A stretch of 35,386 nt of DNA from Spirochaetota bacterium (GCA_017302015.1 JAFLEE010000058.1:1-35386), one strand, 5' to 3'; counted from the first letter of the stretch, positions 1 to 35,386 are shown. Notes: generated from the sequence alone by a model not told the origin. Translations and numbers: made by a program.

Positions 1-1
1 G

Positions 2-817
2 GCGGTTTTCCAGAAAACGGCCGAGGAACTCGATCCCGCGGCCTGCTTCGCGGCTTCCACCGCGAGCGGTTTCCACGGGTTCTGCGCGCCCTTGGCGCCC
101 CTTCGCCGCAACCTGGAAACCCGGCGGAGCACCTGGATGGATCTCCTGGAGGAGCATGCGGGCTTGGGCGTGCCGGTCCTCACCAGCGACTTCGACCTCA
201 TCCGCAATAACCAGGAGGACACATCCCGCGCCCTCGATGAACTGGCCTGGATGGGGGACCACGCGTTCACCGATCTCGTGGTGACCCTCACCCAGGGGGC
301 CCGTTCCTACCAGATCGACGACCAGGAGTACCTCATGGTGCTCCGGGCCTTCAAACGGATCGTGGAGCGAGCCCGGTCCGCCCGCGTACGGCTTTCGCTC
401 CGGCTGACCCCCCGCCATGTCGCCGATGGGCTGCCGTCCGCCGACCGGATCCTGAAGGAGAGCCGCGATGAGAGCGTACTGCTCTCCGTCGACCTCCATG
501 GGATGGGCGGCGAGGGCAAGATCGACGGCCCGGTGGCCGTGCGCTATTTCGCCTCCCACCTCGGCTTCCTTGAGATCGATCCCGCCGACCCCCAGGCGCC
601 ATCGTTCTACGCCTGGATGGCCGCCCAGCCGGCGACCCTCTTCCCCCGGGAGCCCACCTTCCTCTTCCGCGATAGCGCCTCCGCCGAGCGCAGCGGCACG
701 CTCCTCTTCCAACAACTATTCGGAGCGCCGACGAAAGCCTCGAAGAAGGCCCCCGAGGAGCGCAAGGAACGACGGGGCGAGGCCCGGAAAAAAAACGCCG
801 ACTCCTTCCCCTATTGA
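2..817 (+). CDS. Unknown conserved-looking protein, 5'-truncated by the window edge
   Basis: The reading frame is open from the first bases of the window to a TGA at 815-817, so the true start is probably upstream. A TTG at 92 could serve as a start, but coding-like sequence continues before it. The visible part is about 271 residues. It has a soluble alpha/beta character with regularly spaced hydrophobic strands (for example VPVLTSDFDLI and VLLSVDLHGMG), and it ends in a Lys/Arg/Glu-rich tail of about 30 residues. No signal peptide or membrane segment is visible. I do not recognise the family. It lies 11 nt before the radical SAM/SPASM gene on the same strand and is probably cotranscribed with it, so it may act in the same pathway. 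No catalytic motif can be named. Confidence 0.75.
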   Translation, partial: AVFQKTAEELDPAACFAASTASGFHGFCAPLAPLRRNLETRRSTWMDLLEEHAGLGVPVLTSDFDLIRNNQEDTSRALDELAWMGDHAFTDLVVTLTQGARSYQIDDQEYLMVLRAFKRIVERARSARVRLSLRLTPRHVADGLPSADRILKESRDESVLLSVDLHGMGGEGKIDGPVAVRYFASHLGFLEIDPADPQAPSFYAWMAAQPATLFPREPTFLFRDSASAERSGTLLFQQLFGAPTKASKKAPEERKERRGEARKKNADSFPY

Positions 818-828
818 GCGGAAAAAGC

Positions 829-2274
829 ATGGACACCCAGATCACCGCCTTCATTCTCGATGTCTTCGGGAACGATCCTCCCCCCGAGATCCCGGGGAAC
901 CTCGAATCGGTCTACAGGGGCCTCGGGCGCCCCGTCGACGTCCAACGCGTCGACGGCCCCCCGGGAGAGGATCTCCTCACGCGCCTCCACCGCCAGAGCG
1001 AAGGGAGCGAATGGGTGCTCATCGGCCACGGCGACAGCGCGTTCTATAGCCTCCACGAATGCCGCCGCCTCGTCGAGGCCGTCCTCAAATACGACAACGA
1101 TTGGGGCTTCGCGGAGAACCACCCCCCGGGGATCGTCTTCGACATGATCCGCCGCTCCGCCCTCCCGGTCATGGAGAACCTGCGGGCAAAGGGGAAACTG
1201 CCCTATACCCGCCCGTTCCTCGGCGAGATCCTGCTCCAGGACGTGAACCTCTTCGACCTGGAGAACCTCTATAGCGATGTCAACCTGCGGACCTTGCGCC
1301 TATCGTTCTTCCCCGACTCCCCGCAGGACCGGGAGACCCTCCGCGCCATCGCCGGCCTCCTCGATGGGAAGGCCTGGAACGTGGACCTGGATTGGAACGC
1401 CCTGGCCGCGCGCATCCTCGCCCACCGCCATCTGCTGCGTGTACATCCCAAGTATTGGGAGATCGAGACGAGCACCCGCTGCCTCCAGCGTTGCGCCATG
1501 TGCCCGAAGACCACCCTCGGGGACGCGGCCCCCCCCGCCTTCATGGACCCCGCCACCTTCGATGCCCTCGTCGGCCGCATCTGCCAGTTCTCACCGAAGC
1601 CCGTGCTGGCCCTCACCGGCCTGGGGGATGCCGCCTCGCACCCGAACTTCCTCGGCATCCTCGCCGCCGCCCTGGCCCACCCCGTGGCGGAAGTGCTCGT
1701 GGAGACCTCCGGGGCGGACTTTGACCTTTCCCTCGCGGATCAGATCATGGCCTTGCCCGGCGGAGAGCGCCTGAGCCTCATCTTCTCCCTCGATGCCGTC
1801 GATCCGAAACTCCACGCCGAACTCCGGCCCGGAGAGCGGCCCCTCTCGGCGTTCCTGGAAACGGTGGAATACCTGCTCCTGCGGCGCCCGGCCAATACCT
1901 GGGTGCAAGCCGTGAAGATGAACGAGAACTTCGAGCACCTCGTGGCCTTCCACAAGCATTTCCAACGCCTCACCCCGAACATCATCATCCAGAAATACAA
2001 TCCTTGGCGCGGCCTCCTCCCCGAACGGCGCCTGCATCCGGCCGTCCCCTTCGACCGCATCGATTGCTGGCACTTGAAGCGCGACCTGGTCATCCGCGTC
2101 GATGGGACCGTCCCCGTGTGCAAGCAGGACCTCCGCAATGAGCACCGGCTCGGGAATGCCATCCACGAAGACCTCGAAACGATCTGGGCGCGGGGCCAGG
2201 CCCATTTCGAGAAGCACCTCGCCGGCTGGGAGTTCTGCCGGGGCTGCGACGAGCATTACACCTACAATTATTAG
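829..2274 (+). CDS. Radical SAM/SPASM protein, spiro-SPASM type
   Basis: This is a 481-residue protein. Residues 218-225 carry the radical SAM cluster motif CxxxCxxC (CLQRCAMC), which binds the [4Fe-4S] that cleaves S-adenosylmethionine. The C-terminal region has the spaced cysteines of a SPASM domain (in IDCWHLK, VPVCKQD and EFCRGCDE), expected to bind auxiliary Fe-S clusters, and the protein ends in the aromatic YTYNY. The first 200 residues form a separate domain with no motif I can assign. The N-terminal domain plus radical SAM plus SPASM plus aromatic tail match my memory of the spirochaete-associated spiro-SPASM family. The substrate is unknown. I prefer the ATG at 829 over the TTG at 814, which overlaps the previous stop codon; neither has a strong ribosome binding site. 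Confidence 0.85.
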   Translation: MDTQITAFILDVFGNDPPPEIPGNLESVYRGLGRPVDVQRVDGPPGEDLLTRLHRQSEGSEWVLIGHGDSAFYSLHECRRLVEAVLKYDNDWGFAENHPPGIVFDMIRRSALPVMENLRAKGKLPYTRPFLGEILLQDVNLFDLENLYSDVNLRTLRLSFFPDSPQDRETLRAIAGLLDGKAWNVDLDWNALAARILAHRHLLRVHPKYWEIETSTRCLQRCAMCPKTTLGDAAPPAFMDPATFDALVGRICQFSPKPVLALTGLGDAASHPNFLGILAAALAHPVAEVLVETSGADFDLSLADQIMALPGGERLSLIFSLDAVDPKLHAELRPGERPLSAFLETVEYLLLRRPANTWVQAVKMNENFEHLVAFHKHFQRLTPNIIIQKYNPWRGLLPERRLHPAVPFDRIDCWHLKRDLVIRVDGTVPVCKQDLRNEHRLGNAIHEDLETIWARGQAHFEKHLAGWEFCRGCDEHYTYNY

Positions 2275-2277
2275 GGC

Positions 2278-4092
2278 TTATTCGTCGCGGCAGCGGCGGT
2301 AGCCCGCTTTCAGGGCGAGGTCCGGCGTCCTGAAGAAGAGGAGGGATTCGGCGCCGAGGTCCCGGTAGCGGTCGCTCCAGGCGGCCTGGCCCGGTTCCGC
2401 GAAATTGCCTTTGCGCCGGTCGGCGATGCAGGCGTTGGATTCGAAGGCGGGGAGGGCGAGATCGCGTTCCAGGGCCGTGCGCTCCAAGCGCCGCTTCTCC
2501 AGGGCCGCGCGGAAGGCGTCGGGGGATTGGAGGGGCGGTTGGGTTTGATGGATCCCCCGGGCGTGCGAGGTGGCGAGGGTGGCCGCCGTGGCGAGGCGCC
2601 CCCTGCGGTCGCCGTCCAAACCCTCCGGCAGGGACGGCGATGGGAGGGCCCAACCCGAGGCGAGCGCCCATTCGTTTAGGCTGGCGTTACTTTCGTTCCC
2701 GGCGTCGAGGAAGCGCAGCCATGCCCGGTGCCCCGGATATTCCTCGACGCGCACGGTCCGCATGGCGAAGCGGCGCGCGACCCCTTCGCGGCAGAGGGAA
2801 GCCTGGGGTTCCTGGGAAAAGCCGGGTTCCCCGACCTCGGGGAAGGAGCATCCGAGGAGGGTGAGTTCCGCGCCATGGTTCGAGGCTTGGACCCAAAGGC
2901 GACCGGAGGTCCGCACCTCCTCCACGCGGCCGACCCAGGGGGACCGATTCGTGGCGGCGCGTTTGGAACGCCACGCCGACCAGGTGGGGAATGCCCCCGG
3001 ATTTTTTTTCCGCTCTTGGAGGAAGAGTTCATAACCGGTCCGGTCGGGGAAGCGGTTCCAGAGTTCGTGGATGCGGCTTCGGTAGGCCGCAGCGAAGGCC
3101 GGGTGCTCCAGATGGAGCAGATTTTCGGCGTTGCGGCGGTCGGCGCCGGTGGAAAAATTGAAACTTCCGGTGAACACCGCTCGGTCGTCGACCACGAGGC
3201 ATTTATGGTGCAATTTGGCCTCGCGTCCGTCGAATTTGACGTCGGCCCCCCGGCGCCACAGCCATTGGAACGGCAGGGCCTTCCAATCCTTCCACACGCA
3301 TTCCGATTCGAAGGCGTCGTCGAAGATCCCGCGGACTTGCACCTTGCGCCCGATCGCCTTCGACATCTCGGCGCTGATGCCGGGCGCGCTGAAGGCGAAG
3401 ATCAGGAAATCAAGGCGCGACTGGGCCCCCTCCACCCCGCGCAGGAGTGCTTCGGACGGCGGGGGATCGCCCGGGGAGAACCACGCCGAGACATGCCCCC
3501 CTCCCGCCCATTCCATCCGTTTGGGGAATGCGCTAGGCCTTCGCCTCGACCACGGGTCGATGAGGCGGTAAAAGGCGTCGCGATAGGCATCGGCGAGTTC
3601 CGGGTGGTCCAAACGCACCAGGTCGTTGAAGTTCACATACAGGCAATTGATCGTGAAATTCGCGCTCCCCGTGAGCACGCGGCGGCGGTCGGAGACGAGG
3701 AATTTATGGTGCATGAGACCCGGCATCTTGACCGGATAGACCGAGACCCCCGCCCGGGTCAATTTCTCGAGGCAGGTCTTATTGGGCTCCTCGCCGAGAT
3801 ACCGGGCTTCAAAGGCCAGATGGATCCGTACTCCGCGCCGGGCGAGTCGGCAAAGATCATCGGTGATCCATGCGACGTCGAGTTCATGGAGGGCCCCCAC
3901 GAGCTGCTCCCGGGTGTCCGAAAGGAAGCGCTGGATGCCTTCGTCGATGCCCCCGGCTTGCCCCGCGGGGGCGGGCCCGAAATAGATCTCCGATCCCGCC
4001 GGGAGGGGAAGGGGGGATGGCGGCGGCGTGGAAGAGGCGGCGCCCAACCAGACCGCCATGAGGAACAATGGAAGGTGTATTTTAATTACCAT
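2278..4092 (-). CDS. Secreted phospholipase-D/nuclease-superfamily protein with a nuclease-like C-terminal domain
   Basis: This is a 604-residue protein with a signal peptide of about 20 residues (MVIKIHLPLFLMAVWLGAAS). It has two complete HKD motifs. In the first, H128, K130 and D135 are followed by GSANF; in the second, H295, K297 and D302 are followed by GSFNFS. PLD-superfamily enzymes build one active site from two such motifs and cut phosphodiesters in lipids or nucleic acids. Residues about 386-500 resemble a staphylococcal-nuclease-type fold (a VxxxxxGAELTLLGCSFPEV segment, then SLNEWALASGWA), but the catalytic Arg/Glu set is not evident. A basic helical tail follows. The start overlaps the stop of the upstream barrel gene by 7 nt. 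The frame stays open upstream, but the signal peptide fixes the start. The substrate is uncertain; DNA is favoured by context. Confidence 0.85.
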   Translation of the reverse strand: MVIKIHLPLFLMAVWLGAASSTPPPSPLPLPAGSEIYFGPAPAGQAGGIDEGIQRFLSDTREQLVGALHELDVAWITDDLCRLARRGVRIHLAFEARYLGEEPNKTCLEKLTRAGVSVYPVKMPGLMHHKFLVSDRRRVLTGSANFTINCLYVNFNDLVRLDHPELADAYRDAFYRLIDPWSRRRPSAFPKRMEWAGGGHVSAWFSPGDPPPSEALLRGVEGAQSRLDFLIFAFSAPGISAEMSKAIGRKVQVRGIFDDAFESECVWKDWKALPFQWLWRRGADVKFDGREAKLHHKCLVVDDRAVFTGSFNFSTGADRRNAENLLHLEHPAFAAAYRSRIHELWNRFPDRTGYELFLQERKKNPGAFPTWSAWRSKRAATNRSPWVGRVEEVRTSGRLWVQASNHGAELTLLGCSFPEVGEPGFSQEPQASLCREGVARRFAMRTVRVEEYPGHRAWLRFLDAGNESNASLNEWALASGWALPSPSLPEGLDGDRRGRLATAATLATSHARGIHQTQPPLQSPDAFRAALEKRRLERTALERDLALPAFESNACIADRRKGNFAEPGQAAWSDRYRDLGAESLLFFRTPDLALKAGYRRCRDE

Positions 4093-5843
4093 TGGGCCCT
4101 CGCCACGAGTGAAATGGCCGCCGCGTGGTTGACGGCTCCGCCCGGAGCGCCGGTGACGGCGTAGGAGGCTCCCAATTCCCAGTCCTGGCTGGGTCGCACC
4201 ACGGCTCGGGCCGAAAGTCGGAGCGTCAAATCGGAGGCGCCGATGGGAGAGAACCAGTCTCCGACCTCGAGATCCATGCCTTGCACCCCGGAGAGGACCC
4301 ATCCCGAGAGCCGGGCTTCGAACCGCTTCCCGGGTCGCCAAACGCCCTTGGCGGAAAGGGAGCCCTGGAGCGCGTTCGTGCCATCCAATCGCGCGACTCC
4401 GGAGAGCCGAAAGATCGCCCGCGAGCCGCGCCATTCGGCTCTCCCGTCGAGTTTCGGAACGAGGTCGCCCGCCACATTGGAGTAGGCGGCGGCCACGCGC
4501 AACACCGTACGGAACCGGGCCGTGCTCGCGTAGGCGCATTCCGCCCAGAGGCTCGCGAGAAAGCGTGAAGGCGAGTCGAGGGGAGCGAAGGTGTCGCCTT
4601 CCACCCCCATGGAAGCGGACCATTCAAACCCTCGGGGAAGCGCTTTCCCGCCCTCCAACCAGGCGAACCATTCTCGGCTGGCGGGTCGATGGGTCCCGGG
4701 AGCCGCCCCATGGAGTACGGCGTACCCCGAGGATAGCCATTGCCCCCCGGCGCTCCAGCGTCCGCCCTCATGGTTTCCCGACGCGCTCCATTGAAGGGCC
4801 GGGTCGACCCGGGAGGTTTCACTGACCTCAAGGGGCCCTCCAGCCATCCCATTCGAAGGACCTGGACGGATCGAGATGGCCCCAGAGAGGCCCCAACGCC
4901 AGCCGACCTCCTCGGCGCTCAGTCCGAGGCAGATGCCCCCCATGGACCGGCCATGGAGCGCGTCGGGGTCTTCCGAAACCGAATCGGGGATGAGGGCGGC
5001 ACTGAGCTCGGAGCGAATCGCGGCCAAATCTACCTGGACACCCTTGCGCCGGAGGGTGGCGAAAAAACCGCTCACCCCCTCGGTCGCGGCATCCTTCCGG
5101 GAACGGGCCCGGTCGGTATCATGGGGGCCCGGACGCGGATCCACCGAACTGAAGAAGGGCTGCGGCGTGAGGGCATCGCCTTCTTGAACCGTGGCATCCA
5201 GGCTCATGGCCGCGGCGAACGCGCCCGCCGTCCAGATCGAATCGTTCCAAGTGACCCCGATCCCCCGAAGCGCGGCCTCGCGGAGTGATACGTCCCCATC
5301 GAGTCGGCTGGCGAGGGCGGCGTCTTGGCGGCGGCGATCCCGGGGACCCATGGCCGGAGAACCGGTGGAAAAAAGCAGGCCCGTACCGAGGCGAAGGTCC
5401 AGGTCGCCGGCGACGGCCTGCCACCTGGGCGCGAAACCGTCCCAGGCGAACGATATTTTCCCCGCATCGGGAAAGGGGCCTTCCTCCCGGCGGCGAATGC
5501 CCCCGGCATGGAAGCGAAAACGCCCCGGCGCCCGGACGAAGAGGCGCGCACGACTATCCAAACGATCCCAGCTGAGGGCCGCCAGGGCACCGCTGCGAAC
5601 GCTGCTCTCTAAAGTGACCGAGACCCCGCGGGGCCCTTCGGTTTGGCCCTCATCCCGAAAAACGGGTTCGAGCCTTCGGCGCAATAGGGCCGCTTGGTCT
5701 TCATCGGGCACGCCCTCCAGCCCGGCGTCCTCTTCCCAACCGGGCACGGGCCCCCGGGCCCGTTCGCCCATACGCGGGGGAGCGTCTGTCGGGGCCCCCG
5801 CAGCGATAAATAGGATGGGCAGGAACCCTAAAAGCGCCTTCAT
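4086..5843 (-). CDS. Large predicted outer-membrane beta-barrel protein
   Basis: This is a 585-residue protein with an N-terminal signal peptide (MKALLGFLPILFIAAGAP). Most of it is alternating hydrophobic/polar strands separated by short turns, and the last residue is the Trp of VARAQW, typical of barrels inserted by BAM. Residues about 41-66 (GLEGVPDEDQAALLRRRLEP) could be a worn-down helix-hairpin-helix unit. The block around RFRFHAGGIRR and DLDLRLGTGLLF recalls the barrels that follow ComEA-like helix-hairpin-helix domains in Bacteroidota. This family link is weak and needs a profile search. The ATG has a strong ribosome binding site (GGAGGGG) and overlaps the upstream stop as ATGA. It sits third in the overlapping LTD/barrel/barrel/PLD set. 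Confidence 0.75.
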   Translation of the reverse strand: MKALLGFLPILFIAAGAPTDAPPRMGERARGPVPGWEEDAGLEGVPDEDQAALLRRRLEPVFRDEGQTEGPRGVSVTLESSVRSGALAALSWDRLDSRARLFVRAPGRFRFHAGGIRRREEGPFPDAGKISFAWDGFAPRWQAVAGDLDLRLGTGLLFSTGSPAMGPRDRRRQDAALASRLDGDVSLREAALRGIGVTWNDSIWTAGAFAAAMSLDATVQEGDALTPQPFFSSVDPRPGPHDTDRARSRKDAATEGVSGFFATLRRKGVQVDLAAIRSELSAALIPDSVSEDPDALHGRSMGGICLGLSAEEVGWRWGLSGAISIRPGPSNGMAGGPLEVSETSRVDPALQWSASGNHEGGRWSAGGQWLSSGYAVLHGAAPGTHRPASREWFAWLEGGKALPRGFEWSASMGVEGDTFAPLDSPSRFLASLWAECAYASTARFRTVLRVAAAYSNVAGDLVPKLDGRAEWRGSRAIFRLSGVARLDGTNALQGSLSAKGVWRPGKRFEARLSGWVLSGVQGMDLEVGDWFSPIGASDLTLRLSARAVVRPSQDWELGASYAVTGAPGGAVNHAAAISLVARAQW

Positions 5844-6547
5844 GGAACCCCTCCAGGAACGAACGCGAGGAACCCTTCCTGGGTTTCACCCAGCGCGGGG
5901 TGGAATTCGGTCTGCCATCCGAGGCGTAAAGTCGCCAAGTCTACGGCGAATCCTACGGAGAACGCGCGACGATCGGGCTGCCAGGCCATGGAGCAAAGAA
6001 AGCGTTTGAAGGATAGTCCGGCGGTGGTGGTGAACCGGAGTTGACCATCCGCCCAGGCGAGTCGGACCTGGGCCCGAAATCGCCGGGCCAAGTTCCACCC
6101 GATGGCCGCCGAGGGACGAAATTGGGGCCGACCCGCCTCGAACCAACAAGCGCCGAGGAAGCCGAAAGACCACGATCCGGGATACACCAGGAACCCAGCG
6201 GCGAACTGGGTGGTCTGCGGCGCATAATCGAAACCCGCCTGGAGCCTGAAAAAACTGAGGTCGACGGCGGTCGAAGCCCCGCCGTCGAAAACCGCGCCGG
6301 AAGGGGTGTCCAGAACGCCCGCTCGGATGCGCGCCCCTGCCCATGGATGGAACTTGGCCGGGGGGGGCGCTAGGCGCCCGTTCAACTCGACTTGGGTGGT
6401 GAAATCAAGGGTCGGATTAAATCGAGCCCGCACGGCGATCCCCCGGGGCCATTCCCAAGAGGAACCGATGCGGTGGAAGAAGGGATCGGCCTCCATGCCC
6501 CAAGCCGCGGCGAAGGCCAGGAGTCCAAGTCCAAATGCGAGCTTCAA
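5840..6547 (-). CDS. Small predicted outer-membrane beta-barrel protein
   Basis: This is a 235-residue protein with a signal peptide (KLAFGLGLLAFAAAWG) followed by repeated amphipathic strands rich in Phe, Trp, Gly and Arg (for example LQAGFDYAPQTTQFAAGF). I infer an outer-membrane barrel or a periplasmic barrel-like protein; no family is recognised. The start is a TTG whose last two bases are shared with the stop of the LTD gene (TTGA). Translation therefore probably depends on ribosomes finishing the upstream gene. No later ATG would preserve the signal peptide. It ends in an ATGA overlap with the large barrel gene. The LTD, small-barrel and large-barrel products are likely made in fixed ratio and used together in the envelope. 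Confidence 0.7.
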   Translation of the reverse strand: MKLAFGLGLLAFAAAWGMEADPFFHRIGSSWEWPRGIAVRARFNPTLDFTTQVELNGRLAPPPAKFHPWAGARIRAGVLDTPSGAVFDGGASTAVDLSFFRLQAGFDYAPQTTQFAAGFLVYPGSWSFGFLGACWFEAGRPQFRPSAAIGWNLARRFRAQVRLAWADGQLRFTTTAGLSFKRFLCSMAWQPDRRAFSVGFAVDLATLRLGWQTEFHPALGETQEGFLAFVPGGVP

Positions 6548-8205
6548 GGCTTAAACTCGAGGCACCGGCGAAGGACCTCGGGCGCGCCCCCGGGGAGCCT
6601 TCGGGCGACAAGGCGGAGGGCGAAGAGCCCGGTCGGGTCGAACCCGCGGTCGTGGAGTTGTCCGAGGGAGAGGGAGTAGGCCTGACCCGGCGCCATCGCC
6701 GTCGTCGACAGCACGGGGATGCAGGTTCGACCGTCCAAACTCCACAATTCCAACGCCATTTCGATGGCGACCCGCGGGAATATCCGGGCGATTTCACCGA
6801 GGTCGCCGCGGGACACCAGATTCCGCAGCAGGATCAGATCGACGAGACCGGATGGGGCCATGGCCCCCACCGTCCCCGGGGAGGGCGGCCACAGGGGGGA
6901 GGACGGTACCCAATGGTCGCGGGCCAGGGCGGGCCGCTTGGGATCCAAGCGGTGGAGTGAATCGCCATCGACGAGGCCCCAGGCGCTCTTGCGGGTGACC
7001 GCCACATCGATGACCTGGTCCTGGTCGTCGAGAAGCACGATCCGCCCTTCTGCATAGGGGCGGAAACCGTCGATGACACCGGTTGAAGGGGAGGCGAGGG
7101 GGACGGGGGCGAGTACCCAGGCGAAGGCGTTCGTCGGGATTTCAAATGCGAAGCGCCGGGATGATTTAAGGTCGTCGCTCCACAACTCGATGGAGAAACT
7201 CCCCCGGAAGGGATTGGCCCCCGCGAGTTCCACGTAGGGAACTTCGTTACCCTCGCAGGAACGGACTTCATTGACCCACATGGTTTTCGCGAGCGGGCTA
7301 TCGAAGGGGCCCACCCAGCCGGGGACCACCCCCCAAGGTCCGCGCACGGCCTCTTCGACCTGGAAAAAACCGAGGCGATCGGGGCAAGCGACCAGGAGCG
7401 GGGATCGCCCCAATTGGAACGGCAGGGTGACCCGCGTTCCATCGGCTGATTTTTCCCCAAGGCCGTCCAACGGGACCAAGGGAAAACGTTCGCTGCGGCA
7501 GAGGGTGAGAGGACGCCCCCATTGGCGAGCGATGCGCCCCTTCGGGTCGACGAGGCGGAAATCTCCGACGACCGGCCTACCGAGCACCAAGAGCGCGGGA
7601 GCGCCGTTCCAGAAGAGTTTCGAGGGAGCATCTTCCCCGTAGGCCGTAGACTCCACGGAGGCCGCCCCCGGGGTGGCCGGACCGAGGGAACTCGCCCAAA
7701 CATCGCTGGCCTGACCCGCGTCCCGGAAAAGCCGGACCCAAGACCGACGCGGCGGGGTTTCGCCCAAAACGACACGGTCGATTTCCCGGCCATCCAAAAG
7801 GAGGCGGAGTTCATCACCCGAGGCGAGGAAACTTCCGTCAGCAAGGGATTCGCTATCGGTGGTGAGGACGGGAACCCCGGGGATTTTCGGGGCGACGGCT
7901 TCGTTCATCCCCCGGTCGAGGATCAGGCTTCGGGACTGCGCGGGCAATCCCGCGACCCCCGCGCCCCCACCGGGAGCGCCGCTGCCCGGCCAGGGAACCA
8001 ACCGTTTCATCCTCCCCGCGCAGGCGAGGGTCAGGCGGGCGCAATCGATGGGCGCCCCGTCGGGGTTCACCAGTTCGATCCACTGGCCGCGATAGCGATC
8101 GATGGGGGGGCGATGGCAAATCTCATCGATCCACGGATCGGCCACGAGGTTCACGACGAGGAGAACGGAAAGGAGAAGGCGATGATCCATGCCCCAGAAT
8201 GGCAT
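6544..8205 (-). CDS. Secreted lamin-tail-domain (LTD) protein
   Basis: This is a 553-residue protein with an N-terminal signal peptide (hydrophobic core LLLSVLLVVNLVA). Right after it, PWIDEICHRPP followed by WIELVNPDGAPIDCARLTL matches the start of a bacterial lamin-tail domain, an Ig-like beta-sandwich. A second, weaker LTD-like copy begins near MWVNEVRSCEGNEVPYVELA. The C-terminus (LWSDGR-like ELWSLDGRTCIPVL, then GLFALRLVARR) resembles FlgD-type Ig modules found at the ends of secreted proteins. LTDs occur on extracellular nucleases and ComEC-related hydrolases, though they are not catalytic themselves. ATG 8205 has GGGAAGA upstream at acceptable spacing; ATG 8190 also keeps the signal peptide but has no usable site. 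It is the first of four overlapping genes. Confidence 0.75.
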   Translation of the reverse strand: MPFWGMDHRLLLSVLLVVNLVADPWIDEICHRPPIDRYRGQWIELVNPDGAPIDCARLTLACAGRMKRLVPWPGSGAPGGGAGVAGLPAQSRSLILDRGMNEAVAPKIPGVPVLTTDSESLADGSFLASGDELRLLLDGREIDRVVLGETPPRRSWVRLFRDAGQASDVWASSLGPATPGAASVESTAYGEDAPSKLFWNGAPALLVLGRPVVGDFRLVDPKGRIARQWGRPLTLCRSERFPLVPLDGLGEKSADGTRVTLPFQLGRSPLLVACPDRLGFFQVEEAVRGPWGVVPGWVGPFDSPLAKTMWVNEVRSCEGNEVPYVELAGANPFRGSFSIELWSDDLKSSRRFAFEIPTNAFAWVLAPVPLASPSTGVIDGFRPYAEGRIVLLDDQDQVIDVAVTRKSAWGLVDGDSLHRLDPKRPALARDHWVPSSPLWPPSPGTVGAMAPSGLVDLILLRNLVSRGDLGEIARIFPRVAIEMALELWSLDGRTCIPVLSTTAMAPGQAYSLSLGQLHDRGFDPTGLFALRLVARRLPGGAPEVLRRCLEFKP

Positions 8206-8256
8206 GGGGCGGAATCTTCCCACACCGTGGGAAACCGGGGGGCTTTGACCCGGTGT

Positions 8257-9108
8257 TCAGGGCACTAAGAAGGAGCGGAGTTCAGCGAGGCGATGGCCGA
8301 GCACCTCCGCATTTTCATCCAAAGACGGGAAAATCAGGACGCTCTGGCCCACGGTGAGGAGGCTCAGTCTCCCGAAAAAAAGCCGCCCGGGGAATTGGGG
8401 CAGGGCCAGGCCGGGCTTCTGCCCCGGGCCCCCAAGGGGCAAGAGGACCGCATGCCCCCTCTGGATCGCCCGGATCGATTCGGGGAGCAGACGGATCCAT
8501 GATGTTAAAACTCGGGAAAGTTCGCGGCGATTGCGCACCCGGTCGGGGCGATGGATCATGACGGAGACCTGGCGATAGGCCGTGGCGAGGGGGTGGACCG
8601 TTTCCGAACGGGGAAGCGCCCCAGAAGGGCCGCGACCGTCCCGAGAAATGTAGAAAGACGGTAGGAATTTCTCAGGCATCCATCGCGCCTGCACCAGAAA
8701 ATGCCGAAACGACCGAGCCCCTTCCGGCAGGTGGTCGAGGCTATCCAAGCCGGAGCCGAGGCGTAGAACCTGGTGGGGGCCCGGCTCCAGGGTCGTGGCG
8801 CCCATGGCGTCGAGTTCATCGACGATTTCCAGGGAGGGCGGAACATCCTGAAGCTCGAACGCGGTGGGCGTCTCGGTGAAGCCGGCCCGCGTAAACAGGG
8901 TGCGCGCGTAGGCAAGCGCTTCTTGGGAGCCTACGCGGTGATGCCGGGGGGTTTGGAGCGCACGAAGACGCCCCCGCAGGTAACGGCGCCAGAGGGGGTG
9001 GTTATAGCCCATCGGCCCACCATCCACCCCGGCGGAAAAATCGAAAGTGCGCACGCCCGAGGCGGTGCGAAACCAGGATCCACCGGCGCGAAGGCTCTCG
9101 TTGGGCAT
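8257..9108 (-). CDS. Class-III-aminotransferase-like protein lacking the PLP-binding core
   Basis: This is a 283-residue protein. Its N-terminus (GSWFRTASGVRTFDF then GYNHPLWRRYL) matches the opening strand and the G-x-NHP turn of class III PLP-dependent aminotransferases. The end (SVLIFPSLDENAEVLGHRL) matches their C-terminal small domain. These enzymes are normally 400-450 residues. Here the segment that should carry the PLP lysine and the cofactor aspartate is replaced by shorter, unrelated-looking sequence, so aminotransferase activity is doubtful. The frame is intact, so this is a remodelled protein rather than a fresh pseudogene. It is 51 nt upstream of the LTD gene on the same strand and is probably the promoter-proximal gene of that operon. 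The start ATG has no Shine-Dalgarno and lies 5 nt after a TATAAT box. Confidence 0.6.
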   Translation of the reverse strand: MPNESLRAGGSWFRTASGVRTFDFSAGVDGGPMGYNHPLWRRYLRGRLRALQTPRHHRVGSQEALAYARTLFTRAGFTETPTAFELQDVPPSLEIVDELDAMGATTLEPGPHQVLRLGSGLDSLDHLPEGARSFRHFLVQARWMPEKFLPSFYISRDGRGPSGALPRSETVHPLATAYRQVSVMIHRPDRVRNRRELSRVLTSWIRLLPESIRAIQRGHAVLLPLGGPGQKPGLALPQFPGRLFFGRLSLLTVGQSVLIFPSLDENAEVLGHRLAELRSFLVP

Positions 9109-9113
9109 CGGAC

Positions 9114-9119
9114 ATTATA
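9114..9119 (-). promoter_or_regulatory. Probable -10 box (TATAAT), leaderless-type placement
   Basis: A perfect TATAAT on the minus strand ends 5 nt before the ATG of the aminotransferase-like gene. A start site 6-7 nt downstream would fall at the start codon, giving an essentially leaderless mRNA. This fits the absence of a ribosome binding site. No good -35 is seen at 16-18 nt. Confidence 0.5.
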
Positions 9120-9128
9120 CTTTCAGGC

Positions 9129-9134
9129 TAAAAT
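9129..9134 (+). promoter_or_regulatory. Possible -10 box (TAAAAT) for the MFS gene
   Basis: TAAAAT lies 8 nt before the proposed TTG start of the transporter. A second candidate, TATACT, is at 9116-9121. Neither has a clear -35, so this is only a suggestion within the short divergent intergenic region 9109-9142. Confidence 0.3.
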
Positions 9135-9142
9135 CCAGGCCC

Positions 9143-10390
9143 TTGGTCCGCTTCCTCTACATCCTCCCCGTCGCCTTCTTCGGATCCCTCGGCTCGACCC
9201 TCTACACCCTCGGCTGCGTGTTTCTCCTCCAGGAACGGTTCCACCTGGATGGGGCGGGGGTGGGGCAATTCGCCGCCGAGTGGGCCCTCGCTTACCTTTT
9301 CGGTTGCCTGGCTCTCTCGCGTTTCCTCGTCAAATTGCGGGTGACTTCGGCGCTCCTCCTCGCGACGGCCTCCCTGGGGCTCCTGTGGGCCGCCCTGGGA
9401 AGGGTGGATGCGCTTTGGACCGCCCATCTCATCAACCTCGGCTGCGGTCTCGTCACCGCGCTCTTCTGGCCGCCCATCATGGGGTGGGTCAGCGCGGGCC
9501 TCGAGGGGCCGAAACTCGGAAGGGGCCTCAGCTGGTACAACCTCTCCTGGAGCGCGGGCACGGTGGCGGGGCCCTTCCTCGCCGGACTTCTTAGCACCCG
9601 GGGCGTCGCCTGGCCCCTTTGGATGAGCACGGGCCTGGGCTTCGCCTGCGTGGCCATCCTGGCGCTCGCACGGTCGAAAAGCATCGACCGCAGCGCCCCG
9701 GCCCCTGGGCCGACGCCAGGGGATGCCTCCGCACCGGAGCAAAATGCCTTCATGCGCTACCTTTGCTGGATCGGGCTCTTCGCCACCCATGTGCTCGTCG
9801 GGGTGATCCTCAACGTCTTCCCGGTTTGGGCCCAGCGCGACCTCGGCTATTCCAAGGTGCTCATCGGCACGATGCTGCTCTTCAGGGCCCTGGTCACCGC
9901 CACCACCTTCTTCCTATCCGGCCGGTTCTCCTTCTGGCACCAGAAGGCCTGGCCGATCTTCGCCCTCGAGGGCCTGCTGGTGGCGACCCTCGCGGCCCTC
10001 GCCCTCGGGCCCTCTTTTCCCGGCCTCTTCGCGGGGCTCCTCTTAGTCGGTTTCACCCTGGCCGCGAGTTATGTCGAGAGCATCTTCCACGGGGTACAAG
10101 GCTCCAAAAACCGCTCGCGGCGGATGGCCATCCACGAATCCCTGCTGACCGCCGGGATCGTCGTCGGCGCTCAGGTCGGGGGCTTTCTCCTCGATCACCG
10201 GGGGATGGCATGGGTCTGGGGGGGATCGGCCCTCCTCATTTCACTGGCGATGGCCGTCCAGGCGCTCTGGGGTGGTTCTTCAAAAAAGAATCGGGCGCAC
10301 GGACCCAAGCCGCCCCGACTCCTTCCGCCTGAACCGGGAGGTTCTCAACCGATCGCGTCGCCGCCCTGTTCGCCGGTGCGGATGCGGTAG
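9143..10390 (+). CDS. MFS-type membrane transporter
   Basis: This is a protein of about 415 residues with roughly 12 hydrophobic helices in two groups of six, split by a Pro/Ala-rich cytoplasmic loop (around [15 protein letters not shown]). This is the major facilitator layout of secondary transporters. A basic segment after helix 8 and the motif [16 protein letters not shown] fit the superfamily. No specific substrate motif is recognised, so drug or metabolite efflux and nutrient uptake are both open. The start is uncertain: TTG 9143 directly precedes the first membrane helix ([14 protein letters not shown]), while an in-frame ATG at 9047 would overlap the divergent gene. The C-terminal tail is long, Pro-rich and probably cytoplasmic. 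The 3' end overlaps that of glnB by 46 nt in opposite orientation. Confidence 0.8.
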
Positions 10391-10686
10391 CATTGCTCGA
10401 TGGGCATGACGAAGATCTTCCCGTCGCCGATATTGCCCGTGCGCGCCCCCCGGATGATGGCGTCGACGGTAGCCTGTACGAAATGGTCATTGACGGCCAC
10501 ATCGAGGCGGATTTTCTTCAGGAGGCGGACCTCCTGCATCACCCCGCGGTAATTCTCGGTATAGCCCCCCTGTTGGCCGCAACCGTGGGCGTTCGTCACG
10601 GACATCTTCCGCACATCGACGAGGAAGAGTTCGCGCTTCACATCATCGAGTTTTTCCGGTTGGATATAGGCCGTGATCATCTTCAT
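10345..10686 (-). CDS. glnB: PII signal transduction protein
   Basis: This is a 113-residue protein, the standard PII length. It starts with the typical [17 protein letters not shown] strand and helix. The T-loop ([14 protein letters not shown]) keeps the tyrosine at the position uridylylated in enterobacterial PII. The C-terminal part carries [25 protein letters not shown], which binds ATP/ADP and 2-oxoglutarate. PII trimers sense carbon/nitrogen balance and plug or regulate Amt channels, glutamine synthetase and regulators. It lies 215 nt downstream of amtB on the same strand, so it probably acts on that channel (a GlnK role). GGAAG at good spacing precedes the ATG. glnB versus glnK cannot be decided from sequence alone. 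Confidence 0.93.
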
Positions 10687-10901
10687 CGTTGCTTCCGGGT
10701 GGCGCTGGGTAAGATTGCCGTCATTAGGTTTCGCCCGCTTTTAAACGGATGAGTCGACCGACTGCGCGGTGGGTATGGCGGAAATGGACAGATATCGCGT
10801 CGGCGGCGCCATGAGGCAAGCCAGGCGGCGCCCCGAGGTAAAAGACTGTTCGCAGAGGGAGATCGAATCCTTTCGTTCCATGGAACCCCGCATCCAAACG
10901 T
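10687..10901 (-). other. Intergenic region between amtB and glnB
   Basis: This 215-nt gap between co-oriented genes is long for this genome. It holds a perfect 12-bp palindrome, GTTCCATGGAAC (10875-10886), and two copies of the self-complementary GGCGCC that could pair into a hairpin. I see no U-tract and no convincing -35/-10 pair, so whether glnB has its own promoter is open. A 46-codon frame starting in the palindrome is not convincing. Confidence 0.5.
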
Positions 10902-12134
10902 CTAGTGCTGGTCGAAGATTTGGAAGCCGGAATAGGCCTCCATCCCGTGCTCCGAGAGGTCGAGGCCCCGTAGTTCCTCCACGGGACGGGCGCGGATCCC
11001 GAAGAGCGCTTTGAGGAGGCGCAAGAAGGCCCACATCGAAGCGAAGGCGAAGAGCGCCAGGACCGCGGTTCCGGCGGCTTGGATGAGGATCTGGTGGAAT
11101 CCACCCCCGCGCAGCAGCCCGGCCCCGGGGTGGAGAATCCCCGGCAGGAGGGCCCCGAAGGCCCCGACGATGCCGTGGACGCTGATCGCCCCGGCGGGAT
11201 CATCGATGCGCGCGACCATCTCGATGAAGAGGATCCCGCCGAAGACCAGGGCGCCCGCGCCCATGCCCACGAGGAGCGGGCGCCATCCGCCGAGGGATTC
11301 GGGGCAAGCGCACACGACGACCAGGCCGGCGAGGATCCCGTTGAGGGCGAAGGGCGCGTCGAATTTCCGCGTGGCGAACCAGGCCGGGATCAGCGCCCCG
11401 AAGAAACCCCCGCAGGCGGCGAGGATGGCGACGAGGGCGAGTTGGGCGCTATGGGCGGCGGAGAACGAAGGCTCGAAGCCGCCGAGGAAAAAGGGCCAGC
11501 CGCCGATGAGCAGGAACATGCCGATGCCGGAGAGGGGAAGGTGATGGCCGGGCATGGCGCGCGGCTTTCGGTCAGCCCCATATTTGCCTAAACGGGGCCC
11601 GGCCACGAGGGATGCCGCCAGGGCCATCGCCCCGGCGACCACATGGACCACCGCGGCGCCGCTACGATCGAGGAACCCCCATTTCTGGAGCCAACCGGCG
11701 GCGAGGGGATCGATCGCCGAACCCCAGACCCACTTGAACGAGAGGGGCACGATCAATAGGAAGGCGAAGGCGGCGTAGGCCAGGTGGATGGGGAACCGGA
11801 TCCGCCCCGCCATGGCCCCCAGGGGGATGACGGGCACCAGGAGAAATACCGAAAGCAGGAAAAGGATGCGGGGTAGCTGCGACTCCGGGAAGGCCAGACG
11901 CAGGGAGAAATGCGGCGTACCGAAGACGCCGTGCGCGCTCGGTCCGAAGGCGAGCCCATAGCCGATGGCAAAAAACGCGATGACGCCGATCCCCGCCGTC
12001 GCGAAGGTTTTGAGGAACAGGGCGATGGCGTGGTGCGCCCGGGTGACCCCGGTGATGGAGAGCAAAAAGCCCGCTTGGAGCGAAAAGACCGCGGCGGTCG
12101 TCAGCAGCAGGTACATCGAATCGATGGCCGTCAT
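10902..12134 (-). CDS. amtB: Ammonium transporter (Amt/MEP/Rh family)
   Basis: This is a 410-residue membrane protein with about 11 helices. It carries the family's twin-histidine pore motifs: the first histidine in AAVVHVVAG, after the conserved Asp of FLDRSG, and the second in ISVHGIVGAFG. The helix motif LNGILAGLVVVCACPE is typical, and the cytoplasmic tail RPVEELRGLDLSEHG is the conserved PII-responsive C-terminus. The protein conducts ammonium across the inner membrane and is normally gated by a GlnK/GlnB trimer. The ATG overlaps the clpA stop as ATGA, with AAAGGA about 9 nt upstream, so it is translationally coupled to clpA. This is an unusual neighbour; Amt genes usually pair with glnK only. 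glnB does follow, after a gap. Confidence 0.95.
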   Translation of the reverse strand: MTAIDSMYLLLTTAAVFSLQAGFLLSITGVTRAHHAIALFLKTFATAGIGVIAFFAIGYGLAFGPSAHGVFGTPHFSLRLAFPESQLPRILFLLSVFLLVPVIPLGAMAGRIRFPIHLAYAAFAFLLIVPLSFKWVWGSAIDPLAAGWLQKWGFLDRSGAAVVHVVAGAMALAASLVAGPRLGKYGADRKPRAMPGHHLPLSGIGMFLLIGGWPFFLGGFEPSFSAAHSAQLALVAILAACGGFFGALIPAWFATRKFDAPFALNGILAGLVVVCACPESLGGWRPLLVGMGAGALVFGGILFIEMVARIDDPAGAISVHGIVGAFGALLPGILHPGAGLLRGGGFHQILIQAAGTAVLALFAFASMWAFLRLLKALFGIRARPVEELRGLDLSEHGMEAYSGFQIFDQH

Positions 12135-14428
12135 TTGAGCCCATCCTTTTTCGCGGCCTTCAATTTTTCTTTGGGGAGGACGGGGGCGGGAATGGCCTCC
12201 ACCGCAGCGGGGGGGAGGGCCTCCAGTTTCCATTTGAGTTTCCCGTCTACGACCGTGAAGCGCGCGCGCCCTCCCGCGGAGAGTTCCCCGAAGAGGATGG
12301 CGTCGGTCAACGGCGCTTTGATCTCGCGATCCACGAGGCGGCCCAAGGGCCGGGCGCCGAAGACGCGGTCGAAACCCTTCTCGGCCAGGTAATCGGCCGC
12401 CGCGTCGTCGATCTCGACGGTCACCCGCTTGGGGGCGAGGATCCGGTTGATATCTCGCAGGTGCTTCTCCACGATGCGCCGGATGGCGCTCGCGTCGAGG
12501 AACCGGAACGTCACCACCCCGGTGAGGCGGTTGCGGAACTCGGGGGAGAAGAATTGCTTCACCGCATCGCCGCCGTCGCCGGCCGCGCTCTCGGCGCCGA
12601 AACCGATGCGGTTCCCGGCCATGTCCCGGGCGCCGGCGTTGCTCGTCATCACGAGGAGGGCGTTGCGGAAATCGGCCTTTCGGCCGTTATGGTCGGTCAG
12701 GAAGCCGTAGTCCATGACCTGGAGGAGGATATTGTAGATGTCGGGATGGGCCTTCTCGATCTCGTCGAGGAGCACGATGGCGTGGGGCTCCCGGATGAGC
12801 GCGTCGGAGAGGAGGCCGCCCTGCTCAAAGCCGACATAGCCCGGCGGGGCCCCGATGAGGCGCGAGACGGAGTGCTTCTCCATATACTCGCTCATGTCGA
12901 AACGGTGGATCTTGATGTGGAGGAGGTCGGCGGCCTGGCGGCAGAGCTCCGTCTTGCCCACCCCCGTGGGCCCGTGGAAAAGGAAGGCGCCGATGGGCTT
13001 GGAGGGATCGGCCAGGCCCGCCCGGTGGGTTTTGATGCATGCCGCCATCGCCTCTACCGCCTCGTCTTGGCCGTAGATTCGGGCCTTCAGTTCTTCGGGG
13101 AGTTTCTGGAGGTTGACCGACTCGGCGGCGCTCACGGTCTCCACCGGGAGGCGCGTCATGCGGGAAAGGATGGCTTCCATATCGGCCTTTACGACTTCTC
13201 GCAGGCCTTCGGCGCGGTGGAGCTTCACGAAGGCTCCGCTCTCGTCCATGGCATCGATGGCCTTGTCGGGCTGGAAGCGGTCGGTGAGGTACTTGCCGGT
13301 GAGTTCCACGGCGGTCTTCAGCACGCCCTCCCCGTAATGGACCCCGTGGAAGGCCTCGTACTTGGGCCGCAGCCCCTCGAGGATGGCGGCGGTCTCTTCG
13401 GCCGAGGGTTCGGCCACCTCGATCTTCTGGAACCTTCGGCTCAGGGCGTGGTCTTTTTCGAAATGGTTCTTGTACTCGAGGAAGGTGGTGGACCCGATGC
13501 AGCGAAGCGCCCGGCTTTGGAGGAGCGGTTTCATCATATTGGAGGCGTCGAAGGAACCCCCCTCCACCGCCCCGGCGCGCACGATCGTATGGATCTCGTC
13601 GATGAAGAGGATGGCGTTGGGGGTCTCCTCGAGGCCCTTGAAGACGCCCTTTAGGCGCTCCTCGAAATCGCCCCGGTATCGGGTTCCGGCAAGGAGCGAA
13701 CCGAGGTCGAGGGCGAAGATCTCGCTGGAGGCCAGGGACGGGTGGACCTTTCCCCGGAAGATCTCGAGGGCGAGCCCCTCGATGATGGCCGTCTTTCCGA
13801 CACCCGGGTCGCCGACGAGGATCGGGTTATTCTTCTGGCGGCGGCTTAAGATCTGGATGATCCGCTCGAGTTCGACCGCGCGCCCGACGAGTGGGTCGAT
13901 GAGGCCCTGGGACGCCTTCTTCACCAGGGCGGTGGTGTACTTCTCGAGGGGAGCCTGCTTGGCGCCTTCTTCGTTCGCCTTGCCGCCCCCCGCGTTCTCC
14001 TTCACGACCCCGTGGGAGATGAAGTGCAGGAGATCGATGCGGGAGATGTTCTCCTGCGCCAGCAGGAAGTGGGAGAAGCTATCGGGCTCCTCCATGATCG
14101 AGACGAGGACATCGCCGACGTCGGCTTCATTTCCGCTGGAGCGCAATTTCTGTTGGACGGCCCGGGCCAGCACCCGCTCGAGGGCGGTGGACTGGCGCGG
14201 GGCGAGGGAGACCCCCCGGGGCAGGCGTTCGAGGTTCTTGCCCATGAACGCATCGAGTTCCTCGACCATGGCGGGGATCTTCCCGCCGCAGGCCTCGAGG
14301 ATGCGCCGCCCCTGGTCGTTATAGCAGGCGGCCAGGAGGAGATGCTCGAGGGTCACATACTCGTGGCGCCGCTGGAGCGCCTCGCGGTTGGCCATCTCGA
14401 GGACGAGTTTCACTTCTCGGGTCATCAT
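12131..14428 (-). CDS. clpA: ATP-dependent Clp protease ATP-binding subunit ClpA
   Basis: This is a 765-residue protein. The order is an N-domain (from MTREVKLVLEMANREA, the ClpS-binding double Clp_N repeat), a first AAA+ module with Walker A GDPGVGKT and arginine-rich SRRFQKIEV, and a second AAA+ module with Walker A GPTGVGKT and LIGAPPGYVGFEQGG. An RIGFGAE segment supplies the IGF/L loop that docks on ClpP, so this is ClpA and not ClpB; the long ClpB coiled coil is also absent. It unfolds substrates and feeds them to ClpP, which is not in this window. The start overlaps the clpS stop as ATGA with no separate ribosome binding site, and its own stop overlaps amtB. C-terminal residues after the D2 domain are Lys/Ala/Pro-rich. 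Confidence 0.96.
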   Translation of the reverse strand: MMTREVKLVLEMANREALQRRHEYVTLEHLLLAACYNDQGRRILEACGGKIPAMVEELDAFMGKNLERLPRGVSLAPRQSTALERVLARAVQQKLRSSGNEADVGDVLVSIMEEPDSFSHFLLAQENISRIDLLHFISHGVVKENAGGGKANEEGAKQAPLEKYTTALVKKASQGLIDPLVGRAVELERIIQILSRRQKNNPILVGDPGVGKTAIIEGLALEIFRGKVHPSLASSEIFALDLGSLLAGTRYRGDFEERLKGVFKGLEETPNAILFIDEIHTIVRAGAVEGGSFDASNMMKPLLQSRALRCIGSTTFLEYKNHFEKDHALSRRFQKIEVAEPSAEETAAILEGLRPKYEAFHGVHYGEGVLKTAVELTGKYLTDRFQPDKAIDAMDESGAFVKLHRAEGLREVVKADMEAILSRMTRLPVETVSAAESVNLQKLPEELKARIYGQDEAVEAMAACIKTHRAGLADPSKPIGAFLFHGPTGVGKTELCRQAADLLHIKIHRFDMSEYMEKHSVSRLIGAPPGYVGFEQGGLLSDALIREPHAIVLLDEIEKAHPDIYNILLQVMDYGFLTDHNGRKADFRNALLVMTSNAGARDMAGNRIGFGAESAAGDGGDAVKQFFSPEFRNRLTGVVTFRFLDASAIRRIVEKHLRDINRILAPKRVTVEIDDAAADYLAEKGFDRVFGARPLGRLVDREIKAPLTDAILFGELSAGGRARFTVVDGKLKWKLEALPPAAVEAIPAPVLPKEKLKAAKKDGLK

Positions 14429-14760
14429 AGGGATTCGGGTTCGAAGGTGGCCTTCAGCGGGAAGCCCCGGTCGCGGGCCAGGCGCTCGGTCTCGGCGCAG
14501 CGCGTTTCGGCGATCTCGTGGGTATAGACGCCGACGACTGCCTTCCCGACGGTATGCACAAGCAGCATGAGTTCCACCGCCTGCTGGGCGGATTTCCGGA
14601 AGATCTCCACGAGCACCTCCACCACGAACTCCATGGTGGTGTAATCGTCGTTGTGGAGGATGACCCGGAACATCCGCGGTTTCTCGGCGCGGGTCTCCTG
14701 CCGATCCAAGATCCTCGTCTGGCCCTGTTCATCGCCGGGTTTTTGCTCATCGGGGGCCAT
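14425..14760 (-). CDS. clpS: ClpS, N-degron adaptor of ClpA
   Basis: This is a 111-residue protein. A flexible charged N-terminus of about 28 residues is followed by PRMFRVILHNDDYTTMEFVV, containing the Asn-Asp pair that binds the alpha-amino group of N-end-rule substrates. MLLVHTVGKAVVGVYTHEIAETR carries the conserved His of the pocket and the family signature. ClpS hands proteins with N-terminal Leu, Phe, Trp or Tyr to ClpA. It overlaps clpA by 4 nt. It is driven by a near-consensus promoter with 11 nt between the -10 box and the ATG, so the leader is only about 5 nt and the AAGG before the start is mostly at the very 5' end. The aat gene that creates such N-termini starts the neighbouring operon. 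Confidence 0.96.
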   Translation of the reverse strand: MAPDEQKPGDEQGQTRILDRQETRAEKPRMFRVILHNDDYTTMEFVVEVLVEIFRKSAQQAVELMLLVHTVGKAVVGVYTHEIAETRCAETERLARDRGFPLKATFEPESL

Positions 14761-14771
14761 CGTTTACCTTC

Positions 14772-14800
14772 ATTATATTTGTCTTGGCCGCCATGGTCAA
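14772..14800 (-). promoter_or_regulatory. Sigma-70 type promoter of clpS-clpA-amtB
   Basis: On the minus strand, TTGACC (14800-14795) is followed by a 17-nt spacer and TATAAT (14777-14772). This is the best match to the housekeeping consensus on this strand. The -35 box overlaps the pgeF stop codon, so clpS-clpA-amtB can be transcribed independently of aat-sfsA-pgeF. Predicted transcription starts near 14765, about 5 nt before the clpS ATG. Confidence 0.8.
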
Positions 14801-15507
14801 ACCGACCTCATGGCTCGTAGTTGGATGATATTCCATTGTCGGGTGGAGGCCTCGCGCTCCCGGCGGTAGGATGAAAAACGGTCCGCGTCGCCCACGGTGC
14901 AGGCCCCGATCCATTCCACTTGGTTCCCCGGCACCCCGAGGGCCCTGAATTGGTCCAGGAGCACGCCGGGAAGGTCCAGGAGCCATTTTTCCTGGCCGTC
15001 TTTGGCTGGGGAGGGGCACAGGCGCTCGGGGTAGCCGGCGAAGGCCGTTCTGACCTCCGCTCCTACCTCGAAGCGGGCAGGGGAGATGCAGGGGCCGATG
15101 GCCGCCCGCAAATCGATGGGGCGGCTGCCCCATTCACGCTCCATCCGCACGACCGTATGGCGCACAATCTCTTGGGCCGCGCCGCGCCATCCGGCATGGA
15201 CCGCTGCGACCACCCGGGCGACCGGATCAAAAAGCAGGATGGGGGCGCAATCGGCGGTTCGCACCCCGAGAGCGACCCCGGGAACCGCGGTCACGAGGGC
15301 ATCCGCATCGCCGAGCCAGAATATGGGGTCGCGGGTAGGGGGGGGGGAAATAACCGTCACAATTTCACGTCCATGCACCTGTTTCACCGCGACAACCGGG
15401 CCGGTGAGGAAATCGAATCCCTCGGGCTGCGAAAGGGGCGTTCGAAGGCCGAACCCGTGGGCGATGGGATGGCCGGCGAAGAGGGGGCATTTCAAGTAGG
15501 CGTTCAT
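14797..15507 (-). CDS. pgeF: PgeF/YfiH-type multicopper-oxidase-fold (DUF152, laccase-domain) protein
   Basis: This is a protein of about 236 residues with the full set of family motifs: VKQVHGREIV, RTADCAPILLFDP, VAAVHAGWRGAA, AAIGPCISPARFEVG and a late CTVGDADRFSSYRRE. The conserved His and Cys residues bind zinc or copper. Members have been described as a purine nucleoside phosphorylase/adenosine deaminase (human FAMIN relatives) and as a peptidoglycan-editing factor in E. coli, so the physiological role is not settled. The start is ATG 15507, or a GTG at 15528 whose GTGA overlaps the sfsA stop; a GAGGAA lies between them, 13 nt before the ATG. It is the third gene of aat-sfsA-pgeF. Confidence 0.92.
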   Translation of the reverse strand: MNAYLKCPLFAGHPIAHGFGLRTPLSQPEGFDFLTGPVVAVKQVHGREIVTVISPPPTRDPIFWLGDADALVTAVPGVALGVRTADCAPILLFDPVARVVAAVHAGWRGAAQEIVRHTVVRMEREWGSRPIDLRAAIGPCISPARFEVGAEVRTAFAGYPERLCPSPAKDGQEKWLLDLPGVLLDQFRALGVPGNQVEWIGACTVGDADRFSSYRREREASTRQWNIIQLRAMRSV

Positions 15508-15524
15508 GGCGTACCCGGGGTTCC

Positions 15525-16226
15525 TCACGGAATGATCACGGGCTTTTCAACCCCGTCGACGACGATTTCTTTTTCATCGATACGGCAATGGCCCACGTGG
15601 ATTTCGACCCCGCGCTCAAGGGCTTGGGCGCACAGGCGCGAATACTCCGGGTCGATGGAATCCGCGGGCCGGAAGCCGCGCCCATCCCCGCGCATGAGGA
15701 GGAACCAGAGCACGCCCCGGTCCCCTTCGCGCACGACCCGCATGAGTTCCTCGAGATGCTTCTGCCCGCGAAGCGTGACGGCATCAGGAAATGAATAATG
15801 CCCCCCGTCGTCGAGGAGTGAGACGCTTTTGACTTCGATCCAGGTGCGCCGTCCCGCGGCGTCCATCGCCATGAAATCGGCCCGGCTTTCCCCATAGGGA
15901 ACCTCCGCCTTGATCCCATGGAGACCGGCAAGCGGCGGGAACGCCCCGAGTTCTAGGGTTTCCCGGGCGAGCTGATTGGCGCGGCCCGTGTTCACGACGA
16001 TCCAGGTATTCCCATGGTGGATGAGTTCCCAGGTAAAGGGTAATTTGCGTTTCGCATTCTGGGAAATGGAAAGCCGAACGGGGGCGCCCGGCTCCTGGCA
16101 CTGGCGCATACTGCCGGAATTCGGGCAATGGGCGGTGACCACGCGCCCGTCATCCAAGCGCACATCGGCCAAGAAACGCTTATAGCGTTTCACCAGGGTG
16201 CCGCCGATGAGGCTAGGCCACTTCAC
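15525..16226 (-). CDS. sfsA: SfsA family protein
   Basis: This is a 233-residue protein, the usual SfsA length. Characteristic blocks are KRYKRFLADV near the N-terminus (an OB-like nucleic-acid-binding part), AHCPNSGSM, ESRADF, IEVKSVSL and FPDAVTLRGQKHLEEL. The D-(x)n-ExK arrangement in the last blocks is a restriction-endonuclease-like active-site signature. SfsA was first linked to maltose metabolism regulation in E. coli and is thought to be a DNA-binding or nuclease-fold protein; its role is still unclear. The start is a GTG overlapping the aat stop (GTGA), with AAAGG 7 nt upstream. It is the middle gene of the aat operon. Confidence 0.94.
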   Translation of the reverse strand: MKWPSLIGGTLVKRYKRFLADVRLDDGRVVTAHCPNSGSMRQCQEPGAPVRLSISQNAKRKLPFTWELIHHGNTWIVVNTGRANQLARETLELGAFPPLAGLHGIKAEVPYGESRADFMAMDAAGRRTWIEVKSVSLLDDGGHYSFPDAVTLRGQKHLEELMRVVREGDRGVLWFLLMRGDGRGFRPADSIDPEYSRLCAQALERGVEIHVGHCRIDEKEIVVDGVEKPVIIP

Positions 16227-16891
16227 GATGGGGCCTTTAAATCAAGATCCCAACGCCCCTTCAGGGTGGGGGCCTCGAGCGCTTGCCGCAGGAGTTCCAG
16301 GAATTGCTCCCGGGGAATCTCCTTCGCGCCCAACGACGCCAAATGGGGGGTATAGGCCTGGCAATCGATGAAGGAAAAGCCGTGGGAAAGGGCCCACCGC
16401 GTCAGCGCCCAAAGCGCGAGTTTCGAGGCGTCCCGGGCGCGATGGAACATCGATTCGCCGAAGAACGCCCGGCCCAGGCTCAGGCCATAGAGCCCGCCCA
16501 CGAGCTCGTCTTCCTGCCAGACCTCAAGGCTATGCCCGTACCCCAGGCGGTGGAGTTCACCGTAGGCTTCGATGAATTCATTGTCAATCCAGGTTCCCTT
16601 TTGACCGGGACGGGGGGCGCCGGAACAGGCTTTCATCACCGATTCGAAGGCCGTATCCATGGCGAGGCGAAACCCGTGGCGGCGTGTCAACCGGGCAAGG
16701 CTCGTTGAAAGCTTGAATTCGCCCGGGAAGAGCAGCATGCGCGGATTGGGCGAATACCAAAGGATTTCCGGGCTTTTCATCCAGGGAAAGACGCCTTTCC
16801 CATAGGCTTCGAGGATGATTTCGGTGCCGAGACGCCCCCCGACGGCGACCATCCCCTGGTCGTCGGGTGATAATTTCCCGTCAAAAAACAT
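16223..16891 (-). CDS. aat: Leucyl/phenylalanyl-tRNA-protein transferase
   Basis: This is a 222-residue protein. Signature segments are the N-terminal GGRLGTEIILEAYGKGVFPW, then WYSPNPRMLL, TWIDNEFIEAYGELHRLGYG, LVGGLYGLSLGRAFFGESMF and the C-terminal FIDCQAYTPHLASLGA. This is the GNAT-like fold that takes Leu or Phe from charged tRNA and adds it to proteins with N-terminal Lys or Arg, marking them for ClpS-ClpAP. It is transcribed toward clpS-clpA, so the enzyme that makes the degron and the machine that reads it are neighbours. There is no Shine-Dalgarno: a TATAAT box ends 5 nt before the ATG. It diverges from the response regulator gene. Confidence 0.96.
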   Translation of the reverse strand: MFFDGKLSPDDQGMVAVGGRLGTEIILEAYGKGVFPWMKSPEILWYSPNPRMLLFPGEFKLSTSLARLTRRHGFRLAMDTAFESVMKACSGAPRPGQKGTWIDNEFIEAYGELHRLGYGHSLEVWQEDELVGGLYGLSLGRAFFGESMFHRARDASKLALWALTRWALSHGFSFIDCQAYTPHLASLGAKEIPREQFLELLRQALEAPTLKGRWDLDLKAPS

Positions 16892-16896
16892 GGCCC

Positions 16897-16902
16897 ATTA
16901 TA
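16897..16902 (-). promoter_or_regulatory. Probable -10 box for aat, leaderless-type placement
   Basis: TATAAT on the minus strand is followed by GGGCC and then the ATG of aat. Transcription would begin at or next to the start codon. No good -35 is present at the normal distance, so the promoter may be weak or activator-dependent. Confidence 0.5.
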
Positions 16903-16925
16903 TAACAAAACCGGAGCAATGGTTT

Positions 16926-16954
16926 TTGACAAATATCCCGGGAATTACTATACT
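16926..16954 (+). promoter_or_regulatory. Near-consensus sigma-70 promoter of the response regulator gene
   Basis: TTGACA (16926-16931), a 17-nt spacer and TATACT (16949-16954) form an almost ideal promoter. The spacer contains an 8-bp palindrome, TCCCGGGA (16936-16943). The predicted start is near 16961, giving a leader of about 15 nt with AAGGA at its 5' end. Confidence 0.8.
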
Positions 16955-16973
16955 GGTGACAAGGATTGACACC
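16955..16973 (+). repeat. Inverted repeat at the transcription start of the response regulator gene
   Basis: GGTGACAA (16955-16962) and TTGACACC (16966-16973) are 8-nt arms around GGA, with 7 of 8 pairs complementary. The repeat sits between the -10 box and the ATG and includes the AAGGA Shine-Dalgarno. It could be an operator, for example for autoregulation, or an RNA hairpin that hides the ribosome binding site. Confidence 0.6.
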
Positions 16974-16975
16974 AA

Positions 16976-18451
16976 ATGGGTACAGAAAATAGCGCTCCCC
17001 AGTCAAAAGAAGCCCCCGAAGGGAACTATCCCGACAAGCCCATCCTTGTCATCGAAGATGACTTGGATGCCCAGAAGATCCTTTTGGATATGTTGCGGGA
17101 AACGGGCGTCAACCATACAGTGACCTGCACCGACCCGAGGCAAGTCTTCTCCTTCATCGAAGAGCACCAGCCCGATATCGTGCTGCTCGATTTGGGTCTC
17201 CCCTTCAATATCCGCGGGGAAGACATCCTCGAGAGCCTCGCCCGGGAGAAGCCTCAGGTCTTGGTGATCGTGATCACCGGGGACAATAACCCCAATACCA
17301 TCGTTTCCTGCATGCGCCACGGGGCCTACGATTACATCGTCAAGCCCATCCAGATCAACCGGCTCTCCACGACCCTCTACCGGGCCCTCGAACTCACCCA
17401 ATTGCGCCGCGAGAACGTCGATCTCAAGCACCGCATGCTGCGCGACCAATTGGAGCACCCCGAGTTCTTCACCGAAATCGTGACCATGGACCGCCAGATG
17501 GTCCTCGTCATGGCCTACCTCGAGACCATCGCGGCCAATTCCCTCCCGGTGCTCATCTCCGGCGAGATCGGAACGGGCAAGGACCTGCTGGCCAAGGCCC
17601 TCCATAAGGTCAGCGGCCGGCGCGGCGAACTCGTGAACATCACGGCCTCGGGGCTCAACGCCGACATCTTCCTCCCCCTTGTCTTCGGTTTCACCCCCCC
17701 GAACCCGTCCACCGACTTCATCGAAGCCCAATCCATGCTCGCCCGGGCGCGGGGCGGCACGCTCGTCATCCAGGAGATCGGCGAGGCCGACGCCGACACC
17801 CAGGCGCGCCTGCTCCAACTTTTCGAGAAGCGCAAATGGGCCCGCCTGGCCCCGGAAGAACCCGTGAACCTCGCCGGGCATTTCGACGTGCGCATCGTGG
17901 CCACCACGCGATTCGACCTGGGCCGTCTCGTCGATCGCGGCCAATTCCGAAAAGACCTCTTCTACCGCCTCCAAGCCCAGACCGTCGAGGTCCCGCCCCT
18001 GCGCCAGCGGCGGGAAGACATCCCCGTCCTCGTCAACCATTTCCTCTCCGAGGCGGCCGAGACGCTCCAACGCATCCGCCGCCCGGTGCTGGACCAAGAC
18101 GGCATCGACGCCCTCCATGAGTCCCATTTCGAGGGGAACGTCCGCGAACTCCAGAATATCCTGCTCCAGGCCCTCTCCCAGGAGAAGGGCGCCCGCATCC
18201 ACGGCGAGCGCATCCGCAAGATCCTCTCCAAAAGCCGCCTGACCCAGAGTTTGAGCCCCTCCGGCCAGGCTGATTTCCTGCTGAAGGGCGCCGGCGGGTT
18301 CCCCACCTTCAAGCAGGCCATGAACATCCTCATCCGCGAGGCCATGGCGCGCACCGGGAGCAAGCAGACCGAGGCCGCGAAACTCCTGGGGATCTCGCGC
18401 CAGGCGCTCAATAAGCGCCTAAAATCGACCCGCGAAAAATCCGACGACTAG
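16976..18451 (+). CDS. NtrC-type response regulator with a degenerate AAA+ domain
   Basis: This is a 491-residue protein. Residues 21-140 form a receiver with phospho-acceptor D72 (LLDLGLP), acidic residues D28/D29, T101 and K123. Residues about 165-400 form the AAA+ domain, with Walker A GEIGTGKD (196-203) and the FRKDLFYRL segment that carries the arginine finger. The GAFTGA loop needed to contact sigma-54 is replaced by a VFGFTPPNPS stretch (about 236-245), and Walker B reads VIQEIGE, with Gln266 instead of Asp. Residues about 455-485 form a Fis-type helix-turn-helix (AAKLLGISRQALNKRLK). It may therefore regulate without activating sigma-54. No histidine kinase is adjacent. It is divergent from aat and convergent with the OmpA-domain gene. 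Confidence 0.9.
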   Translation: MGTENSAPQSKEAPEGNYPDKPILVIEDDLDAQKILLDMLRETGVNHTVTCTDPRQVFSFIEEHQPDIVLLDLGLPFNIRGEDILESLAREKPQVLVIVITGDNNPNTIVSCMRHGAYDYIVKPIQINRLSTTLYRALELTQLRRENVDLKHRMLRDQLEHPEFFTEIVTMDRQMVLVMAYLETIAANSLPVLISGEIGTGKDLLAKALHKVSGRRGELVNITASGLNADIFLPLVFGFTPPNPSTDFIEAQSMLARARGGTLVIQEIGEADADTQARLLQLFEKRKWARLAPEEPVNLAGHFDVRIVATTRFDLGRLVDRGQFRKDLFYRLQAQTVEVPPLRQRREDIPVLVNHFLSEAAETLQRIRRPVLDQDGIDALHESHFEGNVRELQNILLQALSQEKGARIHGERIRKILSKSRLTQSLSPSGQADFLLKGAGGFPTFKQAMNILIREAMARTGSKQTEAAKLLGISRQALNKRLKSTREKSDD

Positions 18452-18454
18452 GGC

Positions 18455-20491
18455 CTAATAACTGAGGATGTAGAACTCGGTGCGCCGGTTCTTGGCGCGC
18501 CCGGCTTCGGTGCGGTTGTCGGCGATCGGATTCAGCGGTCCGAGCCCCTTGGCCGTCAGGCGCTCCTGGGGAAGCCCTTTTTTGATGAGGTACTCCCGGA
18601 CCGATTGGGCCCGCCTCAGCGAAAGGGCGCGGTTGTACTCCTCGGCGCCCTGGGAATCGGTGAAGCCGCGGACCTCCACGACGAGTTTCGGGTTGGCCAT
18701 GAGGGTATCCCGCACCCGGTCGAGGATCGCCGCGGATTCGGCCAAGAGCGTCGCCTTCTCCACCTCGAAGTGGATGTTCTCCACCACGATGGACTTCCCG
18801 GTCTCGATGCGCGTGAGATAGAGCACCCGCTGCAATTGGTTGGTCCCCTTGTCCGCCGGGGTGAGGACGACTTTATTGTCCATATGCCCCTCGGCCGAGG
18901 CCAGGATTTCGGTCTCCCCGGGCCGGGGAATGGAGATCGAGGCGAGATCCTGGTTGCTCTCGATGAGTTTGCGGTCGATGATCCGCCGGTTCTCGCGGGA
19001 GATGAGCTCGACGCGGCCGAGGAGCTCGTTGCTGCGATGGTCCTTGAGTTGGAGCGAGAGCACGAGGCTGGGCACCTCGGGCTTGGGGCGGGGCGGGAAG
19101 AGGACGATCTCGAGGGCCTCGCTGCGCCGCTCGAGGTTCGTCAGCCAATTGGTCACCACGTTGGTCCGCGCCGGAACCTTCTGGATCTTGGCCTCGTCCC
19201 AGGTGCTGCCGTAGAAGTTATAGGCGATCTCCTTCGGCTGGTTCTTGGCGGGACGATTGGTGACGGTGTGGGCGCGGATGACGACATTGGTGACCCGCTG
19301 GGTAATGTTCGTCGAAACGAGCGTGCGCACCGGGGGATCGCGGGTGAACTCGAGGCTGCGCGGCGCGCCGAACCAGGCATTGCCGTCCTGGCCGACGGAA
19401 TAGAGCGTATCCCCCGTGGCCACCAGGAGCCGCCCCGAGGATGCGATGACGCCACGGGGCGGTTCTTCGCCGGGACTGCTCCACTCGAAGACCGAGCGTC
19501 CCGAACCGAGGTCGATCCCCGTCAATTGGTAGCGCGCCTTCCCGCCCTCTTCCTTCCCCGGTTGGACGATATAGGCGCTCTCCCGGATGACCGCGAGGCC
19601 GGAGGCGGGAACCGCCTTGGCGGGGATCGACCGAAGCCGCTTCCCGGTCTTGCCGTCGAACGTGGCGAGCGACCCGTCTTGGAGCAGGAGGACCACCGCT
19701 CCATCGCCGTAGACCACGGGTTGGTCCGCGGCCGCCGCCCCTAGGGGCTCATTGAAAACGGGGGAACCGTTGGAAAGGGCGAAGGCCGCGAAGCGGTCCC
19801 CGCAGGCGAGAAAGATCCGGTCCCGGAAGATGAGGGGGGCGGTGACGGGGGACCCCTTCGGGAGGGCTTGGTTCCAACGGTATTGGGCCTGGGCGAGATC
19901 TAGCGCGCGGAGCGTCGCTTCCTCGCCTTGGCGCGAGACGAGGTAGATGCCGTCTCCATAGGGGATGGGGAAGGGCGCCCCGGGCCGCAAATCGATGGGG
20001 GGCCGTTGGGGGCGCCCATCCTTGAGATTGAGGAAGAGGAGCCGGTTCGGCGTGCCGACGAGCAGCATCGTCCCGTCGGCCGCGAGGAAACCCTCGAGAC
20101 CCTCGGGGACCTCGGCGCTCGCCCACAGCAAGGTTCCCCGGCGGCGATCGTGGCAGACGACCCGCCGAGCTTCTCCCGTGAGGAGCCGTTCCCCAACGAG
20201 GAGAATGGGCCTCGTCACATTGGATTCGATGCGCCGCTTCATGCGCAAGTCGCCGGTCTCTTCGTCCACGCGGTAGAGAAAACCCCGCAGGGTGGTGAAG
20301 TACATGAACCCGTCCACCGCGATGGGGGTGTGGATGGCCGAATCGGCCTTGAGGGAAAAATAGGCGCGGTTCGTGGAGGGAACCGCATCGTCGTTATTTC
20401 CGGTGAAGTACATGTTCCCGCGGTAGAGCGGCCAATCCGCGGCCATCAGGGAAACCGCGGAAAGGAAACAGGCCAGAAGGAAGGGCTTCAT
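18455..20491 (-). CDS. Secreted beta-propeller protein with C-terminal OmpA peptidoglycan-binding domain
   Basis: This is a 678-residue protein. The signal peptide covers residues 1-17 (ending SLMA). Residues about 18-385 contain PQQ-enzyme-like propeller blades: WPLYRGNMYFTGNN at the start, then repeated units of the type DGFMYFTTLRGFLYRVDEETGDL. A Thr/Asn-rich linker and a beta-sandwich region (about 470-560) follow. The last 120 residues are an OmpA-like domain (IHFEVEKATLLAES, then VRGFTDSQGAEEYNRALSLRRAQ, then NRRTEFYI) that binds peptidoglycan. It probably anchors a periplasmic propeller to the cell wall. No PQQ cofactor residues or BamB-type context are evident. Its ATG overlaps the plsC stop (ATGA). 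Its 3' end is 3 nt from the convergent regulator gene. Confidence 0.88.
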   Translation of the reverse strand: MKPFLLACFLSAVSLMAADWPLYRGNMYFTGNNDDAVPSTNRAYFSLKADSAIHTPIAVDGFMYFTTLRGFLYRVDEETGDLRMKRRIESNVTRPILLVGERLLTGEARRVVCHDRRRGTLLWASAEVPEGLEGFLAADGTMLLVGTPNRLLFLNLKDGRPQRPPIDLRPGAPFPIPYGDGIYLVSRQGEEATLRALDLAQAQYRWNQALPKGSPVTAPLIFRDRIFLACGDRFAAFALSNGSPVFNEPLGAAAADQPVVYGDGAVVLLLQDGSLATFDGKTGKRLRSIPAKAVPASGLAVIRESAYIVQPGKEEGGKARYQLTGIDLGSGRSVFEWSSPGEEPPRGVIASSGRLLVATGDTLYSVGQDGNAWFGAPRSLEFTRDPPVRTLVSTNITQRVTNVVIRAHTVTNRPAKNQPKEIAYNFYGSTWDEAKIQKVPARTNVVTNWLTNLERRSEALEIVLFPPRPKPEVPSLVLSLQLKDHRSNELLGRVELISRENRRIIDRKLIESNQDLASISIPRPGETEILASAEGHMDNKVVLTPADKGTNQLQRVLYLTRIETGKSIVVENIHFEVEKATLLAESAAILDRVRDTLMANPKLVVEVRGFTDSQGAEEYNRALSLRRAQSVREYLIKKGLPQERLTAKGLGPLNPIADNRTEAGRAKNRRTEFYILSY

Positions 20492-21231
20492 GGGGATTCC
20501 TCCAACATCGAAAACGCTCGGACCTCTTCGAACAGGCTGTGGGTGCTCGATTCGACCTCGCCCATGAGCCGCCCACGATCGTCGGCGGTCCGCCCGGCCA
20601 CGGGGATGGGGGCTCCAAAAACGACGACGACTTTCTTCCCGAATCCGAAATGCAGGAAACTGCGCCGGTGGAGGATTTGGATCGTGCCGCTGACGACGAC
20701 CGGGAGGATGGGCACCCCCGACTCAAGGGCCAGCGCGAAGGGACCGCGCTTGTAGGGAAGAAGCGACCCATCGGGGGAGCGGGTGCCCTCGGGGAACAAA
20801 AGCACGGAAACCCCCGAGCGGATCCGCTCGGCGGCCTTGCGCAAGCTCTCGGCCGCCCGGTGGCGGTTCTTGCGGTCGATGGGGATGAACCGGGCCGCGG
20901 TCATGCACCATCCGAAGATCGGGATCCGAAAGAGTTCCTTCTTCGCCACCATGCGGAAGGGCCCCGGGTAGGCGGCGATGAGCGCCGGGATATCGAAGAG
21001 ACTCTGATGGTTCGAGATGAGGAGGAAATGCCCCCCGGGACCGATGCGCTCGAGGCCACGGACCTCGAGCCTCGCCCCGACGAGGGTGAGGAGGCCCCGA
21101 CACCAGATTTGAAGCAGCCGCGTCGCCGCGCGGCTATACGGGAAAAAGGGCATGATGATGGCCGAGAGGATGCAGATCAGGAAGGTCCAGGCGATGGAAA
21201 GGGTCGCGGCGAGGAGGCCGAGGAGGATCAT
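20488..21231 (-). CDS. plsC: 1-acyl-sn-glycerol-3-phosphate acyltransferase
   Basis: This is a 247-residue protein. An N-terminal membrane helix (LLGLLAATLSIAWTFLICIL) is followed by the PlsC motifs: NHQSLFD (the NHx4D catalytic box), the arginine-containing IPIDRKNR, FPEGTRS and a late VPILPVVVSGT. It transfers the second acyl chain to lysophosphatidic acid at the inner membrane. The ATG start overlaps the upstream gene's stop as ATGA. The frame is open further upstream, but the overlap and the position of the membrane helix fix the start. It ends in an ATGA overlap with the propeller/OmpA gene, so envelope lipid synthesis and a wall-anchored protein share an operon. Confidence 0.93.
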   Translation of the reverse strand: MILLGLLAATLSIAWTFLICILSAIIMPFFPYSRAATRLLQIWCRGLLTLVGARLEVRGLERIGPGGHFLLISNHQSLFDIPALIAAYPGPFRMVAKKELFRIPIFGWCMTAARFIPIDRKNRHRAAESLRKAAERIRSGVSVLLFPEGTRSPDGSLLPYKRGPFALALESGVPILPVVVSGTIQILHRRSFLHFGFGKKVVVVFGAPIPVAGRTADDRGRLMGEVESSTHSLFEEVRAFSMLEESP

Positions 21232-21932
21232 CCCCGTGGCCCCGAATCGTCCACGGCCGTCAGGAGCGCTTCGAGGGAACGGAGGCAGGCTTCGGGACGG
21301 GCGCTCCAAGGCATCGCGCCGGGCAGGAACGCCGCGGAGAGGGTTTCGATCTTCCAAGCGGCGGCGGCCCCCGCGATGAGGGCCCCCTGGCTGAGGCGGA
21401 CTTCCCCGCCCTTCAAACGCAGGAGGGCGCGGAAGATGGGGACGAGCGTCCACGCCGATTCATCGAGGAGCCGCGACACCGGTTTTTCCTTCCAAGGCAG
21501 GCGCGCGAGGGCGGAACGGAGATGGAGGATGAGGCCGCGGAGTTCCCGCTCGGCCTGGGCCCTCAAGTCGGCATCGGCGATGGTGAGGGACGCCAGATGT
21601 TCCCCACCTGCGAAATTAAGGTGGCGCGCCTGAAAATCGAGGAACTCGATGGGGAAGACATCCCGGGCGTTCTCGATGTATTCCGGCGTAAAGACGAAAC
21701 CGAGGGCCAGCCTCCGACCCTCGAAACGCCGCAGCACCGGGTGGAGGCGCGTGGAGAGCAGCGTCGCATCGACGCGCTCCAAAAGAAGCGAGAACCGGGC
21801 GCCCATCGAGGGGGACGACGCGCCTTCCACGCAACCCCCGTGGAAAAAAGCCTGGAGGAGGAGGGAACCGAGTTCCTTCTCCAACCGGCGCCCCAGCCCT
21901 TCGCCGAGGCGTTCGAGTTCTTGCGTGGTCAT
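21228..21932 (-). CDS. Nucleotidyltransferase-like conserved hypothetical protein
   Basis: This is a 234-residue soluble protein. The early region (QAFFHGGCVEG, then RFSLLLERVD) is laid out like a minimal nucleotidyltransferase fold, where GS and DxD motifs would sit. The canonical catalytic GS and aspartates are not convincing. The block DVFPIEFLDFQARHLNF, then DLRAQAERELRGLILHLRSAL, recalls an uncharacterised NTase-like family that I remember only loosely. The C-terminal half is helical. It starts 8 nt after the methyltransferase stop and ends in an ATGA overlap with plsC. A TATAAT (21940-21945) covers the methyltransferase stop codon and lies 7 nt before this ATG, but it may be coincidence. 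The function is unknown. Confidence 0.7.
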   Translation of the reverse strand: MTTQELERLGEGLGRRLEKELGSLLLQAFFHGGCVEGASSPSMGARFSLLLERVDATLLSTRLHPVLRRFEGRRLALGFVFTPEYIENARDVFPIEFLDFQARHLNFAGGEHLASLTIADADLRAQAERELRGLILHLRSALARLPWKEKPVSRLLDESAWTLVPIFRALLRLKGGEVRLSQGALIAGAAAAWKIETLSAAFLPGAMPWSARPEACLRSLEALLTAVDDSGPRG

Positions 21933-21940
21933 TGCCCCAA

Positions 21941-22648
21941 TTATAGCCTCGGTCGCTTCATGATCAAAAGGTAATTAAAGCCCCGCAGGTAGAAGTTCTG
22001 CTCCACCGCGGCCTTGCGGTAATTGCCCTTCAGGAGGTCTTTATTGTGGCGCACCACGGAGACGATCTCCACGGCCTCCAGGCGCTTTTCGAGGAGCGAA
22101 AATAGCCGGAACCCGACCGGGGAAAACCCCTTTCTGACGTTGAAAAAGTCGCAGACATAGACGGCCAAATGGGCCCCCGGCCGCAGCAGGCGGGTGCCCT
22201 CGGAGAAGGCCTTATCCATCGCCTGGAAAAAACCCGTCTCCAGGGACGAGAGTTTCCCGATGCAGTCGGGATGGTCGCTATAGCGGATATGGTCGCCGTA
22301 GGGGGGGTCCATGAAGACGAAATCGGCGCTCCGGTCGGGCAGGGGTATTTTTCGGGCGTCGGCCTGGCGGATATCGGGGCGGGAAGGCGCCAAGTCGAAA
22401 CCGACCCCGTCGCGCCCCAGGTCTTTCGCGACGTCCAAGGTGGTCCCGGAACCGCAAAACGGGTCGACGACCGTCGCCCCGGGCTTCGTGTAGCGGCTGA
22501 GCAGGTTCCAGACGATGTAGGAGGGCGTGGCGCCCACGTAGGCCTGGTCGCCTTGCATGCGGTCGCCGTAATGCTGGGAGGGAAAATCCCAGAGGGTGGT
22601 GGGCAGGATGGACGGGAGGGGCTTTTTCACGGGGGGAGGGGTCTCCAT
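21941..22648 (-). CDS. N6/N4-type DNA methyltransferase, orphan
   Basis: This is a 235-residue protein. VVDPFCGSGTTLDVA is the S-adenosylmethionine-binding motif I, and FMDPPYGDHIRYSD carries the catalytic DPPY motif IV. Motif I comes before motif IV, the order seen in gamma/alpha-type amino-methyltransferases and in Trm11-like RNA enzymes. The N-terminus has a typical ALWDFP-like block (TTLWDFPSQHY). No restriction endonuclease or specificity subunit is nearby, so this is probably a solitary DNA methyltransferase, with an RNA substrate as the alternative. ATG 22648 is preceded by TATA and no Shine-Dalgarno. An in-frame ATG at 22693 would overlap the divergent glycosyltransferase gene. It heads the NTase/plsC/OmpA run. 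Confidence 0.82.
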   Translation of the reverse strand: METPPPVKKPLPSILPTTLWDFPSQHYGDRMQGDQAYVGATPSYIVWNLLSRYTKPGATVVDPFCGSGTTLDVAKDLGRDGVGFDLAPSRPDIRQADARKIPLPDRSADFVFMDPPYGDHIRYSDHPDCIGKLSSLETGFFQAMDKAFSEGTRLLRPGAHLAVYVCDFFNVRKGFSPVGFRLFSLLEKRLEAVEIVSVVRHNKDLLKGNYRKAAVEQNFYLRGFNYLLIMKRPRL

Positions 22649-22656
22649 TATAGAAT
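22649..22656 (+). promoter_or_regulatory. Possible -10 region for the glycosyltransferase-mtaB operon
   Basis: Overlapping TATAGA (22649-22654) and TAGAAT (22651-22656) lie 8-10 nt before the TTG start at 22665. The same bases read TATAATG on the minus strand, across the methyltransferase start codon. A weak -35-like TTCACG is at 22626-22631. The mRNA would have almost no leader. Confidence 0.35.
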
Positions 22657-22664
22657 CTAGTCCC

Positions 22665-23429
22665 TTGGCACACGGAATCTTCCTCAGCGTCATCGTACCG
22701 GTCTACAAGGCTGACGCCTTCATCCGCAAGAACCTGGAGAAATTCCTGGTTTCGGTGAAGCGCCTGGCCCCGGCCACCATCGACCGCGTCGAAATCGTGG
22801 CGGTCATCGACGGCTACGTCGACCACAGCCTGCGGGAGGCCCGCAAGGTGAAGGGCGTGCGCGTCATCGGCTACCCGAAGAACGCGGGCAAGGGCCATGC
22901 GCTCCTCGAGGGCGTGCGGGCGGCCCGGGGGAATGTCATCACCTTCCTCGACGCCGACGGCGATTTCAACCCCGACCAGATCGCCAACCTCTTCCCCTAC
23001 CTGGCCACCGCCGACATCGTCGTCGGCAGCAAGCGCCACCCCTTTTCCAAGATCGAATACCCGCTCTCGCGCAAGATCCTCTCGCGCGGCTACCAGATCC
23101 TCTCCAAGCTCGTCCTCGGCATCAACCTGCGCGACACCCAATCGGGGCTGAAACTCATGAAGCGCGAGGTGCTCGAAGTCATCCTGCCTTCCCTCACCAT
23201 CAAGCGCTTCGGGTTCGACATCGAACTCTGCTTCCTCGCCCAGAAGCACGGCTTCCGGGTCGTCGAGGCGCCCGTCTTCATCGACTTCCAGGGCTCCTCC
23301 ACGGTCGGCCCGTCCGTCCCCTTCCGCATGGGCTCCGACCTGTTCGCCATCCGCTGGCGCTATAGCGTCAAGCGCTATTACCAGAAGAAGTACCAGGAAG
23401 CCTGGTTCGATTTCCGCACGCGGCTGTGA
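22665..23429 (+). CDS. Family 2 glycosyltransferase (DPM1/DPG-synthase-like)
   Basis: This is a protein of about 254 residues. The N-terminal strand LSVIVPVYKADAFI opens the GT-A fold. YPKNAGKGHALLEGVRAA and the metal-binding FLDADGDFNP, followed by VVGSKRHP and LRDTQSGLKLMKRE, match dolichyl/polyprenyl-phosphate sugar transferases. FGFDIELCFLAQKHGF is also typical. It probably transfers a sugar from a nucleotide donor to polyprenyl phosphate or to a glycan at the membrane; no transmembrane helices are visible, so it would be peripheral. TTG 22665 is chosen because the fold starts right after it; earlier codons overlap the divergent gene. It overlaps mtaB as GTGA. The polyprenyl synthase gene ispA lies nearby but is convergent. 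Confidence 0.88.
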   Translation: MAHGIFLSVIVPVYKADAFIRKNLEKFLVSVKRLAPATIDRVEIVAVIDGYVDHSLREARKVKGVRVIGYPKNAGKGHALLEGVRAARGNVITFLDADGDFNPDQIANLFPYLATADIVVGSKRHPFSKIEYPLSRKILSRGYQILSKLVLGINLRDTQSGLKLMKREVLEVILPSLTIKRFGFDIELCFLAQKHGFRVVEAPVFIDFQGSSTVGPSVPFRMGSDLFAIRWRYSVKRYYQKKYQEAWFDFRTRL

Positions 23430-24724
23430 CCTTCCACCTCGTCCACCTGGGCTGCAAGGTGAACGCGGCCGAGATGGAGACCCTCTCCCGGGATCTCCTG
23501 CGCTGCGGCTGGGCCGCCGGCCCCCTCGAGGGGGCGGACGTGGCCGTGGTGAACACCTGCACCGTCACCCAAAGGGCCGATTCAAAATCCCTCTACGCCA
23601 TCCGCCGCACCGCCGCCCGGGCCAAACGCGTCTTCGTCACGGGCTGCTTCAGCGAGTTGGAGCGGGAAGCGGCCCTTTCGATCCCCGGGGTCGCGGCCAT
23701 CATTCCCCAGAGCGAAAAGGCGAACGCGGCGGCGCTCATCCGGGCCTCCTTCGGCGCCGTCGAGAAGGTCCACGATTACCCGGGTGACGAAGCCCTCCAC
23801 GAACCGTCCCCCCATCCGTGGGATCGCGAGGCCACGGAGGGTTCCTCCCATGCCCGGGTGATCCTCAAGATCCAAGACGGCTGCAACGCCTTCTGCGCCT
23901 ATTGCCGCATCCCCCACGCCCGGGGCCTCCCGAAGAGCGTCCCCAGCCGCGACCTACTCTCCCGCGTGCGCGAACTCTCCGGATCGGGCGTGACCGAATG
24001 CGTGCTGACCGGGATCAATCTCGGTCTCTGGCGCGAGAACGGGAGCGGCCTCGAAGACCTCTTGGGATGGATCCTCGAGGCCTCCGGCCCGATGTATATC
24101 CGCCTCTCTTCCCTCGAACCGCGAAGCTTCGAAAAAAGCGTGTCGCGGCATTTCGACCATCCACGCCTCGTCCCCCACCTCCATTTCCCCCTGCAAGGGG
24201 GAAGCGATAGCCTGCTGGCGCGCATGAACCGCCGCTACACCACCGCCGCCTACCGCGATTTCCTCGCGGCGATGCGCGAGCGCAAGCCCGACCTCTCCGT
24301 AAGCACCGATGTCATCGTCGGCTTCCCGGGCGAAACGGAGGCGGAGTTCGAAGAGAGCCTCGCCTTCTACGCCGCCTGCGGCTTCTCCAAGGTCCACGTC
24401 TTCCCGTTCTCGCCCCGGCCGAAGACCGCGGCCCAGGCCATGCCGGGCCGCCTCGACGCGAAGCTCCTCACGGCCCGCGGCGATCGGCTCAAGGCGGCCG
24501 CGGCCCGATGGGAAGAAGCCTACCTTCGTTCCACCGTGGGCCAAGTACAACGTTTCGTGCTCGAGACCGAGCCCATAGGCGGCTTCGCGGAGGGCACCAC
24601 CGATCGTTACCTGAAGGGGCGCATTCCCGTGGCGAGCGCAGGGGGGCTTAAGCGGGGCGATAGCGCCTGGGTGAGGGTTCCCGCGGAGGGAGACCTCTTC
24701 GAACCGGTCACGAAAGGCGCGTGA
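23426..24724 (+). CDS. mtaB: tRNA t6A37 methylthiotransferase
   Basis: This is a 432-residue protein. The N-terminal UPF0004 domain has three cluster cysteines (HLGCKVN, VVNTCTVTQ, VTGCFSE). The radical SAM core has CNAFCAYC (CxxxCxxC), followed by IPHARG and a later VGFPGETEAEF. A C-terminal TRAM-like region ends the protein. MtaB converts t6A to ms2t6A at position 37 of ANN-decoding tRNAs. The LGCKVN start and the absence of a MiaB-type N-terminal extension favour MtaB over MiaB or RimO. The start is a GTG that overlaps the glycosyltransferase stop (GTGA). The 3' end overlaps that of ispA by 17 nt on the other strand. Confidence 0.92.
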   Translation: MTFHLVHLGCKVNAAEMETLSRDLLRCGWAAGPLEGADVAVVNTCTVTQRADSKSLYAIRRTAARAKRVFVTGCFSELEREAALSIPGVAAIIPQSEKANAAALIRASFGAVEKVHDYPGDEALHEPSPHPWDREATEGSSHARVILKIQDGCNAFCAYCRIPHARGLPKSVPSRDLLSRVRELSGSGVTECVLTGINLGLWRENGSGLEDLLGWILEASGPMYIRLSSLEPRSFEKSVSRHFDHPRLVPHLHFPLQGGSDSLLARMNRRYTTAAYRDFLAAMRERKPDLSVSTDVIVGFPGETEAEFEESLAFYAACGFSKVHVFPFSPRPKTAAQAMPGRLDAKLLTARGDRLKAAAARWEEAYLRSTVGQVQRFVLETEPIGGFAEGTTDRYLKGRIPVASAGGLKRGDSAWVRVPAEGDLFEPVTKGA

Positions 24725-25589
24725 TGAAATAGCGGGCGAGTTCCGCCAGCATACCGGTGGGGCCCGGCACTTTTCCCAGGGCGTCGATGGCCCCGTCCAC
24801 GGCCCGGCGCGCTTCGACCTTGGCCCCCGGCAACCCGAGGAGGCTGACGTAGGTGGTCTTCTTGTTCTTCGCGTCGGCGCCCGCGGATTTCCCCAATTGG
24901 GCGGTGGTCGCGGTGGCATCCAGGATATCATCGGCGATCTGGAAGGCTAGGCCGATCTTCTCGGCATAGCGCGTAAGGGGCTTCTCGAGGGCCCCCTTTC
25001 CAGCGAGGATCACTGGGAGGAGAACGCTGGCGCGGATGAGGGCCCCGGTCTTGAGGCGGTGGATCTTTTCGAGGTCGGCCCGGGAGGCCCTTCGGTTCTC
25101 GAAGTGCATGTCGAGTTGTTGGCCGCCGACCATCCCCTCGGCGCCCGCACACTGGGCGAGGGCGGAAAGCGCCCGGGCCGCATGGGGGCTGTCGGCGCCC
25201 GCCAAAAGTTCGAAGGCCCGGGTCAAAAGCCCGTCGCCCGCCAGGATCGCGGTCGCCTCGTCGAACTTCACGTGGCAGGTGGGCTTCCCGCGCCGCAGCA
25301 CGTCGTCGTCCATGGCCGGCAGGTCATCGTGGATGAGGGAATAGGTGTGCACGCATTCCAAGGCCAAGGCCGCCTTCCAGACATCCGCGCCATGGCGGGA
25401 ACCGACCCGGCCCTGGAGCACATCGTCGACCATGAGCACGAGGGCCGGCCGAAGGCGCTTACCCCCCGCCAAGAGGGAATACTCCATGGCCTGGCGCAGG
25501 CGCGCGGGAGCGGGGACCTTCGAAAGATGGCCCCTCAGGCGGCCTTCGATGAGGCGCTGCTTGGCCCCCAGGTACCGTTCAAAGGTCAA
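24708..25589 (-). CDS. ispA: Polyprenyl (farnesyl/geranylgeranyl) diphosphate synthase
   Basis: This is a 293-residue protein. It has both aspartate-rich motifs: the first-motif region HDDLPAMDDDVLRRG and the second DDILD, with GGKRLRPALV upstream and KTGALIRASV, typical of IspA-type short-chain prenyl synthases. It condenses IPP with allylic diphosphates to make C15 or C20 chains for quinones and undecaprenyl carriers. The residues upstream of the first motif (ECVHTYSLIHDD) lack a very bulky block, so the exact chain length cannot be read. TTG 25589 is preferred because GGAGAG lies 5 nt upstream; an ATG at 25661 would overlap hisD by 83 nt. With the TTG the overlap is 11 nt. Confidence 0.9.
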   Translation of the reverse strand: MTFERYLGAKQRLIEGRLRGHLSKVPAPARLRQAMEYSLLAGGKRLRPALVLMVDDVLQGRVGSRHGADVWKAALALECVHTYSLIHDDLPAMDDDVLRRGKPTCHVKFDEATAILAGDGLLTRAFELLAGADSPHAARALSALAQCAGAEGMVGGQQLDMHFENRRASRADLEKIHRLKTGALIRASVLLPVILAGKGALEKPLTRYAEKIGLAFQIADDILDATATTAQLGKSAGADAKNKKTTYVSLLGLPGAKVEARRAVDGAIDALGKVPGPTGMLAELARYFITRLS

Positions 25590-26886
25590 AGCGTCTCTCC
25601 AGGGCGCCCTTGTGGGCGTCGAAACCTTCGGCTTCGGCGAGGGTGATGGCGTGGGGCGCATCGGCGCGGAACGCCTTCTCGGTGTAGCGGATGACGTTCA
25701 TGCGGCGCAGGAAGGTATCGACCCCGAGGGGGGAAGAGAAGCGCGCCGAACCGCCGGTGGGCAGGACGTGGTTGGTCCCGCAGATATAATCGCCGATGGG
25801 TTCGGTGGCCCAGGGCCCCATGAACACGGCCCCGGCCGCGGTGATGCGGGGGAGGAGCCGTTCGTCTTCGCGGGTATGGAGTTCGAGGTGCTCGGGGGCC
25901 ACCCGATTGGCGATGGCGACCGCCGCATCGAGGTCGGCGACGACCACGATGGCCCCCCGCAGGCGGAATGAAGCACGGATCTCATCTTGCCGCGCGGCCT
26001 TGGCGACGAGGCCTTCCAGGGCCGCGTCGACTTTCGCCGCGAAGGAGGCGCTCGTGGTGAGGAGGAGGGACATCTCGCCCCCGTTGTGCTCGGCCTGGCT
26101 CATGAGGTCGGAGGCGACCCAGCGCGGGTTCGCGCCGTCGTCGGCGATCACGACGATTTCGGAATGCCCGAAGATGCCATCGATCTTCACCTGGCCGTAC
26201 ACCTGGCGTTTGGCCTCGGTCACCCAGGCGTTCCCCGGGCCGCAAATGATATCGACGGCGGGGATGGTCTCCGTGCCGTAGGCCATGGCGGCGATGGCTT
26301 GGGTGCCGCCGATTCGGTAGACCTCGCGCAGGCCGAGTTCCTTGAACGCGTAGAGGAGGGCGGGGTGGATGGTTTTGTCGCGCCGCGGCGGGGTGGCCGC
26401 GATCACCCGGGGGACCCCCGCGACCTGGGCGGGGATGGCGTTCATGAGGAGGGTGCTCACCAGGGGCGTGGTGCCCCCCGTACCGCCCGGGATATAGAGC
26501 CCGGCCTTTTCGATCGGCAGGATCTTGGATTCGAGCACCTCGCCGTTCTCGCCGGGATGGGAAACGCCGGGGGTCTTGAGTTTCTCGTGGAAGGCCCTCA
26601 GATTATGGATGGCCCGCTTCACCGCTTCCTTGAAGCGGGGATCGACGGCCCCTTCCGCCCCTTCGATCTCGTCCTCACGGACCCGGAGTTCGGAGGCCTC
26701 CATCTCGACGTTGTCGAAACGCAGGGTGAGGTCGCGAATGGCCCGGTCGCCCCCCCGGCGCACATCGGAGAGCAGGGTGCGCACCTTCGCATCGCGATCG
26801 CCGGGTTCGGCGCTGGCGGGGAAGCAGAGGCGTTTTAGGAGGGCCTCGAGTTCGCTCGGGTTTTGGTCGGTCTGGATAGGCAACAT
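25579..26886 (-). CDS. hisD: Histidinol dehydrogenase
   Basis: This is a 435-residue protein covering the whole family: GGDRAIRDLTLRFD near the N-terminus, LPIEKAGLYIPGGTGG, GGTQAIAAMAYGTETIPAVD, SDLMSQAEHNG (zinc/substrate residues), VAPEHLELH (the catalytic Glu-His pair) and GTNHVLPTGG. It oxidises L-histidinol to histidine through the aldehyde, using two NAD+ and zinc. The usual GPSE motif reads GHSE (in IFGHSEIVVIAD), a Pro-to-His change. No other his genes are nearby, so histidine biosynthesis is dispersed in this genome. The Shine-Dalgarno is weak. The gene is followed by an overlapping ispA. It diverges from mfd. Confidence 0.95.
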   Translation of the reverse strand: MLPIQTDQNPSELEALLKRLCFPASAEPGDRDAKVRTLLSDVRRGGDRAIRDLTLRFDNVEMEASELRVREDEIEGAEGAVDPRFKEAVKRAIHNLRAFHEKLKTPGVSHPGENGEVLESKILPIEKAGLYIPGGTGGTTPLVSTLLMNAIPAQVAGVPRVIAATPPRRDKTIHPALLYAFKELGLREVYRIGGTQAIAAMAYGTETIPAVDIICGPGNAWVTEAKRQVYGQVKIDGIFGHSEIVVIADDGANPRWVASDLMSQAEHNGGEMSLLLTTSASFAAKVDAALEGLVAKAARQDEIRASFRLRGAIVVVADLDAAVAIANRVAPEHLELHTREDERLLPRITAAGAVFMGPWATEPIGDYICGTNHVLPTGGSARFSSPLGVDTFLRRMNVIRYTEKAFRADAPHAITLAEAEGFDAHKGALERRFDL

Positions 26887-26948
26887 GGGTCTGATTGGCG
26901 GGAACCCGCGCGGGATGCAAAAATCCCCGTGATTCGAGCGATTCTAGC
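26887..26948. promoter_or_regulatory. Divergent hisD-mfd intergenic region
   Basis: The 62-nt region contains TAGAAT on the minus strand (26941-26946), a possible hisD -10 box that would give a leader of about 48 nt. That leader could form two small hairpins: GCGGG/CCCGC and GGGAT/ATCCC. No -35 is clear and no promoter for mfd is convincing. Confidence 0.35.
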
Positions 26949-29900
26949 ATGGACGTGCGCCCCGTTTCCCCGCCCCAGGCCCGATTTTCCCGGGAAATTC
27001 TGCGCCATTTGAGCGCACGGCCTGACTTCGAGTTTTCCCTTGGGGCGCAGTGGCTCAGCGGGCTTTCAGGGAGCGCCTTGGCCCTCGTGGCGGCGGCCCG
27101 ATTCGAGAAAAAGGGATTGGGCCAATTCTGGATATTTCCCTCGGAACGGGAAGCCGAGCATTTCGTCCAAGATTTGGAGAGCCTCCATCTCGGGCTCCCC
27201 GCCGTCCACTTTCCCGACACGGGGATCTTTCCTTATGAAGACCTGGCCCCCGCGGGGCCCATCCAGAAAAGGCGGGTGACCGCCCTAGAACGCCTCGCCG
27301 GCGGCGAGAAGATCCTCCTCGCCGTTTCGCTGCGCGCGCTCCTTCGACGCACCGTCACGGCCGAACGGTTCGCCCGGTTCCGGGAGGCGTGGACGGCGAC
27401 GAGCGCCCCCGGATACCGGGACATCCTCCACGTTCTCGCCGAACTCCATTACACCCAAGTCTCCGAGGTGGAGGAGGTCGGCGAGTACGCCATCCGCGGC
27501 GAACTCATCGATTTCTGGAGCCCGGCCCATCCCCATCCCGTGCGCCTCTCCTTCTTCGACCAGGCGGTGGAAGACCTCCGTTTTTTCGACGGGGAAACCC
27601 AGCGCACCATCGCGAAAACGCCCCTCGTGAAAGTCCTTCCCCTGAGCGAATGGCATCTGGGACTCGACGAGGTGCCGGGGCTCGAGAAGGCCCTCGGCGA
27701 ACGCAAAGACCTCGACGACCCGGGCCTCGTCGCCGGAAAACTCCGCGATAGCACCCATTTCGGCGGCATCCAAAATTATCTCCCGTTCCTCTTCGAGAAG
27801 ATCGCCCCGCTCTGGTCGTGGATCCCGCCGGAAGCCGAGGTGTTCCCCGTCAACCCGGAATTGCTCTCGAAGACCTGTGAGATCCACCACCGCGAAGTCG
27901 AGGAAGCGAGGCGCCGCCTCACCCACCGCCGCCGCGCGATCGTCGAACCCGCGGCCCTCTTCGCCGAGTGGAAGGATTTTCCGCCCCAGCGCGCCCGCAT
28001 CCCGATTTATCCCGTGCGCACTGAAGAGGGCGGGGAAGGGGCCTCGTTTACCCTTCCCGAGCCCGCCAATTACCGAGCCCAGATCAAGGAATTCCAGGAG
28101 GAAAGCGCTTCCCGGATCGCCGGGGGATGGCGGATCTTCCTGCTGACGGCCTATCCCGAGCAGGCGGACCGCCTCGCGGGCCTTTTCGCCGACCTGAAAC
28201 CCCGGCGCATGCCGCGGGAAAAGGCCGAGGCGTTGGACGTCGCCAGCGCGGGGCTCGCCATCCTCGAGGTTCCCCTCCAAAACGGGTTCGTGCTGGCCGA
28301 GGCCAAACTCGCCGTGGTCATGGACCACGAACTCTTCGGCCGCAAGCGGCGTACCCACCGGAATTTCCTGAAGGACGACCCGACCCGCATCCTGGAAAGT
28401 TACCTCGACCTGAAGGTCGGCGACCCCGTGGTGCACCTCAACCACGGCATCGGCCTCTACCGGGGCCTCCACCGCCGGGCCATCGACGGCAAAGAGAAGG
28501 ACTACCTCAAGATCGAGTACCAGGAGAACGCGGCGCTCTATCTCCCCGTCGAGCAGGTGAACCTCATCCAGAAATACGTCGGGGCCCAGGGGAAGGCCGC
28601 AATCGACACCCTGGGCGGCAAGGCCTGGGACAAGGTGAAGGCGCGGGTGAAGAAGGCCGTGGCCGACATCGCCCGAAGCCTCATCCACCTTTATTCCCAG
28701 CGGCGCTCGGCGACCAAGACCCCGTTCCCGCCGGACACCCCCTGGCAGTACGAGTTCGAGAGCGCCTTCGAGTTCGAGGAGACCCCCGACCAACTCCGCG
28801 CCATCGAGGCCATCAAGCGCGACATGGAATCCACCCGGCCGATGGACCGCCTCGTCTGCGGCGACGTGGGCTTCGGCAAGACCGAGGTGGCCATGCGCGC
28901 CGTCTTCAAGGCGGCCCTGGGCTCCCGGCAGACCGCCGTGCTCGTGCCCACGACGATCCTCTCCGAGCAGCACCTCCAGAACTTCCGGGAACGCTTCCGG
29001 CAATACCCGGTGCGCATCGAGGCCGTGAACCGCTTCCACACCCCCACCGAGGTCCGCCGGATCCTCAAGGATACGGCGGCGGGGAAGGTCGACGTGCTCA
29101 TCGGCACCCACCGCCTCCTCTCCAAGGACGTCGCCTTCCGCGACCTGGGCCTGCTGGTGGTCGACGAGGAGCAGAAATTCGGCGTGAAGCACAAGGAGCG
29201 CATCCGCGAACGGGCCGCCATGGTCGATACCCTGACCCTCTCGGCGACGCCCATCCCCCGCACGCTCCACATGAGCATGATCCAGGTCCGCGACATCAGC
29301 GTGATCAATACCCCCCCCGCCGACCGCCACCCGGTGGAGACCTACGTCACCGAACTCAACGAGGAGATCCTCCTCCACGCCCTCGAGCGCGAGATCGGCC
29401 GCGGGGGGCAGGTGTATTTCGTGCACAACCGAGTCCAGAGCATCGCCTCGGTGGCCGCCTGGCTGCAGGACCTCATGCCCTCCCTGCGCATCGTCGTCGG
29501 CCACGGCCAGATGGAGGAGCACGTGCTCGAGGAGGTGATGGACCGCTTCATCCGCCACGAGGCCGATCTCCTCCTGTGCACCACCATCATCGACAGCGGG
29601 CTCGACATCCACAACGCCAACACCCTCTTCATCAACCACGTGGAGGACTTCGGGCTCTCCCAACTCTACCAGCTGCGGGGGAGGGTGGGGCGCTCCGCCC
29701 GCCAGGCCTGGGCCTATTTCTTCTACCGGAAGGACCGCTCGCTCACCGAGCAGGCCCAGAAGCGCCTCGCCGCGGTGAGCGAGTTCGTCGAACTCGGCTC
29801 GGGCATCAAGATCGCCATGCGCGACCTGGAACTCCGCGGCGCCGGCAATGTGCTCGGGGCGGAGCAGAGCGGCGACGTGATGGCCGTCGGCTTCGAACTC

Positions 29901-30485
29901 TATTGCCAACTCCTCGATGAGGCCGTCCACGAACTCCTGGCCGACGGCGTGGTGCGCGCGCCCGACGCGGTGATCGACCTGAAGTACCACGGCTATATCC
30001 CCGACGAGTACATCCCCGACCCCCGCAACAAGATCGAGGTCTACAAGCAGATCGGCGGCATCCGCAGCGAAGGCGAGATCGCCGACGTGGTGGCCGCCAT
30101 CGAGGACCGCTACGGGAAGATGCCCGCCCTCATCTCGAAATTGGTGGCCCTCTCCCGGCTGCGGGTGATGGCCACGGAAATGCGGGTGGTCTCGGTGCTC
30201 GAGAAGCCCGGCCGCCTCGAGATCGAGTTCTCCCCCGAAAGCCGCATCCGCTCCGAACAGATCCCCGCGCTGCTGCGCCAGGGGGCCGGCCGCATGCGCA
30301 TCCTCCCGGATCGGCCGCGGCTGCTGCTCGTCGACCTCGCCAACCAATCGAAGGAAGATTCGGAGAACCTGCCGTTTGAGGGCAAAATAGACTTGGTGAC
30401 CGGCATCCTCACATCCTTTTGCATGACCGGGGCGGCGCCGCCCGCCTCGGTGGCCCAGCACGCCCTCGGGGGCCGCCGTGGGTAA
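26949..30485 (+). CDS. mfd: Transcription-repair coupling factor
   Basis: This is a 1178-residue protein, the usual Mfd length. The N-terminal UvrB-homology module is followed by the RNA-polymerase-interacting domain (around DPVVHLNHGIGLYRGL and YLKIEYQENAALYLP). The RecG-like translocase has Walker A GDVGFGKTE near residues 637-645, DEEQKFGVKHKER (DEEQ motif II) and TATPIPRTLHMS-like LSATPIPRTLHMSMI. A C-terminal regulatory domain follows (TRCF, from DAVIDLKYHGYIPDEYI). It displaces stalled RNA polymerase and recruits UvrA. ATG 26949 is chosen; an earlier TTG adds 18 residues without family character. It overlaps the delta' gene by 8 nt. Confidence 0.97.
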   Translation: MDVRPVSPPQARFSREILRHLSARPDFEFSLGAQWLSGLSGSALALVAAARFEKKGLGQFWIFPSEREAEHFVQDLESLHLGLPAVHFPDTGIFPYEDLAPAGPIQKRRVTALERLAGGEKILLAVSLRALLRRTVTAERFARFREAWTATSAPGYRDILHVLAELHYTQVSEVEEVGEYAIRGELIDFWSPAHPHPVRLSFFDQAVEDLRFFDGETQRTIAKTPLVKVLPLSEWHLGLDEVPGLEKALGERKDLDDPGLVAGKLRDSTHFGGIQNYLPFLFEKIAPLWSWIPPEAEVFPVNPELLSKTCEIHHREVEEARRRLTHRRRAIVEPAALFAEWKDFPPQRARIPIYPVRTEEGGEGASFTLPEPANYRAQIKEFQEESASRIAGGWRIFLLTAYPEQADRLAGLFADLKPRRMPREKAEALDVASAGLAILEVPLQNGFVLAEAKLAVVMDHELFGRKRRTHRNFLKDDPTRILESYLDLKVGDPVVHLNHGIGLYRGLHRRAIDGKEKDYLKIEYQENAALYLPVEQVNLIQKYVGAQGKAAIDTLGGKAWDKVKARVKKAVADIARSLIHLYSQRRSATKTPFPPDTPWQYEFESAFEFEETPDQLRAIEAIKRDMESTRPMDRLVCGDVGFGKTEVAMRAVFKAALGSRQTAVLVPTTILSEQHLQNFRERFRQYPVRIEAVNRFHTPTEVRRILKDTAAGKVDVLIGTHRLLSKDVAFRDLGLLVVDEEQKFGVKHKERIRERAAMVDTLTLSATPIPRTLHMSMIQVRDISVINTPPADRHPVETYVTELNEEILLHALEREIGRGGQVYFVHNRVQSIASVAAWLQDLMPSLRIVVGHGQMEEHVLEEVMDRFIRHEADLLLCTTIIDSGLDIHNANTLFINHVEDFGLSQLYQLRGRVGRSARQAWAYFFYRKDRSLTEQAQKRLAAVSEFVELGSGIKIAMRDLELRGAGNVLGAEQSGDVMAVGFELYCQLLDEAVHELLADGVVRAPDAVIDLKYHGYIPDEYIPDPRNKIEVYKQIGGIRSEGEIADVVAAIEDRYGKMPALISKLVALSRLRVMATEMRVVSVLEKPGRLEIEFSPESRIRSEQIPALLRQGAGRMRILPDRPRLLLVDLANQSKEDSENLPFEGKIDLVTGILTSFCMTGAAPPASVAQHALGGRRG

Positions 30486-31677
30486 GGTCCTCGGGCAGAA
30501 GGTGGCGCTGCGGGTCATCCACAACGCCCTGGTGCGGGATCGCCTGCCATCGGTGCTCCTGTTCCACGGCGCCGACGGCGTGGGCAAATTCGAGACCGCC
30601 CAAAACCTGGCCAAGGCGCTTTTCTGCCAGGAGACCCAGAACGGCTATTGCGACCGGTGCAAACCCTGCCTCGAGGTCCAGCGCTTCCGCCACCCGGGCG
30701 TGCTCATCCTGGCCAATGATGATCGCCTTCATAATATCGAGTTCCTCAGCCTGCTCATCCGCAGGGGCGCCGGTGAGCAGCCCAATCGCCTCCGCTATCT
30801 CCTGCTCGGCGAGATCGGGAACCTGCTTTCCCGCCAACGGGACCGCTATCTCGCCACCCTCGCCGCCGAGAAGAAATCCTTCCCCGAGGGCCTCGTGGTC
30901 AAAGCCGCCGAACTGGAAGCGGCGGTCGATGGGCTACGACAGATGGAAACCCGCCTCCTCAATCCCGAGCCCCTCCCCGATGAAGCCCCCTTTTGGTCCG
31001 ATTTCCTCGAACAGGCCCGGAAAGTCCAAAATAGCCTCGACCGCTCGGTGATCGCCCGGGAGAACCTCCTGGCGCTCATGGAGCGCACCCAGCTCGACGC
31101 CGGCTCCCGGCGCCTGGTGATCCTCCAAAATATCCAACGCCTGAGCGCCTCCACCGTCCCCTCCCTGCTCAAAACCCTCGAGGAACCGCCGCCGCGGACC
31201 CATTTCATCCTGATCACCGGCCCGCTCAACCAGATTCCCCCCGACGTCATCGACCCCCTGTTAAGCCGTTCCTTTCCCCTCCGGTTCAACCCCCTGGGCC
31301 CGGAATTGGGGCGGGAGATCCTGCGGCATCGTTTCCGGGTAGAGGCGGGCCGCCTCGACGAGATGGAGGCCCTTCGCCGGGCCCCGGGCCTGGACCCCGA
31401 AACCCTGGGAATCCTCGAAAAACTCCCGGTTGAAATGGGGGGGGAGCGAGGATACAATCTAGGGGCGTTGGTGAAGCGGCTACAGGGCGAAGGCGGGGGG
31501 ATCGAAAGCGCCCTCGTCGCCCTTGGACAGTCCCTTCGCCGGGCGCAAGGGGTGCCGTTCGAACGGTACCAGCGTCTCTTGGCCGCGCTTCAAAGGGCCC
31601 AGGCGGGCGCCGCGAGCCCCGGCATCACCGCGCGAAACAAATGGCTCAGACTGCTTTTGGATCTAGAAACACCATGA
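30478..31677 (+). CDS. holB: DNA polymerase III delta' subunit (HolB/DnaX-like clamp-loader ATPase)
   Basis: This is a 399-residue protein. It has AAA+ clamp-loader features: Walker A FHGADGVGKFETAQ, a zinc-binding set CxxxxxxxCxxCxxC (from FCQETQNGYCDRCKPC), and the sensor region RLVILQNIQRLSAS, TLEEPPPRTHFILI and LLSRSFPLRF. The SRC motif reads SRS. An insert of about 100 residues between the zinc site and the LEEPP motif is longer than in E. coli delta' and is charged and helical. It helps open the sliding clamp at the replication fork. The start is a GTG with GGGGG 5 nt upstream, overlapping mfd. DnaX is excluded by the short C-terminus and the absence of a tau tail. Confidence 0.85.
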   Translation: MGKVLGQKVALRVIHNALVRDRLPSVLLFHGADGVGKFETAQNLAKALFCQETQNGYCDRCKPCLEVQRFRHPGVLILANDDRLHNIEFLSLLIRRGAGEQPNRLRYLLLGEIGNLLSRQRDRYLATLAAEKKSFPEGLVVKAAELEAAVDGLRQMETRLLNPEPLPDEAPFWSDFLEQARKVQNSLDRSVIARENLLALMERTQLDAGSRRLVILQNIQRLSASTVPSLLKTLEEPPPRTHFILITGPLNQIPPDVIDPLLSRSFPLRFNPLGPELGREILRHRFRVEAGRLDEMEALRRAPGLDPETLGILEKLPVEMGGERGYNLGALVKRLQGEGGGIESALVALGQSLRRAQGVPFERYQRLLAALQRAQAGAASPGITARNKWLRLLLDLETP

Positions 31678-31694
31678 AACCAGGAAGGGATTCT

Positions 31695-32606
31695 ATGCGC
31701 CGACTCTCCGCCATGCTCGTCGTCACGGCCGCTCTCACGATCGCCCTGCCGGCCCAGTCCAATTCGGGGAGCAATTCGCTCTTCCGCTACTTCTCCGATT
31801 TCGCCGAGACGCCCCGGCTCTTCCGCGAGGCCGACCCAGAAGTCGAGAAGCGCGATTACGAGGTCATCAAGGCCATCATCTCGAACGTCGAGAACGAGAA
31901 CATGCGCTTCCTGTTCATGGTCCTCACCAACGAGCGCTCGGTCATCGATTTCCACGTGCGGCGCTACACCCAGCCCATGGCGTTCTCCAACACGACCTAC
32001 TACTACGACAGCGCCACGCGCACGATGCGCAAGAACGACTACCTGCGCCAGTCCATCGGCGAGTCCGAGCGCGCCTGGGACCGCTTCAGCGTCATCAAAT
32101 CGAACCTGATCCTCGCCGGGGTGCCCGAAAGCGACGTCAATAAGACCGAATTCCGCCTCAAGCGCCTCTCCGGGGTGATGATGTTCCTCGACGGGTCGCC
32201 CATGGCCGTGCGCACGGCGGTCGACAAACTCGAGTCCATCATCGATCAGGTCGCCCACGGGGTGAAGGACATGGCCAATAACGACGAACTCGCCGAGGTC
32301 TACACTTACCTCGTGAGCGCCTCGCACCAAGTCTACGCCGACACGGCCAACGGCGACCGCGCCACGGCCTTGGCCTACCTGCGCAAGGAACTCTACTACC
32401 TCTGGCGCTATACCGAAATGAAGAATGCCGGCAACGAGAAGCTCAAGGAAGCCAAACTCATGGAAGTCACCCGGCAGTACTACCCCATCATGGACCTCGA
32501 GGGCAACCAATACATCAACGTCTACAAGCCCTTCGTCGAGAAACTCGGCAAGAATTACGTGGCCCCGGGATCCACCCCCGCCGCGGCTTCATCGACCAAC
32601 CGCTGA
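31695..32606 (+). CDS. Secreted protein of unknown function
   Basis: This is a 303-residue protein. ATG 31695 is preceded by AGGAAGGG at ideal spacing and begins a signal peptide (MRRLSAMLVVTAALTIALPA) likely cut by signal peptidase I after the ALPA stretch; no lipobox cysteine is present. The mature part is mostly helical, charged and Tyr-rich (for example READPEVEKRDYEVIKAIIS and LRKELYYLWRYTEMKN), and it ends in a Pro/Ala/Ser tail. It has no barrel pattern, so it is probably periplasmic or surface-exposed. I do not recognise the family. It follows the delta' gene by 17 nt, so it may be read through from it, and it is closed by a strong terminator. Confidence 0.8.
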   Translation: MRRLSAMLVVTAALTIALPAQSNSGSNSLFRYFSDFAETPRLFREADPEVEKRDYEVIKAIISNVENENMRFLFMVLTNERSVIDFHVRRYTQPMAFSNTTYYYDSATRTMRKNDYLRQSIGESERAWDRFSVIKSNLILAGVPESDVNKTEFRLKRLSGVMMFLDGSPMAVRTAVDKLESIIDQVAHGVKDMANNDELAEVYTYLVSASHQVYADTANGDRATALAYLRKELYYLWRYTEMKNAGNEKLKEAKLMEVTRQYYPIMDLEGNQYINVYKPFVEKLGKNYVAPGSTPAAASSTNR

Positions 32607-32638
32607 GAATCCCCCGGTCCTGCGGGGCCGATCCCAAT

Positions 32639-32668
32639 AAAAAACCCGGCCGCGCGGCCGGGTTTTTT
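32639..32668. terminator. Bidirectional intrinsic terminator
   Basis: A perfect GC hairpin, CCCGGCCG-CG-CGGCCGGG (32645-32662), is flanked by six A residues (32639-32644) and six T residues (32663-32668). It sits between the convergent secreted-protein gene and the sigma factor gene and can stop transcription from both sides. Confidence 0.92.
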
Positions 32669-32690
32669 ATTGAAGCGGGGGACGGAAGCC

Positions 32691-33527
32691 TTAGGCCACG
32701 AAGTCCATGAGGCGTTGGCTGCGCTGGGGGGCCTTCAGGGCCTGGAGGGCCTTCTTTTCGATCTGCCGGATGCGCTCCTTGGTGAGGCCCTTGCGTTTGC
32801 CGATCTCGAGGAGCGTCATCGGCGCGCTGCCGTCGAGCCCGAAGCGCAGCACCAGGATCTCGGCCTCGCTGTCGGGGAGGGTGGAGAGGACCTCGCGGAT
32901 ATGCCCCTGCAGGGCGTTGAACTCGGCCACGGAGGGGGGGGAGGGCTGGCTCTGGTCCTCGACCACATCGCGCAGCGGGCGCCCGCCGTTCTCGTCGTCG
33001 AAGATCTTGTCGAGGGAGGAGGCGGGGCGCGTGACTTCGATGAGGTTGAGCAGGTCGCCCTTCTCCATCTTCATCTCGCGGCTGACGTCTTCCACCGCGC
33101 GGTCGGTGAGTTCGCCGTGGTGGCGTTCCCGCAGGCTTTTTTCGATATGGCTGAGGGAATTATTGAGGTTGAGGGGGATGCGCACGAGCTTGGACTTCTC
33201 GGAGATCGCCTTGATGATCGATTGCTTGATCCAATGGACCGCGTAACTGATGAAGTGGAACCCCTTGTCGGGATCGAAGGTCTCCACCGCGCGCAGCAGG
33301 CCGATATTGCCCTCGCTCACCAGGTCCATCAGGCTCAGATTGCTCCCGGCGTAGCGTTTGGCCATCTGCACGACGAAGCGGAGGTTCGAAGACACCAGTT
33401 TCTGCTTCGCCTGGGCGTTTCCGCTGCGGGCCTTGCAGGCGAGTTCGTATTCCTGTTCGCGGGTAAGGAGGGGAATTTTATTGATCTGGTTGAGGTAAAA
33501 GAGAAGCGTCTTATCGACATATGACAT
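32691..33527 (-). CDS. Short RpoS-like sigma-70 family factor (group 2/3)
   Basis: This is a 278-residue protein. It has region 1.2 (LNQINKIPLLTREQEYELA), region 2 (NLRFVVQMAKRYAG, then DLVSEGNIGLLRAVETFDPDKGFHFISYAVHWIKQSI), region 3 and a region 4.2 helix-turn-helix (LLEIGKRKGLTKERIRQIEKKALQ). It lacks region 1.1 and the long non-conserved insert of the housekeeping factor, so it is an alternative sigma near the size of Borrelia RpoS. GGGAG at 6 nt fixes the ATG. Its upstream region has a -24/-12 sigma-54 promoter and an inverted repeat, so it probably heads a stress or lifestyle regulon under sigma-54 control. Confidence 0.93.
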   Translation of the reverse strand: MSYVDKTLLFYLNQINKIPLLTREQEYELACKARSGNAQAKQKLVSSNLRFVVQMAKRYAGSNLSLMDLVSEGNIGLLRAVETFDPDKGFHFISYAVHWIKQSIIKAISEKSKLVRIPLNLNNSLSHIEKSLRERHHGELTDRAVEDVSREMKMEKGDLLNLIEVTRPASSLDKIFDDENGGRPLRDVVEDQSQPSPPSVAEFNALQGHIREVLSTLPDSEAEILVLRFGLDGSAPMTLLEIGKRKGLTKERIRQIEKKALQALKAPQRSQRLMDFVA

Positions 33528-33575
33528 TGGGTCTCCCTGTCGGCCCGCCAGAGGGGCTCTTAGACGCTAAATATA

Positions 33576-33593
33576 AAGCAAGAGTCATGCCAA
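33576..33593 (-). promoter_or_regulatory. Sigma-54 (-24/-12) promoter of the RpoS-like sigma gene
   Basis: On the minus strand TTGGCATGACTCTTGCTT matches the RpoN consensus (TGGCAyG-N4-TTGCw). The invariant GG (33591-33590) and GC (33579-33578) are exactly 10 nt apart. Transcription is predicted near 33566, leaving a leader of about 38 nt to the ATG. Recognition needs RpoN and an AAA+ activator. Confidence 0.8.
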
Positions 33594-33611
33594 ATTAACG
33601 GTGGCAGTGCG

Positions 33612-33632
33612 GGATTAGAACGTATCTAATCC
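33612..33632. repeat. Perfect inverted repeat upstream of the -24/-12 promoter
   Basis: GGATTAGA and TCTAATCC are perfectly complementary 8-nt arms around ACGTA. The centre is about 56 nt upstream of the predicted start and 31 nt from the -24 GG. It may bind an enhancer-binding protein or a repressor. Confidence 0.7.
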
Positions 33633-33831
33633 TAAAATAGTCCTAATAACGTCAGCTTGGATTGAAAATTAGTGTGTCAAATTGACCCAATCAAAAGGGA
33701 TCGGGATGAAATTATGGACACCCTGTAAATTGAGGATCATCAATGAAAGTAAATGGACCGCGAATACAAAAAAAACAAGAACCGCCCATTAAAAACGGAC
33801 AGAAATCGACCGGATCAGCAAGCAAAGGACT

Positions 33832-34527
33832 CTAAAGGCGGAATCCAAGGCCAAAATTCACGTTTACCATGGCACGAACCGGCGCCGTCGTAAGTTGGGA
33901 CAGCCTAAGGGACCCGATCAATTCGGGCATGAGAAAGACGTTCTCCCGGATCTCCGCCATATAACCCAGGGAAATGACCCCGTAGAGGTCGTCGGGCACG
34001 TTCTTGATGGTGTAATAGTCGTCCTTGTAGGAAGTCAAGGCGGAGGTGGAAGGAACCACCAGGCTTCCCCTCAGAAAATGGTAGAAGCTAAGCCCCGGGG
34101 CGACCCAAAATGACTCGATGAAGAATTTAAAGGTCCCGGTCACCATGAGGTAGTCCATGGTGCCGTATCCGTAGATGATATTGGTGCCGAGGGTATTGGT
34201 CAAGGTCGCGGAGGTCCAGTTGGTGGGAAAGGCGGTGACCGGGCCGATTTCTAGGGCAACGCTGAACTTCCTGGCGATGGGAATATCGGCATAAGCCGAA
34301 GCCTGGAGGGTGGGGTTCTCGCCGAAAACATAGGTGAAGCCGAGTTTCGCCCCGATCTTGGTGCCGGATTCGAGGACCGAAGTGCTGGAGCGCTTCTTGA
34401 TCTCCTGCGTCAGGCGCTGGCTATCATCGGCGAAGAGGTTGGTGTAGTTCTCCGATTTCCGGGCGGGGGCGGCGAAAGCCACGGAAAACACGAGGGAGGC
34501 CAGGAGGAGGGGGCGCATCGTTTTCAT
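33832..34527 (-). CDS. Predicted outer-membrane beta-barrel protein
   Basis: This is a 231-residue protein with a signal peptide (MRPLLLASLVFSVAFAAPA). The mature part, after a charged segment (SQRLTQEIKKRSS), is made of amphipathic strands such as KIGAKLGFTYVF, LQASAYADIPI and VNVNFGLGFRL, an OmpW/outer-membrane-beta-like layout. The last residues have the alternating aromatic/hydrophobic pattern of a barrel C-terminus. GAGGAA 6 nt upstream fixes the ATG at 34527; a second ATG at 34518 would also keep the signal peptide. No specific family is recognised. It starts 19 nt after the other barrel-like gene, with which it is probably cotranscribed. Confidence 0.75.
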   Translation of the reverse strand: MKTMRPLLLASLVFSVAFAAPARKSENYTNLFADDSQRLTQEIKKRSSTSVLESGTKIGAKLGFTYVFGENPTLQASAYADIPIARKFSVALEIGPVTAFPTNWTSATLTNTLGTNIIYGYGTMDYLMVTGTFKFFIESFWVAPGLSFYHFLRGSLVVPSTSALTSYKDDYYTIKNVPDDLYGVISLGYMAEIRENVFLMPELIGSLRLSQLTTAPVRAMVNVNFGLGFRL

Positions 34528-34546
34528 GGATTCCTCGGGGGATCAT

Positions 34547-35386
34547 CTACAGGGTCGGTTGACTGGAGTCGAAAGTTGAACGACGGGCGCCCACCAAGAC
34601 GCCCACATAGAAATGCAGGCTGAAGATCACTTGGTGCCAGGCGGGTTCCGCGGCGATCCGCCATTGCTCGGGGGTCTCCGGGGCGGGGGGGGCGAAGAGG
34701 TCGGTAAGCCGCAAACTGAGCCCCCAATGCCAGGGGCTCCCTCCAAAGGAGAAACGGGCCCCCGCTTGGATCATGGCGCCGATTTTCGGGCTGGAGAGCG
34801 ATTGGATGGCGTTGGTGGCGGCGAGGAGGGGAAGACCGGAAAAGGACGTTGCGGACCACCGTTGGGTGATGAGATGGTGCATTAAAACGGGGCCGAACGA
34901 GAATTCGAGGCTTTGCCAAGTCCACCCCGTGCTCGGGCCGTATTTCATGAAGAAGCGCTTCCAGGTGATCTCGTAGACGGCCTCGAGAAGGATGCCGGAC
35001 CAGTCGGATCTCCAGAGGCCATTGGTCAGGTCGAACGCTTGCGGCTGGGTCGCCGGCGAGGCGGGGAGCACGGCGAGGAACAGGCCCTGGTAGACTTGGT
35101 GGGACCGGGACATCCGCACCTGGGCTTCCAGGGCAAGACTGGCAAGCGGCTTGGTGAAGCTCACATTGGCCCCGATGGAAGAATTGGATTCGGCTGCCCG
35201 GTAGAAGTACATCGAATAACCGGGCACGAGGGAAAGGCTGAAGGTGGAATCCTGGACGATCCCGATGATCTTGAGCTTGTCCTGGTAGGCCTTGCCTTCG
35301 GTGGACCGGGAGAGATCTTGGGCGACGGCGGGGAGAAGGAGCATTAGGAGGAGGAAGATGGCGGGAGGGGGGCATGGATGAGAGAT
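34547..35386 (-). CDS. Predicted outer-membrane beta-barrel protein, 5' end probably beyond the window
   Basis: The frame is open to the window edge. An ATG at 35344 would leave a very short leader and has only pyrimidine-rich sequence before it, with no Shine-Dalgarno. Codons upstream continue a hydrophobic core (AIFLLLMLLLPAVAQ), which suggests the signal peptide and start lie outside. The mature part has many aromatic, amphipathic strands (FSLSLVPGYSMYFYRAA, LEFSFGPVLMHHLI, VIFSLHFYVGVLVG), as in outer-membrane barrels. There is no recognised family, but it is similar in style to the next gene downstream and may be a partner. Confidence 0.65.
   Translation of the reverse strand: MSHPCPPPAIFLLLMLLLPAVAQDLSRSTEGKAYQDKLKIIGIVQDSTFSLSLVPGYSMYFYRAAESNSSIGANVSFTKPLASLALEAQVRMSRSHQVYQGLFLAVLPASPATQPQAFDLTNGLWRSDWSGILLEAVYEITWKRFFMKYGPSTGWTWQSLEFSFGPVLMHHLITQRWSATSFSGLPLLAATNAIQSLSSPKIGAMIQAGARFSFGGSPWHWGLSLRLTDLFAPPAPETPEQWRIAAEPAWHQVIFSLHFYVGVLVGARRSTFDSSQPTL

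Follow-up and report, generated by a model that had tools for sequence, protein, structure and literature searches.

The window, the whole stretch of 35,386 nucleotides that was analysed, comes from a 5.4-Mb Spirochaetota assembly (93% complete; G000 below), the sole genome of its own family among those searched. Four genes lie on its minus strand at 2278-8205, in the order LTD, SB, HB and PLD, and the gene arrangement described in an earlier note on the same DNA was confirmed:

6544..8205, minus strand: LTD, 553 aa, with an alternative GTG start at 8223
5840..6547, minus strand: SB (small barrel), 235 aa, TTG start
4086..5843, minus strand: HB (large barrel), 585 aa, ATG start
2278..4092, minus strand: PLD, 604 aa, ATG start

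LTD and SB overlap in the 4 nt TTGA, SB and HB in the 4 nt ATGA, and HB and PLD by 7 nt. A hydrophobic, signal-like N-terminal stretch can be seen by eye on each of the four proteins, and the earlier proposal of a coupled operon for envelope proteins is supported. All four genes have GC3 > GC1 > GC2, the same pattern as the neighbouring real genes, and the long antisense ORFs at the locus lack it. A gene for a spiro-SPASM protein (TIGR04321, 355 bits) adjoins the operon and is a sign of a Spirochaetota host.

The LTD product appears to be a secreted or surface protein of the LTD type, with two diverged lamin-tail-like regions and a C-terminal, FlgD/T9SS-CTD-like Ig region:

7798..8130, minus strand: LTD-like region 1, residues 26-136 (BLASTP against the LTD of genome G162, E=9e-5)
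6592..7314, minus strand: LTD-like region 2 and C-terminal Ig region, residues 298-538 (hhalign against the LTD family alignment, E=3.7e-5)

Judged by its score against the Pfam lamin tail domain PF00932 (12.2 bits, below the gathering cut-off of 34.3 bits; E=0.25), the protein is strongly diverged, and the hhalign value above is what ties it to the LTD family. Other members of that family match Pfam LTD at E=5e-20, with 72.3 bits for PF00932 in the G162 orthologue, and a search of the phylum's genomes with the window protein matched G162 (E=1.8e-6) and G146. The LTD proteins of G162, G146, G014 and G005 each have a single lamin tail domain or a pair (E as low as 2e-22), some of them with the C-terminal FlgD/T9SS-CTD-like Ig region; the LTD of the G182 family goes undetected by Pfam, and that gene was assigned through homology.

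The SB product, itself without helix-hairpin-helix (HhH) domains, may be a member of a PorV-like family, a weak assignment that rests on an HPxLG motif, a global alignment and the position of the gene:

5888..5905, minus strand: FHPALG motif of SB, counterpart of the HPxLG motif near the end of the SB barrel in Spirochaetota and Parabacteroides

When SB was shuffled, HPxLG arose anywhere in 0.2% of cases and near the C-terminus in 0.035%, and the weak profile and alignment scores were equalled by 1/2000 and 0-2/300 shuffles. Plain profile search gave no significant match for the window SB, the NF033709 profile (PorV/PorQ family) left it unmatched, and neither it nor the window HB has any Pfam match. 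A PSSM made from the full C-terminal motif of SB failed to pick out that of the window, and a scan of genome contigs with the PorV part, whose patterns are weak, returned the two source records only. A like scan with HB yielded no conserved stretch. The SB orthologues of G014, G026 and G005 have a PorV/PorQ-like barrel (NF033709 E=7e-14, 4e-16 and 1e-5, all under the curated 90-bit cut-off) followed by ComEA-type HhH (TIGR01259 E=1e-24 to 1e-30). SB of the G182 family has one HhH (E=1e-7 to 1e-10), and the Parabacteroides homologue carries the motif YHPILG.

HB is predicted to be a large beta-barrel, an HhH-less member of a family of HhH-bearing barrels, to which it was found to be homologous at E=8.7e-7, 1.7e-9 and 1.8e-7:

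4926..5546, minus strand: conserved block of the HB barrel, residues 100-306, containing GDLDLRLGTGLLFSTG, counterpart of G.Y.L.FGQGL.F.SG

The first of these values came with the G162 HB as query, which also matched further relatives, and the second, on which the homology to the module described below rests, with a profile built from six HB relatives, which found the barrel part in about 17 other genomes. In G014, G005 and G162 the barrel is preceded by an N-terminal ComEA-like HhH (HHH_3 E=1.5e-19, 4.7e-9 and 3.9e-6). The suggestion that the window's large barrel keeps an HhH remnant was not sustained: Pfam and an HMM of the family's own HhH both failed to detect one, and the segment LEGVPDEDQAALLRRRLEPVF, which resembles half an HhH by eye, received no score from the family HMM. 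ComEA-type HhH, present in relatives, was detected on neither barrel of the window. An AlphaFold model of the window HB (pLDDT 37) was too poor for a fold search. Standalone HB-like barrels that lack HhH occur beside unrelated genes in families f6 and f24 and were kept as paralogues.

The earlier note had asked whether these genes travel together in other genomes, and for three of them the answer is clear, with LTD-SB-HB present at at least 22 other Spirochaetota loci. G182 has LTD-SB-HB on one strand, the same order and orientation as the three genes of the window, G014 and G005 have LTD-LTD-SB-HB on one strand, and G034, G015 and G026 have SB-HB on one strand. The SB of G182 was found in 19 of the 20 genomes of its family (f21), and in all 19 it is preceded by LTD and followed by HB, both on its own strand, an adjacency that we judge to be far beyond chance. 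Junctions at the f21 loci mostly overlap or lie a few bases apart, and the outer flanks vary among genera. A full-length PLD homologue was found at none of these 19 loci. Only G162 has a four-gene cluster like that of the window, on its contig C3, with PLD first instead of last (coordinates of locus L044):

13357-11579: PLD
11582-9636: LTD
9634-8804: SB
8807-6765: HB

The junctions PLD/LTD, LTD/SB and SB/HB measure -4, +1 and -4 nt. The complete set thus recurs once, with PLD at the opposite end, and a single conserved system made up of all four genes was not supported: PLD is an accessory, in an operon with the core in only two genomes (the window's and G162). The cluster of four is rare and derived, and the three-gene core is widespread in Spirochaetota.

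Outside that phylum, HB aligned, at E=6e-21 and across 81% of its length, with a "helix-hairpin-helix domain-containing protein" of Bacteroidota. In Parabacteroides distasonis (UNS60_RS18715/18720) an SB homologue (SB profile E=4.7e-29) lies 13 nt upstream of HB (E=3e-73), and in Bacteroides finegoldii HB is present without SB. The large HhH barrel of Bacteroidota (for example WP_121956131.1) resembles the window's module in being an HB homologue over more than 80% of its length, with SB upstream in Parabacteroides; unlike in the window, an LTD gene does not adjoin it there, and its function is unreported in the papers found. From these homologies, the LTD-SB-HB set of the window appears to be a diverged copy of an ancient three-gene outer-membrane module of Spirochaetota that is partly common to Bacteroidota, in a lineage that seems to have lost HhH from both barrels and gained PLD.

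One way to read such a module is as a type IX-like display system, in which an SprA-like translocon would export the LTD/Ig protein as cargo and the PorV-like barrel would hold it. HB would then be an accessory, the HhH would be structural, and the product would be an adhesin or scaffold for which DNA is not the ligand. The C-termini of LTD proteins are similar to FlgD_ig (7.5e-10), T9SS sorting (1.8e-4) and CHU_C domains, SB is PorV-like, and further pairs of CTD-bearing cargo and PorV-like protein occur in G005 and G146. SprA-like ORFs of about 1900-2300 aa are present in several of the genomes (G000, G162, G142, G014, G005 and others), that of G000 being 2289 aa long (E=3.8e-14). All of these matches lie below the family cut-off, Pfam finds no SprA domain, and display leaves unexplained the recurrence of ComEA-type HhH on two proteins of one operon. 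The T9SS was described in 2016 as restricted to Bacteroidetes (PMC4793230), and no report of a spirochaete SprA was found in the literature searched. As a full account display is rather unlikely; with the PorV homology, the CTD-like Ig region and the SprA-like ORFs, it is a serious alternative or complement to DNA uptake, and the two are compatible, since display could serve uptake. SB resembles PorV/PorQ in the barrel homology of its relatives (NF033709) and in having a neighbouring surface protein with a CTD-like Ig region. It differs in the added HhH and the strict pairing with HB; the window SB is itself only weakly recognisable, and no full T9SS is evident here.

The accessory gene encodes a putative secreted PLD-family protein with two HKD motifs and a C-terminal SNase-like domain:

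3658..3711, minus strand: HKD motif 1, HHKFLVSDRRRVLTGSAN
3157..3210, minus strand: HKD motif 2, HHKCLVVDDRAVFTGSFN
2623..2904, minus strand: SNase-like (OB-fold) domain (SND1 4qmg, family profile E=6e-9), catalytic Arg/Glu/Arg not conserved

The protein matches PLDc_2 at E=2.9e-37, and both HxKxxxxD motifs, which place it in the PLD superfamily, are invariant across the four full-length members, these being the window protein and the three full-length relatives (G003, G146 and G162; E<=1e-60) found in 345 genomes of the phylum. That search also returned many shorter PLDs, in unrelated contexts where inspected; short spirochaete PLDs of families f21, f27, f40 and f46 match without the SNase part and have another conserved gene, instead of the module, as their neighbour. 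The SNase-like domain was recognised through the family profile, positions 379-515 of which align to the SNase domain of SND1 at the E-value given above, and through Pfam SNase (PF00565), which matches the G003 homologue at E=1.1e-8, those of G146 and G162 weakly, and the window PLD alone not at all. The SNase set Arg35/Glu43/Arg87, aligned by eye, is complete in none of the members: the window sequence TLLGCSFPE is without the first Arg, and in the other members Glu and the second Arg are missing. In SND1 the SNase domain serves as a binding module, and with the catalytic set incomplete in every member, the domain is therefore probably a catalytically dead binding module here as well.

What this enzyme acts on bears directly on the cutting part of the earlier idea, and here sequence favours nucleic acid. 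The nearest sequence profiles are Zucchini/mitoPLD, Nuc (1byr) and NucT, and an SNase-like domain is present. The protein resembles PLD nucleases (Nuc, NucT, Zucchini, PLD3/4) in its HKD motifs, fold and apparent secretion signal, and differs from them in its decayed C-terminal SNase-like domain, an extra C-terminal segment and the operon context. Its model (pLDDT 64) is usable for the PLD lobes only, and among its fold neighbours are 7e0m (a bacterial PLD), PLD3 (an exonuclease for ssDNA), phospholipases and PS synthase. The two-HKD single-chain fold that it shares with 7e0m and PS synthase, along with weak matches of cardiolipin synthase profiles, would suit a lipid-modifying enzyme (cardiolipin or phosphatidyl transfer) in an operon that remodels the outer membrane. 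This is improbable given the better match to nucleases, the SNase-like domain and the absence of PLD from the core operon in nearly all genomes. Counting against the DNA reading are the phospholipases among the fold neighbours and the occurrence of PLD away from the core: it is alone in G003, where the core is absent, and alone and unlinked in G146, where LTD and HB lie at contig ends.

In the window lineage the operon could also serve nutrition, with PLD cutting DNA, LTD binding it and the barrels importing nucleotides or short oligonucleotides, without any role in transformation. The loss of all HhH together with the gain of the PLD-SNase protein, and the second four-gene cluster in G162 with PLD first, would fit. 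Neither a nucleotidase nor a transporter gene is linked, the HB of G162 retains its HhH, and nutritional degradation is improbable.

The wider idea of a system for extracellular DNA is partly supported, by the ComEA-type HhH found on orthologues of both barrels, and is weakened by the lack of HhH in the window's own. ComEA binds double-stranded DNA and helps to draw it into the periplasm; passage over the inner membrane is the task of ComEC (PMC6299819). ComEC is present in G000 (C100, E=2e-38) and in 18 of the 20 f21 genomes; it was found in 23 of 24 Spirochaetota genomes, so that its presence is unspecific. The strongest HHH_3 matches in f21 are SB and a protein of about 730-770 aa, which from its approximate length and its HhH content we tentatively take to be Tex (RNA-binding), with weaker matches in other frames; a small separate HhH protein, a 112-aa frame, was seen in one f21 genome only, G022. 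Apart from that protein of about 770 aa, SB is in nearly every f21 genome the one clear ComEA-type HhH, and the simplest inference is that SB supplies the ComEA function.

The favoured though tentative model, resting on homology, gene order, domain content and the presence of ComEC, is that LTD-SB-HB is an outer-membrane module that captures extracellular DNA and passes it to ComEC. Ancestrally, the LTD/Ig protein would be exported and stand at the surface, the PorV-like barrel SB would bear ComEA-type HhH domains into the periplasm, and HB, in many cases with a ComEA-type HhH at its N-terminus, would be the outer-membrane channel or receptor. DNA caught by the module would reach the inner-membrane channel ComEC, with SB doing the work of ComEA while joined to an outer-membrane barrel, and HB as partner barrel. 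In the window lineage the PLD enzyme, with its inactive SNase-like OB domain, would have joined the operon; it would probably cut nucleic acid, either on the surface of the cell or within the periplasm, to serve uptake or scavenging, and it may replace HhH in nucleic-acid handling.

Confidence in DNA capture is lower for the window copy, which is HhH-less, than for the module. Counting against uptake are the bare barrels of the window and the absence from G000 of any other ComEA-type HhH, the sole HHH_3 match there lying in a 400-aa frame with the look of a radical SAM protein. It also counts against uptake that HHH_3-like folds exist in non-DNA-binding proteins too; GspK and PsbU profiles likewise score. 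A secretin was found in 12 of 16 core-bearing genomes tested, and therefore another outer-membrane route may exist.

The module recalls ComEA/ComEC in the ComEA-type HhH of SB and HB orthologues (TIGR01259, HHH_3) and in the ComEC of the same genomes. It departs from ComEA, a free or membrane-anchored periplasmic protein, in joining its HhH to outer-membrane barrels, and the window copy has none. Transformation of Riemerella anatipestifer requires an HhH protein, an outer-membrane barrel and a surface protein (RA0C_RS04915/04920/02645), in a model that its authors label speculative (PMC8459023). The likeness to the module is an analogy only; the Riemerella barrel is of the TonB type with a carboxypeptidase-regulatory domain, and a DUF5689 protein is involved. 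The literature searched yielded no description of the LTD-SB-HB core and no paper linking LTD, HhH and the outer membrane; one paper with both PorV and HhH has them as separate entries among regulated genes and draws no link.

It is possible, if somewhat doubtful, that LTD-SB-HB is a third outer-membrane apparatus for DNA import, distinct from PilQ/type IV pilus and from ComB/T4SS, with HhH built into barrels in Spirochaetota and Bacteroidota and a surface PLD nuclease gained in two spirochaete lineages. To our knowledge, the way in which DNA passes the outer membrane has yet to be settled in Bacteroidota and in most spirochaetes. A conserved operon that fuses ComEA-type HhH to outer-membrane barrels puts names to genes that can be tested in Parabacteroides, a gut bacterium that can be cultivated, and, if the DNA-capture model is true, it would locate the ComEA function in spirochaetes that have ComEC without a free-standing ComEA.

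The 283-aa ORF next to the operon lies 51 nt upstream of the LTD gene, and its start shares 62 nt with a divergent MFS gene (9047-10390, plus strand). A Pfam search of this ORF returned no match; on reading, its N-terminus resembles a decayed class III aminotransferase. Elsewhere in the window, the OmpA domain of a 678-aa protein is preceded by a long N-terminal region with PQQ-like repeats by eye.

8257-9108, minus strand: 283-aa ORF
18455-20491, minus strand: 678-aa protein, C-terminal OmpA domain

The standalone barrels of families f6 and f24, which resemble the large barrel, are about 600 aa long without the HhH domain (loci L112, L113, L114 and L116-L120) and adjoin a conserved protein of about 365 aa and an exonuclease-like gene; they are a paralogous barrel family. 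Several spirochaete families (L048, L050-L055) have a secreted PLD, short at about 340-400 aa, adjacent to a conserved gene of about 320 aa, and the two form a separate conserved pair of their own.

Bacteroidetes were the sole group with T9SS according to a 2016 report (PMC4793230). The T9SS translocon SprA (TIGR04189) is matched, under the cut-off (E=1e-14 to 1e-21), by giant Spirochaetota ORFs of 1886-2289 aa.

SprA-like giant ORFs (TIGR04189, below cut-off)
L166:2174-9043, window's own genome (G000), contig C16
L169:4882-11499, genome G162
L168:4255-9915, genome G142

Further pairs in the same genomes combine a PorV-like barrel with a large protein carrying a C-terminal Ig/CTD-like domain.

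L069:5095-9260, large Ig/CTD-like protein and PorV-like barrel
L073:12727-15001, large Ig/CTD-like protein and PorV-like barrel

These two pairs suggest that the cargo-PorV layout recurs.
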